A DNA stretch of 64,000 bases from Polynucleobacter sp. MG-Unter2-18. Its GTDB lineage: Bacteria > Pseudomonadota > Gammaproteobacteria > Burkholderiales > Burkholderiaceae. The first letter of the stretch is position 1; each line of letters starts with the position of its first letter. The notes below the pieces were generated by a model, which was not told the origin of the DNA, did no database searches, and saw only the letters and a program-made list of their open reading frames with translations. The stretch lies in the NCBI RefSeq assembly GCF_018687675.1, contig NZ_CP061302.1:1190192-1254191 (forward strand). The letters run 5' to 3'. Both the position numbers and the translations under genes were made by a program. Positions 1 to 64,000 of this stretch are shown one piece after another.

Positions 1-47
1 CGGGATAGTCGTTTAATTGAATACGGGCCAATATTTATTTGGCTCCT

Positions 48-1331
48 ATGTTATTTACAGATCTTGGTTTATCAGAACCCATTCTTCGCGCGATTAGCGA
101 GGAAGGCTATACCAGCCCTACCCCTATTCAAGAAAAATCAATCCCCGCCGTATTGAAGGGTGGAGATTTACTTGCCGCCGCTCAAACTGGTACCGGTAAA
201 ACTGCCGGCTTTACCCTGCCGATTCTCCAGCGCTTAAGCAGTACGGCTAAGACCAGTGGCAAGCGTCAATTACGTGTATTGATTTTGACCCCCACCCGCG
301 AACTAGCTGCTCAGGTTCAAGAATCCGTCGTTACCTACGGCAAATACACTGGTCTTAAATCGACTGTTATTTTTGGCGGCGTCGGCGCTAATCCCCAAAT
401 CAAAGCCATTGCTGCAGGGCTCGATATTTTGGTGGCAACACCAGGTCGCTTGCTCGACTTAATGTCACAGAACTGTGTCTCACTAGCCAATATTGAAATT
501 CTGGTACTTGATGAAGCAGATCGCATGTTGGATATGGGCTTCTTGCGGGACATTAAAAAGATCCTAGCAGTATTACCAAAGCAACGGCAGAACTTATTAT
601 TTTCAGCGACCTTCTCTACTGAGATCAAAGCATTAGCTGATGGCTTACTGAATTCACCAGCATTAATTGAAGTAGCGCGAAGCAATAGCACCAATGACGC
701 TATTGCCCAACTCATCCACCCAGTAGACAGAAATCAAAAACACCCTTTGTTAGCCCATCTGATTAAATCCAATCAGTGGCAGCAGGTTCTGGTGTTTACT
801 CGCACTAAACATGGCGCCAATAAATTGGTTACTCAGCTTGAGAAAGATAGCATTACCGCCATGGCTATCCATGGCAATAAGAGTCAGAGTGCTCGTACCA
901 AAGCTTTAGCAGAATTTAAAGATGGGAAAATCACTGTCTTAGTCGCTACTGATATTGCAGCAAGAGGTATCGATATTGATCAACTACCCCACGTTGTGAA
1001 CTACGACCTGCCAAATGTCTCTGAGGATTATGTTCACCGCATCGGTAGAACCGGCAGAGCTGGCTCAAACGGGGTTGCGGTTTCTTTAGTCTGCGTTGAC
1101 GAACATCAGATGCTCCGAGATATTGAAAAATTGATCAAGCAAAAGCTGCCGCAAGAAGTGATCGCTGGATTTGAACCCGATCCAAATGCCGTAGCGCAAC
1201 CAATCCAATTAAGAAGCCAGCAACACCAGCAATCCAGAAAACCTCGACCAGGTAATACTGGTGGTGGTAACGGCGGAGCCAGGCCTCCAGCTAAACGCAG
1301 TAGCCCACCCAAACGCAGCTTTAATCGATAA
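48..1331 (+). CDS. rhlE: DEAD-box ATP-dependent RNA helicase RhlE
   Basis: This is an ATP-dependent RNA helicase that remodels structured RNA, in this family usually during ribosome assembly, mRNA decay or cold adaptation. The protein shows the Q motif (FTDLGL...PTPIQ) in the first 35 residues, then Walker [15 protein letters not shown], the DEAD box, SAT, and the C-terminal RecA motifs ending in [10 protein letters not shown]. The tail after about residue 370 is rich in Gly, Pro, Arg and Lys, typical of RhlE and likely RNA-binding. I take the ATG at 48; an in-frame TTG at 39 would add three residues, and neither start has a clear Shine-Dalgarno. It is followed by a convergent gene. Confidence 0.93.
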
Positions 1332-1370
1332 CTGCAGGCCATGAGACGGGCTGCATTTAAGAGCCCATTC

Positions 1371-2252
1371 TCAATCTAGCTTGAGATTAAATACGCTAGA
1401 AAAGTCGAGTTGCCCATTGCCGGCTTGACTATGGACTTCGTAGAGTTTGCGGGATAACTCTCCGAGTGGAACGCCCTCATCTAAATCACTTGCATTTTCA
1501 GTGGCTAAGCCAAGATCTTTTAGCATCAAATCTACGCCAAAGCCACCCGCATAGCCTTTTGAAGATGGCACGCTATCCATGACCCCAGGACAAGGGTTGT
1601 AGAGCTCTAACACCCAGTTACGCCCAGAGCTCTTAGACATGATGTCGGAGAGTACCTTTGGGTCCATGCCATTAGCAATGCCCAGGCGCAATGCCTCGCT
1701 CGTGCCAAGCATCTGAATACCCAAGAGCATGTTGTTGCAGACCTTCACAGTTTGGCCGCTACCGCTTGTACCTGCATGAAAGATATTCTTACCCATCTTC
1801 TCTAGCAATGGTCGAGCACGATCAACATCTACGGCATCTCCACCGACCATAAAGGTCAAGGTTCCAGCCTGAGCACCAGCGGTTCCTCCAGATACGGGTG
1901 CATCAATCATGGCAAAGCCTTTGGCTTTTGCTTGGGCAGCGACAGCTTGCGATACCTTCGGAGAAATCGTCGAGCAGTCAATGAGTAAGGCCTTGGGATT
2001 AGCTACGGCAAGTAAGCCAGAATTACCCAAGTACAAAGCCTCAACATGTCGTGAGGCCGGGAGCATGCTAATAATGACATCTGCATCAGCAACGGCGTCG
2101 GATGCACTCAGCACAGGAAATCCGCCGCCAGCCTTAAAAGCATCCAGTTGAGTCTGAACCAGATCAAACCCCTGAACCTGGTGACCTGCTTTCACTAAAT
2201 TAAGGGCCATAGGAAGACCCATATTGCCCAAACCTAAAAATGCGACTTTCAT
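1371..2252 (-). CDS. mmsB: 3-hydroxyisobutyrate dehydrogenase family protein
   Basis: This is an NAD(P)-dependent beta-hydroxyacid dehydrogenase, most likely oxidising 3-hydroxyisobutyrate to methylmalonate semialdehyde in valine catabolism. The N-terminus has the Rossmann motif GLGNMG. The family substrate-binding signature DAPVSGGTAGAQAG lies near residue 120, and the catalytic Lys sits in GQTVKVCNN near residue 170. The length of 293 aa is normal. Related enzymes in the family (tartronate semialdehyde reductase, other beta-hydroxyacid dehydrogenases) share these motifs, so the exact substrate is not certain. The gene stands alone, convergent with rhlE. Confidence 0.85.
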   Translation of the reverse strand: MKVAFLGLGNMGLPMALNLVKAGHQVQGFDLVQTQLDAFKAGGGFPVLSASDAVADADVIISMLPASRHVEALYLGNSGLLAVANPKALLIDCSTISPKVSQAVAAQAKAKGFAMIDAPVSGGTAGAQAGTLTFMVGGDAVDVDRARPLLEKMGKNIFHAGTSGSGQTVKVCNNMLLGIQMLGTSEALRLGIANGMDPKVLSDIMSKSSGRNWVLELYNPCPGVMDSVPSSKGYAGGFGVDLMLKDLGLATENASDLDEGVPLGELSRKLYEVHSQAGNGQLDFSSVFNLKLD

Positions 2253-2336
2253 AAGCGCCTCGTATGCAATAGTAAAGTTCTAACATCTCACTATAGCTTG
2301 CTAATACACTAGCTTGATAAATTTCTGGGGAATGAA

Positions 2337-2630
2337 ATGACGATTAAAGTAATTGGTCTTATTCAGCTAAATGATCTTGAGGCATTTGAGGAGTACCGGT
2401 CGCAAGTAGGAGATACAGTCAGCCTCTATCAGGGCAAGATCCTCTCTCGTGGATCGTTCAACGCATTTTTATGGAATGAATTGCAATGTGATTCCTTTAG
2501 CGCCGTTGTAGAGTTAGAGTTCCCAGATCTAGAGCACTCAGAATCGTGGGCCAATAGCCCTGAGTATCAAAACTTACTGGCGATTCGCAGTAAAGCGATG
2601 AAGCTCACGTTATTTTCTGTCAGCCTATAA
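2337..2630 (+). CDS. DUF1330 family protein
   Basis: This is a 97-residue protein of the DUF1330 type, a small alpha/beta-barrel dimeric fold with no established reaction. It shows the usual beta-strand start followed by a conserved acidic and aromatic helix (EAFEEYRSQV), a GGR-like turn replaced here by LSRG, and the C-terminal pattern ESWANSPEYQNLLAIR that marks the family. A GGGGA-like ribosome site lies just before the ATG. It is monocistronic and convergent with a small histone-like gene. Confidence 0.75.
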   Translation: MTIKVIGLIQLNDLEAFEEYRSQVGDTVSLYQGKILSRGSFNAFLWNELQCDSFSAVVELEFPDLEHSESWANSPEYQNLLAIRSKAMKLTLFSVSL

Positions 2631-2637
2631 AAAATAA

Positions 2638-2664
2638 AGCCCGGCTCCTTGTGGGGGCCAGGCT
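2638..2664 (-). terminator. Hairpin terminator between convergent genes
   Basis: An interrupted GC-rich stem (AGCC-GGC-CC against GG-GCC-GGCT) is followed on the minus strand by a T-rich run at 2637-2628. It ends the minus-strand small gene at 2689 and may also serve the plus-strand gene ending at 2630. Confidence 0.6.
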
Positions 2665-2688
2665 GAATTCAATTTAAGGTAAGAAGAG

Positions 2689-2880
2689 TTACTTCTTGGC
2701 TTCCATAGCCTCTTTGGCAGCAGTAATTTCTTTACGACGCTCTTTGCATGCGCCAGCAATTTCTTGCAAAGCTTTACGAGCACGAGCAGCAGATGCCTTA
2801 ACGCCCTTTTCAATAAACTTTTCGTTCTCTGCTTTGTAAGTTTCAAAAGCAGCCAACAATGTATCGTGTTGTGACATCAT
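2689..2880 (-). CDS. Small histone H1-like (Hc1-type) protein
   Basis: This is a 63-residue, Ala/Lys/Glu-rich, almost wholly helical protein. Its central segment, roughly FIEKGVKASAARARKAL followed by an RKEI element, follows the pattern of the N-terminal region of bacterial histone H1-like Hc1 proteins (EKG-KAA--RxR--L--I...RKE). That suggests a nucleoid-associated role, but this is motif recognition only. The start is the ATG pair at 2880/2877, directly behind an AGGAG ribosome site; the longer open frame upstream has no such site and a non-homologous hydrophobic N-terminus. No basic C-terminal tail like chlamydial Hc1 is present. Confidence 0.7.
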   Translation of the reverse strand: MMSQHDTLLAAFETYKAENEKFIEKGVKASAARARKALQEIAGACKERRKEITAAKEAMEAKK

Positions 2881-3187
2881 GTCTCCTAGATCTTTAATTA
2901 AAGTTTGAGTATTGAGCTCGGAAATAGTATATCCCCATAAAAAGCAGGGAATTACAGGTCTAGCCCTAGGGATAACTCTTATATTGTCTAAATCCTCCAA
3001 AATAGAAAAAACTAATAAAAACGATTGAGACAGACGCAAAAAAACAAAAATGCCCCATTTATAGCCTATTGTCTTAAATAGGCAAACCAATGCTTTCGGG
3101 GTATTTTTAGTCCGATATCTTGCGTGAAAATTGAATATTTCTTTGAATTAGCACCTAAATTAACGACCCCAATTAATACAGAAAAGA
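2881..3187. other. 307-bp AT-rich divergent intergenic region
   Basis: No credible gene is visible here. The region separates the divergent histone-like gene and the rhodanese gene, so it should hold both promoters. It contains a perfect 7-bp inverted repeat (GCCTATT, six bases, AATAGGC) at 3064-3083. Flanking CCCC and GGGG blocks (near 3053 and 3098) could extend it into a larger fold, and a short T-run follows. I could not assign promoter boxes confidently. Confidence 0.5.
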
Positions 3188-4774
3188 ATGATGTCCATCA
3201 AAAATCAAGACTATGCATTTGTCCGTAATAAGTTACTCAAAAAAGAAGAGGTCGCCCTTTTAGATGTTCGCGAGGAAGATCCTCACGCACAAGAACATCC
3301 TTTGTTTGCAGCCAATCTTCCACTCTCACGGATTGAGGTTGATGCGCTCAGTAAGCTCCCTAGAAAAGATGTGCCGATTGTGACACTTGATGATGGTGAA
3401 GGGCTTGCGCAATTGGCGGCAGAAAGACTTTCTAAGCTTGGCTATATAGATGTTGCCGTGTTTGAAGGCGGCGTTACAGGATGGAAAGCTGCTGGCGGAG
3501 AAGTCTTTAAGGACGTGAATGTTCCCAGCAAATCTTTTGGTGAATTTGTGGAATCTAAGCGGCATACACCTTCCCTGTCAGCACAAGAAGTGAAGAAATT
3601 AATTGATGATAAGGAAGATGTAGTGGTGGTGGATGTCCGTCGCTTCGATGAATATCAAACCATGAGTATTCCGACGGGTATTAGCGTACCTGGTGCAGAG
3701 CTGGTTTTGCGCCTTCCAGAATTAGCACCTAATCCAAAAACGAAGATCATCGTCAATTGCGCAGGAAGAACCCGCAGCATTATTGGCACTCAATCACTGA
3801 TTAATGCTGGCATTCCAAATGAAGTGAATGCATTACGTAATGGCACGATTGGCTGGACCTTGGCTGGTCAAGAGCTTGATAAAGGTCAAAGTCGTAAATT
3901 CAAAGAGGTAAGCGAAAGTACTGCCGCCAAAGCTGCTGAGTGCGCACGCAGCGTCGCAGATCAGGCTGGTGTGAAGCGAGTGAAGCTTGCTGATATCGAG
4001 CAATGGAAATCCCAAGCTGAACGGACTACCTATTTCTTTGACACAAGAACACCTGAAGAATATGAAGCAGGTCACCTGCCTGGATTTAGGTCAACACCGG
4101 GCGGGCAATTAGTTCAAGAAACAGAAATGGTAGCGCCTGTTCGTGGTGCTCGTATCGTGCTATCCGATCCGAGTGGTGTGAGAGCCAATATGCCAGCATC
4201 ATGGCTTGCGCAGATGGCTTGGGATGTCTATGTCATTGATGACATCAAAGTAACGGATCTGACGGAAAAAGGATCTTGGGTTGCGCCTCAGCCGCAAATG
4301 CCTCAAATTCAGATGGTAGATGCGAATACTGCTGCATCATGGTTAAAGGATGATGCCAAGACAATTTGCATTGATCTCAGCACCCATGCAAATTATGTCA
4401 AAGGTCACATTCCTGGCAGTTGGTTTGCACTACGCTCTCAATTTGCCAGCGCCTTAAAGAATCTTCCTGTAGCCAATCGTTACGTTCTCACCAGCACTAC
4501 GGGTGATTTAGCTGTATTTGCTGCACAAGAAATTCAGGGTCTCACTCAGGCGGAAGTACACGTATTGTCTGGAGGTAATGCGGCATGGATCAAAGCTGGC
4601 CTTGATCTTGAAAAAGGGGCTACACATCTAGCCTCACCCCCAATGGATCGCTACAAGCGGCCATACGAGGGAACCAGCGTTGATCCAGCTGCGATGCAAG
4701 CCTACCTGGATTGGGAATTTGGTTTAGTAGATCAACTTGGTAAGGATGGAACCCATCACTTCTGGGTGCTTTGA
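3188..4774 (+). CDS. Four-domain rhodanese-related sulfurtransferase
   Basis: This 528-residue protein contains four consecutive rhodanese-like modules at about residues 10-105, 130-235, 265-355 and 370-480. Rhodaneses transfer sulfane sulfur through a catalytic Cys. Only the second module keeps an active loop, with Cys191 in the sequence NCAGRTRS. The matching loops of modules 1, 3 and 4 carry Asp, Asp and Thr or Ser instead of Cys, so these are probably structural or binding domains. The DVR-x(n)-E and G-IPG-like elements recur in modules 1, 2 and 4. It probably handles persulfide sulfur in the cytoplasm, as no signal peptide is seen. The next gene starts inside its stop codon, suggesting coupling. 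Confidence 0.85.
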   Translation: MMSIKNQDYAFVRNKLLKKEEVALLDVREEDPHAQEHPLFAANLPLSRIEVDALSKLPRKDVPIVTLDDGEGLAQLAAERLSKLGYIDVAVFEGGVTGWKAAGGEVFKDVNVPSKSFGEFVESKRHTPSLSAQEVKKLIDDKEDVVVVDVRRFDEYQTMSIPTGISVPGAELVLRLPELAPNPKTKIIVNCAGRTRSIIGTQSLINAGIPNEVNALRNGTIGWTLAGQELDKGQSRKFKEVSESTAAKAAECARSVADQAGVKRVKLADIEQWKSQAERTTYFFDTRTPEEYEAGHLPGFRSTPGGQLVQETEMVAPVRGARIVLSDPSGVRANMPASWLAQMAWDVYVIDDIKVTDLTEKGSWVAPQPQMPQIQMVDANTAASWLKDDAKTICIDLSTHANYVKGHIPGSWFALRSQFASALKNLPVANRYVLTSTTGDLAVFAAQEIQGLTQAEVHVLSGGNAAWIKAGLDLEKGATHLASPPMDRYKRPYEGTSVDPAAMQAYLDWEFGLVDQLGKDGTHHFWVL

Positions 4775-5076
4775 TAAAAGTGATATACAAAACAATCGCC
4801 GTCTTGATATTGGCTTTAGGACTCTCAGCTTGTGGACGAGAAACCTATACAACCTGGTCGTGCACAGATAGTGCTGGGATTAAATCTCCTTTGATTCTCA
4901 AAAAAGCGCAGATGCAGTTTCAGGATCGTCAATATGACTACTGTGGAAGCCTTGGTCCACTGAGTTATTTTGATCTGAAGTGCCCTGCTCAAATTCAGGA
5001 CTCGAGCAATATCTTTACAACCAGTTCAGGCAAACTGGTCAGCAACAAAAATGAATTTCGATGCAATGAGCTCTAA
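4771..5076 (+). CDS. Small lipoprotein of unknown function
   Basis: This 101-residue predicted lipoprotein has a short basic N-terminus, a hydrophobic stretch and a lipobox ending LSAC at Cys21. The mature part has several Cys residues (in WSC, DYCG, LKC and FRC), which may form disulfides in the periplasm. The likely start is a TTG at 4771 overlapping the stop of the rhodanese gene (TTGA); a GTG at 4780 is an alternative. I do not recognise a family. The arrangement suggests co-translation with the sulfurtransferase, but a shared function is not shown. Confidence 0.7.
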   Translation: MIKVIYKTIAVLILALGLSACGRETYTTWSCTDSAGIKSPLILKKAQMQFQDRQYDYCGSLGPLSYFDLKCPAQIQDSSNIFTTSSGKLVSNKNEFRCNEL

Positions 5077-5302
5077 AGAGAAAAACCTCCTTAGCCCCAA
5101 AAAATTACTACTCAGTAAATGGACGGCAGTAAAGCCAAGCCATAAGAGAAAACACTTTTTAGTCAGTAAAGTCATTCTTCCAGAGTTACCAGAGACGGCA
5201 ATTGAGTTTGTAGAGCTTGAGGCGGTTTTTGACCAGCATTCCCAAATCATTCCTTGGCGTGAGCTTAAGGATACTGAAGTCTGGCTCCAAGGTTGGGTAT
5301 AA
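5051..5302 (+). CDS. TIGR02450-type Trp-containing conserved protein
   Basis: This is a small protein of at most 83 residues matching the conserved family with the opening pattern LSPKKLLLSKWTAV, followed by a short basic segment and HFLVSKVI. It ends with a WLQGW motif. The function of the family is unknown; a possible DNA- or RNA-binding role is speculation. The first ATG (5051) overlaps the preceding lipoprotein by 26 bases; a second in-frame ATG at 5066 is equally possible. Neither has a clear ribosome site, so translational coupling is likely. Confidence 0.72.
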   Translation: MNFDAMSSKEKNLLSPKKLLLSKWTAVKPSHKRKHFLVSKVILPELPETAIEFVELEAVFDQHSQIIPWRELKDTEVWLQGWV

Positions 5303-5326
5303 AAAAACCGCCAATACCTTGGCGGT
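5300..5326 (-). terminator. Rho-independent terminator of the phasin gene
   Basis: A perfect 8-bp stem ACCGCCAA / TTGGCGGT with a four-base loop is followed on the minus strand by seven T residues. It lies just past the stop of the phasin-like gene. Confidence 0.8.
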
Positions 5327-5354
5327 CTCTGAGAACTTAGTTAGAAAAAGAGAG

Positions 5355-5882
5355 TTATTTCGTCTTCTTGTTTGTGTCTGAAGATTTTCTCAAATGCTCT
5401 TCGATATTTTTCTCAGCAGCATCAGCAACTTGATTCACAATTTTACGACCCTCTTTAAACATCTTCTGACCAGCGGTTGACATGTCATGAACCACTTTGG
5501 ATAACTTGTCAGCATGTCCTGGCAATTTACCTTCAACATCCTCAAGCCAGTTCACTAAAGAGCTGCGAACTTTTTCTAAATGCTTTTCAGTTTCATCAGC
5601 CGCATCATCACCAATGTCTTTGAGAACAGATTTCACTTTCTTCTGATAAACAGTCGCACGTTTGGCAGCTTCCTTGGTAGCCTGATCTTGAAGCTCTTTC
5701 AGCTTAGCGAGGTCATTTTTGGCGGCGGACTTGGCGCTCTCCATCGCATTTTTCATGCCCCACTGAATCTCTTCAAGATGGTGCGCACTGAGGTCTTTGG
5801 CCGCATCTAATAATTTATGGGAATAGGCAAATAACTCCTTAGCCTTTTCTTGCTGCCATGCTTGAATATCTTTGTTGTCCAT
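5355..5882 (-). CDS. Phasin-like granule-associated protein
   Basis: This is a 175-residue, charged, almost entirely helical coiled-coil protein with heptad-like Ala/Leu/Lys/Glu patterning and no Cys. Length and composition fit phasins, amphipathic proteins that coat polyhydroxyalkanoate granules. It lacks a transmembrane or signal segment. The start has a strong GGAGG ribosome site, suggesting high expression, which also suits a phasin. A 3-hydroxybutyrate dehydrogenase elsewhere in the window (21120-21896) is consistent with polyhydroxybutyrate turnover. Other coiled-coil stress proteins could look alike, so the name is a family-level guess. Confidence 0.7.
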   Translation of the reverse strand: MDNKDIQAWQQEKAKELFAYSHKLLDAAKDLSAHHLEEIQWGMKNAMESAKSAAKNDLAKLKELQDQATKEAAKRATVYQKKVKSVLKDIGDDAADETEKHLEKVRSSLVNWLEDVEGKLPGHADKLSKVVHDMSTAGQKMFKEGRKIVNQVADAAEKNIEEHLRKSSDTNKKTK

Positions 5883-5996
5883 TGCATTCCTCCTTGAGTT
5901 AGATAAACATTCCGATCAATTAAAAAGCATTCTTCTACTCTATACCCAAATCATATTCTTGCCAATTCCCTGCTATCTTGGCATTAAAATTGGGGC

Positions 5997-6386
5997 ATGA
6001 GCGATAGAAAAAACCTATATGACATGATTGGTGGCGCAGCAAAGGTTGAGGAGCTGGTAGATCGCTTCTACGATTTAATGGCGCTAGAAGAACCCTTCGA
6101 AGCATTGAGAGCCATTCATTCCCAAGACTTATCGAGCTCCCGAGAAAAGCTCAAACTCTTTTTGTCAGGTTGGCTGGGAGGGCCAGACGTCTATTCTCCG
6201 AAGCATGGTCACCCCATGCTACGCGCTCGGCACTTACCCTTCAAGATTGGCCTCAAAGAGCGTAATCAATGGCTAGCCTGCATGTATCGCGCAATGGAGG
6301 ATTGCGGAATTGATAGTCAGATTGGCGCCCAGCTAGAAGAGTCTTTTTTTAATACTGCCGACTGGATGAGAAATCAGCCAAACTAA
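5997..6386 (+). CDS. Group II truncated hemoglobin
   Basis: This is a 129-residue two-over-two globin binding heme, used in this family for oxygen, NO or peroxide chemistry. The proximal His lies in the RARHLPF segment near residue 79 and is followed by the group II hallmark Trp (NQWL) near residue 92. The N-terminal NLYDMIGGA is the typical helix A/B start. No fused reductase domain is present. The ATG follows a GGGGC sequence. It stands alone between a phasin gene and a convergent flavoprotein gene. Confidence 0.88.
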   Translation: MSDRKNLYDMIGGAAKVEELVDRFYDLMALEEPFEALRAIHSQDLSSSREKLKLFLSGWLGGPDVYSPKHGHPMLRARHLPFKIGLKERNQWLACMYRAMEDCGIDSQIGAQLEESFFNTADWMRNQPN

Positions 6387-6413
6387 AAAGAGTGCTGAAG
6401 TTTCGGGAACTCT

Positions 6414-7631
6414 CTAAATGGATTGGGCGCAGGCAAAGCCGCTAGCCCAAGCCCACTGAAAGTTATGACCCCCAAGATGTCCCGTGATATCAACACACTC
6501 ACCAATGAAATATAAGCCCGGATGGTTTCGGGCCATCATGGTTTGACCATCGAGCTCTTTAGTATCTACACCGCCCAACATGACCTCAGCTTTTTTCCAG
6601 CCCAGCGTTCCAGCTGGCTTGACTGACCAATTGGTAATGAGCTCTTTCAGTGAATGGCGATCCTTTTTAGAGACTTCAGCCCATTTTTTACCTAGGAGAT
6701 TTTTTTGCTCAGCAAATGCTTTTGCTAAACGCAATGGCATTACTGAAGCCAAGATATTCTCTGTCAATTTGAGGCGGTTATCCTCATGATTAAATAATTC
6801 ATCACAACTAAATTGTCCGTTAGCCTCCACTGCACCCAACCAATCAACATGAATTTCCTCACCTTCGGCCCAGTAACTGCTAGCCTGTAAAACTGCAGGT
6901 CCGGACAGGCCCTTGTGCGTTAGGAGTAGATCCTCGTTAAAGCGACATGCACCATAACGATGTCCCTTGGAGCCTGCCGCAATGCGCACTGGCAAACTTA
7001 GACCAGATAATTCAATGAGGTTATCAAACTCGCCGGAAGTAAATGACAGCGGTACCAAAGCAGGACGAGGATCAATGACCTTCAGCCCAAATTGCTTAGC
7101 AATATCTAGCGAGAATGCCGTTGCGCCAATTGCAGGGACTGGTAGACCCCCGGTTGCCATTACCAGAGATCTTGATCTCTCAATGCCGGAATGTGTTTTC
7201 ACATGCCAGCTACCTGCTTCATGAGAGATCGATTCCACCTGGACTGGATGGCGGATATCGACATGACCTTTAGCGCATTCAGCAAGCAACATCTCGATAA
7301 TTTGCTTTGCTGAATCATCGCAAAATAATTGACCCTGATGTTTCTCGTGATAAGCAATCCGATAAGTCTGTACTAGCTTAATAAATTCTTTTGAGGGATA
7401 ACGCGCTAAAGCACTTTTTACAAAATGGGGGTTTAGGGAAAGAAAGTTTGCTGGGCTACTATGCAAGTTGGTGAAGTTGCATCGCCCCCCACCACTAATC
7501 CGAATTTTTTCACATAAGATATCAGCATGGTCAAGCACTAAGACTTTCTTACCTAATTGACCAGCAACACCAGCACAAAAGAGTCCAGCAGCTCCACCGC
7601 CAATAATGATGGCATCCCATGCCTTACTCAT
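6414..7631 (-). CDS. HI0933-family NAD(P)/FAD-dependent oxidoreductase
   Basis: This is a 405-residue flavoprotein of the HI0933/BaiN family, with the FAD-binding motif IIGGGAAGL at residues 9-17, the family segment SGGGRCNFTN near residue 48, ATGG near 160, and the C-terminal GLYFIGECVDITGHLGGHN signature. The family includes flavoproteins acting on hydrophobic substrates; the physiological substrate of most members is unknown. It is probably soluble. The next gene upstream (7646) is only 14 bases away on the same strand, so the two may be co-transcribed. Confidence 0.88.
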   Translation of the reverse strand: MSKAWDAIIIGGGAAGLFCAGVAGQLGKKVLVLDHADILCEKIRISGGGRCNFTNLHSSPANFLSLNPHFVKSALARYPSKEFIKLVQTYRIAYHEKHQGQLFCDDSAKQIIEMLLAECAKGHVDIRHPVQVESISHEAGSWHVKTHSGIERSRSLVMATGGLPVPAIGATAFSLDIAKQFGLKVIDPRPALVPLSFTSGEFDNLIELSGLSLPVRIAAGSKGHRYGACRFNEDLLLTHKGLSGPAVLQASSYWAEGEEIHVDWLGAVEANGQFSCDELFNHEDNRLKLTENILASVMPLRLAKAFAEQKNLLGKKWAEVSKKDRHSLKELITNWSVKPAGTLGWKKAEVMLGGVDTKELDGQTMMARNHPGLYFIGECVDITGHLGGHNFQWAWASGFACAQSI

Positions 7632-7645
7632 CTTTGACTCATGCC

Positions 7646-8161
7646 TTACTTAAAACGCTCAATGACTTCAGGTGCAAGTTTTAGTTTCTGCATATGTAAA
7701 CGGGTATAGGCTTGACGGAAATTCTTGGTCATGGAGATCATGACCGATGCAGTCCAAGCAAAGGCAAACATCCCCGAAAAAGCAATGATGATCGCTAGCA
7801 TCTTCCAGCCACTCGGTAATAGATCGTCCATAAAACCCATTGCTGTATAGGTGCTACCACTGAACAAGATACTCTCACCTAAATTTGGCAAGAGATTAAA
7901 TACTCGAAGTGCGATACCCCAAAGAATAATCTCAAAGATATGAATCAGGAATAAACACAGCACACTGACATAAAACACAAAAGCTACTGAAGAGTATTTA
8001 TGCTCCGACAAATATAAAAATGACTTCACTTCGTAGCGCTTTGCAATTTGGAGCAAAGCAAACCCATGCACCAGCATCACGATGAGGAGCATAGCAATGC
8101 CAAACAAGTAGGCTGGTAAATCTAGCTCGGAAGTCAGGGTAACGGTATTGGTAATGGACAT
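7646..8161 (-). CDS. Ion-channel-like membrane protein with degenerate filter
   Basis: This is a 171-residue membrane protein with three clear hydrophobic helices (about residues 15-35, 58-82 and 120-143). Between the last two lies a pore-loop-like segment, STYTAMGFMDDLLP, resembling the two-helix potassium channel filter TVGYGD. The filter is degenerate: TAMGF replaces TVGYG, while the following acidic residues and the Leu-Pro are kept. This argues for a channel relative with altered or lost potassium selectivity. It sits directly upstream of the HI0933-family flavoprotein gene. Confidence 0.7.
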   Translation of the reverse strand: MSITNTVTLTSELDLPAYLFGIAMLLIVMLVHGFALLQIAKRYEVKSFLYLSEHKYSSVAFVFYVSVLCLFLIHIFEIILWGIALRVFNLLPNLGESILFSGSTYTAMGFMDDLLPSGWKMLAIIIAFSGMFAFAWTASVMISMTKNFRQAYTRLHMQKLKLAPEVIERFK

Positions 8162-8201
8162 GATCTTTGGGGGCTATTTTACAGGTCTTATGAATATTCT
8201 C

Positions 8202-9059
8202 TTAGGCCAATTGATACCAATTCCGAATCACAGCCCAAGCCTCATCGGCAGTCTCGACAAAATGGATTAATTCCATATCCGCCTGATCTATCACGCCATG
8301 ATCTAGCATTTGCTTGAAGTTGATCACCTCTTGCCAAAATGTCTTTCCAACTAAGATGATTGGGAATCGTTCCACTTTTTTGGTTTGCATCAAGGTGAGG
8401 ACTTCGAAAAGCTCGTCAAAGGAACCAAAGCCGCCTGGGTAGGCCACAATTGCTCTTGCCCTGAGCATGAAATGCATTTTACGAATTGCAAAATAATGAA
8501 AGCGAAAGCTCAAACCTGGGGTCAGGTAGGAATTGGGATGCTGCTCTCTTGGCAGGCTGATATTAAAACCAATACTTTTATCCCCAGCTTCAAATGCACC
8601 ACGATTAGCGGCCTCCATAATTCCAGGGCCTCCACCAGTGGCAATGTGAAGTTTGTTTCGATCTTCGGATTGCGTTGCGTTATAGCTTGCAACAATGGAT
8701 CCAAACTCTCTGGCTGAATCGTAATACTTGCAGTGCAGTAAAGCGCGTTTGGCTTCAGCTATCGTCTCTGGGGTATTGGCCTGCTTTTCCAGATCTCGGG
8801 CTTTTTCACAGGATATAAAACGGGTGGATCCAAAAACGGTAATCGTATGCTCAATACCGTGCTCATGCAATAAGATCTCCGGCTTGAGTAATTCCAATTG
8901 AAAGCGCAATCCTAAAGTTTCTCGACGAGCCAAAAATGCTTGGTCATCAAATGCAAATTGATAGGAGTCTTTAGAGCTGTCTTCTGCCAACTGGCTTTTT
9001 TGAAGATTCAGAAAATCCGTAATTGTTTGAGAGTTATTTACAGGGAGTCTTGGACTCAT
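8202..9059 (-). CDS. LOG family protein (TIGR00730-like)
   Basis: This is a 285-residue protein of the lysine-decarboxylase-like/LOG fold, whose characterised members hydrolyse nucleoside 5'-monophosphates to free base and ribose phosphate. It has the nucleotide-binding GGGPGIMEAANRGA near residue 142 and the signature PGGFGSFDELFEVLTLMQ near residue 208, including the catalytic Glu. It is longer than the about 190-residue plant-like LOGs because of an N-terminal extension of about 90 residues, as in many proteobacterial homologues. Old annotation as lysine decarboxylase should be avoided. Confidence 0.85.
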   Translation of the reverse strand: MSPRLPVNNSQTITDFLNLQKSQLAEDSSKDSYQFAFDDQAFLARRETLGLRFQLELLKPEILLHEHGIEHTITVFGSTRFISCEKARDLEKQANTPETIAEAKRALLHCKYYDSAREFGSIVASYNATQSEDRNKLHIATGGGPGIMEAANRGAFEAGDKSIGFNISLPREQHPNSYLTPGLSFRFHYFAIRKMHFMLRARAIVAYPGGFGSFDELFEVLTLMQTKKVERFPIILVGKTFWQEVINFKQMLDHGVIDQADMELIHFVETADEAWAVIRNWYQLA

Positions 9060-9267
9060 ATCGGCACCTTTATTCCAAGCTTTAACAATGATCTATCTTG
9101 AATCCTGAGCATGATTCTTACGCTGACGCGCCCAAGAGACATAGCTTCAGAATTAGTATTACTACCTAGAATATTGCATTAATTTCGCATCTAGGGCTTA
9201 TTCGGATTTACCAGGAGCGCTTCAGGCATTAATATATGGGCATATTAACCAAACCGAAGGAAATGCA

Positions 9268-9471
9268 ATGAGCAACCGTTCAATCATCATCATGGTAATA
9301 GTATTAATCTCTGCTACAGCCTATTTACTCATCAAAGGCGACGGCGATATTGATATGGGTGGCGAGAAGCATGGTGCTGAAGCTGCTCACATGGAAGAGG
9401 CTAAGAAAAATGCTCCTGCAGCGGCGCCAGCTGCTCCCGCACCTGCTCCAGCAGCCGATGTAAAGAAATAA
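9268..9471 (+). CDS. Small single-pass protein with Ala/Pro tail
   Basis: This is a 67-residue protein with one N-terminal hydrophobic helix (residues 6-23), a short acidic and His-containing middle, and a low-complexity tail of alternating Ala and Pro. It has a good ribosome site (GAAGGAAA) and a strong terminator, so it is a genuine transcription unit. No family is recognised. It is likely an inner-membrane anchored protein with a flexible tail. Confidence 0.72.
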   Translation: MSNRSIIIMVIVLISATAYLLIKGDGDIDMGGEKHGAEAAHMEEAKKNAPAAAPAAPAPAPAADVKK

Positions 9472-9492
9472 TCTCTTCTCGAGATAAAGAGG

Positions 9493-9515
9493 CCGCGGTT
9501 CGCCGCGGTTTTTTT
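9493..9515 (+). terminator. Rho-independent terminator
   Basis: A CCGCGG / CCGCGG stem closed by a TTCG tetraloop is followed by seven T residues, 21 bases after the small membrane protein gene. It is a textbook intrinsic terminator. Confidence 0.9.
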
Positions 9516-9641
9516 ATGCCAATTTCTGTATCGCTGCTATTAAATTAAAAGATTATTTGGAGACGCCCTGGAGTAATGCCATTGCTCCACCCTCACTCTT
9601 AATGCATCCTCTGCTGTAAAGCCACTCATCAGAGCGATACT

Positions 9642-10529
9642 ATGGATATGACTCCCCCTAAAGAACTGAGATCTCTCGAACTCATCACTCGACTTCAGCG
9701 AGCGCCCACAGAACATAAAGGGAGCGCAGGTAAGGTACTGCTCGTTGGCGGTGCGCCGGGCATGGCTGGAGCCCTCATGTTGTCAGGTAAGGCTGCACTT
9801 CACCTAGGAGCGGGTTGGACTATTTTAGAAATGCTGGATCCCACATCCGCTCATGCACTACCGGAACAAGCAGAGCTCATGATCCGCCTTGCCAGCTTTA
9901 ATGCTCAAACTCAACTAGAAACTACCGCACCGGATGTCATTGCGATTGGGCCGGGCCTGGGGTTTTCTGCTCTGGCTAGGGATTGGCTAATAGCTTCGCT
10001 AAGCTATCCAAAGGTGCCACTCGTAATTGATGCCGATGCGCTCAATTTGATTGCCGATAACCCAGAATTCTTAGATCTCCTCAAGCAGCGTAATACAGCA
10101 TTTCCAGGCATGACCGTACTTACCCCGCATCCCGGAGAGGCGGCACATCTTCTCAACATGACTGCAGCCGGGATACAAGCAAATCGCGCTGCAGCCCTCT
10201 CTGATTTAGTCAAACTCACTAATTCTATTGTTGTTCTCAAAGGTCAACATACGCTAGTTGCCTCACCTCTTCACTCAGCTGAACAGTGCTCTCAAGGCAA
10301 TCCTGGTATGGCCATTGGCGGCATGGGTGATGTCTTAACTGGCACTATCGCAGCCATTGCAGCCCAAGGCATCCGCCACAATCTGGATTTATGGGAGTCT
10401 AGCTGTATTGGGGTACAGCTACACGCTACTGCAGCCGATAGTTTGGTAGCGCAGCAGATTGGTCCCATTGGACTTACTCCATCAGAGCTTATTTTGGAGA
10501 TGCGGAGTCTACTCAACAAGCTGTTATAA
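9642..10529 (+). CDS. nnrD: ADP-dependent NAD(P)H-hydrate dehydratase
   Basis: This enzyme repairs damaged NAD(P)H hydrates using ADP or ATP in the cytoplasm. The 295-residue protein covers the dehydratase (YjeF C-terminal, ribokinase-like) domain only: GSAGKVLLVGG near residue 27, DADALNL near 127, LTPHPGEAA near 162, and the nucleotide/catalytic loop GGMGDVLTG near residue 225. The epimerase (NnrE) domain fused to it in E. coli is absent and must be encoded elsewhere. It is followed six bases later by an EamA transporter on the same strand. Confidence 0.9.
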   Translation: MDMTPPKELRSLELITRLQRAPTEHKGSAGKVLLVGGAPGMAGALMLSGKAALHLGAGWTILEMLDPTSAHALPEQAELMIRLASFNAQTQLETTAPDVIAIGPGLGFSALARDWLIASLSYPKVPLVIDADALNLIADNPEFLDLLKQRNTAFPGMTVLTPHPGEAAHLLNMTAAGIQANRAAALSDLVKLTNSIVVLKGQHTLVASPLHSAEQCSQGNPGMAIGGMGDVLTGTIAAIAAQGIRHNLDLWESSCIGVQLHATAADSLVAQQIGPIGLTPSELILEMRSLLNKLL

Positions 10530-10535
10530 AACATC

Positions 10536-11516
10536 ATGCAATCAGTCAGTGGAATTCTTCATCATCGCCGTTACGTCTACGGCCTCTTAATGGCTGGGCT
10601 GGGCTCCATACTGTTTTCCGGTAAGGCCATTCTGATTAAACTCGCCTTTGGCTACGGTGCAAATGCTGAGACGCTGATTGCTTTAAGGATGCTGATGGCG
10701 CTCCCACTCTTTTGGGGAATTTATTGGTGGCAAGCACGTAGACAAGTCATGAGTCCGCTGACATTGAAAGATCAAATCAAGATATTTTCCCTAGGATTTA
10801 TGGGCTACTTTCTTTCCAGCTATCTTGATTTTTTAGGGCTGCAATATATTTCCGTTGGACTAGAACGTATCGTGCTTTACCTGACGCCCACGATCGTATT
10901 GTTGATTTCTTATTTTGTATTGAACAAATCGATTAGTCGCTTGCAGTGGTATGCATTAGCAGTAGGATATCTTGGCGTGATCGTTGTATTTATCCAAGAT
11001 GCTAGCTCGACGGGATCAATGGCATTGCTCGGCATGCTACTGGTCTTTGCTAGCGCATGCTCTTATGCGATCTACATGATTGGATCCGGAGAAATGGTTA
11101 GACGTGTCGGTAGCGTCCGCTTAGTTGTCTATGCAAGTTCTGCATCAGCACTGATGAGCGTTATTCAAATTTTGATTTATGATCCAGCGGCTGTTTTTGT
11201 ACAGGCACCGCAAATCTACTGGCTCAGCCTGCTCAATGCCAGTTTATGTACAGTCATTCCAATGTTATTAATCATGATTGCTATTAATCGCATCGGCTCG
11301 CCCCTCGTTGCCCAAGCTGGAATACTGGGCCCCGTCTCCACCCTATTTATGGGTTGGATCGTATTGTCTGAACCAATTACTTGGCTTCAAATAGGCGGGA
11401 TGGGTTTGGTGATGGGAGCGATGTGGTTGCTAGTGCGCAACGATGCGCCGAACAAACAACAGGATCTGAACACTACAAAGCCTATAGATCCGGAGGGATC
11501 TGGCCCTCTAAGTTAG
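10536..11516 (+). CDS. EamA/DMT-family transporter
   Basis: This is a 326-residue inner-membrane protein with about ten hydrophobic helices arranged as two EamA repeats, typical of drug/metabolite transporter exporters of amino acids or other small metabolites. The second repeat includes the characteristic late segment GPVSTLFMGWIVLSEP. The substrate cannot be read from the sequence. It is tightly spaced behind nnrD and so probably shares its transcript; a functional link is not obvious. Confidence 0.85.
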   Translation: MQSVSGILHHRRYVYGLLMAGLGSILFSGKAILIKLAFGYGANAETLIALRMLMALPLFWGIYWWQARRQVMSPLTLKDQIKIFSLGFMGYFLSSYLDFLGLQYISVGLERIVLYLTPTIVLLISYFVLNKSISRLQWYALAVGYLGVIVVFIQDASSTGSMALLGMLLVFASACSYAIYMIGSGEMVRRVGSVRLVVYASSASALMSVIQILIYDPAAVFVQAPQIYWLSLLNASLCTVIPMLLIMIAINRIGSPLVAQAGILGPVSTLFMGWIVLSEPITWLQIGGMGLVMGAMWLLVRNDAPNKQQDLNTTKPIDPEGSGPLS

Positions 11517-11524
11517 TTGCTAAT

Positions 11525-11791
11525 TTATTGCTGGGGAGCTGCAGGCTCTTGAGCTGCTTTTACTTTCTTCTTGGATTTTTTCTTTGCCTTCTTCTCCGCC
11601 TTTTTATCTTTCTTCGATTTCTTTGCAGTCTTCTTTGCCGCTTTTTCTGGCTGGGTATCTGGCGTCGCTGAAGGAGCTGCCACAGGTGCTCCAGCTGGGG
11701 CTGGATCCGCTGCAACTACAGTCAATGGTAATAAACCAATTGAGGCAGAAACAATGGTGGCTAAGATCAATTTTGCTAAAGGGGTGTTCAT
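11525..11791 (-). CDS. Exported Lys-rich low-complexity protein
   Basis: This is an 88-residue protein with a Sec-type signal peptide (hydrophobic core at residues 8-25, probable cleavage after VVAA or nearby). An Ala/Pro linker and a strongly basic segment of repeated Lys-Lys-Ala/Ser units (about residues 50-78) follow. It resembles no functional family I recognise. A cationic periplasmic peptide may bind polyanions such as LPS, but that is inference. An open frame on the opposite strand over the same bases encodes Phe-rich low complexity and is a shadow. Confidence 0.65.
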   Translation of the reverse strand: MNTPLAKLILATIVSASIGLLPLTVVAADPAPAGAPVAAPSATPDTQPEKAAKKTAKKSKKDKKAEKKAKKKSKKKVKAAQEPAAPQQ

Positions 11792-11833
11792 TTGGGGGCC
11801 GATAGGTTCATGGGTAGCTTAATGATACTGAAT

Positions 11834-11856
11834 TAAAAAGCCGTCCTAAGACGGCC
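11834..11856 (-). terminator. Terminator of the class V aminotransferase gene
   Basis: The stem GCCGTC / GACGGC with a CTAA loop is followed on the minus strand by a run of five T residues. It lies 25 bases past the aminotransferase stop. Confidence 0.75.
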
Positions 11857-11881
11857 TTTCGTAGAAACAAATTCAAGTTAC

Positions 11882-13030
11882 TTAAGCTGGCTGTGCTTCA
11901 GTCTCAGTAATTTTTTCTAGTGCGGTTGCAAGATGGTCCACTGTACGGTCAACATGAGCCAACTTCTCTAGACCAAATAAGCCGAGGCGGAATGTACGGA
12001 AGTCTAGACGCTCATCACACTGCAAGGGCACACCAGCTGCTGTTTGCATACCAAGAGCAATAAACTTTTTACCTGACTGAATATCCGGATCCTTGGTATA
12101 GCTCACCACTACACCGGGAGCCTGAAAGCCTTTAGCTGCAACCGAGTTGTAGCCATTGGATACCAATAAGGCACGAACCTTATCACCCAACTCTTGTTGC
12201 TTCGCTTTGAGTGCAGCAAAACCTAAAGACTGAGTTTCTTTCATCACGTTACGCAAGATTTTGAGCGCATCGGTTGGCATGGTGGTGTGATACACGTGAC
12301 CACCCTTTTCATAGGCTTCCATAATTTGAAGCCACTTATTCAGATCCATTGAGAAGCTGCTACTTTGAGTTGATTTAATGCGCTCACGTGCTCTATCACC
12401 CATGGCCACCATTGCGCAGCAAGGTGAACTACTCCAACCTTTTTGAGGTGCAGTGATTAACAAGTCGATATTACAAGCCTTCATATCTACCCAAGTTGCG
12501 CCTGATGCGATGCAATCGAGTACAAACAAACCATTGACTGAGCGTACTGCTTCACCCACTGCCTTGAGGTAGTCATCCGGCAAGATAATGCCTGCGGAAG
12601 TTTCTACGTGAGGAGCGAAAACAACTGCTGGCTTTTCCTTTTTAATAAAAGCCACTACTTCTTCGATCGGCGCAGGTGCAAATACACCTTGCGTAGCATC
12701 TTCTAATTGCCTACCTTTAATAACGGTAATGTCTTTGGTGATATTGGCCAAATCAAAAATCTGAGTCCAGCGATAGCTAAACCAACCGTTACGCAAAATA
12801 AGACATTTTTCGTTATTGGCAAATTGACGAGCAACGGCTTCCATACCAAAAGTGCCACTACCTGGAACGATCACTGCAGAACTTGCGTTGTAAGCATCTT
12901 TCAAGACACTAGAAATATCCACGATGACTTTTTTGAATTCTTCAGACATGTGATTTAGCGAGCGGTCAGTGTAAACAACTGAGAACTCTAAGAGACCGTC
13001 TGGATCAACATTTGGGAGCAAGCCTGGCAT
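11882..13030 (-). CDS. Class V aminotransferase (alanine/serine-glyoxylate type)
   Basis: This is a 382-residue PLP enzyme of the fold-type I class V group that includes alanine-glyoxylate and serine-glyoxylate aminotransferases. It shows GSGTFGMEA near residue 57, DCIASGATW near 172 with the PLP-binding Asp, and the Schiff-base Lys in the motif APQKGWSSSP near residue 197. It probably transaminates glyoxylate or another small oxo acid with alanine or serine as donor. The sequence cannot distinguish these. It is monocistronic with its own terminator. Confidence 0.82.
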   Translation of the reverse strand: MPGLLPNVDPDGLLEFSVVYTDRSLNHMSEEFKKVIVDISSVLKDAYNASSAVIVPGSGTFGMEAVARQFANNEKCLILRNGWFSYRWTQIFDLANITKDITVIKGRQLEDATQGVFAPAPIEEVVAFIKKEKPAVVFAPHVETSAGIILPDDYLKAVGEAVRSVNGLFVLDCIASGATWVDMKACNIDLLITAPQKGWSSSPCCAMVAMGDRARERIKSTQSSSFSMDLNKWLQIMEAYEKGGHVYHTTMPTDALKILRNVMKETQSLGFAALKAKQQELGDKVRALLVSNGYNSVAAKGFQAPGVVVSYTKDPDIQSGKKFIALGMQTAAGVPLQCDERLDFRTFRLGLFGLEKLAHVDRTVDHLATALEKITETEAQPA

Positions 13031-13134
13031 AGTAATTTCCTAGTAAATCGTGTGATTAGCCCTAAATGATACTGATTTAGCGCTATTTGGGTACTTAGCC
13101 TTTGAAAACGGCCTTTTTGAGTCAATAAAAGGGG

Positions 13135-14043
13135 TTAGGTACTTTTCTGCCTTGCAGATGAAACCAGTATTCCGACTACGATCAGGACGAAAGCTAAGCC
13201 ATGAAAAAGCTGGGGTGGATCTCCTAGGATCGCAGCTGACAGCAGCGCTGTAAATAAGGGTATGAGGTTGGCAAAGAATGCTGCCACCGTCGGTCCGGCT
13301 CCATTCACCCCCAAACCCCAGCAGCGATAAGCAATTAAGGAGGGGCCAATGGCTACAAATAAGATCAATGCCCCTGTCCAATAATTGAGATCAATAAAGG
13401 CGTGCCCCGTGGCAATTTCCGCGCCCTCAAACAACATCGTCCATAAGAATCCAATTAAGACCTGCGCCATCAAAAACTCTGCCCAGGGCCACTGCCGCTC
13501 AGTACTCTCTCCCGGGCGACTAATCATCCAGCTATAAAAGGCCCAGAGAATCGTGGCTAACATAATGAGCAAATCACCCATGACTACTTCCATGCTCAAG
13601 AGACTGGCAGGCTCACCCCGCGTGAGAACTACGGTAACGCCCACCAAGGAGACAACTGCACCTAAGAGCTGTAGCAGCGTCGGCTTCACTTGATAAAAGA
13701 TAGTCCCGATCAGGAGCATCCAGATTGGCATGCTCGCACCAATGAGGGTGACATTAATAGCAGTCGAGGTTTGCAAGGCGAGATACAAGAGCACGTTATA
13801 GCTACCTACCCCCAATAATCCCAAAACAAGGAAGCGGCTCTTGTTTTGCCATAGGGCGCTACTTGGCTTTAGGATCCGCCAGCCAAGAGGCAGTAGCAGT
13901 AGAGCCGCTAAACCCCAGCGGACAGCACTGAGGGTGATCGGCGAAATGCTTCCTACTAAGACCCGTCCAGCGATTGCATTACCTGCCCAAAGGAGGGTCG
14001 CAAGCGATAAATAAAAGACAGTTGAGAGGGGTATTTGAGGCAT
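13135..14043 (-). CDS. EamA/DMT-family transporter
   Basis: This is a 302-residue ten-helix inner-membrane transporter built from two EamA repeats. The first repeat has LWAGNAIAGR near residue 18, typical of the family. The second ends with AAILGDPPQLFHGLAFVLIVVGI, in the usual place of the LGE/LxGE element. Members export amino acids, purines or other metabolites; the substrate is unknown. The gene lies between the aminotransferase (same strand, 105 bases away) and the divergent hydroxyacid oxidase. Confidence 0.85.
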   Translation of the reverse strand: MPQIPLSTVFYLSLATLLWAGNAIAGRVLVGSISPITLSAVRWGLAALLLLPLGWRILKPSSALWQNKSRFLVLGLLGVGSYNVLLYLALQTSTAINVTLIGASMPIWMLLIGTIFYQVKPTLLQLLGAVVSLVGVTVVLTRGEPASLLSMEVVMGDLLIMLATILWAFYSWMISRPGESTERQWPWAEFLMAQVLIGFLWTMLFEGAEIATGHAFIDLNYWTGALILFVAIGPSLIAYRCWGLGVNGAGPTVAAFFANLIPLFTALLSAAILGDPPQLFHGLAFVLIVVGILVSSARQKST

Positions 14044-14189
14044 TCGGGGGATGTAGGTGAATGAGTGGCTGTTTAGAGCCTCAAGAAGGGCTTTGCCTAG
14101 TCATTGTAGAAACAAATGCTCGGTATTGCTAAGATAGAGCTTAAATTAGCGTCAGACATCTGGCGCTAGCAACACACCGAGGGGTTTTA

Positions 14190-15335
14190 GTGACAATCAT
14201 CACCAACATTGAAGATTTACGAGTTCTGCATCAGAAGCGCACCCCCAAGATGTTTTATGACTATGCGGACTCCGGGTCATGGACTGAATCCACCTACCGC
14301 GCGAATGAGTCGGATTTTCAGAAAATCAAACTACGTCAACGCGTAGCCGTCAATATGGTCAACCGCACCACCAAAACAACCATGGTCGGACAAGAGGTTG
14401 CTATGCCAGTGGCATTAGCGCCTACTGGACTTACTGGCATGCAGCATGCTGATGGTGAAATTTTAGCGGCCCGCGCTGCAGAAAAATTTGGCGTCCCCTT
14501 CTGCCTTTCTACGATGAGTATTTGCTCGATTGAAGATGTGGCAGAACGTACTACCAAACCATTTTGGTTTCAGCTTTATGTCATGAAAGACCGCGGCTTT
14601 ATTGAGCGTCTCATTGAGCGTGCCAAAGCAGCCAAATGCTCTGCCCTCGTTCTCACTTTAGATTTACAGATTCTGGGACAACGCCATAAAGATTTAAAAA
14701 ATGGTTTGTCTGCACCTCCAAAGCTGACGATTGCCAACATCATCAACATGATGACTAAGCCCCGTTGGTGCATGGGCATGGCAATGACTCCCCGTAGAAC
14801 CTTTCGCAATATTGTTGGTCACGCCACTGGTGTTGGCAATATGTCCTCCCTCTCCTCTTGGACTGCCGAGCAGTTTGACCCAGGTCTGAGCTGGGATGAT
14901 GTGGAATGGATTAAAAAGCTCTGGGGCGGCAAATTGATTATTAAAGGCATCTTGGATGAAGAGGATGCCCGCTTTGCTGCTAATTCTGGTGCGGATGCCC
15001 TCATTGTTTCCAATCATGGTGGCCGTCAATTAGACGGCGCAATCTCCAGCATCAAAGCATTGCCCGGCATTGTGGATGCTGTTGGTAAAGATATTGAGGT
15101 GTGGATGGATGGCGGCATTCGTTCCGGACAAGATGTTTTAAAAGCTTGGGCATTAGGAGCACGTGGCACATTAATTGGTCGCCCCTTCCTCTATGGCCTG
15201 GGTGCTATGGGCGAGGCCGGCGTCACTAAATGCTTAGAGCTGATTCATAATGAATTGGATATCACTATGGCGTTTACAGGACACCGTGATATCCAAAATG
15301 TGACTAAAGATATTTTGTATCCAGGAACTTTTTAA
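14190..15335 (+). CDS. FMN-dependent 2-hydroxyacid oxidase/dehydrogenase (LldD-like)
   Basis: This is a 381-residue TIM-barrel flavoenzyme of the L-lactate dehydrogenase/glycolate oxidase family. Motifs include FYDYADSGSW near residue 23 with the substrate Tyr, the FMN-binding APTGL near 76, the active-site His in VSNHGGRQLDG near residue 278, and the phosphate-binding DGGIRSG plus GRPFLYG. It oxidises an L-2-hydroxyacid such as lactate, passing electrons to quinone or oxygen. The start is a GTG preceded by GAGGGG. Just before its stop begins the open frame of the next gene, so the two are likely co-transcribed. Confidence 0.88.
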   Translation: MTIITNIEDLRVLHQKRTPKMFYDYADSGSWTESTYRANESDFQKIKLRQRVAVNMVNRTTKTTMVGQEVAMPVALAPTGLTGMQHADGEILAARAAEKFGVPFCLSTMSICSIEDVAERTTKPFWFQLYVMKDRGFIERLIERAKAAKCSALVLTLDLQILGQRHKDLKNGLSAPPKLTIANIINMMTKPRWCMGMAMTPRRTFRNIVGHATGVGNMSSLSSWTAEQFDPGLSWDDVEWIKKLWGGKLIIKGILDEEDARFAANSGADALIVSNHGGRQLDGAISSIKALPGIVDAVGKDIEVWMDGGIRSGQDVLKAWALGARGTLIGRPFLYGLGAMGEAGVTKCLELIHNELDITMAFTGHRDIQNVTKDILYPGTF

Positions 15336-15336
15336 T

Positions 15337-16137
15337 ATTCCACACTTCGCTAATTATCCCGGACTCGTATTTGTCATCTCTGCTGTAGCCCTCTCAGGCT
15401 CAGTATGGTTTGGTAATGCCGTATTGAGTAAGTACCGCACTAAAGATACGGAGACCTCTGCAGACTTAGGAGTGATCCAAAGTGCAACCCTCACCCTACT
15501 TGGCCTCATTATTGGATTCACCTTTTCCATGGCGATTGCTCGCTATGACTTGAGGCAGACTTATGAGGAAGCTGAGGCAAATGCCATTGGTACAGAATTT
15601 TTAAGGGCCGACCTATTGCCCGGCAAAACTGCGGAATCCATCAAGGGACTTCTCAACGAATATTTGGATCAGCGTATTTTGTTTTACTCTAAGCAAGATC
15701 ATGAGACGGCTAAGCAAATTACAAAACGCACAATTGCTCTAGAGAATGCCATGTGGAACGAATTGCTCCCTGTGGCACGAACACAATCAACCCCAACTAT
15801 TGCGCTCGTCATCTCAGGAATGAATGATGTGATTAACTCCCATGGCTATACCCAAGCAGCCTGGTGGAACCGTATTCCGACTGGCGCTTGGTGGCTGATG
15901 GCTGCGATCGCAATTGCGGCCAATGTATTGGTGGGCTTTGGAGCGCGGAACTTTAAACCGAATGTCGGCCTTTTTATGATTTTCCCAACCATGATTGCCG
16001 TTGCCTTCTTTTTGATTGCAGACATTGATAGCCCTCGTGGTGGCGTTATTCGTATCGATCCACGAAATCTAATCGATTTAAAAAACAACATGAGCCCCCC
16101 AAATGGCTCAGCCCCTACTAGAGGCATTAATAAATGA
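15337..16137 (+). CDS. DUF4239 membrane protein with probable AUU start
   Basis: This membrane protein of the DUF4239 type has helices at about residues 12-30, 52-68, 180-200 and 208-225, and a helical periplasmic middle. The only ordinary start codon in frame is a TTG at 15424, which would delete the first transmembrane helix. The frame stays open upstream to 15304, and the residues NIPHFANYPGLVFV plus a following hydrophobic stretch look like a real N-terminus. An ATT at 15337 sits ten bases after an AGGA, immediately after the stop of the oxidase gene, so I propose an AUU start (266 aa). The conservative model is 15424-16137. The function is unknown. Confidence 0.65.
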   Translation: MPHFANYPGLVFVISAVALSGSVWFGNAVLSKYRTKDTETSADLGVIQSATLTLLGLIIGFTFSMAIARYDLRQTYEEAEANAIGTEFLRADLLPGKTAESIKGLLNEYLDQRILFYSKQDHETAKQITKRTIALENAMWNELLPVARTQSTPTIALVISGMNDVINSHGYTQAAWWNRIPTGAWWLMAAIAIAANVLVGFGARNFKPNVGLFMIFPTMIAVAFFLIADIDSPRGGVIRIDPRNLIDLKNNMSPPNGSAPTRGINK

Positions 16138-16325
16138 AGCGTATTGTTGATGTATATAAAGATAGGGGTCGAGAGCTTGTGTGGACTTACGTCATTCACC
16201 TTGGCAATCTTGAATTTCACCCAGCTCAAATTGATTTTGAGCAAGAGGCACTGCGACTTTCTCAACTGGATAAACGTGGTACACCAAACGAGTTGAGTGC
16301 CAAAGCTAGACTTACCGTTCGATAA
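16134..16325 (+). CDS. Small conserved-looking hypothetical protein
   Basis: This is a 63-residue soluble protein whose ATG overlaps the stop of the DUF4239 gene (ATGA), a classic translational coupling. It is mixed in composition, with an acidic helix in the middle (FEQEALRLSQLDK). It is not low complexity and has no signal or membrane segment. I do not recognise a family. The tight overlap and the next small gene 21 bases downstream support a real operon. Confidence 0.55.
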   Translation: MKRIVDVYKDRGRELVWTYVIHLGNLEFHPAQIDFEQEALRLSQLDKRGTPNELSAKARLTVR

Positions 16326-16346
16326 CTTCTACCTTAGTTCCGAAAT

Positions 16347-16523
16347 ATGAAACCTTTAAGCAAAAAAGCCAAGATGGCAGTGGGATGGACAATCTTGATG
16401 ACCGTCACTGGAACTGCCATGCTCCATCAATGGGAATTTTTTGCAATGGGATGTGCGTCCATTGCAATGCTGCTCGTTGCCAATCACTATGGCTTACTGA
16501 AAGATCCTGAAGACAAAAAATAA
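16347..16523 (+). CDS. Small two-helix membrane protein
   Basis: This is a 58-residue protein with two short hydrophobic helices (about residues 11-26 and 30-45), a basic N-terminus (KPLSKKAKM) and an acidic C-terminus (DPEDKK). That gives a clear inside-in hairpin topology. It follows the two preceding genes in the same direction and ends just before a hairpin. No family or function is recognised. It is short, so the call rests on topology, position and coding character. Confidence 0.6.
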   Translation: MKPLSKKAKMAVGWTILMTVTGTAMLHQWEFFAMGCASIAMLLVANHYGLLKDPEDKK

Positions 16524-16549
16524 GGCCCCTATCTTTCGATAGAGGCCCT
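16523..16549. terminator. Bidirectional hairpin terminator
   Basis: A stem of about ten pairs (GGCCCCTATC / GATAGAGGCC with one irregularity) and a short loop lies between convergent genes. On the minus strand it is followed by a T-rich run, so it best serves the ene-reductase gene; on the plus strand it closes the small-gene operon. Confidence 0.75.
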
Positions 16550-16565
16550 GATGGCTCTTTAGCAA

Positions 16566-17666
16566 TTAGAGTGTTGGGTAATCCGTATATCCGACTTCTG
16601 CCCCACCGTAAAACGTTGCGCGGTTATAAGCATTGAGTGCTGCACCCTGCTTAAAGCGCTCAGCCAAATCCGGATTAGAGATATATAAACGTCCATAGGC
16701 TACCGCATCTGCCAAACCAGCCTCTAAAACAGCTTCGCCCATAGCCTGATCATATCCGCCGGCACTAATAAACTGGCCTTGATAAGCTGCACGGAACATC
16801 TCTGAGGTAATGGGCGCCTCTACGTTCACTTGATCATTGCCACCCGCACTTGTGGAACGTGGTTCAATCATATGAACATAAGATAAGTGATAGCCATTGA
16901 GTTTCTGAATCACTGCAGTGAACAAGGCAACTGGATCGCTGTCAGCCATATCATTAAAGCTACCGTATGGTGATAAGCGCACACCGATACGATCACTTGG
17001 GTACACCTTGGTAACAGATTCAATCACTTCGCCCAATAAGCGTATGCGATTTTCAATTGAACCGCCATAGCCATCAGTGCGTTGATTGGTTTTGTCTTGC
17101 AAAAACTGATCAAGTAAATAACCATTCGCTGAATGAATTTCTACTCCATCAAAACCTGCCGCTTTAGCATTAGCAGCAGCCAATTCAAAATCCTTCAGAA
17201 GACGGGCAATGTCTTCAGTGGTCATCGACTTAGGCGTTTCGTAATCGTGCAACTTCCAATCAGCACCATACGTTTGGCCAGCAGGCGCAATCGCAGATGG
17301 AGCTTCAGGGATACCCTGCTCGGGATGCAAAGAAGAATGGGAAATACGTCCAACATGCCATAACTGCGCAATCATCTTGCCGCCTTTGGCATGCACCGCA
17401 CTCACAATCTCTTTCCAAGCAGCCGTTTGCTCAGCAGAATAGATACCAGGCGTTGCCGGATAGCCTTTACCAATTGCAGAAATTTGCGTTGCTTCGCTAA
17501 TGATGAGGCCGGCACTTGCCCTTTGCTCATAGTAAGTTTTTGCGAGAGGATGTGGCACATCCCCATCAATGGCACGCATTCTAGTAAGCGGTGCCATCAC
17601 AAGGCGGTTCTTTAATTCAATCGCGCCAAGTTTGACGGGGGTAAACATGATTTCTTTTCCGGACAT
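16566..17666 (-). CDS. nemA: Old yellow enzyme / alkene reductase
   Basis: This is a 366-residue FMN-dependent ene reductase of the NemA/OYE family, which reduces activated C=C bonds, nitroesters or N-ethylmaleimide with NAD(P)H. It shows RLVMAPLTRMRA near residue 21, QLWHVGR near 100, and the substrate-binding His/Asn pair in HSANGYLLDQF near residue 178. The Tyr proton-donor region is not obvious from motif alone. It lies downstream of oxyR on the same strand with a 77-base gap, so electrophile or peroxide-responsive expression is plausible but unproved. Confidence 0.9.
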   Translation of the reverse strand: MSGKEIMFTPVKLGAIELKNRLVMAPLTRMRAIDGDVPHPLAKTYYEQRASAGLIISEATQISAIGKGYPATPGIYSAEQTAAWKEIVSAVHAKGGKMIAQLWHVGRISHSSLHPEQGIPEAPSAIAPAGQTYGADWKLHDYETPKSMTTEDIARLLKDFELAAANAKAAGFDGVEIHSANGYLLDQFLQDKTNQRTDGYGGSIENRIRLLGEVIESVTKVYPSDRIGVRLSPYGSFNDMADSDPVALFTAVIQKLNGYHLSYVHMIEPRSTSAGGNDQVNVEAPITSEMFRAAYQGQFISAGGYDQAMGEAVLEAGLADAVAYGRLYISNPDLAERFKQGAALNAYNRATFYGGAEVGYTDYPTL

Positions 17667-17743
17667 GAACTACTTTCTTTGAGGGTGAAGATTTAATGAA
17701 TGCGCAACTTTAGCAGGGATATTAAAGTCCCGCCGACACCATA

Positions 17744-18691
17744 CTAGACTCTCTGGAAACTCTTTCGACTACCCCGACTAATTCTTGGGCTAGATTTAAA
17801 TCTTGACTCAATACTATGGGCAAGCGCTTGGAACTCATCATGATGCGCGGTTGATAACCGGGCAACGAGTGCGATTACTCTTTTAGGAGCGGGCGGTGCT
17901 AAAGGCCGAGCAACCAATGTCGTGCCATTTAAAATCCCGCCTTTTACCGCCATCTCAGGAAGGAGTGCAATGCCCATGCCAGACTCCACCATTTGCAACA
18001 GCGTCAGTAAGCTAGTAGCTTCCATGCCCTCAGCATTGCGAATATCAGAATGCTTACAAGCTTGCATCGTGTGATCACGCAGGCAATGACCCTCCTCTAG
18101 CAAAAGCAGCCTTTCTGCCATTTTGGTAGGCAAATGAATTTCCTTCCCTTTTAATGCAGGGTCGTTAGCACCTGCAACCAACCAAAATTCATCTACAAAG
18201 AGCTCTTTCACCAAAAGGCCGGCTGTGTCATAGGGCAATGCAATTAACGCAAAGTCGAGTTGATGATCTGCTAAGCGCACCAATAGATTAGCGGTTAAAT
18301 CTTCACGCAGAGCAATTTTTAACTTAGGGTAATGCTCCCGAATATCAGGCAACACATTTGGTAATAAAAATGGTGCAATGGTCGGGATTACTCCCAATCG
18401 AATTGTCCCTACCATTGGCTCACCAGAGGCACTCGCGTACTCCACCAGATCTTGAGATGAGGCTAGGATTGCCTTGGCCCTTTCCAAAATCTCTACGCCG
18501 ATTGGGGTAATGGCCACATTTTGTCTATCCCGCTCCACCAAGCGGACCCCCAAAACATCTTCAAGCTCTTTTAAACCAGCACTGAGAGTAGATTGACCAA
18601 CAAAGCAGACCTCTGCAGCCCTAGTGAAATTAAGCTCTTGTGCAACTGCTACAAAATAGCGAAGCTGTCTTAATGAAGGTAGAGCAGCCAT
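17744..18691 (-). CDS. oxyR: Peroxide-sensing regulator OxyR
   Basis: This is a 315-residue LysR-type regulator. The N-terminal winged helix-turn-helix (residues 7-65) includes LNFTRAAEVCFVGQSTLS. The regulatory domain carries GHCLRDHTMQAC with Cys203 and Cys212, the same spacing and context as the redox Cys pair of E. coli OxyR, followed by ATSLLTLLQMVESGMGIALLP. It therefore should sense hydrogen peroxide by disulfide formation and activate antioxidant genes. A candidate operator lies 12 bases upstream of its start (18703-18739), suggesting autoregulation. Rubredoxin genes are divergent from it. Confidence 0.93.
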   Translation of the reverse strand: MAALPSLRQLRYFVAVAQELNFTRAAEVCFVGQSTLSAGLKELEDVLGVRLVERDRQNVAITPIGVEILERAKAILASSQDLVEYASASGEPMVGTIRLGVIPTIAPFLLPNVLPDIREHYPKLKIALREDLTANLLVRLADHQLDFALIALPYDTAGLLVKELFVDEFWLVAGANDPALKGKEIHLPTKMAERLLLLEEGHCLRDHTMQACKHSDIRNAEGMEATSLLTLLQMVESGMGIALLPEMAVKGGILNGTTLVARPLAPPAPKRVIALVARLSTAHHDEFQALAHSIESRFKSSPRISRGSRKSFQRV

Positions 18692-18702
18692 GATCTGTAC
18701 TT

Positions 18703-18739
18703 ATCCATATAATCTATTTATTTGATAAATAATATCATT
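18703..18739. promoter_or_regulatory. Candidate OxyR operator
   Basis: Two 15-base half elements, at 18703-18717 and 18725-18739, are separated by exactly seven bases. They match the known OxyR pattern (ATAG-T---A-CTAT, seven bases, repeat) at 8 of 10 and 7 of 10 defined positions by my count. The site sits between oxyR and the divergent rubredoxin gene. The region is AT-rich, which lowers the weight of the match. Confidence 0.5.
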
Positions 18740-18789
18740 TCTATTTACTCAATAAATCATTGTTTTTTTGCTTGCTTGATACAAAACAA

Positions 18790-18824
18790 CTAGAACGTTG
18801 TCTAGCAAGTGAATTTGAAATTCA
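18790..18824. promoter_or_regulatory. Two palindromes upstream of the rubredoxin gene
   Basis: Two inverted repeats lie 40-75 bases before the rubredoxin ATG: CTAGA with six bases then TCTAG (18790-18805), and a 15-base odd-centred perfect palindrome TGAATTTGAAATTCA (18810-18824). They may be operators for the rubredoxin unit. No regulator can be named from the sequence. Confidence 0.4.
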
Positions 18825-18863
18825 ATTTAAACTATCCTTAATCTCTTTTAGCAAGGAATCCCT

Positions 18864-19031
18864 ATGAAATCTTGGCAATGTATCGTATGCGGCTTCATCT
18901 ATGACGAAGCGAAAGGCTTGCCTGAAGATGGCATTCCTGCCGGCACTGCTTGGGCTGACGTCCCTGAAGATTGGGAATGTCCAGATTGCGGCGTATCAAA
19001 ATCTGACTTTGAAATGGTACAAGTTTCCTAA
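18864..19031 (+). CDS. rubA: Rubredoxin
   Basis: This is a 55-residue rubredoxin, a one-iron electron carrier. The four iron ligands are Cys6 and Cys9 (CIVCG) and Cys39 and Cys42 (CPDCG), with the conserved aromatic and acidic core ([13 protein letters not shown]). The ATG follows an AAGGAA ribosome site. The TTG start of a rubredoxin reductase gene lies 48 bases downstream, so the two form an NAD(P)H-to-rubredoxin electron chain. The terminal acceptor (alkane hydroxylase, peroxide or oxygen reductase) is not in the window. Confidence 0.96.
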
Positions 19032-19079
19032 GTTAAGCCAAACGCAACACCTTTAAACGCATTATTAGGGAGTCCAGTT

Positions 19080-20246
19080 TTGGATCATCAGAATCAATCA
19101 TCCCCATCGGGGATTGTCATTATTGGTAGCGGTTTAGCAGGCTACACCGTCATACGCGAGCTTCGCAAAATAGACAAGGCGATTCCGATTACCCTTTTAA
19201 CAAGAGAGCCAGGATATTTTTACTCCAAGCCGATGCTCTCTACGGCATTGGCAAGCAGCAAATCTGCAGAGCAATTAATTTCTACTAATGCCGATGGCAT
19301 GGCAACACAGCTAGACATTACGATTCTGGGCGATGTTGATGTCACTGCAATTGATACTGCCGCACAAACAGTCACCACTTCTAAAGGCATTATTTCCTAT
19401 GGCAAGCTCGTACTTGGATTGGGCGCTGATCAAATTCGTCTACCTTTAAAAGGTAATGCAGCTCATGAGGTCATTACCGTCAATGATCTAGAAGACTATG
19501 CTCAATTTCGCAAGACAATTGAAGGCAAAAAACGCATCGCTATCTTAGGCGCAGGCCTCATTGGATGCGAGTTTGCAAATGATTTAGTTTTAGGCTCCTA
19601 TGAAGTAGATGTCATCGACTTAGCGCCACAGGCTTTGGGTAGACTCCTTCCCGAGGCTGCAGCTCAAGCACTTCAGACTAAGCTCAGCGAAGCCGGTGTA
19701 CGTTGGCATTTCGCCACTACCGTGCAATCAATTGATCGAAGTGGTGACACTCTCTCAATTACGCTTGCTAACGGATCAGTAATTCATAGCGATGCATTTC
19801 TATCGGCTGTCGGTTTAAGACCTCGCCTAGATTTAGCCCAAGCTGCCGGAATTTCCACAGGTGAAGGTATTACCGTTAATCGCCAATTAGAAACTAGCGC
19901 CAAGAATGCTTATGCTATTGGCGATTGCGCCGAAGTCGAGGGCCTGGTACTGCCTTATGTCATGCCGATCATGCAGGCTGCACGGGCTTTAGCTCCTAAT
20001 CTGCTTGGACAAGCGACTACACTCAGTTATCCCGCTATGCCGGTGATGGTGAAGACCCCCGCCCTACCAACCATTGTTTCACCACCGGCTAAGGGTGCAA
20101 TCGGTGACTGGAAAATCAATGCGGTCGAAGGTGGTCTTGAGGCGCGCTTGGAATCTCGCGATGGCAAGCTACTTGGGTTTGCTCTTCTCGGTTCAGCCAC
20201 TGCACAACGTGGCGCATGGACAAAAGAGTTGCCGCCCGTCTTGTAA
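19080..20246 (+). CDS. FAD-dependent rubredoxin reductase
   Basis: This is a 388-residue pyridine-nucleotide-disulfide-family flavoprotein that should transfer electrons from NAD(P)H to the rubredoxin encoded just upstream. The FAD motif IIGSGLAGY lies near residue 14. A second Rossmann motif IAILGAGLIGCEFA for NAD(P)H is near residue 155, and AYAIGDCAEV near 280 is the conserved FAD-binding Asp region. There is no redox-active CxxxxC, which separates it from disulfide reductases. The start is a TTG behind AGGGAG. It ends before a strong terminator. Confidence 0.9.
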   Translation: MDHQNQSSPSGIVIIGSGLAGYTVIRELRKIDKAIPITLLTREPGYFYSKPMLSTALASSKSAEQLISTNADGMATQLDITILGDVDVTAIDTAAQTVTTSKGIISYGKLVLGLGADQIRLPLKGNAAHEVITVNDLEDYAQFRKTIEGKKRIAILGAGLIGCEFANDLVLGSYEVDVIDLAPQALGRLLPEAAAQALQTKLSEAGVRWHFATTVQSIDRSGDTLSITLANGSVIHSDAFLSAVGLRPRLDLAQAAGISTGEGITVNRQLETSAKNAYAIGDCAEVEGLVLPYVMPIMQAARALAPNLLGQATTLSYPAMPVMVKTPALPTIVSPPAKGAIGDWKINAVEGGLEARLESRDGKLLGFALLGSATAQRGAWTKELPPVL

Positions 20247-20288
20247 TCAAGATGGCTGACTACCATCCCTCAACGCCCTGCACTAAAG

Positions 20289-20316
20289 TAAAAGGCCCGC
20301 TCAGCGGGCCTTTTAA
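20289..20316. terminator. Bidirectional rho-independent terminator
   Basis: A perfect inverted repeat AAAAGGCCCGC / GCGGGCCTTTT with a two-base centre lies between the convergent rubredoxin reductase and PuuD-like genes. T-runs are present on both strands. Confidence 0.9.
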
Positions 20317-20334
20317 ATGATCTAAAGCATTACC

Positions 20335-20928
20335 TTATGAGGCAATCACAAACCAAGTTGTATTGTGCGACTGAGCACTCATCAAAAATAGCATTGGGAT
20401 AGAAAGCATTGTATTGAAGCGAGAAGTCAACATCGCAATGCGTGCAGACTTTGCTTTGACATCAGGCTCAACCACAACGATGCCTAAGGCACGTTTTTGA
20501 TTTGGCCAAATAATGAACCAAACATTAAACGCCATGATCAAGGCGATCCACATACCTAAACCGATTGCACGGAAAGGTGCCTGCAAAGTGAATGCTTGAT
20601 GCGCATATCCATTCACTATGGATAAAACTAAACCACTAATTACAGTCGCTAAGGCAGCCCAACGGAACCAAAAGAGCGCTGTTGGAGCGATAACTTTTCC
20701 GATTGCCGGCTTTTGCTCATCCGGAATCTTTGCCATCGATGGAATCTGTACAAAATTGAAATACCAAAGTAAGCCTATCCACATCACGCCAACCATCACG
20801 TGAATCCAGCGGAATAAGAATGACAACTCAATCGAGCCGAAGTTTGCGCCCATGGCAAGGACGATCAATGCTAGTAACACAAAGCCAGCTAAAACAGTGC
20901 GGCCTAATGAGGTAAAGATAGATGACAT
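20335..20928 (-). CDS. PuuD-like urate-oxidase N-terminal membrane protein
   Basis: This is a 197-residue integral membrane protein with five or so helices and conserved His and Trp positions (FRWIHVMVGVMWIGLLWYFNF near residue 40). The pattern matches the membrane domain found at the N-terminus of the cytochrome-linked urate hydroxylase PuuD. The C-terminal cytochrome c domain of PuuD is missing, and no purine genes are next to it, so urate oxidation should not be assumed. A haem-binding or quinol-linked role is possible. Confidence 0.72.
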   Translation of the reverse strand: MSSIFTSLGRTVLAGFVLLALIVLAMGANFGSIELSFLFRWIHVMVGVMWIGLLWYFNFVQIPSMAKIPDEQKPAIGKVIAPTALFWFRWAALATVISGLVLSIVNGYAHQAFTLQAPFRAIGLGMWIALIMAFNVWFIIWPNQKRALGIVVVEPDVKAKSARIAMLTSRFNTMLSIPMLFLMSAQSHNTTWFVIAS

Positions 20929-21119
20929 GAGAGCTTCCTAAAAAGGTAAATATATCAAGCAGGATTAGGCAAAATTCTTACTTGCAAAATCCAAGTTCAC
21001 TACATTGTAAAACGTGATGATCAGTGGCTACAACAGCCACAACCGCCTTAACTATAGACGATTATGACGAATTTGTTGGGTACGAAGCACTAAAGGAGGG
21101 CTGGTGACCCTTTTAAAGG

Positions 21120-21896
21120 TTACTGAGCCGTCCAGCCACCATCCATATTCCAGGCCGCTCCACGTACTTCAGAAGCATCTGGGCTGCAAAGGAAAACAGC
21201 TAGTGCCGCCAATTGCTCTGAGGCCACAAATTCACCGGAGGGTTGTTTCTCAGACACCAAGGCTTTTTTGGCCTCTTCATTCGAAATTCCTTCACGCTCT
21301 GCCCGAGCATCCACTTGCTTTTGAACTAAGGGAGTCAAAACCCAACCAGGGCAAATCGCATTACAAGTAATCCCCGTTTTGGCATTCTCTAGAGCAGTCA
21401 CTTTGGTTAAGCCAACAATGCCATGCTTGGCAGCGACATAAGCTGATTTTTGAACTGAGCCAACCAAGCCATGAACAGAGGCGATATTAATAATGCGACC
21501 CCAGTTGCGCTGCTTCATTCCAGGCAAGGCATGATGAGAGGTATAAAAAGCTGAGCTTAAGTTGATGGCAATAATCGACTCCCAATTATCTGCTGGAAAG
21601 TCTTCGATATTCGCTGTGTGCTGAATACCCGCATTGTTAACTAATATATCTAGCGAACCAAAGCGTTTTTCAGTCTGCTTGATCAGATCCTCAATCTCAG
21701 CAGGCTTACTCATATCAGCACCGTGATATTCCACTTCAACACCACAAGCTTGGATAGCAGCAATGGCGGCATCTTTTTCACCAAAGCCGTTCACCATAAT
21801 ATTGACACCCTGCTTTGCTAAACCAATAGCCATTGCCAAACCAATGCCACTAGTCGAGCCAGTGACAAGAGCTGTTTTACCTTTTAAATGGGACAT
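21120..21896 (-). CDS. bdhA: 3-hydroxybutyrate dehydrogenase
   Basis: This is a 258-residue short-chain dehydrogenase that interconverts (R)-3-hydroxybutyrate and acetoacetate with NAD in polyhydroxybutyrate breakdown. It has TGSTSGIG at residues 13-20, LVNNAGIQH near 87, the catalytic Ser and YxxxK (SAYVAAKHG) near residue 152, and the diagnostic C-terminal region with VLTPLVQKQ and GAAWNMDGGWTAQ. It lies 131 bases downstream of the molybdenum hydroxylase operon on the same strand, separated by a 9-bp inverted repeat. Confidence 0.9.
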   Translation of the reverse strand: MSHLKGKTALVTGSTSGIGLAMAIGLAKQGVNIMVNGFGEKDAAIAAIQACGVEVEYHGADMSKPAEIEDLIKQTEKRFGSLDILVNNAGIQHTANIEDFPADNWESIIAINLSSAFYTSHHALPGMKQRNWGRIINIASVHGLVGSVQKSAYVAAKHGIVGLTKVTALENAKTGITCNAICPGWVLTPLVQKQVDARAEREGISNEEAKKALVSEKQPSGEFVASEQLAALAVFLCSPDASEVRGAAWNMDGGWTAQ

Positions 21897-21922
21897 ATTT
21901 TTATTCGCTATATCAAGTTAAT

Positions 21923-21949
21923 CGTGAATCCCCAGACTGAGGATTCACG
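21923..21949. repeat. 9-bp perfect inverted repeat before bdhA
   Basis: CGTGAATCC and GGATTCACG flank a nine-base loop. On the minus strand it lacks a T-run, so it is not a standard terminator. It may be an operator for bdhA or an RNA stem that separates bdhA from the upstream hydroxylase operon. Confidence 0.55.
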
Positions 21950-22026
21950 TATGGTCAAATCTTGATGTTACAGGATGCGTAAACTCCTTTGATACGCGGA
22001 ATGTACTAATTTAGAAGTACGCTAAA

Positions 22027-24423
22027 TTAGACTTTTCCAAGCGCCTTGAGAATCTTTTCGCACGTGATAGGCTGGTCAAACACTGCAGCATTTAAAGGTG
22101 CCAGAGCATCATTAATCGCATTCTGAACCGCCCCAGGGGCACCGGCAGTTCCAGCTTCGCCAGCACCTTTTGCGCCTAACTTAGATGACTGAGTTGGAGT
22201 CTCAACGTGGGCCACTTCAATATCCGGCATTTCATTAGCCATTGGTACTAAGTAATCAGCCATACTGCCATTCCGCAGTAGGCCACTTTCGTCGTAGATA
22301 CACTCTTCGAAAAGGACGCCGCCGATACCCTGGACAATTGCGCCACGCACTTGCTCATCTACCAACATGGGATTCAATACCCGGCCACAATCCTCAACTG
22401 CCCAATGTTTTAGAAGCTTTACAAATCCGGTATCCGGATCGACTTCAACATAAGAAGCTTGAACGCCATTAGTAAAAATAAATGGATATTCTTTTTGAGT
22501 GTAATGACGTGTCACCATCAAATCAGCCGAAAATCCTACTGGCAAAGTATCTGTACGGAAATAACCTATTCGCCCAATCTCACTAAACGGTAAGAGCTGC
22601 TCACCGCTAGCCTTATCTAAAACATGACCACGGCGGACGGATAACTCTTCAGGTGATCTACTCAAGATTGCACCAGCAAGCTTTAAGATATTTTCTTGAA
22701 GCGCTTGGCAAGCTAACAAGACTGTCTCACCACCTACACCAGCGCCACGTGAAGCCCAGGTACCGCCACCGTAAGGAGTCACATCGGTATCACCAGTAAT
22801 GATGCGCACATCTTTAATCGACAGACCAACGGCATCGGCAGCAATTTGCGCATAAATACCTTCAGTACCCTGACCCTGCTCACCAACACCGATCAATATC
22901 GATACAACGCCGCTTGGATCTAAACGTGCAGAGGCACCATCCTGAGATGCGATGCGCGCACCACCGACCCCATAGAATGCTGGACTTGGGTTAGTTAGCT
23001 CAATTAATGTAGCAAAACCAATCCCGCGATAGATGCCTTTTTTACGCAACTCCGCCTGCTCTTTACGCAAAGCAGAATAGTCCATCATCTTTTCGATAGT
23101 TCGCAAGCACTGCTCGTGCGACAACACTTCCAACTTGATTCCGGAAATTCCCGAGCAAGGGTATGCATCATCAGGAATCACATTGCGCTTACGAAACTCC
23201 AAAGGATCCATATTTAACTTTTGAGCCGCCAAATCAACCAAGCCCTCAGTCACAGCACAGGCAATTGGGTGGCCTACGCCGCGGTACTGGCAGGTAGGCG
23301 TTTTATTCTGAAAGACCACATTAAGTTTGGCACGATAGTTCTGATGCTTGTATGGTCCGCCAACCAAGTTCACTACCTGGTTACCTTCGATTGCACTAGT
23401 TCTCGGGAACATAGAGTAAGGGCCAATCGCCGTGAGATCGTCAATCTCAAACGCCAAGATATCGCCCTCTTTATTGGCTGCAATACGTCCTTTAATCCGA
23501 TGCTCACGCGCATGAATATCACTCGTAAATGATTCGAGTCGATCTGCAACAAACTTGACTGGGCGATCCAACATCATCGCTAAGCCCACCGTTGCAAAAT
23601 CATCAGGATACGCATGCACCTTGATACCAAAGGATCCGCCTACGTCTTTACAAATGACATGGACATCAGACTCTGACAGGCCAAACTGACGGCAATATAA
23701 ATCTTGCATCATGTGAGGCGCTTGTTGCGAGTGATACACCGTGAGACGACGATCGCCGGGATTGTAATCAGCGATTTGGCAACGAGGTTCTAAAGTTACG
23801 CCCGTATGTCGACCAAATCCAAAAGTAGCTTCAGCAACAATATCAGCTGTTGCAAACACTTCATCCACCTGACCAACATCCAAGGTGCGGGTAAAGCAAA
23901 GGTTGTCCCCAAGCTCAGGATGAATGACCGGGATATCTGCATCCAATGCCGTTTCCATTGAAACTACTGCAGGCAGCTCTTCCCACTCAACATCAACGAA
24001 CTGCAAAGCATCTTCTGCTTGTGCGCGTGTCTCAGCAACTACAGCAACTACAGGCTCACCTTGCCAGCAAGCCCTATCAATTGCCAATGCATATTGAGGA
24101 GCGGATTTCATACCCGCAAGGTGGCCTAAGGTGGCAACCCATGGCTTACAAAGTTCGGCCATTTTCACGCCATCGACAATGGCCAGAACACCAGGCATCT
24201 TGCTAGCTTGTTCAGTATGAATTTTTCCAATTTTCATATGCGCTACTGGCGAACGCCAGTAAACAACATGACCCATTCTTGGTAGCTGAATATCATCTAC
24301 ATAAGTGCCCTGACCCTCGATGAGTCGACGCGCCTTGTGTCGGGGTTCACTACTACCGATATAGCGCTGGTCATTGGTTACTGGATCAAGAACCAATCCT
24401 TTAAGATCTACTGGCTTATTCAT
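22027..24423 (-). CDS. Molybdenum hydroxylase large subunit (xanthine dehydrogenase family)
   Basis: This is a 798-residue molybdopterin-cytosine-dinucleotide-type catalytic subunit that would hydroxylate a substrate carbon with water. It has the RYIGSSEPRHKARRL N-terminus of CoxL-like subunits, VGGSFGIKVHAYPDD near residue 263, and GEQGQGTEG. The C-terminal GAKGAGEAG near residue 755 holds the catalytic Glu. The loop that in true CO dehydrogenase reads AYRCSFR is QYRGVGHP here (about residues 379-386), so the copper-binding Cys is absent. It is therefore not a form I CO dehydrogenase; an aromatic or N-heterocycle hydroxylase is more likely. It is the last gene of a four-gene operon. Confidence 0.9.
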   Translation of the reverse strand: MNKPVDLKGLVLDPVTNDQRYIGSSEPRHKARRLIEGQGTYVDDIQLPRMGHVVYWRSPVAHMKIGKIHTEQASKMPGVLAIVDGVKMAELCKPWVATLGHLAGMKSAPQYALAIDRACWQGEPVVAVVAETRAQAEDALQFVDVEWEELPAVVSMETALDADIPVIHPELGDNLCFTRTLDVGQVDEVFATADIVAEATFGFGRHTGVTLEPRCQIADYNPGDRRLTVYHSQQAPHMMQDLYCRQFGLSESDVHVICKDVGGSFGIKVHAYPDDFATVGLAMMLDRPVKFVADRLESFTSDIHAREHRIKGRIAANKEGDILAFEIDDLTAIGPYSMFPRTSAIEGNQVVNLVGGPYKHQNYRAKLNVVFQNKTPTCQYRGVGHPIACAVTEGLVDLAAQKLNMDPLEFRKRNVIPDDAYPCSGISGIKLEVLSHEQCLRTIEKMMDYSALRKEQAELRKKGIYRGIGFATLIELTNPSPAFYGVGGARIASQDGASARLDPSGVVSILIGVGEQGQGTEGIYAQIAADAVGLSIKDVRIITGDTDVTPYGGGTWASRGAGVGGETVLLACQALQENILKLAGAILSRSPEELSVRRGHVLDKASGEQLLPFSEIGRIGYFRTDTLPVGFSADLMVTRHYTQKEYPFIFTNGVQASYVEVDPDTGFVKLLKHWAVEDCGRVLNPMLVDEQVRGAIVQGIGGVLFEECIYDESGLLRNGSMADYLVPMANEMPDIEVAHVETPTQSSKLGAKGAGEAGTAGAPGAVQNAINDALAPLNAAVFDQPITCEKILKALGKV

Positions 24424-24443
24424 AATCAGTTTTCCCAGTCTTC

Positions 24444-24953
24444 TTAAGCGAGAGCAACAACGGGTTTAATTTTTTCACCTTTGGCACGAGCTTCAAGCAC
24501 GGCCATGATGGCGTCTACTATGGAGTGGTAGCCAGTGCAACGGCAATAATTTCCAGAGATCCATTCACGCACTTCTTCACGGGTCGATTTAGGTTGTTTT
24601 TCTACTAATTCAGCTGCAGCAAGCAACATTCCAGAAGAGCAGAAACCACATTGCATTGCGTTATGGCGCATAAAGGCTTCCTGCAGATCTGCCAACGCTC
24701 CGCTCTTGGTTAATCCCTCAATTGTTTCAACTACACAACCATTGGCTTGTACAGCCAAATACAAACAACCGCGAATAATTTTCCCATCCACTTTCACCGT
24801 ACAGGCACCGCAAGCACCCTGTTCACAGCCAAGGTGCGGACCTTTGAGATGGAGATCTTCTCGCAAAAAATCCACCAAATGACGACGGGGCTCAATTTCA
24901 GCATTAACTGTCAAACCATTGACGGTCATCGTAATTTTCTTCTTTAAGCTCAT
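24444..24953 (-). CDS. Molybdenum hydroxylase 2Fe-2S subunit
   Basis: This is a 169-residue small subunit with two [2Fe-2S] clusters that carry electrons from molybdenum to FAD. The plant-ferredoxin-like cluster uses Cys43, Cys48, Cys51 and Cys63 (CEQGACGAC...C). The second uses Cys102, Cys105, Cys137 and Cys139 (CGFC...CRC). Length and cluster spacing are normal for CoxS-like subunits. It lies 20 bases upstream of the large-subunit gene, confirming an operon. Confidence 0.95.
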   Translation of the reverse strand: MSLKKKITMTVNGLTVNAEIEPRRHLVDFLREDLHLKGPHLGCEQGACGACTVKVDGKIIRGCLYLAVQANGCVVETIEGLTKSGALADLQEAFMRHNAMQCGFCSSGMLLAAAELVEKQPKSTREEVREWISGNYCRCTGYHSIVDAIMAVLEARAKGEKIKPVVALA

Positions 24954-24995
24954 TAAAATCTCCGAACTAGATTTATCTTTTTATGTATTGATTGC

Positions 24996-25850
24996 TCAAG
25001 CAATTAAATGCTTTAAGCCACGCTCTAATAAAACACCAATAAGATGTTGCTTAGTTTCTGCACTGTTGGTGATATCCGCAAACGATTCAATCTCTTCTCT
25101 TGCAGCAGCAACTGCATTTTTAATTAATTCATCACTAAGAGGCTTACCATCCACCAAGGCTTGCGCCTTTTTCGCCATGATCGGCGTAGCGCAAACAGAG
25201 AAGAATGTAAAAGTGCAGTCACTCAGAACGTTGCCTACCTTATTAGCAACTAAGGCTAAGCCCGCAATCGCATAGTCTCCATGGCGACGAGCTAGTTCAT
25301 GGAAATAAAAAACTTGATTACTGGTCGCAATCGGCATTTCTGTTGCTATGAGAATTTCATTGGGCTCTAAGGAAGTGGTGTAAAGATCAATGAAAAAGTC
25401 TTGCGCTGAAATGCGACGCTCTCCATCAGGACCACCAATCAACATGGTTGCATTAAGCGCCAAACTACAGGCAGGCCATTCAGCCGCAGGATCACCATAG
25501 GCCAAAGAGCCGCCCCAGGTGCCTAAATTGCGGATTGCTCTGTGCGCGATGTGAGGAGCTGCAGCCTTAAGAAGTGGTGCATGCTGCGCGATTAGTTTGG
25601 AGTCTTCAATCTCGGTATGGGTTACTAATGCGCCAATACGTAATTGATCTCCGACAATTGAAATGCCTTTTAATTCATCTAAATTCGTGATGTCAATCAG
25701 CATACTGGGCTCAGAAAGACGCAAGTTCAAGGTAGCTAAAAGCGTTTGTCCACCCGCAATCAATTGCGCATCTTCACCCGCTTCGGCCAACATTGCAAAG
25801 GCCTCGCTAAGAGCCTTCGGTTTTGCATAATCAAATGCTGCTGCTTTCAT
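24996..25850 (-). CDS. Molybdenum hydroxylase FAD subunit
   Basis: This is a 284-residue medium subunit of the CoxM type. It shows the FAD-binding AGGQTLLATLNLRL near residue 32 and the second FAD motif TWGGSLAYGDPAAEWP near residue 111. It passes electrons from the iron-sulfur subunit to an external acceptor. It is encoded between the CoxG-like and 2Fe-2S genes, all on the minus strand with gaps of about 40 bases. Confidence 0.93.
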   Translation of the reverse strand: MKAAAFDYAKPKALSEAFAMLAEAGEDAQLIAGGQTLLATLNLRLSEPSMLIDITNLDELKGISIVGDQLRIGALVTHTEIEDSKLIAQHAPLLKAAAPHIAHRAIRNLGTWGGSLAYGDPAAEWPACSLALNATMLIGGPDGERRISAQDFFIDLYTTSLEPNEILIATEMPIATSNQVFYFHELARRHGDYAIAGLALVANKVGNVLSDCTFTFFSVCATPIMAKKAQALVDGKPLSDELIKNAVAAAREEIESFADITNSAETKQHLIGVLLERGLKHLIA

Positions 25851-25894
25851 TGCGTCTCCTTCACTACTTTTATATTGACATCGCCTCGCATTAC

Positions 25895-26368
25895 TTATTC
25901 TTGCGGGTCCGACTCTAGTGGCACTACTTCACCACCCAACTCTTTCGCAAATCGCTGGAAAAAATCATCCGCAATCTTTTTAGCAGAGGCGCTAATGAGT
26001 CGCCCACCGATTTGCCCAAGCTTGCCGCCAATAGAGGCCTCAGTCGTGTAGGAAACCAGAGTCCCACCCTCGGCAGGCTTCAATTCAACACGTGAACGAC
26101 CCTTTGCAAATCCCGCAGCGCCACCCGAACCCTCAAAAGCCATGGAGCAGGACTGATCTGGAATGACGTCACTTAAAAATAACTTTCCCGAAAATCTAGC
26201 TCTGACGGGTCCAATTTTGAACATCACCTTGGCATGAATCTCCTCTGGAGAGACTCGACTGATTTCCTCGCAACCTGGAATAGACTTTGCTAGCACATCA
26301 ATATCATTCAAGCCCTTCCATACATCTGGGATTGGGGCTGCAATGAGCTGCTCGCCATTTAATTCCAT
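25895..26368 (-). CDS. CoxG-like SRPBCC protein
   Basis: This is a 157-residue protein of the carbon monoxide dehydrogenase subunit G family, a START/SRPBCC helix-grip fold with a hydrophobic cavity. It shows the family opening MELNGEQLIAAPIPDVWKGL and the LGQIGGRLI segment. In the CO oxidation system CoxG helps anchor or mature the enzyme; in other molybdenum hydroxylase operons it may bind substrate or membrane. It is the first gene of the operon and is divergent from the TetR gene, so the candidate promoter lies directly upstream. Confidence 0.88.
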   Translation of the reverse strand: MELNGEQLIAAPIPDVWKGLNDIDVLAKSIPGCEEISRVSPEEIHAKVMFKIGPVRARFSGKLFLSDVIPDQSCSMAFEGSGGAAGFAKGRSRVELKPAEGGTLVSYTTEASIGGKLGQIGGRLISASAKKIADDFFQRFAKELGGEVVPLESDPQE

Positions 26369-26420
26369 TACATCTCCTCGGGGTTTGTACGAATAGAGTC
26401 TTATCTACCAATTGCTCAAC

Positions 26421-26457
26421 AATGTACCATTATTTAACTTTTGGTCAATAAGGCCAA
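26421..26457 (-). promoter_or_regulatory. Candidate hydroxylase-operon promoter with overlapping operator
   Basis: Reading the minus strand, TTGACC (26448-26443) and TACATT (26426-26421) are separated by 16 bases, a plausible sigma-70 promoter for the CoxG-first operon. Overlapping its -35 box is an imperfect inverted repeat, TTGGTC, five bases, GGCCAA (26441-26457), that could be the site of the adjacent TetR-type repressor. Neither element has been tested by any search. Confidence 0.4.
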
Positions 26458-26473
26458 ATTCGGATAAACCCTG

Positions 26474-27184
26474 ATGACAATGAGTTTCGAACGAGACAGC
26501 AGCACGAGAAGTAGCATCGCTTCTGAAGGCGCGCCATCTACTGCGCCTGCACGTCGCAGAATGAGCACTGCGGATCGTAAGCGTCAGATTTTGGATCGTG
26601 CCATCCAGTACTTTGCAAAGCATGGAATTGATGGCCAACTCAGAAACTTAACAAAGGGATTGGGTATTACCCACACCCTGCTCTATCACTACTTCCCCAC
26701 CAAGGATGCTCTAATCAAAGCAGTCTATGAAGATGTCTTTGAGTCACGCTGGAAGCCAGAGTGGGAGCAACTGCTCGATGATAAGAATCTTTCTCCTGAG
26801 GAAAAATTTAATGCCTTCTATATCGACTACTCAAACACAGTACTGACCTATGATTTTGTACGTATTTTGATTTTCTCGGGCCTAAGCGATCATTCAATTA
26901 GCGACCGATTCTTTGAGTTATTGCGCGATCGCCTATTACCGCGCCTTATCCGGGAAACCCGTAAACACTGTGGTCGTAGCTCGCGCAGCAAGCCTTCGCA
27001 GCGAGAATTGGAATTTTTGATGGGCTTGCATGGCGGCATCTTTTATATTGGTATGCGACGTTGGATTTACGGGCAAGCCATTTATGACTCTGGCAACCCG
27101 CATACCGAACAAGAAATTATTCAAGATCGTATTAGCTCTTACCTCACTTCAGCAAAAACTTTATTCAATACTGGTAAAAAATAA
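26474..27184 (+). CDS. TetR-family transcriptional regulator
   Basis: This is a 236-residue regulator. After a disordered Ser/Arg-rich N-terminus of about 30 residues comes the TetR DNA-binding domain: RKRQILDRAIQYFAKHG, then TKGLGITHTLLYHYFPTKDALI at about residues 65-88. The C-terminal ligand domain is helical and unassigned. It is divergent from the molybdenum hydroxylase operon and immediately upstream of the VOC and monooxygenase genes, so it most likely controls both directions in response to the catabolic substrate or its CoA or hydroxylated derivative. Confidence 0.9.
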   Translation: MTMSFERDSSTRSSIASEGAPSTAPARRRMSTADRKRQILDRAIQYFAKHGIDGQLRNLTKGLGITHTLLYHYFPTKDALIKAVYEDVFESRWKPEWEQLLDDKNLSPEEKFNAFYIDYSNTVLTYDFVRILIFSGLSDHSISDRFFELLRDRLLPRLIRETRKHCGRSSRSKPSQRELEFLMGLHGGIFYIGMRRWIYGQAIYDSGNPHTEQEIIQDRISSYLTSAKTLFNTGKK

Positions 27185-27185
27185 A

Positions 27186-27644
27186 ATGACGAACTTAAGC
27201 CTAAATCACTTCTCCATTCGTAGCCTAGAGATTGAACAAACCACCAAGTTTTACTGCGAGGTCTTTGGATTCACGGTTGGCCCTCGTCCAGATTTTCCTT
27301 TCCCGGGCGTCTGGCTATACAACGGCGATCCAAACGATTGGGCTAACGCAGTTGTTCATCTGATTGCAATTGATAAGAACAATCCTAATGGCTTGAAACA
27401 ATATCTCGGGGAACGGGATCCCAGTTCACTCTATGGCTCAGGTGCGGTAGATCATATTGCCTTCTTTGCCGAGGGACTAGAGGCCAAACTGGCATTGCTG
27501 GAAAAGCTAGGCGTACCTTGCAGACAGCGTACCGTACCCGCAATTAAATTACACCAAGTGTTCATGGATGATCCTAATGGCATTGTGATTGAACTGAACT
27601 ACCCTGCTGCAGAAAAGGCGGCGCTAGATGCCAAGGCTGCATAG
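27186..27644 (+). CDS. VOC-family (glyoxalase/dioxygenase fold) protein
   Basis: This is a 152-residue single vicinal-oxygen-chelate protein. Likely metal ligands are His near residue 9 (LNHFSIR), His near residue 94 (DHIAFFA) and Glu near residue 138 (IVIELNYP). The fold supports ring-cleaving dioxygenase, glyoxalase or isomerase chemistry; the small size fits a type-I-like or glyoxalase-like member. The ATG at 27186 is one base after the TetR stop, while a longer open frame inside the TetR gene is an overlap artefact. The flavin monooxygenase gene begins six bases after its stop, so it is part of the catabolic operon. Confidence 0.85.
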   Translation: MTNLSLNHFSIRSLEIEQTTKFYCEVFGFTVGPRPDFPFPGVWLYNGDPNDWANAVVHLIAIDKNNPNGLKQYLGERDPSSLYGSGAVDHIAFFAEGLEAKLALLEKLGVPCRQRTVPAIKLHQVFMDDPNGIVIELNYPAAEKAALDAKAA

Positions 27645-27650
27645 GTAAAG

Positions 27651-28889
27651 ATGGCCAAAATACTTGTCATCGGCGGATCTCTTGGCGGCTTATTTGTAGC
27701 CAATATATTGCTGCGCCAAGGTCATGATGTCACCTTGCTAGAAAAAGCAATTGGCTCCTTAGATGGGAGAGGCGCTGGAATCGTGACTCATGACGCTCTA
27801 GCAGATGCCTTGAGTCAAGCAGGTATTCAAGTTGATAACAGCCTGGGGGTTGCTGTATCAAAGCGAGTTACCTTGGGCGTTGATGGGGAGAACCTAGGTG
27901 AAATGCCGCTCCCGCAAATCTTGACTTCATGGAGCCGTCTGTACCACCTATTAAAAGAGAATTTTCCAAGCGAGCGTTACTTGCAGGGGAAGAATGTCAA
28001 AGTGGTGACGCAGGACTCTCATAGTGTTCAGGTCAGCTGTGAAGATGGAAGTACTTATCAGGCAGAACTCCTGATTGCATCAGATGGAATACGCTCAACG
28101 ATAAGATCCCAAGTGGCACCAGATATTCAGCCTGAATACGCAGGGTATATTGCGTGGCGTGGAGTGTGTGATGAGAATAATTTATCCAATTACACTCTTG
28201 ATACCCTATTTAATTATTTTGGCTTCTGCTTACCTAATGGTGAGCAGATGCTGGGTTATCCAGTTGCAGGGCCCGGCAATGACACTAGACCTGGCAAGCG
28301 TCGCTACAACTTTGTTTGGTATCGGCCCGCATCCGAAGATGATGAACTAGTCAAGCTCTTGACTGATGCAGATGGGCACTATTATCCGACCGGCATCCCA
28401 CCGCAAAAAGTCTCATGGAAACATATTGCTGAAATGCGCACAATTGCCCGCGGTATTTTGGCGCCGCAATATGCAGAAATTTTAGAAAAAACACCCTCAC
28501 CTTTTTTGCAGACCATCTATGACGTTCGTTCGGAGCAAATAGTCTTCGGGAGGATTGCCTTAATGGGTGATGCTGCGTTTGTCGGTCGACCTCATGTTGG
28601 CATGGGGGTAACCAAAGCAGGTGATGAGGCTATGGTAATTGCGCGTCACATCGCGGCCTTAGGAGCAACTCCTGCAGCACTCGAAGCCTATAGCAAGGAG
28701 CGTCTTGAGTTTGGTCAACAGGTTGTTGCAAGAGCGCAGTATTTAGGGCGCTACATGCAAGCACAGGGCAGCAAAGGTAGCAGAGATAACAATAGCCTTC
28801 GTAGAAATGCAGATACCGTTATGGCAGAAACAGCCATCGATATCAGTACTTTGTTGGCGACTGGAAAGGCAGTCCCGGAGACATATTAA
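27651..28889 (+). CDS. FAD-dependent monooxygenase, dihydroxypyridine-hydroxylase-like
   Basis: This is a 412-residue group A flavin monooxygenase. The FAD motif is GGSLGGLFVANILL at the N-terminus, followed by DGRGAGIV near residue 38, the DG motif LIASDGIRSTIR near residue 143, and the second FAD motif MGDAAFVGRPHVGMG near residue 304. The GAGI and GRPH variants resemble 2,6-dihydroxypyridine 3-monooxygenase-type enzymes more than salicylate hydroxylases. It would hydroxylate an already hydroxylated aromatic or N-heteroaromatic ring with NAD(P)H and oxygen. The fit with an adjacent molybdenum hydroxylase is good. The substrate is inference. Confidence 0.85.
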   Translation: MAKILVIGGSLGGLFVANILLRQGHDVTLLEKAIGSLDGRGAGIVTHDALADALSQAGIQVDNSLGVAVSKRVTLGVDGENLGEMPLPQILTSWSRLYHLLKENFPSERYLQGKNVKVVTQDSHSVQVSCEDGSTYQAELLIASDGIRSTIRSQVAPDIQPEYAGYIAWRGVCDENNLSNYTLDTLFNYFGFCLPNGEQMLGYPVAGPGNDTRPGKRRYNFVWYRPASEDDELVKLLTDADGHYYPTGIPPQKVSWKHIAEMRTIARGILAPQYAEILEKTPSPFLQTIYDVRSEQIVFGRIALMGDAAFVGRPHVGMGVTKAGDEAMVIARHIAALGATPAALEAYSKERLEFGQQVVARAQYLGRYMQAQGSKGSRDNNSLRRNADTVMAETAIDISTLLATGKAVPETY

Positions 28890-28993
28890 TTAAAACCCGC
28901 TGTAGATTTTCGTATTACTAGAAGCATTCAGTTAAGATTTATGAAATACGAAGTAGTCCCATTAACAAACTGCTTTAAATGGAGGAGATAACC

Positions 28994-30229
28994 ATGAAAC
29001 AAAAAGTAACGAATCAAACAAGAAGAAAAATGTTGATCGGCGGAGCTGCTGCTGCAAGCACTCCACTGTGGATGAATGTAGCTAGTGCCCAGTCTGAACC
29101 AATTAAGATTGGTTTTCCGACTCCCTTAACAGGACCATTTTCTGCAGAGGCACAAGATCAAGTAAAAGCAGCTGAATTAGCGATCAAAGAATTTAATGAT
29201 GCCGGTGGCTTTAATGGTCGCAAAGCCGAACTTTTGGTTCGTGATGACAAACTCAATCCAGGTGAAGCTGCAACGCGCACTCTCGAGTTGATTGAAAAAG
29301 ATAAGGTGAATTTTGTTGTCGGCTCACTCTCTGCTGCAACCCAACTCTCTATCAATGCTGTTTGCAAAGAGCGTAAAGTTCTATTCAATTCAATTAGTCA
29401 GTCTGATGCGATTAACGAGGTGAAAGATTGGAGTGTTTACACATTCCATGAGGCACTCAATCCAACGATGACAGCAGGTGCAGTGGCACGCTACTCCATC
29501 CCTCGTTTTGGCAAGAAGATCGTATTCCTCACCGCTGACTATGCTTATGGCCACGAGATGGTGCGTGCATTTGAGCGTGCAGGTAAGGAAATGGGCGCCA
29601 CAACACTGGCCGATATTCGTCATCCCTTAGGTGCATCTGATTACTCCGCATTCTTGCCGCGCATTAAAGCCTTAAATCCTGACATCTTAGTACTTTGTAA
29701 CTTTGGTCGTGACCTCGTCAATGCAGCCAAACAATGCACTGACTTTGGCTTGAAGTCCAGTATGAAAATTGTGACGCCGGTCTTGCTCTACACTGCTCGC
29801 CTTGCTGGTGGACCAGAGGCGTTTGAAGGAATTGTCGGTGGCACCTCTTACTACTGGGGCCTCGAGGATCGCATCCCAACAGCCAAGACCTTTAATGACG
29901 CATTCCGCAAGATGTATAACGGTTCAGTGCCATCAGACTACGGTGCACTGGGTTATGCCGGAGTCAAGACAGTTCTCGCTGCTGTGAAGAATGCTAAATC
30001 TACCGACACAAATAAGGTAATTACCGCATTAGAGAATCTCAAGTATGACTTTTATAAAGGTCCTGAGTACTATCGCAAGTGCGACCACCAAGCAGTCCAA
30101 ACGGTCATCATTGTGGAATCAAAATCAAAGAATATGAAAGATAAATATGACGTCTTTAATATTCTGACGATTGAACCAACTACCGAAAAGAATATGCGTA
30201 GTTGCGCAGAGCTAGGCCACAAGGCTTAA
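28994..30229 (+). CDS. ABC importer substrate-binding protein (Liv type)
   Basis: This is a 411-residue periplasmic type I substrate-binding protein related to LivK, which feeds the permease and ATPase genes downstream. The signal peptide has a twin-arginine-like TRRKMLIGG followed by a hydrophobic stretch, so export may be by Tat. The mature part starts near SEPIKIGFPTPLTGPFS, typical of the family, which also binds aromatic acids and amides. The ATG at 28994 has a GGAGGAG ribosome site; an ATG 15 bases upstream is part of that leader. The neighbourhood suggests an aromatic or N-heterocyclic ligand rather than leucine. Confidence 0.9.
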   Translation: MKQKVTNQTRRKMLIGGAAAASTPLWMNVASAQSEPIKIGFPTPLTGPFSAEAQDQVKAAELAIKEFNDAGGFNGRKAELLVRDDKLNPGEAATRTLELIEKDKVNFVVGSLSAATQLSINAVCKERKVLFNSISQSDAINEVKDWSVYTFHEALNPTMTAGAVARYSIPRFGKKIVFLTADYAYGHEMVRAFERAGKEMGATTLADIRHPLGASDYSAFLPRIKALNPDILVLCNFGRDLVNAAKQCTDFGLKSSMKIVTPVLLYTARLAGGPEAFEGIVGGTSYYWGLEDRIPTAKTFNDAFRKMYNGSVPSDYGALGYAGVKTVLAAVKNAKSTDTNKVITALENLKYDFYKGPEYYRKCDHQAVQTVIIVESKSKNMKDKYDVFNILTIEPTTEKNMRSCAELGHKA

Positions 30230-30240
30230 ATCTGAAATTC

Positions 30241-30305
30241 CAGGGCAGATCATCTGATTTGCCCTGAGCACCTCCCCTGATAGCAATAGCCGAAGGGGAG
30301 TTTTT
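30241..30305 (+). terminator. Tandem hairpins between binding protein and permease genes
   Basis: Two stems lie in the 88-base gap: CAGGGCA / TGCCCTG (30241-30266) and CTCCCC / GGGGAG (30272-30300), the second followed by five T residues. This looks like a partial terminator or a 3' stabiliser, which would make the binding protein far more abundant than the membrane subunits. Confidence 0.65.
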
Positions 30306-30317
30306 CTGAGTATATAT

Positions 30318-31202
30318 ATGACCGGTCTTACATTTGAACTTCTCTGCATGCAGCTACTCACAGGAATTGCCCTGGGTAGTATCTACGCACTGTTAGCACT
30401 GGGCTTGTGCCTTATTTTTGGCATGCTCAATGTAGTGAACTTTGCACATGGCGCTTTCTTCATGGTTGGCGCATTTATGGGTGTCTATTTTTTAGGCGTC
30501 ACTGGGAACTTTTGGTTCAGCTTGATTCTCACGCCGCTTGCTACTGGAGTTCTGGGTTTGGTTACTGAGCGATTCTTGGTGCGCCCCCTTTACGGTCGAG
30601 GTATTGACTATCCACTGCTCCTCACCTTTGGCTTGTCCTATGTACTAATTGAGGCAATGCGTGTTACTTTTGGCATCGAAGGTCTGCCTTCCGTTACTCC
30701 TGATGGACTCAAAGGAACTCTCGATGTTGGCATTGGATTCTTCCCCAAATATCGTCTATTCCTGATTGCGGCTACAGCAATTATCATTTTTGCAGTCTGG
30801 TTTTTCATTCAAAAGACTCGTTATGGTCTCATTATTAAAGCAGGCGCTGCCGACCAAGAGATCGTCAAGGTACTTGGCGTGGATATTGCTAAGGTGTGGT
30901 TAATGGTATTTGGACTAGGCTGCGCAATCGCTGGCCTCTCAGGAATACTAGCCTCGCCTACTCGCTCCGTTAATCCAGAAATGGGAATTCCGATCTTGGC
31001 AGAATCTTTTGTCGTGACAGTTGTTGGAGGCATGGGCTCAGCAGTCGGTGCTGTGGTCGCGGGTCTATTGGTTGGCGTGGTTTACAGCATGACCTCCTTA
31101 TTCTTCCCAGAACTTGCGGAGCTTTCGATCTTTGTTCTGATGGCAGTAGTACTCTTAATTCGCCCACAGGGTTTATTTGGTAAAGCGGGGGCGATGGGTT
31201 AA
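30318..31202 (+). CDS. livH: Branched-chain-type ABC permease LivH
   Basis: This is a 294-residue inner-membrane permease with about eight hydrophobic helices. It shows the family features LTGIALGSIYALLALGLCLIFG at the N-terminus, NFAHGAFFMVGAF near residue 41, and the EAA-like cytoplasmic loop near GAADQEIVKVLGVD. It pairs with LivM to form the transmembrane channel. The start near 30318 follows a weak leader after the upstream hairpins. Confidence 0.92.
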   Translation: MTGLTFELLCMQLLTGIALGSIYALLALGLCLIFGMLNVVNFAHGAFFMVGAFMGVYFLGVTGNFWFSLILTPLATGVLGLVTERFLVRPLYGRGIDYPLLLTFGLSYVLIEAMRVTFGIEGLPSVTPDGLKGTLDVGIGFFPKYRLFLIAATAIIIFAVWFFIQKTRYGLIIKAGAADQEIVKVLGVDIAKVWLMVFGLGCAIAGLSGILASPTRSVNPEMGIPILAESFVVTVVGGMGSAVGAVVAGLLVGVVYSMTSLFFPELAELSIFVLMAVVLLIRPQGLFGKAGAMG

Positions 31203-31216
31203 TCCCCTGAATATTT

Positions 31217-32176
31217 ATGAAATCATTTTTCCAACTCATTGCGCGCCATCGGGTGCTAGCGAGCAGCCTCTTCTTGATGGTTTTTCCTTTCATCATGCCG
31301 TATGAAGCGCTAGCTATCAATATCTTGATCTTTGGCTTATTCGCCATGGGATTCAATCTCTTGTTCGGCTACATGGGATTGCTATCCTTTGGACATGCAG
31401 CCTTCCTAGGTATCGGCAGCTATCTCACTGGTATTGGGATCGTCCACTACTCCATGTCCTGGGGCACAGCAATATTGGTTGGTGTTATTGGCGCAGCTAT
31501 CGGCGGTCTGATTATGGGCTTTCTAGCCATTCGCACCAGAGGGATTTACTTCTCCATGGTGACTCTCGCATTGGGTCAAATTGTGTTTTATTGCTTTTAC
31601 AAAGCTGAGAGTTTGACTGGCGGGGAAAATGGCTTAAGAGGGGTACGAGTTGACACATTTAACATTCTTGGCTTTCCAGTTGATTTTTTGAATCCCATAG
31701 TGAAGTACTACATCATTCTCTTTTTTGTAGTCGTCGCTATGTGGCTCATATCCCGAATCTTGAGTTCACCCCTTGGAGCAGTCATGGAGGCGATTCGCGA
31801 GAATGAAAAACGTGCCGCAGCCTGCGGCTTTGATGTCGCCCGCACCAAACTATTAGTCTTTGTGTTGTCAGCCGCAATCTGTGGCTTAGCGGGCTCCTTG
31901 CGCGCTCTGCACCTTTCAATTGTTCCGATAGATTCACTCCACTACCTTCAATCCGGACAAGCGGTCATGATGAGTATTTTAGGAGGTATGGGTACTTTCT
32001 TTGGTCCATTTATTGGTGCCGCTGTCATGCTCTATTTAGAAGATGTAGTCACAACCTTCACCAAGCATTGGATGGCTGTTATTGGACTGGTATTTATGTT
32101 CTTCGTTCTGTTTTTCCCTAAAGGAATTTGGGGAACCATCTTGAGCAAGCTAAACCTCAATCAGGATTCGAAATAA
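31217..32176 (+). CDS. livM: Branched-chain-type ABC permease LivM
   Basis: This is a 319-residue second permease subunit, with the hallmark MGFNLLFGYMGLLSFGHAAFLGIG near residue 48 and the cytoplasmic loop EAIRENEKRAAACGFDV that contacts the ATPases. About nine hydrophobic helices are seen. It starts 15 bases after livH ends, and its stop overlaps the livG ATG, so the three are translationally linked. Confidence 0.92.
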   Translation: MKSFFQLIARHRVLASSLFLMVFPFIMPYEALAINILIFGLFAMGFNLLFGYMGLLSFGHAAFLGIGSYLTGIGIVHYSMSWGTAILVGVIGAAIGGLIMGFLAIRTRGIYFSMVTLALGQIVFYCFYKAESLTGGENGLRGVRVDTFNILGFPVDFLNPIVKYYIILFFVVVAMWLISRILSSPLGAVMEAIRENEKRAAACGFDVARTKLLVFVLSAAICGLAGSLRALHLSIVPIDSLHYLQSGQAVMMSILGGMGTFFGPFIGAAVMLYLEDVVTTFTKHWMAVIGLVFMFFVLFFPKGIWGTILSKLNLNQDSK

Positions 32177-32931
32177 TGAGTAGCTCAAATCAAACCCCAA
32201 TTCTAGAAGCTCGTAATGTCAGTAAGAGCTTTGGGAAATTTAAAGCCTTACAAAATGTCTCAACCTCATTTATGCCCGGCTCCCTTACGGCGATCATTGG
32301 ACCTAATGGCGCAGGCAAAAGCACTTTCTTTAATGTTCTTAGTGGCGCGTTTCCACCATCTAGCGGCCAAATCTTATTTAACGGCAAAGATATTACCGGT
32401 ATGCAGCAATATGAGTTTGCCCGTATTGGCATCTCCAAGAGCTTTCAGATTACCAATGTATTTAAGCAGCTTACCGTTCATGAAAATGTGCGCGTTGCTG
32501 CCCAAATGGAAACGGCACGTTATAACTTTTTACGTAACGCACAAAGTTATCCAGGTCCCATTGAGCTTGCAGACCAGTTTTTGCGTCGCGTCAACTTAGA
32601 GCATCTCAGAAATAAAAAAACGGGGGACTTAGCTCATGGTCAACAGCGTGCGTTAGAAATTGCGATGGCCCTTGCCTGTAATCCCAGCCTTCTTTTACTA
32701 GATGAGCCAACCGCAGGCATGTCTCCTGAAGAAACACTTGTCATGATGGACCTCATTCGCACACTGGCAAACGAAAGAACGGTGATTTTGGTTGAGCATA
32801 AGATGAAACTCATCATGGGTTTATGTAAACGCATCATTGTTCTCCATCATGGAGAGTTTTTAGCTGAAGGCACTCCAGAAGAAATTCAAAATAATGCAGA
32901 AGTACGACGTGTGTACCTAGGTCAAGGTTAA
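32176..32931 (+). CDS. livG: ABC transporter ATP-binding protein LivG
   Basis: This is a 251-residue ATPase with Walker A GPNGAGKS near residue 45, a LivG-type Q-loop region (SKSFQITNVFKQLTVHENV) and the signature-like LAHGQQRALEIAMAL, where HG replaces the usual SGGQ. Walker B LLLLDEPTAGMSPEE and the H-loop VEHKM follow. The ATG at 32176 overlaps the livM stop; an earlier in-frame start lies inside livM and is unlikely. It energises import with LivF. Confidence 0.92.
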   Translation: MSSSNQTPILEARNVSKSFGKFKALQNVSTSFMPGSLTAIIGPNGAGKSTFFNVLSGAFPPSSGQILFNGKDITGMQQYEFARIGISKSFQITNVFKQLTVHENVRVAAQMETARYNFLRNAQSYPGPIELADQFLRRVNLEHLRNKKTGDLAHGQQRALEIAMALACNPSLLLLDEPTAGMSPEETLVMMDLIRTLANERTVILVEHKMKLIMGLCKRIIVLHHGEFLAEGTPEEIQNNAEVRRVYLGQG

Positions 32932-32944
32932 AGAAGGTTTATAT

Positions 32945-33649
32945 ATGTTGCGTGTAGAAAATTTAAATGCCTGGTACGACCGCAGTCACGTTCTGCAAGG
33001 CGTCTCCTTAGAGGTAAACAGCGGTGAAATCGTTACCTTAATGGGCCGCAATGGTGCCGGCAAGACTACAACCTTACGCTCGCTAATGGGCCTACTATCA
33101 AAGAGAGAGGGTCAAGCTTCTATTGATGGCACTTCTTTCTTGGACCTTGCTGCGCATGAGCGCTACCACTTAGGCTTAGCTTATGTCCCAGAGGATAGAC
33201 GTATTGTTCCAGGATTAACTGTTAAAGAAAACTTAGAGTTAGGCGTTATTGCCAAAAAAAGTCGTGGCGATATGAGTGCCCTGGTTGACGAAATCGCAGA
33301 AACTTTCCCTCGCCTGAAGGAGCGATTACAGCAGGACGGCACTTCGATGTCTGGTGGTGAGCAGCAGATGCTAGCCATTGCTCGCGCCATGATTGCCAAA
33401 CCAAAAGTGATCTTGCTGGACGAACCATCAGAAGGAATCATGCCAGTACTAGTTGAAGAAATGTTTGAGCTGTTTGCCAAACTAAAGCAGCAAGGCCTAA
33501 CTATTCTGCTTGTGGAGCAAAATGTTCAGCAAGCGCTCAAGATTTCCGACAGAGCTTACATTTTGGATCAGGGTGAAATTGTTTTTCACGATACTGCTCA
33601 AAATCTTTTGAATAACGACGAGATTCAGCAAAAATACTGCGCCGTTTGA
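32945..33649 (+). CDS. livF: ABC transporter ATP-binding protein LivF
   Basis: This is a 234-residue ATPase with Walker A GRNGAGKTT, the LivF-type LAYVPEDRRIVPGLTVKENL, signature MSGGEQQMLAIARAM, Walker B VILLDEPSEGIMP and the H-loop VEQNV. It forms the heterodimeric ATPase of the importer. It is the last gene of the unit that begins at the VOC or binding-protein gene and ends convergently with a YqaA-like gene. Confidence 0.93.
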   Translation: MLRVENLNAWYDRSHVLQGVSLEVNSGEIVTLMGRNGAGKTTTLRSLMGLLSKREGQASIDGTSFLDLAAHERYHLGLAYVPEDRRIVPGLTVKENLELGVIAKKSRGDMSALVDEIAETFPRLKERLQQDGTSMSGGEQQMLAIARAMIAKPKVILLDEPSEGIMPVLVEEMFELFAKLKQQGLTILLVEQNVQQALKISDRAYILDQGEIVFHDTAQNLLNNDEIQQKYCAV

Positions 33650-33665
33650 TCTCTCTAAGTTTCAC

Positions 33666-34169
33666 CTAGATTAGCCGCAGCCAATGTCCTAATTGGTGCC
33701 ATACGCTGGTGGGTACCAAAGTTAATAACCAAGTCATTGTGAGATAGCGCAGTAATTTACCAATAAACATGTAGATTAAGCATGGGCCCCAGGCCAGCCT
33801 AAGCCAACCTGCCGCCAAACATAAGGGGTCACCAAAGCCAGGCAACCAAGATAGTAAGAGCATTTTTGGTCCCCGCTCTTCTAGCCAGCGCTGCATTCTG
33901 CCATTGCTAGGCCCTTTAAGGGATTCAAAACTGTTACGACTAATGAGCCCAAGCCACCAATCCAACATGCCGCCTAATGTATTGCCGATAGTGGCAACCA
34001 TAATAGCGATCCAATATAAATGGGGATTAACTGAAACGTACCCGAACAATATGGGCTCGGAGCCAACAGGCAGCAACGTTGCGGAGATAAAAGCGCTGAT
34101 AAATACCGCTGGCAAACCAATCGACGGCATCTCGAAGAAGTCAAAGAATTGAACGAGCATTTGCTCCAT
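33666..34169 (-). CDS. YqaA-family (DedA-related) membrane protein
   Basis: This is a 167-residue membrane protein with four or so helices and the SNARE-associated/DedA-type arrangement: SAFISATLLPVGSEPILFGYV, a Gly-rich ATIGNTLGGMLDWWLG segment, and WLPGFGDPLCLAAGWLR near residue 108. YqaA-like proteins are linked to membrane lipid homeostasis, but the transported species is not established for this subgroup. It is a single gene, convergent with livF. Confidence 0.85.
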   Translation of the reverse strand: MEQMLVQFFDFFEMPSIGLPAVFISAFISATLLPVGSEPILFGYVSVNPHLYWIAIMVATIGNTLGGMLDWWLGLISRNSFESLKGPSNGRMQRWLEERGPKMLLLSWLPGFGDPLCLAAGWLRLAWGPCLIYMFIGKLLRYLTMTWLLTLVPTSVWHQLGHWLRLI

Positions 34170-34354
34170 TAATTCAGAACTCCGGACAGGTTAGCAAGTA
34201 AACGCCTGGGCATCCCCTCAGTATGCCCTAAGAGGCCTCCAAACTAGTCATGCTCAGGAGTGTGGCACCTATTTTCACTCGCCCGTAATTCTGAATTCTT
34301 GCTTAAACTGTAGGTCTTAACATTGATTAACCCTCCTTACTTTTAGATAGCCAT

Positions 34355-35524
34355 ATGAATCACCCCATCCCTAAGCCAGACCAATATCAAGACATGCGAG
34401 AAGCTTTGCGCGACCTCTGTGGCAGCTTTGACTCTGCTTACTGGCAAAAGGTAGATCACGAGCGCGACTATCCTGAGGCGTTTGTGGATGCGATGGCCAA
34501 AGCAGGCTGGTTGGCAGCATTAATTCCCGAGGAATACGGCGGCTCTGGCCTGGGTTTAGCGGAGGCCTCAGTCATCATGGAAGAGATTAATTTTTCCGGC
34601 GGCAATGCTGGCTCGTGTCATGGTCAGATGTACAACATGGGAACCTTGCTTCGCCATGGCTCCGACTTACAGAAGAAACTCTATCTCCCCAAAATCGCTA
34701 CCGGTGAATTACGCCTGCAAAGTATGGCGGTAACTGAACCGACCACGGGTACCGACACTACCAAACTCAAAACTACTGCCGTCAAAAAAGGTGATAAGTA
34801 CATTGTGAATGGTCAGAAAGTTTGGATCTCTCGCATTCAACATTCTGATTTGATGATCCTGCTAGCTCGTACCACCCCCCTGGCAGAGGTGAAGAAAAAA
34901 TCAGAGGGTATGTCGATCTTTATCGTCAACCTCAAAGACGCTATTGGCAATGGCATGGCAATTCAGCCGATTGCCAATATGGTCAATCATGAAACTAATG
35001 AAGTCTTCTTTGATAACTTAGAGATCCCAGCTGAGAACCTCATTGGCGAGGAAGGCAAAGGTTTTAAGTACATCTTAGATGGCCTCAATGCCGAGCGCGT
35101 CCTCATTGCAGCCGAGTGTATTGGTGATGCCTATTGGTTTGTAGATAAAGCACGTCGTTATGCTAATGACCGCGTGGTATTTGATCGCCCCATTGGCAAG
35201 AATCAAGGTATTCAGTTCCCGATTGCCGACGCTTTCATTGAGACCGAGGCTGCTAATCTAATGCGCTTTAAAGCATGCGAACTTTTCGACAACAATCAAG
35301 CTTGTGGCGCAGAGTCCAATATGGCCAAGTACTTGGCTGCAAAAGCCTCGTGGGAAGCGGCCAACGTTTGCCTACAAACGCATGGTGGTTTTGGTTTTGC
35401 TAATGAATATGATGTTGAACGTAAATTCCGCGAAACCCGCCTCTATCAAGTTGCACCCATCTCTACGAACTTGATCTACTCTTACGTTGCAGAGCATATT
35501 TTGGGTCTGCCACGCTCCTTCTGA
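34355..35524 (+). CDS. Acyl-CoA dehydrogenase family protein
   Basis: This is a 389-residue FAD-dependent acyl-CoA dehydrogenase. It shows AALIPEEYGGSGLG near residue 52, AVTEPTTGTDTT near 127, KVWISRIQ near 156 and QTHGGFGFANEYDVERKFRETRLYQVAP near the end. The usual C-terminal catalytic Glu position (Y-E-G-T in short-chain enzymes) reads APIS here, whereas a Glu at residue 247 in GLNAER matches the position of the base in isovaleryl- and long-chain enzymes. The substrate is unknown; a CoA-transferase gene follows 46 bases later, so the acyl-CoA may be made by it. Confidence 0.9.
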   Translation: MNHPIPKPDQYQDMREALRDLCGSFDSAYWQKVDHERDYPEAFVDAMAKAGWLAALIPEEYGGSGLGLAEASVIMEEINFSGGNAGSCHGQMYNMGTLLRHGSDLQKKLYLPKIATGELRLQSMAVTEPTTGTDTTKLKTTAVKKGDKYIVNGQKVWISRIQHSDLMILLARTTPLAEVKKKSEGMSIFIVNLKDAIGNGMAIQPIANMVNHETNEVFFDNLEIPAENLIGEEGKGFKYILDGLNAERVLIAAECIGDAYWFVDKARRYANDRVVFDRPIGKNQGIQFPIADAFIETEAANLMRFKACELFDNNQACGAESNMAKYLAAKASWEAANVCLQTHGGFGFANEYDVERKFRETRLYQVAPISTNLIYSYVAEHILGLPRSF

Positions 35525-35570
35525 TGTTGTAGATCTTTTAATTGACTCAGTTTTCTAGATAAGTAATGAC

Positions 35571-36755
35571 ATGAGTATTCGTCCTTTGGATGGCATCACC
35601 GTAGTTTCCTTGGAGCATGCTATTGCTGCTCCTTTTTGCACGCGTCAATTGGCAGACTTAGGTGCGCGCGTTATCAAGGTGGAGAGACCCGGTGCCGGGG
35701 ACTTTGCCCGCGCCTATGATGAGCGCGTCAATGGCATGTCTTCTCACTTCACTTGGGTCAATCGCTCAAAAGAAAGCTTGACCTTAGATCTCAAACAAGA
35801 ATCTGCGCTAGTAGTATTAAAAATGCTTCTCAAAACAGCCGATGTTCTAGTACAAAATTTGGCTCCTGGTGCGGCAGCACGCATGGGGTTGACTGCAGAG
35901 CTCTTACAAAAAGATAATCCGGGTTTGATTTTGTGCGATATCTCAGGCTATGGAAATAATGGCCCTTATCGCGATAAAAAAGCTTATGACCTATTGATTC
36001 AAAGTGAAGCTGGGTTCTTATCCGTTACCGGCACCCCAGAAACTCCTAGTAAAGCAGGCAACTCCATTGCTGATATTGCTGCAGGCATGTATGCGTACAC
36101 CAATGTACTCGCAGCACTATTGCAACGAGGCAAGACTGGCAAGGGATCTACGATCGATGTTTCAATGCTCGAGTCTTTGGGTGAATGGATGAGTTATCCA
36201 CTCTATTACGCCTATGAGGGTACAACACCCCCTCCTCGCAATGGTGCATCCCATGCCACGATCTATCCCTATGGTCCTTTTAAGGCGGGCGATGGTGGCA
36301 CCATCATGCTGGGCTTACAAAACGATCGTGAGTGGGTTTTATTCTGCGAAGTGGTGCTTGAGAATCAGGCACTCGCCAAAGATGAACGCTTTGATAAAAA
36401 CTTCAAACGCAATGAAAAGCGTGATGAATTACTTTCCATCATTGATGCATGCTTTACCAAACTCACTACCGAGCAAGTCATAGCAAAGCTAGATCAAGCC
36501 CAAATCGCTAATGCCCGACTCAATGATATGCAGGGTTTATGGAATCACGATCAACTCAAAGCTCGCGAACGCTGGGTACAAGTCGGATCACCCGTAGGCC
36601 CTATTCCAGCGATGTTACCGCCTGGAAGCAATAGCAGCTTTGATTACCGTATGGATGACATTCCTGCCGTAGGTCAACATACCGCAGCAATCCTATCTGA
36701 GCTTGGCATTGCCGCAAGTGAAATTGAAGTAATGCGCCAGCAAGGAGCGATTTAA
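35571..36755 (+). CDS. CaiB/BaiF family III CoA-transferase
   Basis: This is a 394-residue type III CoA-transferase that moves CoA between carboxylic acids through an aspartyl-CoA intermediate. It shows GITVVSLEHAIAAPFCTRQLADLGARVIKVERP at the N-terminus, VNRSKESLTLDLK, and the region GNSIADIAAGMYA near residue 165 with the catalytic Asp. It pairs with the acyl-CoA dehydrogenase upstream. Its last codons overlap the end of a convergent phospholipase-D-type gene by four bases. The substrates are not determinable. Confidence 0.9.
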   Translation: MSIRPLDGITVVSLEHAIAAPFCTRQLADLGARVIKVERPGAGDFARAYDERVNGMSSHFTWVNRSKESLTLDLKQESALVVLKMLLKTADVLVQNLAPGAAARMGLTAELLQKDNPGLILCDISGYGNNGPYRDKKAYDLLIQSEAGFLSVTGTPETPSKAGNSIADIAAGMYAYTNVLAALLQRGKTGKGSTIDVSMLESLGEWMSYPLYYAYEGTTPPPRNGASHATIYPYGPFKAGDGGTIMLGLQNDREWVLFCEVVLENQALAKDERFDKNFKRNEKRDELLSIIDACFTKLTTEQVIAKLDQAQIANARLNDMQGLWNHDQLKARERWVQVGSPVGPIPAMLPPGSNSSFDYRMDDIPAVGQHTAAILSELGIAASEIEVMRQQGAI

Positions 36756-38227
36756 AGTAGGGGTGAAGTTAAGTGTGCCGCGTTCTCTAGCAGAACACGC
36801 CAACGCGGTCGCTTAGCCCAGATTACTGGATCAACTAAATCAGATTGCGCCAAGTAGGACTCAATCAAAGTCTCGAGTTTGGCGCAAAACGCATCGTTAT
36901 AGACAATTAAGCTGATTTCAAAATTAAGACGCAAGCTGCGTTGATCGAAATTCACTGATCCAAAAATAGCTACTTGCTTATCTATTAGCAGGCTCTTAGT
37001 GTGCAACAAGCCACCATGAAATTCAGCAATATTGACACCAGCACCCATCAGGTCAGCATAAAAGCTATGGCTACTCCAAGCGACTAGTGCCGAATCGTTC
37101 AATTTAGGCACAATTAAGGTGACCTTCACACCACGGCCAGCCGCTGCCATCAGCGCCTGAATCAATCCATCATCCGGACCAAAGTAAGGCGTGGTAATGA
37201 TGAGCTCTTTGCGGGCATCCATAATGGCGGAGAGCAGCACCTGATACAAGATGTCATCGCGATATACCGGTCCAGAAGAAAACTCTTGGGCAAGTACTTG
37301 TCCCTCGACCGGACTTAGAGTTGGTGCTGCTTTAGTGAAATGCGTAATCTTAGGGTTATCAACACTCCAGTCAAAAGAGAATGTCAGCTCAAACTGAGAT
37401 GCAACCGGGCCTTCTATTCTGACCATGGCATCTACCCACTCACCCACACCAGAGTCTTGCTTAAAGCTGCGTGGATCGACCATGTTCATACTGCCAGTCC
37501 AAACGACGGTGTTATCGATCACAAATATTTTGCGATGCAATCTGAGATCCGCACGCCGAAATTGGAAGCGCCCAATTTGTATTGGTAATGCCTCAGTCAC
37601 TTGAATGCCGGTGCTTCTAAAACGATTAGGCCAACTGGATTTAAACCAGTCCTTACTTCCTAAAGAATCCAATAACACTTTACAAGTCACGCCACGTTTA
37701 GCCGCTGCAATTAAGGCCTCACCAACGCGATCAGCATCGCCACCCAATGCCCATATATAGAACTCTAAATGCAGTGATTTTTTTGCCTGATTAATTTCGT
37801 CAATAAAATGCTGCAAGATTTCTAGTGAGCTGGTAAATAACTCTATCTTGTTGCCAGCAATCACCGGAGATCCATTTTTGGATTCGGCTAATAAGCTCAG
37901 GGCCCTGCCCTCGATTGGTAACTGCAACTTATCAGCTTGATAGTGATTGCGCATCTCTGCTGTGATGGCCGCATATTCCTTATCCATCCGAATAATTTTT
38001 CTTGTGAGCTTACGACCTACAGGGCGCTCACCAATCAGGATGTAGAGGCTGATACCTAAGAGCGGAAACAAGACCACAATCAAAAACCATGCAATCGCAA
38101 CACCGACTGGTCTTCTCACAGAAATTAATCTAAATCCAAACAGAATCACAATGATTGCATGAACTATGGGAACCCAAATTAAAGAGAATCCAAAAATAGA
38201 TCCCAAAAGAAAATTTAATATGCTCAT
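36752..38227 (-). CDS. cls: Cardiolipin synthase (phospholipase D family)
   Basis: This is a 491-residue membrane enzyme condensing phosphatidylglycerol into cardiolipin. Two N-terminal helices (about residues 8-30 and 38-62) precede two PLD catalytic motifs: HRKIFVID near residue 233 and HTKSLLID near residue 405, each with the HxKxxxxD pattern, and GSMNM and GSVNF after them. The length and the N-terminal helices fit ClsA-type synthases. It is encoded with two overlapping upstream genes on the same strand (EEP phosphatase and Bfd-like ferredoxin). Confidence 0.9.
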   Translation of the reverse strand: MSILNFLLGSIFGFSLIWVPIVHAIIVILFGFRLISVRRPVGVAIAWFLIVVLFPLLGISLYILIGERPVGRKLTRKIIRMDKEYAAITAEMRNHYQADKLQLPIEGRALSLLAESKNGSPVIAGNKIELFTSSLEILQHFIDEINQAKKSLHLEFYIWALGGDADRVGEALIAAAKRGVTCKVLLDSLGSKDWFKSSWPNRFRSTGIQVTEALPIQIGRFQFRRADLRLHRKIFVIDNTVVWTGSMNMVDPRSFKQDSGVGEWVDAMVRIEGPVASQFELTFSFDWSVDNPKITHFTKAAPTLSPVEGQVLAQEFSSGPVYRDDILYQVLLSAIMDARKELIITTPYFGPDDGLIQALMAAAGRGVKVTLIVPKLNDSALVAWSSHSFYADLMGAGVNIAEFHGGLLHTKSLLIDKQVAIFGSVNFDQRSLRLNFEISLIVYNDAFCAKLETLIESYLAQSDLVDPVIWAKRPRWRVLLENAAHLTSPLL

Positions 38228-38979
38228 ATGATTTCCAGTTCAGCAGTAATACCTAGGTGATCGGAGAGCTTCAACCATTCATGCAACACTACTGCCGAAT
38301 AAATCTTTAACCCTCGTACATAAATTCGGTCCATGGGAAGCATCGGCTTCACACTGGGAAAGGTTTTTGCAGGGGCGCCCGTAAGGACCTCAAAAACCTC
38401 TTGAAAACCAGCAGCACGCATTGGGGCGCTCACGCGATTACGCCAATCGTTAAAGTCGCCCGCCACAATGGTTGGGCCACCCTCTGCAAGAGTATCAATG
38501 TAACGAATAATTTCATCTAATTGACGCTCTCGCCCTCTTTCAAATAAAGCCAAATGCACACAAAAACAATGGATCGGCGTTGCAATACCTTCTAGCCGAG
38601 TAATGCTATGCAGCAAGCCTCGCCTCTCGAATCGATAGGCCGAAATGTCGTAGTTTTCACCTTTGTGCAATGGTCTCTTTGAAAGAATGGCGTTGCCATG
38701 ATGGCCATCTGGATACTCAACATTCTTACCGTAATGCCAATCATGCCAAAAGTCTTCAGATAAAAAATGGGTGAGCTCTGTTAGTGGCCATTGGCCAAAT
38801 CTCCTAATCCGCCCACGATGCTCTTGCTGAAGCTCTTGTAGAAATAGCAAATCTGGATGATGGCTACGCATTTTTTGACGCAACTCATAAATAGTCGATT
38901 TTCTGTGCAAGGGAGATAGCCCCTTGTGGACATTCATAGTCATGACGCTGAATCGACCGAATTGCACTGGCGTCATCAA
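38224..38979 (-). CDS. Endonuclease/exonuclease/phosphatase family protein
   Basis: This is a 251-residue EEP-fold phosphoesterase. It shows the metal-binding TMNVHKG near the N-terminus, the Glu of LLFLQELQQEH, GNAILSKRPL, CVHLALFERGR, and the catalytic VAGDFNDWRNR near residue 162 followed by LSDHLGI at the end. Its gene overlaps cardiolipin synthase by four bases, and homologues are often found beside phospholipase-D-type synthases (YbhP-ClsB), which suggests a lipid-linked role. The substrate is unproved. Confidence 0.88.
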   Translation of the reverse strand: MMTPVQFGRFSVMTMNVHKGLSPLHRKSTIYELRQKMRSHHPDLLFLQELQQEHRGRIRRFGQWPLTELTHFLSEDFWHDWHYGKNVEYPDGHHGNAILSKRPLHKGENYDISAYRFERRGLLHSITRLEGIATPIHCFCVHLALFERGRERQLDEIIRYIDTLAEGGPTIVAGDFNDWRNRVSAPMRAAGFQEVFEVLTGAPAKTFPSVKPMLPMDRIYVRGLKIYSAVVLHEWLKLSDHLGITAELEII

Positions 38980-39176
38980 AACTGTCCTGCAGCACGTTGT
39001 CGTCGTACCCGCGCTAAATAGATTTCACCCTCAACTAATTCTTGGCATTGCATGCACTTATTACAAATAGAGGCTTGCTCGCGTAAGTCATCAATCGAGT
39101 CAATTGAATGAGTATCGAGATATTCGCGAAGATCAACGTCAAGAACCTCGTTACAGAGGCAAATCACTTCAGCCAT
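38976..39176 (-). CDS. Bfd-like [2Fe-2S] protein
   Basis: This small protein has the Bfd-type [2Fe-2S] ligand set: CxC near the N-terminus (ICLCNEV) and CxxC near the end (CNKCMQC). Bfd ferredoxins reduce and release iron from bacterioferritin; here no bacterioferritin gene is adjacent. The start MAEVICLCNEV (66 aa) is the usual family start. An upstream ATG at 39221 with a close AAGGGG would add 15 residues with an unusual Lys/Cys content. Its gene overlaps the EEP-family gene. Confidence 0.8.
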   Translation of the reverse strand: MAEVICLCNEVLDVDLREYLDTHSIDSIDDLREQASICNKCMQCQELVEGEIYLARVRRQRAAGQF

Positions 39177-39242
39177 GAGTTTGGAAAAGAGGAATTGTTT
39201 GCATTTATGCCATTTTGCCATCCCCTTGCTAGAATCTAGCCC

Positions 39243-39938
39243 ATGTTGATGACCTTTCAGGATGCTTTCAGACTACTCTTGCATTTAGATGCTGGGGTGA
39301 TTGGCATTGTGCTGATCTCACTTCAGGTCAGCTTAAGCGCTTTAATCCTCGGTACGATTCTGGGGCTACCCATTGGCGCCCTATTGGCCACAGAGGAATT
39401 TAAGGGTAAACAAACAATTACGCTGGTCCTAAACACCCTCATGGGCGTTCCAACCGTGATTATTGGCGTCATTGTGTACCTGCTACTCTCTAGAACAGGG
39501 CCATTAGGAGTATGGGGATGGCTATTCACACCCAAGGGCATGATCCTGGCTCAAACACTGCTCACAACCCCCCTCATTGCCGCCCTGAGCCGCCAAATCC
39601 TAGAAGATTCTTGGAGAATTCATCGGGATTCATTTATGGCACTTCGCTTACCTAGGCTTTCCGCCCTGAAATGGCTTGTTTGGGATTGCCGATTTTCTCT
39701 CACAATTGCAGTTTTAGCGGGGCTGGCTAGAGCCATATCTGAGGTTGGCGCTGTCATGATTGTGGGCGGCAATATTGATAAATCCACTCGCACCATGACA
39801 ACAGCAATTGCACTTGAAACCAGCAAAGGTGATCTCCCATTGGCGCTTGCCTTGGGTATTGTTTTGTTGGGTATTGTTTTGCTGGCAAACCTCTTTACAT
39901 TTGTAGTTCGCCAAATTGCGGAGCGACGCTATGGTTAA
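39243..39938 (+). CDS. tupB: Tungstate ABC transporter permease TupB
   Basis: This is a 231-residue permease of the tungstate/molybdate-type ABC family, with about five hydrophobic helices, the N-terminal segment IVLISLQVSLSALILGT, and a PTVIIGVIVYLLLS stretch characteristic of TupB. The cytoplasmic EAA loop follows (LRLPRLSALKWLV). It partners with TupC downstream. A perfect 15-base tandem repeat near the end encodes LGIVL twice. Tungstate or molybdate is needed by the formate dehydrogenase encoded further right. Confidence 0.88.
   Translation: MLMTFQDAFRLLLHLDAGVIGIVLISLQVSLSALILGTILGLPIGALLATEEFKGKQTITLVLNTLMGVPTVIIGVIVYLLLSRTGPLGVWGWLFTPKGMILAQTLLTTPLIAALSRQILEDSWRIHRDSFMALRLPRLSALKWLVWDCRFSLTIAVLAGLARAISEVGAVMIVGGNIDKSTRTMTTAIALETSKGDLPLALALGIVLLGIVLLANLFTFVVRQIAERRYG
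39852..39881 (+). repeat. 15-bp perfect tandem duplication in tupB
   Basis: Two identical, adjacent, in-frame 15-base units (39852-39866 and 39867-39881) encode Leu-Gly-Ile-Val-Leu twice inside a transmembrane helix. This is a likely replication-slippage product or hotspot. Confidence 0.9.
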
Positions 39939-40641
39939 TCATTCGGAACAATTCCAGCAATTTATTGAGTTCGAGGGCGTCATCGTCAAACGTGATGAGC
40001 GCATCATCTTGGACATTCCTCATGCAGTTATTCCTACCGATCGAATTTGCGCTTGCATTGGCCCCAATGGCGCTGGCAAAACGACTTTCCTAAAATTAAT
40101 TGACGGCCTAATCAAACCAGACTCAGGCACTGTTACCCACTCAAGTGGCCCCATCAAATCATCCTTAGTATTGCATTACACGCCGATGATCAAAGCCTCA
40201 GCTAGAACTAACATATCGATGGTGAAAGACTCAGACTCTTCAATTCATTCTTTAGCTATTGATACGGTAATGGAGCAGATCGGATTAAGTCATCTTGCTA
40301 ATAGTCCCGCTCATAAACTCTCGGCAGGTGAAAGACAAAAACTGTGTTTGGGTCGAGCTATTTTGCAAAAACCGAACTTGATATTACTAGATGAACCTAC
40401 TGCCAATTTAGATCCAAACACTACTGAACAAGTTGAAGAAATCATTCGCCAATTTAAGTCTCAAGGCTCTGACGTGATCTTCACATCTCACCAACTTGCA
40501 CAAGTACAACGAATCGCGGAGTACATCATTTTCATTGATCAGGGCCAGATAAAAGAAAAGGGACCCGTAGGTCCCTTCATTGCCGATCCCCAGACACAAG
40601 CAGCTAAACGCTACTTACATCAAGAATTGCTCGTCGACTAA
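39931..40641 (+). CDS. tupC: Tungstate ABC transporter ATPase TupC
   Basis: This is a 236-residue ABC ATPase with Walker A GPNGAGKTT near residue 46, the signature LSAGERQKLCLGRAIL near 125, Walker B LILLDEPTANLDP, and an H-loop TSHQ. The ATG at 39931 lies inside the tupB end (ATGGTTAA overlap) with CGGAG before it. No TupA binding-protein gene is seen in the window, so it may be encoded elsewhere. It is convergent with the small protein at 40642. Confidence 0.88.
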   Translation: MVNHSEQFQQFIEFEGVIVKRDERIILDIPHAVIPTDRICACIGPNGAGKTTFLKLIDGLIKPDSGTVTHSSGPIKSSLVLHYTPMIKASARTNISMVKDSDSSIHSLAIDTVMEQIGLSHLANSPAHKLSAGERQKLCLGRAILQKPNLILLDEPTANLDPNTTEQVEEIIRQFKSQGSDVIFTSHQLAQVQRIAEYIIFIDQGQIKEKGPVGPFIADPQTQAAKRYLHQELLVD

Positions 40642-40932
40642 TTACTTTGCTGCTGGTGCTGGCGCTGCTGCTGTTGGTGCTGCAGCACCCGGTGCAACAA
40701 ATGGAGGCGGAGCTACACAAGCTGCAGGCGCCGGAGTACCAGGAACACGGTATTGATCAGCTACCTTATTTATTGCTTGGCATAACTGAAAAGCGCCGAC
40801 CCGACCAGCATAAGCTGTTTTAGCCTTCGCTAGATCATCAGCCGCTTTGGCTTCTGGAGTGAGCGGCGGCAGAGTAGCAAACGCTGAAGCTGTTGCAAAT
40901 GTACAGATCATAAAAGCAATGAGTTTTTTCAT
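40642..40932 (-). CDS. Small exported protein with Ala/Pro tail
   Basis: This is a 96-residue protein with a Sec signal (MKKLIAFMICTFATASAFA, cleavage likely after AFA), a short helical domain with two Cys (FQLCQAI and PAACVAP), and a C-terminal tail of Ala and Pro. The start chosen has an AAGGA seven bases upstream; an ATG two codons earlier is possible, and the longer frame into the FDH gamma gene is not credible. It is the last gene after the FDH gamma subunit; a link to formate oxidation is only positional. Confidence 0.65.
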   Translation of the reverse strand: MKKLIAFMICTFATASAFATLPPLTPEAKAADDLAKAKTAYAGRVGAFQLCQAINKVADQYRVPGTPAPAACVAPPPFVAPGAAAPTAAAPAPAAK

Positions 40933-40942
40933 GGCCATGTCC

Positions 40943-42001
40943 TTATTTATTAACTTTGTCATACCAGAGCTCATGGTGCTCTTTAGCCCAGGTTGCATCA
41001 ACGTAGCCGGTCATCATGCCATCTGATGAGCCTTGCATACCGATAGATCCGATATACATGTGGCCCATGGCCATTGCAGTCATGAGGATAGATGCTGAAC
41101 TATGAATGATGTTAGCCAACTGCATGGTTCCACGGATGTATTGAACTTCCATGAAAGGGACAATCATGTCTAGTACAAAACCAGATCCTGAGATGACCAA
41201 GCCTAAGAAAGTCATACCAAACCAGAACCAAATTTTTTCTCCAAAGTTGAAGAAGCCGGCAGGAGGATGCTTACCACCAAACATTCCGCCAAACGACTTT
41301 ATCCAAGTAAGATCGCCTTGCCCAGGGATATTTCTCGTAGCAAATAACAAGAAGAAAATTACTACGCTCAGTGTAAATAATGGGCCAGAGTAATTGTGAA
41401 TATTTTTGCAGATATTGAGGAATGTGCCATAAGCAACGCCGCCCATTAAAGGCATTGCAAAATACTTACCCCACAAAATCAAGCTACCAGTAACAGCAAG
41501 TCCAATAAAACTGGCTGCCATTACCCAATGAGTAAAACGCTCAAAGCCATTAAACCGCTTAATCTTTTGACCGGAAAGCGGAGCATGCAGCTTGATTGGG
41601 CCTTTAATAATAAAGAGAGCAGAGATACCAAAGAAAGCAATGGCTAGCAGCCAAGCACCGTAAACAGTGATTACACCATTACGGATAACGCGCCATTGCT
41701 CACCGGCACGTTGAATTAATACGCTTGCCTCTTTATCAGGGATGCTGACAAAGTTGTAAGGGTCGCTGTTAGCAGAATTCCAAAGAAATTTCTCGCCGAC
41801 CTGAGGAGAATTCGCAGGCTGTGATTGAGCCTGGGTACCATCAGAGATAGCACCGAGGTTCTTAGGGAAGTCAATTCCACTTGGAGATGGTAGAGGCGGC
41901 ATTGGAGCACGCTCTGCCATAGCTACACCGCTAAGCAAACTTAGCGATACGCCAAGGGCTAGTACCCAGGAGCGACTAACACTAGAGAATGATCGATTCA
42001 T
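40943..42001 (-). CDS. Formate dehydrogenase cytochrome b gamma subunit
   Basis: This is a 352-residue membrane subunit that anchors FDH and passes electrons to quinone through b-type haems. It has an N-terminal signal-like helix, a periplasmic linker of about 80 residues, and then helices from about residue 110. The cytochrome b561-like segment FERFTHWVMAASFIGLAVTG near residue 150 and later IHNYSGPLFTLS and IHSSASILMTAMAMGHMY supply likely haem His ligands. The long N-terminal extension is larger than in E. coli FdnI. It is downstream of the beta subunit and a lipoprotein gene. Confidence 0.9.
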   Translation of the reverse strand: MNRSFSSVSRSWVLALGVSLSLLSGVAMAERAPMPPLPSPSGIDFPKNLGAISDGTQAQSQPANSPQVGEKFLWNSANSDPYNFVSIPDKEASVLIQRAGEQWRVIRNGVITVYGAWLLAIAFFGISALFIIKGPIKLHAPLSGQKIKRFNGFERFTHWVMAASFIGLAVTGSLILWGKYFAMPLMGGVAYGTFLNICKNIHNYSGPLFTLSVVIFFLLFATRNIPGQGDLTWIKSFGGMFGGKHPPAGFFNFGEKIWFWFGMTFLGLVISGSGFVLDMIVPFMEVQYIRGTMQLANIIHSSASILMTAMAMGHMYIGSIGMQGSSDGMMTGYVDATWAKEHHELWYDKVNK

Positions 42002-42048
42002 ACAAATATCCTTAAACGTTTTCGTTTTATTTATTGTTGTTTAACTGA

Positions 42049-42285
42049 TCACTTAAAGCGTGAGTACTCAGTCTGATTCTGATTGCGCTTATCTACCGAC
42101 TCTGTCCAACTTTTTTCATCCTTTGGCGTCCAACCCTTAGTCATGAAGCCGTTATCAGCTCCCATGTAAGGCGCAACGTCTGGACGCTTTGCAGCTTTAG
42201 CCGCAATCTCAGGAGGCTCGGAGCAAGCAGCCAACATGGTGCCTGCAACGAGACATAAACCAATTGTCTTCAGATTAAATCTCAT
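42049..42285 (-). CDS. Small lipoprotein in the FDH operon
   Basis: This is a 78-residue lipoprotein with the lipobox LAAC after a hydrophobic segment. Its ATG overlaps the stop of the FDH beta gene (ATGA) behind AGGAG, so it is translationally coupled. The mature part is short and polar (TKGWTPKDEKSW, RNQNQTEYSRFK). No family is recognised, but its position between the beta and gamma genes suggests a subunit or assembly factor of the periplasmic complex. A longer upstream start is unlikely. Confidence 0.75.
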   Translation of the reverse strand: MRFNLKTIGLCLVAGTMLAACSEPPEIAAKAAKRPDVAPYMGADNGFMTKGWTPKDEKSWTESVDKRNQNQTEYSRFK

Positions 42286-42941
42286 GATTTGGCTCCTGGG
42301 ATTTTGGCAGCAGGCGTTGGTTTTGGCGCTGGAGAATCCATTGGGCCGTAAGCAGTAGACCAACCAAAAATTTCTTTACTTGGATACTTACCATTTGCTT
42401 CGCGTACAGATACACGCTTGGCGTAAATAGAAGAGATCACTTCGCTATCACCACCAATTAATGCCTTGGTTGAGCACATCTCTGCGCACAAAGGTAATTT
42501 ACCTTCTGCCAAACGATTACGACCGTACTTCTCAAATTCAGCAACGCTTCCATTAGCTTCAGGACCGCCGCTGCAGAAGGTGCACTTGTCCATCTTGCTA
42601 CGGACACCAAAGGCGCCTGAACTCAAGAACTGTGGTGCACCGAATGGGCAGGCAAAGGAGCAGTAACCACAACCGATACAGATGTCTTTGTCATGCAAAA
42701 CAACACCTTCATCGGTACGGTAGAAACAGTCGACTGGGCAAACAGCCATACAAGGTGCGTCAGAGCAGTGCATACATGCTACTGAGATTGACTTTTCTTT
42801 ACCGATAATGCCGTCGTTTACCGTTACTACGCGACGGCGATTAACACCCCAAGGTACTTCGTTATCGTTCTTACAAGCGGTGACACAACCATTGCACTCA
42901 ATACAACGCTCTGTATCACAAATAAATTTCATTCTTGCCAT
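42282..42941 (-). CDS. fdh3B: Formate dehydrogenase beta subunit (four-cluster ferredoxin)
   Basis: This is a 219-residue electron-transfer subunit with four [4Fe-4S] motifs: CDTERCIECNGC, CMHCSDAPCMAVC, CIGCGYCSFACP and CTFCSGG with a later Cys (CAEMC). It lacks the C-terminal membrane helix of E. coli FdnH, which fits the FDH3-type beta subunit. It relays electrons from the catalytic alpha subunit to the cytochrome b gamma subunit. It begins 27 bases after the alpha subunit gene ends. Confidence 0.92.
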   Translation of the reverse strand: MARMKFICDTERCIECNGCVTACKNDNEVPWGVNRRRVVTVNDGIIGKEKSISVACMHCSDAPCMAVCPVDCFYRTDEGVVLHDKDICIGCGYCSFACPFGAPQFLSSGAFGVRSKMDKCTFCSGGPEANGSVAEFEKYGRNRLAEGKLPLCAEMCSTKALIGGDSEVISSIYAKRVSVREANGKYPSKEIFGWSTAYGPMDSPAPKPTPAAKIPGAKS

Positions 42942-42968
42942 TGTGTTCTCCTGACTTTATTTTTTAAC

Positions 42969-45953
42969 TTAGGCAAATTTTTCGATTTGGCACATGGTGG
43001 TTTTGGTCTCTTGCATCATTGTCACCTGGTCATACCCGTAAGTAGTTGCAGTGTTAACCGATTCACCGAGAATGATTGGCGCAGCACCTTCTGGATAGTA
43101 TTTGCGCAAGTCATTACCCTGCCACCAACCAGAGAAGTGGAACGGTACAAAAGCAGTTCCTTGATCTACGCGCTCAGTAACCATCGCACGAACTTTGATC
43201 TTGGCGCCTGTTGGTGATTTAACCCAGACATAGTCCCAGTTCTTAATACCGCGAGATTGTGCAGCTTTTGGATTAATCTCAACAAAGTTCTCTTGCTGCA
43301 ACTCTGCCAACCATGGATTAGAGCGAGTCTCCTCACCACCACCCTCATACTCAACCAAACGACCTGAGGTCAGGATGATTGGGAATTTCTCGTACAACTT
43401 ATCGCTCAAGTTTTTATCTTGCAGCGTTTTGTACAGAGTTGGCAAGCGCCAGAAATTCTTCTTATCCGCAGATGTTGGATATTTACGCATCATTGGCTCG
43501 TTAGTGCTATACAAAGCCTCGCGGTGGACTGGAATCGGATCAGGGAAGTTCCAAACTACAGCACGCGCTTTAGCGTTACCAAATGGATGGCAACCGTTTT
43601 TCATGACAACGCGCTGAATACCACCTGATAAGTCTGTCTTCCAGTTCTTACCTTCAGCAGCTTTTTGCTCATCTTCAGTTAACTGATTCCACCAACCGAG
43701 TTTCTTCACCAACACATGGTCAAACTCTGGATAACCCGTCTTGATGGCAGAGCCCTTAGAGTAAGAACCATCTTCAGCCAACAAAGTTTTGCCATCCTTC
43801 TCAACGCCAAAGTTCGCGCGGAAGTTACCACCACCCTCCATCACAGACTTACTTGTGTCATAGAGATTTGGTGAGCCTGGGTGCTTGATCGCTGCAGTAC
43901 CATAGCAGGGCCAAGGCAAGCAATAGTAATCACCAGTTGTGTCATAGCCTGAGACTGGATCTACACCACCTCTGGACTTCAGCGTCTTAGGATCAAAGGA
44001 TCCCGCCATTCTCATGTGCGCTTTAATACGCTCAGGGGTTTGACCGGTATAACCAATCGTCCAAACAGAGCGATTAATTTCTCTGAGGATGTCTTCAATC
44101 AGCGGCTCTTTCCATTGCTTACCAGCAAACTTGGAGCTTTGCATCTTGAAATTCTTGGAAAGCTCTTGACCAAAACCAAGACGATCAGCAAAGGCCTGCA
44201 TGATGACGTGGTCAGGTACAGATTCGAACAATGGATCGATAACTTTCTCGCGCCACTGAACTGAACGGTTCGATGCAGTTGCTGATCCACAAGTTTCAAA
44301 TTGGGTTGTAGCTGGCAAGAGGTATACATTACGGTTCTTGTTAACTGAGTTACCTTCTGCAGGAGGCATTGCCGCCATTGCAGCTACTGCTGTTGGGTAT
44401 GGATCAACTACAACGAGCAGATCTAATTTGTCCATCGCGCGCTTCATATCTAAGCCGCGAGTTTGAGAGTTTGCTGCATGACCCCAGAAGAACAAACCTT
44501 TAACGGCTGTTTGCTGGTCAATCATGTCATTCTTCTCTAGCACAGCATCAACCCAACGAGAAACGGTAGTACCTGATTTCTCCATCATGTCTGGTGCGTA
44601 GCGACCTTTAATCCACTCGTAGTCAACATCCCAAACAGTGGCGAAATGTTTCCATGAACCCGCTGCCAGACCATAGTAGCCAGGTAAAGAATCTGGGTTA
44701 GGACCTACGTCTGTAGCGCCTTGAACGTTACAGTGACCACGGAAAATATTTGTTCCGCCACCAGACTTACCAACGTTACCTAATGCCAACTGCAAAATAC
44801 AGGAGGCACGCACCATGGCATTACCGATGGTGTGCTGAGTTTGACCCATACACCAAACAACTGTACTTGGACGATTCTTTGCTAATGTCTCAGCCACTTT
44901 ATAAACTTCGGCCTCAGGAACACCACAAGCTTCTTCAACGTTCTTAGGAGACCACTTTTCCATCACTTCTTTGCGGATCTCATCCATGCCGTATACACGG
45001 TCGTTGATATATTTCTTATCTTCCCAGCCATTGTTGAAGATGTGATACAGAACGCCGAACAAGAACGGAATATCTGTACCTGAACGAATGCGAACATATT
45101 GATCGGACTTGGCAGCTGTTCTTGTGTAGCGTGGATCAACTACAACAACCTTACAGCCGTTTTCCTTTGCATTGAGCAAGCTCAACATCGATACTGGATG
45201 AGCCTCTGCTGCATTGGAGCCAATGTACATGGCAGCCTTGGAGTTCATCATGTCGTTGTAGCTATTGGTCATTGCACCATAGCCCCAGGTGTTTGCAACA
45301 CCGGCAACTGTGGTTGAGTGACAAATACGTGCTTGGTGGTCTGTATTGTTCGTTCCAAAGAAGGAAACCCACTTACGCAACAAATAGGCTTGCTCATTGC
45401 TGTGCTTGGAAGAGCCGATAAAGAAAAGTGAATCAGGACTGTATTTTGTGCGGAGATCTTTCATCTGCGCAGTGATTTCAGTTAAAGCCTGATCCCAAGA
45501 AATCTTTTGGTATTTGCCATCAACGAGCTTCATTGGGTAACGGAGACGGAATTCACCGTGACCATGCTCACGTAGTGAGGCACCCTTGGCGCAGTAAGCA
45601 CCCATATTGATTGGGGAATCAAAATTGGAATCTTGGCGAACCCAAACGCCGTTCTCAACAGTAGCGTCAGTTGAGCAACCTACTGAGCAGTGGGAACAAA
45701 CTGTTCTCTTCACTTCAATCTTGCCCTTGCCATCTAACATCGCTCTATTTGGCTCAGCAACCGCTTTTTGAACAAAGCTGAGTTGGCTAGCTGCAATACC
45801 TGCACCTACACCAACGCCAGAGCGTTTCAAAAAGGTTCGACGATCCATGGTTGGCACCGCAGACTGAAGTCCGCGAGAAAGGCTACCAATGAGGCGAGAC
45901 GCAGGCGTAGCGCGGCTGCTTTGTGATGTAGTGGATTTGCGAGTCAGACTCAT
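42969..45953 (-). CDS. fdhA: Formate dehydrogenase catalytic alpha subunit, Cys form
   Basis: This is a 994-residue molybdenum- or tungsten-bis-MGD oxidoreductase that oxidises formate to CO2. A twin-arginine signal (RRTFLKRSG near residue 38) directs folded export. The N-terminal [4Fe-4S] cluster uses Cys86, Cys89, Cys93 and Cys121. The active-site metal ligand is Cys211 in ARICHSTTVAG, where E. coli enzymes have selenocysteine, so no SECIS element is needed. The C-terminal MGD domain is complete. It follows the small Tat-signal gene by 61 bases and precedes the beta gene by 27. Confidence 0.95.
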   Translation of the reverse strand: MSLTRKSTTSQSSRATPASRLIGSLSRGLQSAVPTMDRRTFLKRSGVGVGAGIAASQLSFVQKAVAEPNRAMLDGKGKIEVKRTVCSHCSVGCSTDATVENGVWVRQDSNFDSPINMGAYCAKGASLREHGHGEFRLRYPMKLVDGKYQKISWDQALTEITAQMKDLRTKYSPDSLFFIGSSKHSNEQAYLLRKWVSFFGTNNTDHQARICHSTTVAGVANTWGYGAMTNSYNDMMNSKAAMYIGSNAAEAHPVSMLSLLNAKENGCKVVVVDPRYTRTAAKSDQYVRIRSGTDIPFLFGVLYHIFNNGWEDKKYINDRVYGMDEIRKEVMEKWSPKNVEEACGVPEAEVYKVAETLAKNRPSTVVWCMGQTQHTIGNAMVRASCILQLALGNVGKSGGGTNIFRGHCNVQGATDVGPNPDSLPGYYGLAAGSWKHFATVWDVDYEWIKGRYAPDMMEKSGTTVSRWVDAVLEKNDMIDQQTAVKGLFFWGHAANSQTRGLDMKRAMDKLDLLVVVDPYPTAVAAMAAMPPAEGNSVNKNRNVYLLPATTQFETCGSATASNRSVQWREKVIDPLFESVPDHVIMQAFADRLGFGQELSKNFKMQSSKFAGKQWKEPLIEDILREINRSVWTIGYTGQTPERIKAHMRMAGSFDPKTLKSRGGVDPVSGYDTTGDYYCLPWPCYGTAAIKHPGSPNLYDTSKSVMEGGGNFRANFGVEKDGKTLLAEDGSYSKGSAIKTGYPEFDHVLVKKLGWWNQLTEDEQKAAEGKNWKTDLSGGIQRVVMKNGCHPFGNAKARAVVWNFPDPIPVHREALYSTNEPMMRKYPTSADKKNFWRLPTLYKTLQDKNLSDKLYEKFPIILTSGRLVEYEGGGEETRSNPWLAELQQENFVEINPKAAQSRGIKNWDYVWVKSPTGAKIKVRAMVTERVDQGTAFVPFHFSGWWQGNDLRKYYPEGAAPIILGESVNTATTYGYDQVTMMQETKTTMCQIEKFA

Positions 45954-46014
45954 ATCTTGTCCCTGAGTAATATTTTTAATTAACTATTTAGAATTGACTA
46001 AATCAACAAATGGT

Positions 46015-46236
46015 TTAAAGCATGGTGGTTTCGTAATACTTACGAATGTGCGCTGTAAGTTGATAGCCATCATCTTTACCCTGCACTGTGCTGCCAATTT
46101 CTTGAATCACTGCTTTGCCAATCGGCGTTTGTGAGGCTATGGCTACGGCACCAACAGTGGCACCCGCCCCGATGAAGAACTTCCTACGGGAAGGCTTGTT
46201 TTCTTCGTTTGCTACGGATGTAGATTTGGCGCTCAT
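46015..46236 (-). CDS. Small FDH-associated Tat-signal protein
   Basis: This is a 73-residue protein with a twin-arginine motif (PSRRKFFIGAG at about residues 15-25) followed by a hydrophobic stretch and a short mature part (GKDDGYQLTAHIRKYYETT). It corresponds to the small 'formate dehydrogenase region TAT target' family found next to FDH genes. Its role is unproved; it may be a small subunit exported with the alpha subunit. It is the first gene of the structural unit, downstream of a strong hairpin. Confidence 0.82.
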   Translation of the reverse strand: MSAKSTSVANEENKPSRRKFFIGAGATVGAVAIASQTPIGKAVIQEIGSTVQGKDDGYQLTAHIRKYYETTML

Positions 46237-46323
46237 CTGATGCTCCTATTTAGTTCTTATTTGATATTCGTCAAGTGTAATTGGTAATTGCATTTTTGAC
46301 ATATTAGCGACATAAAATTTATA

Positions 46324-46355
46324 AAAAAGAGGGGTAAACACTAACCCCACTTTTT
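46324..46355 (-). terminator. Strong hairpin terminator between torD-like and FDH structural genes
   Basis: A 12-bp stem with one mismatch (AAAAAG-A-GGGGT / ACCCC-A-CTTTTT) with an eight-base loop lies in the 133-base gap. T-runs on both strands make it bidirectional. It implies that the accessory genes and FDH structural genes have separate transcripts. Confidence 0.8.
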
Positions 46356-46369
46356 GATGCAATGCAACA

Positions 46370-47014
46370 TTAAATCATGTCAAAACCTTGGCCCTCAATA
46401 GCGAGGAACTCTCTGGCCAGGGAGGCTACAGAGTGATACAGACGCATCTCGGGAACGTTATCGATTGCATCGAATAAATCGTCATGCCATGGTCGAATAT
46501 GGTCATTAAAAAAGACCCTTTGATTTGTAAGGTTGGAGATCTCTACGTCATCACCTGCAATTAGATAGCGCATCACTTCGCAGAGTGCAGAGATATGATC
46601 CTCAGTCTCAGAGATCTCCTCGGCAGATTCCAAGCCAAAAGCATGTAAAGCGCGGCGGATTTCTACCAACGGCCTCTCGTTTAAATAACCGGCCATATAA
46701 AAAGAACCATTCAGAATAATGATGGGCCGTCCAACGCTGATGAAATTCTGATCAAACTCATCCTGCCAGGCTTTCGCGGGGTTAGCTTTAGCCACTTCAA
46801 CCAAATTCTGCCAAACCCTGGCTAAAGGGGCGTCTTCAGACTGAGCCTCCTGCCCCTCTGGAATGGAAGACACGATTTGATCCAACAACTCTTGATCGGG
46901 CGCCTCATGAAAGAGTCTTGCAATCAAGCCGTACAAATCCGCTCTAGCCAAATCTTCCGGCAAGCCCACATCACCCACTTCGGTTACGGAGCTTTCTTTT
47001 ATCTGTTCACTCAT
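46370..47014 (-). CDS. TorD-family FDH chaperone
   Basis: This is a 214-residue all-helical protein of the TorD/DmsD type, which binds twin-arginine signals and assists cofactor insertion into molybdoenzymes. It has the family pattern ADLYGLIARLFHEAPDQELLDQI near residue 27, and a C-terminal region with FFNDHIRPWHDDLFDAI. Its ATG overlaps the stop of the polyferredoxin gene (ATGA); the in-frame upstream start is not supported. It most likely serves the adjacent FDH alpha subunit. Confidence 0.88.
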   Translation of the reverse strand: MSEQIKESSVTEVGDVGLPEDLARADLYGLIARLFHEAPDQELLDQIVSSIPEGQEAQSEDAPLARVWQNLVEVAKANPAKAWQDEFDQNFISVGRPIIILNGSFYMAGYLNERPLVEIRRALHAFGLESAEEISETEDHISALCEVMRYLIAGDDVEISNLTNQRVFFNDHIRPWHDDLFDAIDNVPEMRLYHSVASLAREFLAIEGQGFDMI

Positions 47015-49101
47015 GTTTCTTTTTTCACCATATCGACAACACGACAATCACTACACATTTTGAGTCTTTCTAAAGCCTCTCCAGCAAAGGCACTGTGAGC
47101 GCCCAGCTTCATCAGCATCAAATCAACCATTTTTGCTGTACCAAATACTTTTCCACAGCCGATGCAATGAAAAGGCTTGGTCTCGTTGAGTTCTACCTTT
47201 TGCTTGCGCTGTTCCACCGTCTGCAAACGAGGGGTCAAAGCCAAAGCCTGCTCAGGGCAAGTTTGAACACAAATGCCGCATTGGACGCACTGCTTTTCAA
47301 TAAAGGAAAGTTTGGGCTCGTCTAAGTTATCAAGCAAAGCGCCTTCAGGACAGCTACCTACACAGGACATGCATAGCGTGCAAGCATCCTGGTTAATTTT
47401 TAAACCACCCAAGAAAGACGACTTGGGCAAAACTGCTCCCTCTATTGGTAACGGTACTTTTGCTTGCTTTTGCAAATGCTCCAAGACCGTTTCAATTGTT
47501 TCTCGCTTTTGATTGTATAAACCAAAGCTAGCGGGAGAACAGATAGCCGATAAAGCGCCACGCTGGCGAAGCTTGCTCATTACCTGCGAAGCTGGCTGAA
47601 GATCGGAGGTGGATTCCAGCTGTATTTGCGACAATCTGGCATCAAATCCGTAAGCAGCCAAAATGGCGTTACCCAACTCAATTTGAGTTTCTAGGGCAGC
47701 GCGATAGCTCGGGTCTTCATCGCCCGTTAGCAACAACACTACTTCACCAAAACCATAGCTGAGCGCACCGAGCCATAAATCCAAACCAGTAGAAGCTATA
47801 TGCTCAATCCCGTAGGGCAACACATAGGATGGCAAGCTTTCAAATTGTTTTGGTCTGAGATGCGCAGCTCGTCCGAGAGAATCTAAGACCTGAGTTCCCG
47901 CCTTGAGTGTATGGAGTAACAGAGTTGGAGCAGAAGATTTCTTAGCTTTAGCACTCTCGACAGTAAATACCGTAGCCAGCGTTTTAATTTCTTTACCCTG
48001 ATGCGGCACACTGGGATAGTTGTAGCGCATTGCACCGGATGGACAAACTGTCGAGCAAGCACCGCAACCCATACAAAGATTCGGATTGACATCAACTGTA
48101 CCTTGTCCGTTCTTGAACAAAGAAGAAATAGCGCCGGTGGAGCAGACATCGATACAGGCATTGCACCCTACTTTGCCGTTGCGACCATGGGCGCAAACTT
48201 TCTCGTTATAAACAAAGTATTTAGGCTTCTCAAACTCACCAATTAATCCGAGCAATTGATTTGCCACCAGAGATTGCTCAAATGGATCCTGGCCTGGGGC
48301 AAAGTAGCCTTGCGGAGTTTGACTCATACGCAGCTGAGGGTTAGCGCGCAGATCCATAATTAAGTCAAATTCAGAGCTACGCTGACGCTCAACGCGATCA
48401 AAATTAATTGCCCCAATACCAGCACAGGCTGTGATGCAATCACGGTGAGACTTACATTTGTTTAGGTCAATTTGGAAAGAGTCATCAATCGCACCTTCTG
48501 GGCAGACTTCAACACAAGCGCCACAGCGAGTACACATCTCTGGATCAATGGGGTTTTGTAAATTCCAGTCGACCGTAAAGTGACCAAGATAACCATCTAA
48601 CTTAGTCACCTCACCCGTATAGGTCGGGAAATTTCTGGCGATCGGCAATGCTCCTGGCTCGGTACATAGCACTGAGACATCAAGAGAGTCGCTCAATTTT
48701 TCAGCCCAAGGTAAAGCTTGATCTCCGGGCCCAACAATGAGTAAACGCCCCTGACTTTCGTAATTCACTACTGGTACGGGCTCGGCTTGTGGCATATCCG
48801 CCAAGGCAAGTAAAGCCGCAATCTTGGGTCCAGAATGTTTAGCCTCTTGAGTCCATCCAGCAACCTCACGAATATTGACAAACCGCAAAGGCGCTATCAA
48901 TGGCTTCTCGGATTGTTCTGCCAGCTCGTTAAATAACGCGCCCTCTTGAGTACAAGCGATCACGAGTGAGTCATTGCCATTCATTGCCTGAATAGCGATG
49001 CCCACTTCTTGCCTGCACAAAGAGGTATGAATCGGTACGCCCAGTGCCTTTGCATCTAGAGGCATGGTTCCGTTGCAATTACAGACTAATTTTTGACTCA
49101 T
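47011..49101 (-). CDS. Large 4Fe-4S polyferredoxin in the FDH cluster
   Basis: This is a 696-residue protein with many cysteine clusters: CTRCGACVEVCP (about 190), CKSHRDCITAC, CNACIDVC with an extra CAHGRNGKVGC, CMGCGACSTVCP, CTLCMSCVGSCP and CVQCGICVQTCP, and a C-terminal CIGCGKVF. That predicts six or so [4Fe-4S] centres. An N-terminal domain (residues 1-180) is Rossmann-like with a GPGDQALPWAEKL segment. No signal peptide is seen, so it is cytoplasmic or membrane-associated. Its function is not established in the family that I know; it may supply electrons or mediate maturation of formate dehydrogenase. Confidence 0.85.
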   Translation of the reverse strand: MSQKLVCNCNGTMPLDAKALGVPIHTSLCRQEVGIAIQAMNGNDSLVIACTQEGALFNELAEQSEKPLIAPLRFVNIREVAGWTQEAKHSGPKIAALLALADMPQAEPVPVVNYESQGRLLIVGPGDQALPWAEKLSDSLDVSVLCTEPGALPIARNFPTYTGEVTKLDGYLGHFTVDWNLQNPIDPEMCTRCGACVEVCPEGAIDDSFQIDLNKCKSHRDCITACAGIGAINFDRVERQRSSEFDLIMDLRANPQLRMSQTPQGYFAPGQDPFEQSLVANQLLGLIGEFEKPKYFVYNEKVCAHGRNGKVGCNACIDVCSTGAISSLFKNGQGTVDVNPNLCMGCGACSTVCPSGAMRYNYPSVPHQGKEIKTLATVFTVESAKAKKSSAPTLLLHTLKAGTQVLDSLGRAAHLRPKQFESLPSYVLPYGIEHIASTGLDLWLGALSYGFGEVVLLLTGDEDPSYRAALETQIELGNAILAAYGFDARLSQIQLESTSDLQPASQVMSKLRQRGALSAICSPASFGLYNQKRETIETVLEHLQKQAKVPLPIEGAVLPKSSFLGGLKINQDACTLCMSCVGSCPEGALLDNLDEPKLSFIEKQCVQCGICVQTCPEQALALTPRLQTVEQRKQKVELNETKPFHCIGCGKVFGTAKMVDLMLMKLGAHSAFAGEALERLKMCSDCRVVDMVKKET

Positions 49102-49111
49102 GGATTTCTTC

Positions 49112-49675
49112 TTAACTGGTTTTTTTATCCACGGATAAGGGGGCTTGATTTCCCACTTCCTGAATAGATGTTGGTGTGGATGTTAAATCAGTCCGGTCGG
49201 GAGCGGGCAAAGTTGGATCTTTAGATTCCGGATTATCGATACTGACAACGCTAGCAGTCTCAGGCTCACCATCATCATCCTTACGGAAAATGTTCAGCAT
49301 GTCGGACTGAACCATACGCTTGAGCATCTCCAAAGGAATCGGGTCTGGCTTTGAATAATCATCGATATAAATATCCAAACCGTCCATGATGTTGAAGTGC
49401 GGGTCTGAAAACATCTTCTTCATTGCCGCTTGCTGAACTACCGGATCAACTCCAGGCTGCATAAAGGCTGAGAAATCTGGTGCAAAGCGATCCATCTTCT
49501 CAACATCATCTAAGGAAACAGGTGGCAGAGCATCTTCGATCTCGGTTGATTGCTGTTTAGCCTCAGAGCTGACAGCTAATTTTTGCTCAGCGAGCTCGCC
49601 TGATTTTTTCTCAGGCTCAATATCCTCACCTAACTTACGACGCGACCATCGACTTAAAAAACCATCAGCCATCAA
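49112..49675 (-). CDS. DUF3306 family protein
   Basis: This is a 187-residue hydrophilic protein with the DUF3306 opening MADGFLSRWSRRKLGE, then an acidic linker, the conserved segment DRFAPDFSAFMQPGVDPVVQQAAMKKMFSDPHFNIMDGLDIYIDDYS at about 63-108, and a low-complexity tail. The family is known almost only from FDH clusters beside DUF3305. The function is unknown; electron transfer or assembly are guesses. Its gene overlaps the DUF3305 gene by four bases. Confidence 0.82.
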   Translation of the reverse strand: MMADGFLSRWSRRKLGEDIEPEKKSGELAEQKLAVSSEAKQQSTEIEDALPPVSLDDVEKMDRFAPDFSAFMQPGVDPVVQQAAMKKMFSDPHFNIMDGLDIYIDDYSKPDPIPLEMLKRMVQSDMLNIFRKDDDGEPETASVVSIDNPESKDPTLPAPDRTDLTSTPTSIQEVGNQAPLSVDKKTS

Positions 49676-50211
49676 TCCTCCGCTGGGCGGTTTGCACCCT
49701 TGAATGATTCAGGACGATGACGTTTTTTTGGTTCAGGACGGTAGTGTTCATTGACATACTCTTGCAACCAAGAAGCATGCTCTGTAGACAACAGTACGCT
49801 ATCAACCGACTCGCCACCATCTAATAGACGCCCTGCTTCGTTGTAGCTTACGCTGATCCGATGAGGAATGGCAAACGTAGGCTCTGATTTAGCCAAGTCA
49901 ATAGACTTTGCGTCTATGTATCTCTCAACATCCTCCTCTAGACGCCACATCACAAACCAAGCGGGAAGGGTTGCTGATAAGTTGAGGTAATAGCCTTCAG
50001 CCTCATCTGGGAAAAGATTCAAGTCGAATCCAGTAAACAACCACGACTCACTCTGCTCATCGCGCCCGATGAACTGTCCAGAGATCTTATTACCTGCTAT
50101 CGATGTGCTGTTAAATTGCCCAAAATCTGGCAATACCTCGTGCGGCGCCCACCGATAGGTAATCCACGGGTTATCAATAAACTGCTTACGCATGATCACA
50201 GCAAAACGCAT
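49672..50211 (-). CDS. DUF3305 family protein
   Basis: This is a 179-residue protein whose conserved part is PWITYRWAPHEVLPDF near the N-terminus and the later YYLNLSATLPAWFVMWRLEED near residue 93, both characteristic of DUF3305. There is no signal peptide or metal motif. It is always seen with DUF3306, polyferredoxin and TorD-like genes near FDH in this lineage. The function is unknown. It starts six bases after mrp ends. Confidence 0.82.
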   Translation of the reverse strand: MRFAVIMRKQFIDNPWITYRWAPHEVLPDFGQFNSTSIAGNKISGQFIGRDEQSESWLFTGFDLNLFPDEAEGYYLNLSATLPAWFVMWRLEEDVERYIDAKSIDLAKSEPTFAIPHRISVSYNEAGRLLDGGESVDSVLLSTEHASWLQEYVNEHYRPEPKKRHRPESFKGANRPAED

Positions 50212-50217
50212 AAGGCC

Positions 50218-51306
50218 TTAGGTGTTCTGAACCACAATGTTTGGAAATTTATTACTCATATCTTTAGATAGTGCTGCTACTTTGATGGCAACTCGTCTTG
50301 CAATCGTTTTATAAATTTCACTAATAGCGCCATCGGGATCTGCCACTACGGTTGGACGACCCGCATCTGCCTGCTCGCGTATTGATAAGTTCAGAGGCAA
50401 TGAACCCAAAAAGTCTGCGCCATATTCTTGGCACATCTTTTGGCCACCGCCAGTACCGAACACATGCTCTTCATGACCGCAACTTGGACAAATATACGTA
50501 CTCATATTTTCGATGATGCCCACAATGGGTACGCCAACCTTGTCAAACATCTTTAGACCTTTACGCGCATCTAGCAAAGCAATGTCTTGAGGCGTAGTCA
50601 CAATTACCGCACCTGTAACAGGCACCTTTTGAGCAAGTGTTAATTGAATATCGCCGGTACCAGGGGGCATATCCACAATTAAATAGTCGAGATCACGCCA
50701 ACGGGTTTGACGCAGCAGTTGTTCTAAGGCCGAGGTCACCATGGGGCCACGCCAAACCATAGGAGCATCGTTATCAATCAAAAAACCAATCGAACTGGCT
50801 TGGAGGCCGTGTCCTACCATGGGCTCCATGGTGTTCTCTTCAATGGATTCTGGTCTGCCGGTAATACCCAACATCATTGGCTGGCTCGGTCCGTAGATAT
50901 CTGCATCCAACATACCGACTTGCGCACCTTCAGCGGCTAGAGCTAAAGCAAGATTAACGGCGGTAGTTGACTTGCCAACCCCACCCTTACCGCTAGCTAC
51001 AGCAATAATATTTTTTACATTAGGCAATAGTTTGACGCCCCGCTGAACAGAATGCGCAACGATTTGACTACTTACATTCACGCTGACATTCTTAACATCA
51101 GGTAATTCACGGAGAACGGCAATCACCGATTTGCGAATAGCATCAAATTGACTTTTTGCTGGATAGCCTAAAACAATATCCAAACTAATATCACCGCCAT
51201 CAACGCGTAAATTTTTAACGCTCTTAGATGTTACAAAATCAATTTGGGTATTTGGGTCAATCAGACCCTTTAGTGCTGCTTGCACAGTCTCTACAGTAAG
51301 CGACAA
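50218..51306 (-). CDS. apbC: Mrp/ApbC iron-sulfur cluster carrier P-loop ATPase
   Basis: This is a 362-residue protein with an N-terminal MIP18-like domain (residues 3-80) followed by a deviant Walker A VASGKGGVGKST near residue 104, GMLDADIYGPSQ near 132, DMPPGTGDIQLT near 205, and a CxxC (YICPSCGH) near residue 271 that binds the transferred [4Fe-4S] cluster. It loads clusters onto apoproteins. The start is a TTG with an AGGAG six bases upstream. Being first in this operon suggests cluster supply for the polyferredoxin and FDH. Confidence 0.92.
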   Translation of the reverse strand: MSLTVETVQAALKGLIDPNTQIDFVTSKSVKNLRVDGGDISLDIVLGYPAKSQFDAIRKSVIAVLRELPDVKNVSVNVSSQIVAHSVQRGVKLLPNVKNIIAVASGKGGVGKSTTAVNLALALAAEGAQVGMLDADIYGPSQPMMLGITGRPESIEENTMEPMVGHGLQASSIGFLIDNDAPMVWRGPMVTSALEQLLRQTRWRDLDYLIVDMPPGTGDIQLTLAQKVPVTGAVIVTTPQDIALLDARKGLKMFDKVGVPIVGIIENMSTYICPSCGHEEHVFGTGGGQKMCQEYGADFLGSLPLNLSIREQADAGRPTVVADPDGAISEIYKTIARRVAIKVAALSKDMSNKFPNIVVQNT

Positions 51307-51439
51307 AACTTTCTCCTATTTAGAAGGGCGGGCTTTTTAAAAGCCGGCTCTACCTCTTTTATTAAGCCTGATGATGAAAAATCAAATAGTGCGTAGGTTA
51401 ACCGCACATGCAAAAAATTGCTAAAGCCGAAATTAAGGG

Positions 51440-51634
51440 CTAATGTGAAACTGGAAATCCAGCCTCCGTTATCAGCCCAGAGGTTAACTCCGGAGAAAGA
51501 CTGGTTTCTAGCGTGACCAGTTGCGTCGCCAAGTCCACCTGGACCTGCGCTTGGGGATCTTGGGCCTGTACAGCCCGAGTGACTGCGTTGATGCAACCAC
51601 CACAAGTCATCCCTGAAACCTTAAGCGTAAACAT
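51440..51634 (-). CDS. copZ: CopZ-like heavy-metal-associated copper chaperone
   Basis: This is a 64-residue HMA-fold protein with the metal motif MTCGGCINA (Cys residues at about 11 and 14) that should bind Cu(I) and deliver it to CopA. It is divergent from copA, which starts 74 bases away. A longer frame over the same bases on the same strand is an overlap artefact. Ribosome site GAGAAG. Confidence 0.9.
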   Translation of the reverse strand: MFTLKVSGMTCGGCINAVTRAVQAQDPQAQVQVDLATQLVTLETSLSPELTSGLITEAGFPVSH

Positions 51635-51690
51635 AGCTTCTCCTTCAAAACGGTCAAAATACAGTTGCTAATGGCTTTTTTTCGCCTTGC

Positions 51691-51707
51691 AGTAGATTAT
51701 CTTCTAC
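51691..51707 (+). promoter_or_regulatory. Small inverted repeat at the copA start
   Basis: GTAGA, six bases, TCTAC (51692-51707 with flank) lies directly before the copA ATG. It could be an operator or RNA element affecting copA translation. It does not look like a canonical CueR site, so the assignment is weak. Confidence 0.3.
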
Positions 51708-53996
51708 ATGAGCCCTACAGAATCGTCTAATTCAGAGTTTTATACCCTCGACATTGGTGGCATGACCTGTGCCTCCTGCGTCGGTCGGGTAGAAAAGGCT
51801 CTAGGCAAGATTCCAGGGCTAGAGGCGGCTAGCGTCAATTTAGCTACCGAGCAAGCAAGAATTCGCACTCAACGGGGTTCGTCCAGCTTGGCGGAGATCA
51901 TTGCGCTAGTTCAAAAGACAGGCTACGAAGCTAAAGAAAGCTCTGCTAGAGGCAATCGAGATCAGAAAATTGGCAAGTCTTTTTGGGCTGCCGACGGCTT
52001 AGGTCGAGTGATTCTGAGTTTTGCGCTATCTGCCCCCCTCTTCTTACCAATGCTGTTCATGCCTTTTGGAATTCATTGGTCCTTATCAGGATGGTGGCAA
52101 CTTGCCTTAGCCACACCAGTCCAGTTCATTTTAGGATGGCGCTTCTATGTAGCGGGCTATAAATCAGTCATGGCTGGTGCGGGCAATATGGACCTGCTCG
52201 TTGCCTTAGGGACGAGCGCTGCTTATGGACTCAGTCTCTATATATTGCTCACTTCAAGCCACGCACATGAACTTTACTTCGAAGGATCAGCAGTCATCAT
52301 CTGCATGGTTTTATTAGGTAAATGGCTAGAGGCACGCGCCAAGCAACAAACCAGTGAAGCGATTCGCGCCCTGCAACAGCTCTGGCCAGAGCATGCCAAA
52401 GTTTTAAACACCAATGTTGATCTGCAGGGCAATAAGGCGATCGGCGCCGACCACTATCGCGACTTACCTTTAGAACAAGTGCTGCCTGGCGATAAAGTTT
52501 TCATTCTTCCCGGTGAACGTATTCCGGTAGATGGTGTCATTATTTTTGGTGCAAGCCACGTTGATGAATCCCTGCTCACCGGCGAAAGCGAGCCTGTTAA
52601 GAAATCAATCGAGTCAACAGTGATTGGTGGCGCCTTAAATGGTGAAGGCGTGCTAATAGTGATGGCTAAAGCTGTTGGTGTTGAAAGCGTACTCTCACAA
52701 ATTATTAACTTAGTAGAGGAAGCGCAAACACAAAAAGCGCCGATTCAAAAATTGGTTGATCAGGTGAGCGCGATATTTGTACCGACCGTCATTGTGCTTG
52801 CGCTCTTGACGGGCCTAGGCAACTGGCTTTACTTAGACTCCATCTCCATTGCCATCTTACGCGCCGTATCGGTCTTGGTGATCGCCTGTCCTTGCGCGCT
52901 TGGCTTAGCTACTCCGGCTGCAATCATGGCAGGTACGGGTATAGCCGCACGCTTTGGCATTTTGATTAAAGACCCACAAGTATTAGAGCTGGCTCATAAG
53001 CTCAATATCGTTGCCTTTGATAAAACTGGCACATTAACAATGGGTAAGCCGCGCATGCTCGCCCTACTACCTTTTGATTCATCACTTAGCGATACTGATC
53101 AGATCCTCGCCACTGCTGCAGGCTTGCAGTTGGGAAGTGAACATCCTTTAGCTAAAGCACTGCTAGTCTCTTCCAAGGAAAAAGGGATCGCTCCGATTGC
53201 CACCGCATTTAGCAAGGGCTTGCCTGGTATTGGAATTGAAGGTATTCCAAGTAGCGGTCCTTTTGCAGGAAAAACACTGCGTTTGCAGAGCGTGGCCTCC
53301 CTCAAGGGCAGCAGTCAGCATGATCTCGTTTTACAAAAAGCACAGGCTTGTTTTGAACAAGGTCAAACTGTTTCTGTATTGATGGATTCTGCTAGCAAAG
53401 ATGGGGAAGCGCCAACTCCAATAGCCGTGATTGCCTTTGGGGATGAACTGAAACCCAATGCAAAATTAGCAGTTGATGCATTGCATGCGTTGCATATTCG
53501 GACGGTGATGTTATCTGGTGATAATTTATCTGCTGCTACTCGTGTAGGAAAAATGATTGGTATTGATGAAGTCTTTGCACAAATTATGCCGAGCGATAAA
53601 GCGCAAAACATCCATCGATTACAAAACCCACCCTTGCTTCAAAAGCAATATGTCGCGATGATCGGTGATGGCGTCAATGATGCGCCGGCATTGGCGATGG
53701 CAGATGTGGGTATGGCGATGTCTACTGGGACTGATGTGGCGATGCAAGCCGCTGGAATCACCTTAATGCGCGGCGACCCTACTTTGGTGGCTGATGCAAT
53801 TGATATCTCTAAAAGAACCTGGAACAAAATTGCTCAAAATTTATTTTGGGCATTTGCATTTAATACCGTTGGCATACCGATGGCAGCACTAGGTTATTTA
53901 TCGCCCATGCTAGCTGGCAGTGCAATGGCGCTCTCCAGTTTTTGCGTATTGAGTAATGCCCTCCTCTTAAAGCGCTGGCGCCCAAAAAATCGATAG
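51708..53996 (+). CDS. copA: Copper-exporting P-type ATPase CopA
   Basis: This is a 762-residue P1B-type ATPase that pumps Cu(I) out of the cytoplasm. An N-terminal HMA domain carries MTCASC (Cys21 and Cys24). Then come the transmembrane CPC motif (CPCALG, Cys394 and Cys396), the phosphorylation site DKTGTLT (Asp438), SEHPLAKAL with the HP motif near residue 482, and the hinge GDGVNDAPALA. It has one metal-binding domain rather than two. It forms a copper unit with the divergent copZ. Confidence 0.95.
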   Translation: MSPTESSNSEFYTLDIGGMTCASCVGRVEKALGKIPGLEAASVNLATEQARIRTQRGSSSLAEIIALVQKTGYEAKESSARGNRDQKIGKSFWAADGLGRVILSFALSAPLFLPMLFMPFGIHWSLSGWWQLALATPVQFILGWRFYVAGYKSVMAGAGNMDLLVALGTSAAYGLSLYILLTSSHAHELYFEGSAVIICMVLLGKWLEARAKQQTSEAIRALQQLWPEHAKVLNTNVDLQGNKAIGADHYRDLPLEQVLPGDKVFILPGERIPVDGVIIFGASHVDESLLTGESEPVKKSIESTVIGGALNGEGVLIVMAKAVGVESVLSQIINLVEEAQTQKAPIQKLVDQVSAIFVPTVIVLALLTGLGNWLYLDSISIAILRAVSVLVIACPCALGLATPAAIMAGTGIAARFGILIKDPQVLELAHKLNIVAFDKTGTLTMGKPRMLALLPFDSSLSDTDQILATAAGLQLGSEHPLAKALLVSSKEKGIAPIATAFSKGLPGIGIEGIPSSGPFAGKTLRLQSVASLKGSSQHDLVLQKAQACFEQGQTVSVLMDSASKDGEAPTPIAVIAFGDELKPNAKLAVDALHALHIRTVMLSGDNLSAATRVGKMIGIDEVFAQIMPSDKAQNIHRLQNPPLLQKQYVAMIGDGVNDAPALAMADVGMAMSTGTDVAMQAAGITLMRGDPTLVADAIDISKRTWNKIAQNLFWAFAFNTVGIPMAALGYLSPMLAGSAMALSSFCVLSNALLLKRWRPKNR

Positions 53997-53997
53997 A

Positions 53998-54813
53998 CTA
54001 TTTGGAATTCTTGCGCAGTAACTCGATATCGCCGTACAGGGCTCGGGTCTCCGACTTTGTATTATCAGTATCCGTCAGCAGTGCAATGCCAATGACATTA
54101 CCGGGTGCTTCTCCATAAGCCAACTTATAGTCCGCTGCTAAATCCCGCTCGTGCTTGCGCCACTCACCCAAACCATCCCAGCCAGAGTCCACCACAATCA
54201 TCTTCACACGAGAAGTATGGGCGTTGTTCAATACAGTGTTGACTGAATTCTTACCTGACCAGATGTACATCACTGTGGCGTAAGGCATCTCTTGACCACT
54301 AATTAGGCTAGCCATCTCAAAGGTGAGCTTTTCTTTGAGGGGAAGCTTGGATTTGTTGCCATCAAAAGCTACCAAGATACGCAGTGGGGCATCGTCATGC
54401 CGACTATCTGCATTATCTGCCTGCGGTATTGCACCTACTGCCTTCCACTCCCACTGCAGCCATAAGTTTTGCGCAGAGCGCGGCCGAAGTTTTACTGCAA
54501 GGCCAGATGCCGATGTTTTAGAGTTAGCGGCCAATACCGTTCGACCTTGGTATTTCTCGAGTCGGTAAATGGTGTTCTTTTTATAAGGCGCTATCCGATA
54601 GAAATGCCAGCCGTCTGGCATCCCATTCCTTGGCTTCTCTGCAGAAAATTTTGGTAAGTCCTCTTGAGCCGGCAACTGATCCGCATTAAATGGCTGCCCC
54701 GCCTCATTCTCAATCGAGTTTCCAGTTAAACCCGCACAGCCCGCTAAGGAGATGGCTATGGTGGTCAAAAGCAACAGGGATCGGAAAGAGGTTTTTATAG
54801 CCATCCACTTCAT
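53998..54813 (-). CDS. DUF3047 lipoprotein
   Basis: This is a protein of about 271 residues with a lipobox (SLAGC) after a hydrophobic signal, then the DUF3047 domain: LAVKLRPRSAQNLWLQWEWKA near residue 105, DDAPLRILVAFDG near 138, and YIWSGKNSVNTVL with VVDSGWDGLGEW later. It is probably anchored in the outer or inner membrane facing the periplasm; its function is unknown. ATG at 54813 or 54804 are both plausible; longer frames lack a ribosome site. It is divergent from a GT39 gene and convergent with copA by one base. Confidence 0.78.
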   Translation of the reverse strand: MKWMAIKTSFRSLLLLTTIAISLAGCAGLTGNSIENEAGQPFNADQLPAQEDLPKFSAEKPRNGMPDGWHFYRIAPYKKNTIYRLEKYQGRTVLAANSKTSASGLAVKLRPRSAQNLWLQWEWKAVGAIPQADNADSRHDDAPLRILVAFDGNKSKLPLKEKLTFEMASLISGQEMPYATVMYIWSGKNSVNTVLNNAHTSRVKMIVVDSGWDGLGEWRKHERDLAADYKLAYGEAPGNVIGIALLTDTDNTKSETRALYGDIELLRKNSK

Positions 54814-54852
54814 TGTCCCAAAGAATGGGGTGCTTAAGTCTAAAATCATCCC

Positions 54853-56349
54853 ATGCGCCATCAATCACCCTCCAGCTGGGCTGTTATCAGCATCTGCATT
54901 ACTGCGCTGGTGCATTTTGCGCTGGGTTTCTCGATTGAGTTTTCTGTCGATGAAGCGCACTACGCTCTATATGCAAAGCATCTTGCCTGGAGTTATTTTG
55001 ATCACCCACCATTGGTGGGTTGGATCCAATGGCCATTAGTAAGTCTGACATCATCCGAGGGGATCATTCGCTTGATTCCAGAATTACTCTGGGTGCTCTC
55101 CGCTTTCTTAGTGTATCGAGTGACAGTAGAAATTCACCGCTTGATACAAGGGCGTAATGCGGGTTACCTCACTACTGCTCTTCCATCAGCAAACCTGTGT
55201 GGATTGATGGCGGTATTAGCGATCATTGCAGCGCCATTGCCCCACGTTTTAGCAATTGGTCTTTTACCGGACACCCTGCTTGCTCCATTAAGTCTTGGCT
55301 TGATGTTGATGGCCTTACGTTGGACCCGAAAAGATCAATTCACCATTACGGACTGGATCATTACCGGCTTACTACTAGGCTTGGCAGGTCTAAGCAAGTA
55401 CACCGCTGCGTTTACTGCATTTGCTTTGCTCTTCGTATTGTTAGCTTCGCCCAAAAAAACTTGGATTACTAAAGTCGGCTTTTGGCTAGCAGTCGCAATT
55501 GCCTTGATCGTGATTAGCCCCGTACTCTATTGGAATTGGATCAATGATTGGATCTCATTCAAATATCAAATTGCCCATGGTAGTGGTGGTGCTTGGGCAT
55601 GGCGAAGAGTCGGCGCCTTTGTAGGTATTCAGATCGCCTGCTTTGGACCCTTATTAATTTTAGGTACCTATACTTTTTTAAGGCATTGCCTCTACTCGCA
55701 AAAGCTGATTCTGATTGCTCTACTGAGTTTCTTCGCAATTCCCTTTGTGATCTTTGCTGCGCTATCTGGTGGAGGTAGCCTGCCCCACTGGACTACGCCT
55801 GCTTGGTTTTGTCTTGCGCCATTTGCCGGCATCGGTCTAGCTAAAGCATGGGCCATGCAGCACCGCTTGGTAATTAGGATATTGCTTATTGGGCAGTTAT
55901 TGATTTGCTTACTCGGTTTTGGTTTTGTTCTGGCTGGAGGCTTTACTAACTCGGCAGTGAAATCGAACCCGATTGCTGATCTCTATGGCTGGAAGCTTGC
56001 TGGCCAGAAAGCAGCTCAATTAGCGCAAGCTACTAAGGTCAACGGAATTGCAGTGCAAAACTGGACCCTAGGTAGTCGTGCCGCCTGGTACGCTCAGCCT
56101 CTCCCGGTCTTTGTGCTGGACCAAAGACAGGATCAGTTTGACCTTTGGTTTGGGCAATTGCCGGCTGGCGCAAACGTCTTACTCATTAACTGGTCGGGAA
56201 TGAGTTTTAGGCCGCCTATCGGCGGAAATCTGGCCTTTGAAGTCTGTGAACCCTTAGATAACCTAGAAATTATTCAATTTGGGCGGGTCTTATCCAAATT
56301 TGATTACAGCCTTTGCCGGAACTGGCAGGGTGCTGGCGCAATGCGTTAA
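54853..56349 (+). CDS. GT39-like membrane glycosyltransferase
   Basis: This is a 498-residue polyprenol-phosphate sugar transferase with about ten transmembrane helices. It shows the ArnT/PMT-like DEAHYALYAKHLAWSYFDHPPLVGW near residue 33, with two acidic residues in the first periplasmic loop. It probably moves a sugar from an undecaprenyl carrier onto a lipid or glycan in the periplasm. Three genes with envelope roles follow in the same direction. Confidence 0.85.
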   Translation: MRHQSPSSWAVISICITALVHFALGFSIEFSVDEAHYALYAKHLAWSYFDHPPLVGWIQWPLVSLTSSEGIIRLIPELLWVLSAFLVYRVTVEIHRLIQGRNAGYLTTALPSANLCGLMAVLAIIAAPLPHVLAIGLLPDTLLAPLSLGLMLMALRWTRKDQFTITDWIITGLLLGLAGLSKYTAAFTAFALLFVLLASPKKTWITKVGFWLAVAIALIVISPVLYWNWINDWISFKYQIAHGSGGAWAWRRVGAFVGIQIACFGPLLILGTYTFLRHCLYSQKLILIALLSFFAIPFVIFAALSGGGSLPHWTTPAWFCLAPFAGIGLAKAWAMQHRLVIRILLIGQLLICLLGFGFVLAGGFTNSAVKSNPIADLYGWKLAGQKAAQLAQATKVNGIAVQNWTLGSRAAWYAQPLPVFVLDQRQDQFDLWFGQLPAGANVLLINWSGMSFRPPIGGNLAFEVCEPLDNLEIIQFGRVLSKFDYSLCRNWQGAGAMR

Positions 56350-56391
56350 TTCCCCAAATTCAAGACCTTAGGAGCCATAGGCATTATCCTT

Positions 56392-57441
56392 ATGCCTATG
56401 AGTTCACAACCCCAAGCCACCCCCAAAGCCATATCTGGGTGGAAAGCAATCCTAAAGCGGGCATGGCCCACGATTCGTATTTTGTTGTCGATCGCCCTTC
56501 TCTGGAAAGCTACCAGCGGAATTGATTGGCACGCCATATTAGATTCCGATATTCAGATGCAGCCCTGGTGGTTTTTAGCAGCAGGACTGACGATGATCTC
56601 AGCGTTTATTTGTGGCGGACTGCGCTGGGGATTTTTGATGCGTAAGGTTGGCTTTCAAGGCAGTCTGATTAGTTTTGTTGCACTCTACTTTGCCGGTGGA
56701 CTCATTAATCAGGGATTGCCAAGTACCTTAGGTGGCGATAGCTATCGCGCCATTACTGCTACTCATTTAAATAGTAGCGGCAGTTTGACTGAGGCAAAGA
56801 AGCTCGATGAAGAGCTACATCACTCTGTTGACCTAGAGCACGCTACTCCTAAACTTCGCCTGAGCTTTTCCATGGTATTGGTAGATCGCTTGCTTGGCTT
56901 GGCTGGAAATAATTTGCTAGGTGGACTTGGCCTCATTTTGGGTGGTGCGACCTTAGCCGCTTGGGGCACCGATCTCGGATATGCAGTCACTGGGATTATG
57001 GTGACAGCAGGTTTATTGCTCGCCGCTATTTTGGCATGGGGCCCTAGCTGTAATTTATTGCAAAAATTATTAGAGCGCGTACAAATGAATCACGCCCTGC
57101 CCGGTATCAAGCTCGCCTTTTCTTGGCCCATGAATGTAGCTCAAGCCGCATTTGCGATAGGCATTCACTCCCTGACTATTTTGACGCTACTCTTCTGCCT
57201 GAAGGCCTATGGAGTTGATGCGCCGATTGAGGCACTCATGATTGGCTTGCCCGCCTTAAGTCTTCTATTAATGCTACCAATCAGCATCTCCGGCTGGGGC
57301 TTACGTGAAGCGACACTTTCTTCTGTACTGGCATTGTGGGGCGTGAGTCCATCCATGACGGTATTAGCATCCATTAGCTATGGCGCCATCACCGTCTTAT
57401 CGGTATTGCCAGGCGCTTACTTTTTATTAAAACGGAAATAA
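56392..57441 (+). CDS. YbhN/lysylphosphatidylglycerol-synthase-TM-like protein
   Basis: This is a 349-residue membrane protein with about eight helices and the flippase-like features of the YbhN/MprF N-terminal family: YFAGGLINQGLPSTLGGDSYRA near residue 104 and PISISGWGLREATLSSVLALWGVS near the C-terminus. It lacks the cytoplasmic synthase domain of MprF, so it may flip a lipid-linked substrate for the neighbouring transferases. No clear ribosome site; ATG at 56392 or 56398. Confidence 0.82.
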   Translation: MPMSSQPQATPKAISGWKAILKRAWPTIRILLSIALLWKATSGIDWHAILDSDIQMQPWWFLAAGLTMISAFICGGLRWGFLMRKVGFQGSLISFVALYFAGGLINQGLPSTLGGDSYRAITATHLNSSGSLTEAKKLDEELHHSVDLEHATPKLRLSFSMVLVDRLLGLAGNNLLGGLGLILGGATLAAWGTDLGYAVTGIMVTAGLLLAAILAWGPSCNLLQKLLERVQMNHALPGIKLAFSWPMNVAQAAFAIGIHSLTILTLLFCLKAYGVDAPIEALMIGLPALSLLLMLPISISGWGLREATLSSVLALWGVSPSMTVLASISYGAITVLSVLPGAYFLLKRK

Positions 57442-57459
57442 TTTTTTTAGAGCCCTACT

Positions 57460-58719
57460 ATGAGTATTAGCGTCAACACCATGCGTGCAATTGACCACTG
57501 GGTCGGCGTCCCACTTTGCGCATTAGCAAGCCCTGTCGTTGCTCTAATGGATGGCGTGAAGAATATCTTTGCTCGCAGTCCAGAGGCGCCCCGCAAATTA
57601 CTCTTTATTGAACTATCTGAAATGGGCAGCGCAATCTTGGTTGATCCTGCCATGCGTAATGCACAAGCTCGTGGCGCTGAATTATTTTTCCTGATCTTTA
57701 AAAGCAATCGCGCCAGCCTGACTTTGTTAAATACGGTGAAACCTGAGAATATTTTCACAATCGACTCCTCAAGCTTAGGCGGCTTAATTAAAGATACGCT
57801 GAAATTTTTGCTACTCGCTCGCAAGCATCGTATCGATACCGTGATTGATTTGGAGTTATTCTCTCGCTTTACTGCTCTACTGACCGGCTTATGTGGCGCA
57901 CGCCGTCGTGTGGGTTATCACATTTTTCATGGTGAAGGTTTATGGCGCGGCTTTATGCTGACACGCAAAGTCCATTACAACCCGCATATTCACATTACGA
58001 AGAATTTTCTCTCCCTGATTCATGCAGCATTTGCTAAAGAGATTGAAGTGCCATTTAGCAAGATACAGATTGCAGATTCAGAAGTTCGTCTAGAACAGGC
58101 GGTCATTGATCCGGCAGTATTGAGCAAAGTTCGTGAGCGTATTGAGAAACTGAGTGCGACTTTTGGCATTGCATTTAAGCAAGGTGAGCAACGCCTCATT
58201 TTGGTCAACCCCAATGCTAGCGATCTATTGCCACAAAGGCGCTGGGCTCAACAGCGTTTTTCTGAGCTGATTCAGGGATTAAATCAACGTTACCCAAATG
58301 ATCTCATTCTGATTACTGGCTCCCCAGCTGAATTTGCCTATGTTGAAAAGGTTCGTGCAGTTGCTAATGTTAAAAATGCTCTGAACTTTGCAGGCCAAGT
58401 AAGCTTTGCAGAATTACCGCCGCTTTACACCCTGTCTGATGTGATGGTAACCAACGATTCTGGGCCTGGCCACTTCTCCGCTGTTACTCCATTGCGGACA
58501 GTCGTTCTCTTCGGACCAGAAACGCCAGCACTGTATGGCTCTATTGGTAAATCGATTGCCATTACTGCCAATCTGGCATGTTCACCTTGCGTAAGTGCAG
58601 CCAATCATCGTAAAACACCCTGCCATGACAATGTCTGCATGCAGGCCATCACGGTTGCTCAGGTGCTAGAAAAGATGTCACACCAATTAAATGAAGCCGA
58701 TCAAGAGCGGGCACATTAA
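57460..58719 (+). CDS. GT9-family glycosyltransferase (heptosyltransferase-like)
   Basis: This is a 419-residue GT-B glycosyltransferase. The N-terminal domain has LFIELSEMGSAILVDPAM near residue 48. The C-terminal domain has LVNPNASDLLPQRRWAQQRFSEL near 247 and VMVTNDSGPGHFSAVTPLRTVVLFGPETPALY near residue 327, the typical nucleotide-sugar region. It likely adds a heptose or related sugar to LPS core, with the ambiguity usual for this family. It is followed five bases later by a PAP2-type gene. Confidence 0.86.
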   Translation: MSISVNTMRAIDHWVGVPLCALASPVVALMDGVKNIFARSPEAPRKLLFIELSEMGSAILVDPAMRNAQARGAELFFLIFKSNRASLTLLNTVKPENIFTIDSSSLGGLIKDTLKFLLLARKHRIDTVIDLELFSRFTALLTGLCGARRRVGYHIFHGEGLWRGFMLTRKVHYNPHIHITKNFLSLIHAAFAKEIEVPFSKIQIADSEVRLEQAVIDPAVLSKVRERIEKLSATFGIAFKQGEQRLILVNPNASDLLPQRRWAQQRFSELIQGLNQRYPNDLILITGSPAEFAYVEKVRAVANVKNALNFAGQVSFAELPPLYTLSDVMVTNDSGPGHFSAVTPLRTVVLFGPETPALYGSIGKSIAITANLACSPCVSAANHRKTPCHDNVCMQAITVAQVLEKMSHQLNEADQERAH

Positions 58720-58724
58720 GTCGC

Positions 58725-59522
58725 ATGACTGAGCAGCGCAAATCGGCTCTAGCAATTGCATCAATTTGGGTTTGGTGTATTCCGCTTCTACCTCTGAGTC
58801 TAGCAATTGCTATTTACTTTGGTGAATTACAAACCCCGACATTTTTATTCATTAATCGTTATACCCAGTTACTTCCAGATACATTTTGGACCTGGCTTAC
58901 TTTTATTGGCAATGGCTGGGGTATCTTTGCGCTGTGCTTTCCCCTTTTACTACTAGCACCTAGATTACTAAGCGCAGGGCTATTGGCATCTTTGATTGGC
59001 GGCGCCATCAGTCAAATCATCAAGCCTCTATTAGAGCTTCCTCGTCCCGCTGGAGTATTGGCCTTAGAAGATTTTTATCGTATCGGCGAACCTCTACTGC
59101 ATAAAGCAATGCCCTCAGGCCATACCTTGACTGCTTTTGCAGTAATTTCCGGAATCTACTTTGCTATCGATCGAGATAAAAGAGCCTCCTTGTGGTGGAT
59201 CTTTATCGTTGCAGGTTTTTCAGGCATCTCTCGCAATGCACTTGGCGCCCACTGGTTCACTGATGTTTTAGCGGGCTGCGCTATTGGAATCTGGTCTGGC
59301 ATGCTGGGAGCGATATTAGCTGGGCTCATTCCAGAAAAGCAGATGGCACCCAATCAGATCGGGCCTCGTTTACTTGCGCTAGGCGGAATGGCAACTATCT
59401 ATGTTCTCCTTACGCAAACCTTAGACTCAGAACTCAACCAGTCTTTGCAATACGCGTGTGCGGCATTAATTAGCATTACCTTAGCTTTGTTTATTAAAGC
59501 GCAAAAACCCAAGGCCATATAA
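58725..59522 (+). CDS. PAP2-family membrane phosphatase
   Basis: This is a 265-residue inner-membrane protein with about six helices and the three PAP2 motifs: KPLLELPRP near residue 104, PSGHT near 131, and SRNALGAHWFTDVLAG near residue 170 with the catalytic His. It would hydrolyse undecaprenyl or lipid phosphates, perhaps recycling carrier for the adjacent glycosyltransferases, or remove phosphate from lipid A. It begins five bases after the GT9 gene, so one operon. Confidence 0.9.
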   Translation: MTEQRKSALAIASIWVWCIPLLPLSLAIAIYFGELQTPTFLFINRYTQLLPDTFWTWLTFIGNGWGIFALCFPLLLLAPRLLSAGLLASLIGGAISQIIKPLLELPRPAGVLALEDFYRIGEPLLHKAMPSGHTLTAFAVISGIYFAIDRDKRASLWWIFIVAGFSGISRNALGAHWFTDVLAGCAIGIWSGMLGAILAGLIPEKQMAPNQIGPRLLALGGMATIYVLLTQTLDSELNQSLQYACAALISITLALFIKAQKPKAI

Positions 59523-59524
59523 AG

Positions 59525-60391
59525 ATGTTTAGTTATCGCCATGCTTTTCATGCGGGTAGTCATGCCGATATTCTGAAGCATCTGGTGATGATTCATCTGG
59601 TTGAATATCTACAAGAAAAGCCTGGGGCTTTGACGATTGTTGATACGCATGCTGGTGCTGGTATCTATAGTCTGACCGATGGCTTTGCCACTGTCAGCAA
59701 AGAAGCCGATCAAGGTATTTATCGCTTGGCTCAATTTGCAGAGAATAATGCCGTAAGTCCAGGTATCGCCAACTACCTTGAATGCATTCGTTACGAGAAT
59801 GCTGCTAATGAGATTAACGTCTATCCTGGCTCTCCATTTATCCTGGCGCGTTTACTGAGGGCACAAGATCGTCTCAAGCTATTTGAGTTACATCCCAAAG
59901 AGATTGATATCCTGCGCCACAATATCAGCCAGCTTAAGCAATCAAAGCAAATCGATATTTATGCAGAAGATAGCTTTGCAAGACTGAAAGGTTTAATGCC
60001 ACCACCCAGTAGGCGCGGTCTAGTATTGATTGACCCCTCTTATGAAGATAAGCAGGACTATCGCTATCTCGACACTGCAATCGAAGAGGCTTTACATCGC
60101 TTCGCTACCGGTTGCTACGCAATTTGGTACCCCTGCCTCTCCAGAAGAGAATCCGCTTCTCTACCGGATCACATGAAAAAGATTGCGGCAACCCACAAGC
60201 GCTCCTGGTTACAAGTTGAACTTCGGGTTGAGAATGCTCCTAAAGAGCGTCGTCTTCAGGCTAGCGGGATGTTCATCATTAATCCGCCATGGACTCTTGA
60301 AAAGCAGCTATCTGAAAGCCTACCCATTCTGGTTAAGGCACTGGGACAAGATGGTGGCGCCTCATTTGTACTAAAAAGTCTTGAGGTCTAG
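59525..60391 (+). CDS. rlmJ: 23S rRNA A2030 N6-methyltransferase RlmJ
   Basis: This is a 288-residue SAM-dependent methyltransferase for 23S rRNA. It has MFSYRHAFHAGSHADILKH at the start, typical of RlmJ, the SAM-binding VDTHAGAGIYSL near residue 39, and the catalytic DPSYE near residue 169 (DPPY-like). Its ATG is just after the PAP2 stop, but the function is housekeeping, so co-transcription may be incidental. It is convergent with psiE. Confidence 0.93.
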   Translation: MFSYRHAFHAGSHADILKHLVMIHLVEYLQEKPGALTIVDTHAGAGIYSLTDGFATVSKEADQGIYRLAQFAENNAVSPGIANYLECIRYENAANEINVYPGSPFILARLLRAQDRLKLFELHPKEIDILRHNISQLKQSKQIDIYAEDSFARLKGLMPPPSRRGLVLIDPSYEDKQDYRYLDTAIEEALHRFATGCYAIWYPCLSRRESASLPDHMKKIAATHKRSWLQVELRVENAPKERRLQASGMFIINPPWTLEKQLSESLPILVKALGQDGGASFVLKSLEV

Positions 60392-60432
60392 AGCCTAAGG
60401 CCTGAGCCATTAGGTAGCTCACTTAAGAGATT

Positions 60433-60804
60433 TTATACCTCTGAATCTTTAGTACTCATGGCTTTTTTAATGATGATCGCTGAAAGAGCCAGCAACAATA
60501 CCGCTCCACTCTCATAGATTAAGTCAATCGTACTAATACCCTTACCCTGCAAAATAATGAGCCTGCAAAGAGCAGTAATGGCGATGAAGATGGGGATAGT
60601 GATTGGAATCTTGTTGTACTTGTAAAAAGCTGCCACCATGCCTAGCACCTCGGCATAAATGAACATTAGCAACAGATCGGTTAAAGTAATTTTTCCGTTG
60701 AGGATAACGGTATACATCTCTATGCCGACACTAAAAATAGTAAAAAACGCAATGAGAATTAAGATTCCTTTTTCAGCTGCAGTAATCCATTCGTAAATTT
60801 TCAT
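60433..60804 (-). CDS. psiE: PsiE-like phosphate-starvation membrane protein
   Basis: This is a 123-residue membrane protein with four helices and the PsiE pattern of a charged centre (LLLMFIYAEVLGMVAAFYKYNKIPITIPIFI) and a final basic tail. PsiE is induced by phosphate starvation in E. coli, but its biochemical role is unknown. It lies 33 bases downstream of an ArsR-type regulator gene on the same strand, so it may be its target, an inference only. Confidence 0.8.
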   Translation of the reverse strand: MKIYEWITAAEKGILILIAFFTIFSVGIEMYTVILNGKITLTDLLLMFIYAEVLGMVAAFYKYNKIPITIPIFIAITALCRLIILQGKGISTIDLIYESGAVLLLALSAIIIKKAMSTKDSEV

Positions 60805-60837
60805 AATGTATGTGCCTTAGCTAGATAAGAGGAAAAG

Positions 60838-61119
60838 TTAAATGGCATCACTGTGCAAGACTAATTGCTGAAAAACTGCTGGGATATTACTGGCGCAGTA
60901 GTAACGCCTATTTCTTCTGGTATTTTTTTTACTGACGAGATTGACGTTGATCAGTTTCTTCAAATGAAATTGCAAAGTACCTGAGTCCACCCCAAACTGC
61001 TCGACTATTTCTTTGGGTGCAACTCCGTCCTCACCTGCCTGCATGATGAAATCAAAAACTTGTAATCTGATTTCACAACCCAAGGCTTCAAACACTGAAC
61101 AAAATTTCATGATCGTCAT
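60838..61119 (-). CDS. ArsR-family winged-helix regulator
   Basis: This is a 93-residue ArsR/SmtB-type regulator with the winged helix (RLQVFDFIMQAGEDGVAPKEIVEQFGVDSGTLQFHLKKLI at about 18-57). No canonical metal-binding CxCxxC or DxHxxxxH is present, so it may sense redox or another ligand through Cys7 or Cys15, or not at all. It lies between hemE and psiE, on the same strand, and could control either. Some phototrophs use ArsR-like repressors for pigment genes, but I cannot tell here. Confidence 0.85.
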   Translation of the reverse strand: MTIMKFCSVFEALGCEIRLQVFDFIMQAGEDGVAPKEIVEQFGVDSGTLQFHLKKLINVNLVSKKNTRRNRRYYCASNIPAVFQQLVLHSDAI

Positions 61120-61171
61120 ATTAGCTCCCTTGCATCACCTCAGAATCTGCCTTTAAAAAAATTGACTTCTC

Positions 61172-62293
61172 TTATTGGGTACTTGCCCTAAAGCTTGTTG
61201 AATACCGCTTAACGGCATCGACTAAAACAGCAACATTCTCTGGAGGGGTGAATTGTGAAATTCCATGCCCCAGATTAAAAGTATGTCCATCGAGTGGATT
61301 GCCACCAGCAACATCAGCCGTTGATAAACCTTGAAACAATTGCATGACACGAGCATCTATTTCAGCAGGGTTTGCTAACAAAATCGAGGGGTCTAAATTA
61401 CCCTGAATTGCAATTGGGCTATTGGATACATGGTTAATGGTTTGTCGCGCATGTTTTAGGTCAATAGTCCAATCCAGACCAATCACATTGGCACCTGATT
61501 GCGCAATATCGCTTAACCAAAGACCCCCTCCCTTGGTAAACAAAATGATAGGCAGATCTTTGTATTTGGGATTGCTTTTAATACTGCTGATAATTGCTGA
61601 CATGGGAGCTAGTGAATGCTCAAGATAGTCATTCGGGGTCAATAGGCCACCCCAAGTATCAAAAATCATGAGGGCCTGAGCGCCAGAATCTGCTTGCAGT
61701 GTGAGGTATTCAGTGATGGATTGGACGTTGATATCCAATATTTTTTGGATGAGATCTTTGCGGTCATAGAGCATCTTCTTTGTCTTAGCAAAGTCTTTTG
61801 ATCCACCGCCTTCAATCATGTAGCAAGCTAAAGTCCAGGGACTTCCTGTAAATCCAATTAAGGGAACTTGCTGTTTGCCATTGGAGGTGAGTGCCTTAGA
61901 GATGGATGCTACGGCATCAAAAACATAACGGAGCTGCTCCATATCAGCTACTGGAAGCTTTTTTACATCTTCTTCGGAGCTTAATGGGTGCAAAAACCTC
62001 GGCCCCTCACCGCTATCAAAAGTGAGGCCCAATCCCATTGCGTCTGGAACAGTCAATATATCTGAAAATAGTATCGCGGCATCTAGGCCATAGCGATCTA
62101 TAGGCTGCAGGGTAACTTCTGTTGCGTACTCTGGGCTTTTGGCTAAATCGAGAAAACTTCCAGCCTTAGCTCTGGTTTGGCGATACTCTGGAAGGTAGCG
62201 TCCAGCCTGCCGCATCAACCAAACAGGCGTTCTTTCTGTTTTTTGAGAAAAACAAGCTCTTAAAAAAAGATCGTTCTCTAATTCTGCCGCCAT
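61172..62293 (-). CDS. hemE: Uroporphyrinogen decarboxylase
   Basis: This is a 373-residue enzyme converting uroporphyrinogen III to coproporphyrinogen III, the shared step to haem and bacteriochlorophyll. It shows RTPVWLMRQAGRYLPEYR near residue 21, ILFSDILTVPDAMG near 74, GFTGSPWTLACYMIEG near 147, and a Tyr/His-containing C-terminus (FNLGHGI). It lies 17 bases downstream of a PpaA-like regulator gene on the same strand. In phototrophs a second hemE is often inside the photosynthesis cluster; whether this is the only copy is unknown. Confidence 0.95.
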   Translation of the reverse strand: MAAELENDLFLRACFSQKTERTPVWLMRQAGRYLPEYRQTRAKAGSFLDLAKSPEYATEVTLQPIDRYGLDAAILFSDILTVPDAMGLGLTFDSGEGPRFLHPLSSEEDVKKLPVADMEQLRYVFDAVASISKALTSNGKQQVPLIGFTGSPWTLACYMIEGGGSKDFAKTKKMLYDRKDLIQKILDINVQSITEYLTLQADSGAQALMIFDTWGGLLTPNDYLEHSLAPMSAIISSIKSNPKYKDLPIILFTKGGGLWLSDIAQSGANVIGLDWTIDLKHARQTINHVSNSPIAIQGNLDPSILLANPAEIDARVMQLFQGLSTADVAGGNPLDGHTFNLGHGISQFTPPENVAVLVDAVKRYSTSFRASTQ

Positions 62294-62310
62294 GCACTGA
62301 CACCTATGAA

Positions 62311-63279
62311 CTAGCGCAATCGCTCAACATAATAAGTTGCCTTTTCCAAGGCATCCGCTGCATCAAATCCAACCATGTCGGCACCCAATTCATCTACTAA
62401 CTCAGGGTGTTGATTGAAAACAGGGCTGCCAACAATCACACCAACACGCGGATTTTTGGATTTAAGCTTGATTTCTTGAATCAGGTCTTTTAATTGCGGG
62501 AACTGTTCACGTAAACTTGCCGATAGGCCAATGACATCAAACCACTCTGTCTGTGCCATGGAAACAATATCCTCTTGTGTAGCAGCCAACTCACCCCAGA
62601 TTCTCCAGCCCGCTTTAGCAAAAAACTCAGAAACCATAAATAGCCCTAAGTTATGTTGCGAGCCCGGCAAGGGAACAAGCATGATGCTCGAACCAGTTTT
62701 ATTTTGCTCTGCATATTGCTGGAAGATGGGACTTAAGTCATACATCAACTGCTTGATACGCCAAAGTGCAATCGTGACGTCGGTGAAGCTAGACTGATCA
62801 TCCTCCCACATTTCACCCAGCTTTCTCGCAACTGGAGTTAATAAGAGTAAATAAATATTTTCGAGACTAACGCCTGAAGCATGAATATCTTTGACGTACT
62901 TAACAGAGGTTCTCGCATCCTCTTGCAATACTAATTGCGTTAACTCGGTAATCGATTGTTGGGTAATCAGGTCGGCTGGAGGCGCTTTTAAAACTGAGGA
63001 AATCGATGTCTCTAGATGCTTCTCAACGATCAAGGGCAATATATTATTTTCAATCGTCTTGACTAGCGACTCAAGATACTCTTCTTCCGTGCAAGCTTTT
63101 TCTAATGGATGCGGGGTATCGTTTTTTTCAAATGTAGCCTTAGAGGGTGCATTTGCAACCAGGCAGTCCTCCCAGATGCTATTGGGCTCATTTGAGGGGG
63201 AATTCTGATTAAGTTTGGAGTCGTCTTGGCTAGATCTCTTTTTAGATTTAGCGATGCTCACTAGTCTGGATAAATTCAT
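62311..63279 (-). CDS. ppaA: B12-binding photosynthesis regulator (PpaA/AerR-like)
   Basis: This is a 322-residue protein with a disordered N-terminus, a four-helix segment (about residues 115-188) and a C-terminal Rossmann-like cobalamin-binding domain (about 198-322). The base-off ligand motif is preserved as His209 in QHNLG (HxxG). In the helix bundle the Trp158 of WEDDQSSFTDVT keeps the cap Trp of light-sensing CarH proteins, but the Glu-His after it is Val-Thr. That fits PpaA/AerR-type antirepressors of pigment genes. The ATG at 63279 sits eight bases after AGG; the GTG at 63288 is an alternative. It is in an operon with hemE. Confidence 0.78.
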   Translation of the reverse strand: MNLSRLVSIAKSKKRSSQDDSKLNQNSPSNEPNSIWEDCLVANAPSKATFEKNDTPHPLEKACTEEEYLESLVKTIENNILPLIVEKHLETSISSVLKAPPADLITQQSITELTQLVLQEDARTSVKYVKDIHASGVSLENIYLLLLTPVARKLGEMWEDDQSSFTDVTIALWRIKQLMYDLSPIFQQYAEQNKTGSSIMLVPLPGSQHNLGLFMVSEFFAKAGWRIWGELAATQEDIVSMAQTEWFDVIGLSASLREQFPQLKDLIQEIKLKSKNPRVGVIVGSPVFNQHPELVDELGADMVGFDAADALEKATYYVERLR

Positions 63280-63303
63280 GAACATCACCTGATCAGATCA
63301 CAG

Positions 63304-63323
63304 TCTCAAATCATTACTTGAGA
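63304..63323. promoter_or_regulatory. Inverted repeat upstream of ppaA
   Basis: TCTCAA, eight bases, TTGAGA lies 25 bases before the ppaA start. It is a candidate operator; it does not match the PpsR (TGT-N12-ACA) or FNR patterns. The regulator is unknown. Confidence 0.35.
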
Positions 63324-63340
63324 TCGCTATGACTGCCTAA

Positions 63341-63375
63341 GAGCCTATAAATGGGAATGTTTACTTTATAGGCTC
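63341..63375. terminator. 11-bp perfect stem between bciB and ppaA
   Basis: GAGCCTATAAA and TTTATAGGCTC pair perfectly around a 13-base loop. On the plus strand it is followed by ATTTTT; on the minus strand, the direction of the genes, the T-run is missing. It may act as an RNA processing or partial termination element in the bciB-ppaA gap. Confidence 0.6.
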
Positions 63376-63403
63376 ATTTTTGAAGATACTCAAATGAATT
63401 AGC

Positions 63404-64000
63404 TTAAGTACTTTCCCTAGACCCCTTTATTTCATCACTAGAAGGCCGTATTTCATATTTTTCAAGCAAAACCCAGGTGGCTTTAGGCACCATATTTTTT
63501 ATTTTGTGCGGCGCAATGCTACGTAAATGAATCACCGATTCGATTGCCTTCATCTCTACCCTCGCTTTAGCAAACTCTAGCCCTCGAGGCCCAAATCTCG
63601 GCATTACCCAGGCAAAAATACTGCGCATGAAGTTGGGCATCCGCTGCAATGGTAAGCCCCCTGCGGCGAGCTCCACATTTTTCATAAAGCCTTTAACGGG
63701 ACCCAAACGATTGCCAGCGGAACTCACCGGTTCAAGCGATAGCTCGTTAGAAAGGAGATTTATGAGCTCTTGACCTTTTGGATTGCGAACAATAATCCAT
63801 TGCTCCCCTGTGCCTGCCATATACCCCACCGTAATATCCGATAGGGAGTTGACGTAATCAACACAGGTTTTACAAGTCGTTGGGAAAAAATCTGCGGGCA
63901 AAGTGCTGAGAGGTAACTTTAAAAAAGGAATCTCTTGCACTTCACCATTTTTAAATCTCAATTCAACATGGTAATCGGCCCTAAATTCTAAATACGTAAT
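63404..64000 (-). CDS. bciB: BciB-like 8-vinyl reductase, C-terminal part (cut by window edge)
   Basis: This is the C-terminal 198 residues of a protein that continues past the right edge; the frame is open to base 64000, and the internal TTG at 63961 is not the start. The segment TTCKTCVDYVNSLSDITVGYMAGTG is the coenzyme F420 hydrogenase/dehydrogenase beta C-terminal signature. It matches BciB, the ferredoxin-dependent divinyl chlorophyllide 8-vinyl reductase of bacteriochlorophyll synthesis, better than FrhB. The adjacent ppaA-like and hemE genes support this. A 7-hydroxymethyl chlorophyll reductase or another FrhB-like protein is possible until the N-terminus is seen. Confidence 0.7.
   Translation of the reverse strand: MTYLEFRADYHVELRFKNGEVQEIPFLKLPLSTLPADFFPTTCKTCVDYVNSLSDITVGYMAGTGEQWIIVRNPKGQELINLLSNELSLEPVSSAGNRLGPVKGFMKNVELAAGGLPLQRMPNFMRSIFAWVMPRFGPRGLEFAKARVEMKAIESVIHLRSIAPHKIKNMVPKATWVLLEKYEIRPSSDEIKGSREST

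Follow-up and report, generated by a model that had tools for sequence, protein, structure and literature searches.

Does the right end of the window, the 64,000-nucleotide stretch of the Polynucleobacter sp. MG-Unter2-18 genome analysed here, mark the border of a photosynthesis gene cluster (PGC)? The preliminary description had proposed this from a bciB fragment, an AerR/PpaA-like gene and a hemE gene pointing in one direction at the right edge. All three are on the minus strand, between positions 61172 and 64000. The genes in this part of the window are as follows.

59525..60391, plus strand: rlmJ, a housekeeping gene (RsmJ/RlmJ Pfam model, 221.8 bits, cut-off 27); the last ancestral gene to the left of the PGC island.
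60433..60804, minus strand: psiE-family membrane protein (PF06146, 66 bits, cut-off 23.9); the outermost island gene.
60838..61119, minus strand: small ArsR-type HTH regulator of 93 aa (HTH_20, 27.8 bits, cut-off 27).
61172..62293, minus strand: hemE2, a second uroporphyrinogen decarboxylase, the copy at the PGC edge (TIGR01464, 387.2 bits, cut-off 303).
62311..63288, minus strand: aerR2, an AerR/PpaA-like B12-binding regulator of 325 aa from its predicted start; best PDB match AerR, 7te2.
63404..64000, minus strand: bciB, the C-terminal 198 of 410 aa (FrhB_FdhB_C, 45.7 bits, cut-off 23.3).

The sequence beyond the window answers the question. An island of about 52 kb, running from psiE to a gene for a BLUF protein, reaches to about C1:1303029 (C1 being the contig that carries the window). 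The pufM and pufL genes lie at C1:1286605-1288460, 32-34 kb past the window end, and bch, puf, puh and crt genes all occur within 50 kb to the right, which bears out the proposed cluster edge. We are very nearly certain that this part of the window forms the left border of a PGC that is complete, chromosomal and of the aerobic anoxygenic kind (type-II reaction centre), with the roles inferred below, and that its host is a Polynucleobacter close to P. hallstattensis. For such an organism light would be an energy source additional to respiration.

Altogether 28 island proteins pass at least one curated NCBIfam cut-off. They are the photosystem proteins PuhA, PuhB, PuhC, PuhE, PufC, PufM and PufL (the reaction-centre genes pufL, pufM and puhA by TIGR01157, TIGR01115 and TIGR01150), the bacteriochlorophyll proteins AcsF and BchP, G, M, L, H, B, N, F, Z, Y, X, C, D and I, as well as PpsR, CrtD, CrtI, Dxs, HemA and IspH. 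The bacteriochlorophyll a pathway is thus represented over cut-off, with bchXYZ, bchC, bchF, bchG and bchP among its genes. The oxygen-dependent cyclase AcsF scores 467.7 bits with TIGR02029 (cut-off 192.5), and bchE is absent among the annotated island genes. The LH1 alpha and beta proteins were identified via Pfam. BchO, CrtA, CrtB, CrtC, CrtE, CrtF and TspO score below their NCBIfam cut-offs, and BchB and BchD each fall under one of theirs; at 1e-8 NCBIfam yields no match for AerR1 or for the two genes of PucC type, and an island ORF of 117 aa matches nothing in Pfam or NCBIfam. For dxs, hemA and hemE the island provides the genome with a second copy each. The other hemE, at C1:22512-23612, adjoins the ATP synthase genes and is 61% identical to hemE2. 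The island dxs/ispH and hemA/hemE2 genes would supply isoprenoid and tetrapyrrole precursors apart from the housekeeping copies.

A rhodopsin search gave matches in three of 101 genomes (labelled G001 and so on where they must be told apart) and none in the genome under study. The BLUF protein at the right end of the island is the sole BLUF match of this genome, and its gene occupies the same island end in G018 and, by coordinates, in G058. We rejected it as a photosystem regulator: BLUF proteins are found in 66 of the 101 genomes, non-phototrophs among them, so that position is all that links BLUF to the photosystem.

The bciB gene runs past the window end to C1:1254827, and the protein has 410 aa at full length (in L003). 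The preliminary description had favoured BciB over FrhB, and the full-length sequence agrees. It scores 241 bits with plant HCAR, which we take to be a relative of BciB, and 72 bits with the best F420-type protein; an FrhB identity is rejected on these scores. Among solved structures the HCAR structure 5dqr is the top match (1.7e-70, residues 15-394, near full length), ahead of the best F420 protein (4.3e-19) and of FrhB 3zfs (2.7e-12). The N-terminus and cysteine ligands, also singled out for checking, largely retain the HCAR pattern: three of the four N-terminal Cys and the inner Cys align, and the difference is one Cys of the CGLC motif of HCAR, which is Ser here with another Cys nearby. 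BciB would reduce the 8-vinyl group in bacteriochlorophyll a synthesis. In all 19 loci whose BciB is at least 71% identical, bciB is succeeded, on its own strand and after 119-253 bases, by an AerR-like gene. PGCs of the Limnohabitans/Hydrogenophaga/Rubrivivax type have many genes in common with this one, but none of the 61 remaining loci has aerR as the immediate same-strand successor of bciB. This 19/19 pairing and the strong family matches, the small HTH protein excepted, indicate that the edge genes are not a chance finding.

The edge genes could also be read, with negligible probability, as a corrinoid methyltransferase operon (a methyltransferase of URO-D fold, a corrinoid protein and an F420-type reductase) with no part in photosynthesis; NCBIfam does give weak matches to MtgC-type corrinoid proteins, methylcobamide methyltransferases and F420 hydrogenase beta subunits, but these fall far under cut-off (32 against 310, 59 against 235 and 88 against 269 bits), whereas HemE exceeds its own cut-off, the B12 protein has AerR as its top solved relative, and the bch, puf, puh and crt genes next door complete the refutation.

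Both borders of the cluster can be placed against an empty site. The island is flanked by rlmJ on one side and a SOUL gene on the other, two genes that adjoin each other, with no psiE between them, in the non-phototroph G008. The proposal that psiE and arsR beside rlmJ form the boundary thereby holds. psiE also occupies this edge in G018 and G012, as well as in P. hallstattensis (L025) and P. bastaniensis (L007). rlmJ is present in 14 of 14 genomes searched (in G027 at 43% with one internal stop), and in 10 of the 14 the very next gene is the SOUL gene or ldcA. Integration at a tRNA gene was considered and discarded, as the six loci scanned contain no tRNA.

The 93-aa HTH protein, which scores 32.7 bits with the NCBIfam ArsR/SmtB model (below its cut-off of 55), has orthologues at 95% in G018 and G012 only among the 101 genomes, the rest reaching at most 53%; in P. 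hallstattensis L025 it is 99% identical. P. hallstattensis shares this set of edge genes at 94-99% identity. Other loci differ: either the cluster lies beyond the neighbouring R6 gene, or hemE2 and arsR are missing beside aerR2.

AerR2 has a B12-binding domain (64.5 bits, cut-off 32.1) and a B12-binding_2 domain (25 bits, cut-off 23), and its top PDB match is Rhodobacter capsulatus AerR (7te2, 4.1e-14). It keeps the counterparts of Trp94, of Phe101 and of the lower-ligand His145, residues whose roles are given in the AerR structure paper as far as its available text goes (PMC9144470). The same text describes Gly220 as highly conserved; this position is Gly in AerR1 and Ser in AerR2, and AerR2 is therefore classed as AerR-like, not as AerR. 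Both paralogues align with R. capsulatus AerR and keep the lower-ligand His; the differences are that there are two of them here and that AerR2, with 325 aa, has a long N-terminal extension. AerR1 also shows a weak match to the SCHIC domain of AppA (5e-4). AerR-family proteins track reaction centres across genomes: strong matches to AerR2 (E at most 2.6e-25, either paralogue counting) occur in 26 of the 101 genomes and PufLM in 26, with 25 common to both. Plasmid-borne relatives of AerR2 make 24 records, each below 60% identity. AerR1, encoded beside ppsR, and AerR2, at the island edge, would be B12-dependent light/redox antirepressors of PpsR. A B12 supply was judged from two cobalamin riboswitch matches.

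PpsR would repress at TGT-N12-ACA sites before bchF/aerR1, bchC, crtE/bchO and bchG. Non-genic bases make up 2.7% of the island and contain four of its seven sites (binomial tail 1.8e-5), a count equalled in 0 of 500 shuffles of intergenic bases; it was made with chosen starts for bchG, ispH and bchH, and the bchG site is intergenic only with a downstream ATG start. Over whole sequences the motif is not enriched, counts being under the shuffled means. No site lies upstream of aerR2 or hemE2; one is within hemE2.

Clusters of two types are distinguished here, the one described so far being type A. At the corresponding site, G012 carries only psiE-arsR-hemE and an aerR stub. The stub is a remnant of 54 codons that joins the start of aerR2 (43 aa, 65%) to its last 13 residues, the latter recognized by eye, and its junction matches that of the genome under study and G018. 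A different PGC, of type B, lies about 8 kb from this site in G012 and is closest to that of G014. Identities between the two are 72-99%, BchL (36) and BchB (27) excluded, since these values compare paralogues, the bchL/B/N genes of G014 itself being outside the compared stretches. We consider a photosystem swap likely from these sequences, with the type-A cluster lost at the site and a different PGC held nearby. It is improbable, though less so than the corrinoid operon, that G012 never had a type-A cluster here and received only the edge genes psiE-arsR-hemE2, type B being ancestral. The type-A cluster is, after all, missing from G012, and G046, which is near the clade of the studied genome in the housekeeping tree (with a modest support of 68), likewise has a type-B PGC. 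On the right flank (SOUL, ldcA, tadA, queD) the studied genome is 73-91% identical to G012 and 68-97% to G008; G012 is therefore not uniformly close to it there. Against such an origin stand the remnant at the shared junction and two AU tests: with PGC data, a grouping of G012 and the studied clade is rejected at p 5e-5, and with the ATP-synthase/ParB/HemE set, a grouping of G012 and G014 at p 7e-14.

The housekeeping tree was built from seven proteins of one locus (ParB, ATP synthase, HemE1) in 30 genomes, G001 entering by hemE alone and G003, G025, G045 and G055 being excluded; bootstrap values around G012 are 68-69. The PGC tree is unrooted and covers 23 genomes, with PufC from 5 of the 23; a polyphyletic origin of the Polynucleobacter PGCs was set aside, the tree having no root. 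G028, with a partial PufLM, is in neither tree, and G061 and G077, which have PufLM, were not used. The PGC appears to be a transferable block, one relative having apparently lost the type present here while holding another version nearby. On the swap reading, where G012 lost type A, leaving the edge as a scar, and gained type B, photosystem and regulators would have changed at once in one lineage.

As to phototrophy itself, the preliminary description had suspected it in a non-obvious heterotroph. The cluster is indeed complete, but the organism is a Polynucleobacter, and a PGC in this genus, that of P. duraquae MWH-MoK4, is already published; by sequence P. hallstattensis, P. bastaniensis and others have one too, and the present cluster adds another case. 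A complete but silent cluster, its intact genes unexpressed in nature or starting to decay, is unlikely, if the strongest of the alternatives. It would fit P. duraquae MWH-MoK4, whose cultures were never pigmented despite a complete PGC according to the consulted part of PMC5018217, and G012, where the cluster could be lost at this very site. Unpigmented cultures are, however, weak evidence, because Roseateles makes its photosystem only under carbon scarcity, as reported in the portion of PMC10037100 at hand. No broken frames were noticed among the PGC genes, and island proteins are 89-100% identical to those of G018, in the same order, in two compared stretches (the middle of the island being outside them); this identity and conserved order argue for selection.

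Between pufB and pufA, a third, LH1-beta-like gene lacking the His codon was seen in 46 of 47 readable Burkholderiales puf loci. In this survey 50 loci were read and three were skipped as pufA or pufB was not located; the 46 loci with the gene represent 45 genomes, G072 contributing two, and 44 distinct sequences. The ORF is present in all three operons read from Hydrogenophaga (two) and Limnohabitans (one), and in both type-A and type-B clusters. The Polynucleobacter protein is a relative of LH1 beta without the bacteriochlorophyll-ligating His. By locus-tag order, ORF74 of Roseateles depolymerans occupies the same place and is reported, in the accessible text of PMC10037100, to be co-transcribed with pufBA; we equate the two by position, not by sequence, and what the Polynucleobacter protein adds is its kinship to LH1 beta without the ligand. 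Judged by its sequence, this polypeptide would sit in the RC-LH1 ring as a subunit free of pigment, and might act there as a quinone gate in the manner of PufX. That Polynucleobacter PGCs are blocks exchangeable at two neighbouring sites and, at the same time, that the third LH-like puf polypeptide is a pigment-free RC-LH1 subunit has, in our estimate, slightly less than an even chance.

These results settle a freshwater bacterium as the carrier of a complete phototrophy cluster with both borders placed. Its second dxs, hemA and hemE genes and its two AerR-like regulators offer handles on why PGCs can stay silent in culture. In an order of phototrophs, the His-less relative of LH1 beta can be put to the test as a candidate for a ring subunit so far uncharacterised, and the scar in G012 probably records the loss and exchange of an entire photosystem inside one genus.

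The six genes at the right end of the window lie where the preliminary description had placed and named them, on a single contig (C1) of 2,009,228 bases (window positions):

59525-60391, + strand, rlmJ
60433-60804, - strand, psiE family
60838-61119, - strand, ArsR-type HTH
61172-62293, - strand, hemE (hemE2)
62311-63288, - strand, B12-binding protein (AerR2)
63404-64000, - strand, C-terminal part of a BciB-like protein

That description took the bciB fragment, the AerR/PpaA-like gene and hemE for the probable edge of a photosynthesis gene cluster (PGC), and was correct from sequence alone in both observation and meaning. In the stretch read around the edge (C1:1249000-1325999) the cluster runs outward from the window as follows:

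minus strand: bciB, dxs, hemA, tspO, bchP, PucC-family gene, bchG, ispH, puhE, acsF
minus strand: 117-aa ORF, puhC, puhB, puhA, second PucC-family (lhaA-like) gene, bchM, bchL, bchH, bchB, bchN, bchF
+ strand: aerR1, ppsR, crtA, crtD, crtC
minus strand: crtB, crtI, pufC, pufM, pufL, pufA, 76-aa ORF, pufB, bchZ, bchY, bchX, bchC, crtF, crtE
+ strand: bchO
minus strand: bchD, bchI
+ strand: MsbA-like ABC transporter
minus strand: 47-aa ORF, BLUF protein

At least one curated NCBIfam cut-off is reached by 28 genes of the cluster; BchO, CrtA, CrtB, CrtC, CrtE, CrtF and TspO fall below these cut-offs and were named by best matches and position, and the names of the PucC-type genes, BLUF and the LH1 alpha and beta chains come from Pfam. 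Since pufM and pufL (C1:1286605-1288460) lie 32-34 kb beyond the window end, pigment and reaction-centre genes are present within 50 kb to the right, and their absence from that span cannot be held against the reading of an edge.

Full-length BciB (410 aa) scores 241 bits over residues 15-394 against its plant relative HCAR, the 7-hydroxymethyl chlorophyll a reductase (5dqr), versus 72 bits for the best F420-type chain and 50 bits for FrhB (3zfs); the assignment to BciB rather than FrhB thus holds, as judged by matches to solved structures. Three of the four N-terminal cysteines, and also the inner ones, match HCAR, and one cysteine of its CGLC is Ser in our protein.

A Polynucleobacter PGC is already in print (P. 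duraquae MWH-MoK4; PMC5018217), and therefore the present one is of a known kind for this genus, where PufLM occurs in 22 of 61 genomes, ours counted. Our BciB is 99% identical to that of P. hallstattensis MWH-Hall10 and 97% to that of P. bastaniensis; for RlmJ the values are 94% and 92%.

In the non-phototrophic relative G008 (RlmJ 93% identical to ours) PAP2, rlmJ, a SOUL-domain gene (o213), ldcA, tadA and queD are uninterrupted. The next gene after rlmJ is the SOUL gene or ldcA in eight of the nine genus genomes without PufLM that were compared (the ninth, G027, is unreadable), and also in two phototrophs, G010 and G014. Our genome and G018 carry the island at this junction, with rlmJ on one side and the SOUL gene on the other, and in G018 the right end reads MsbA, 47-aa ORF, BLUF, SOUL; the borders are therefore psiE (C1:1250624) and the BLUF gene (C1:1303029), the data for P. 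hallstattensis covering the left end only. With psiE outermost and rlmJ and SOUL contiguous in G008, the psiE/ArsR boundary beside rlmJ proposed earlier is borne out. Four further loci (L012, L015-L017) have a cluster of this kind off to the side, with rlmJ and the SOUL gene adjoining; its place, checked in L012 alone, is beyond a neighbouring gene, R6.

The BLUF blue-light protein (L005:15617-16030; C1:1302616-1303029), outermost at the island's far end, is the genome's only one; it has the same place in G018 and, by coordinates, in G058, and G012, which has probably lost its cluster at our site, gave no BLUF match. The MsbA-like transporter (L005:13593-15362; L125:11973) stands at the far end of both our PGC and that of G012 (67% identical) and is absent from the 20 kb read in G008. 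G045 (L133, L157; fragmented assembly) carries both PufLM and a rhodopsin gene, possibly a case of dual phototrophy.

Second copies exist of hemE (C1:22512-23612, 61% identical to the PGC-edge copy), dxs (C1:1630401, 67% to the island copy) and hemA (C1:129080, 54%); in G008 each of the three is present as a single full copy. The PGC-edge hemE belongs to some PGCs only, as an accessory: it comes after aerR2 at 8 of the 19 Polynucleobacter-type loci (L020 being too short to judge).

The best match of AerR2 among solved structures is AerR (7te2, 4.1e-14). Counterparts of Trp94, Phe101 and the lower ligand His145 are kept, with Ser at Gly220; AerR1, adjoining ppsR, keeps all four (roles from PMC9144470; numbering by a chain-to-protein offset of 39 that we set). 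Strong matches to AerR2, with either paralogue counted, occur together with PufLM in 25 genomes among 101, with one discordant genome on each side (G050, AerR2 alone; G028, PufLM alone) and 10 further genomes of the 101 having weak matches only (E 1e-8 to 3e-4). The CrtJ/PpsR palindrome TGT-N12-ACA (PMC9144470) occurs seven times in the island, four of them in the 2.7% outside genes (binomial 1.8e-5; 0/500 shuffles), namely before bchF/aerR1, bchC, crtE/bchO and bchG, the last being intergenic depending on the start codon chosen. Over whole sequences the palindrome is not enriched.

G012 has rlmJ, psiE, arsR and hemE2 (93-96% to ours), then a 54-codon aerR2 remnant (L122:4647-4811) and the SOUL gene; the cluster is absent at this site. 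The first 43 residues of the remnant match AerR2 (65%) and the last 13, by eye, resemble its end. Beside psiE-arsR-hemE2, this remnant is the probable scar of a lost cluster. The PGC that G012 does have starts after R6, as it does in G014, ∼8 kb away from the scar. Its proteins share 72-99% identity with the G014 counterparts (leaving aside two rows that compare paralogues) versus only 32-86% with ours. RlmJ and PAP2 of G012 are 93% identical to ours versus 78% and 63% to those of G014; the picture is less clear for the genes to the right of the site (73-91% to ours, 66-84% to G014). A swap of one photosynthesis cluster for another is the likely reading, and maximum-likelihood trees are concordant with it. 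Forcing G012 into our clade costs 886 log units with PGC data (p-AU 5e-5); with housekeeping data, from one locus and with modest bootstrap near G012, forcing it with G007, G014 and G030 costs 370 (p-AU 2e-60) and with G014 alone 261 (p-AU 7e-14). G046 and G047/G048 are likewise discordant between trees; G047 and G048 have sister PGCs and distant housekeeping genes, possibly a further PGC exchange. No such swap is reported in the titles and abstracts covered on Polynucleobacter, Limnohabitans and Burkholderiales PGCs, a coverage outside which most subscription journals fall.

A third LH1-like gene stands in the puf operon region beyond the window:

C1:1288746-1288976 (L005:1747-1977), - strand, 76-aa ORF between pufB and pufA

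Of 47 Burkholderiales puf loci with both genes located, 46 (from 45 genomes) have such an ORF (73-80 aa). The exception is L165; its genome, G089, does give a match in the genome-wide search. There, 47 of the 399 Burkholderiales genomes matched, three weakly (E 9e-5 to 5e-4), and pufA and pufB lie beside the ORF in all 30 loci fetched for it. Among the rows listed, of 45 genomes common to both searches, PufLM and the ORF are both present in ours, G061, G072, G077 and G089, and both absent in G016, G024 and G060. Pfam and NCBIfam hold no family for it; its profile matched LH1 beta chains in PDB (8z81_B, 9.6e-9) and the PufB profile (E 3.1e-9, probability 96%). The PufB His is the bacteriochlorophyll ligand; it is present in 46/46 PufB versus 0/46 ORF proteins, which have none within three columns either. 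The ORF product may be a pigment-free ring subunit. In position it is the counterpart of Roseateles ORF74, which is reported to be transcribed together with pufBA (PMC10037100). The scar of the likely swap and the His-less relative of LH1 beta add interest to an otherwise known kind of cluster.
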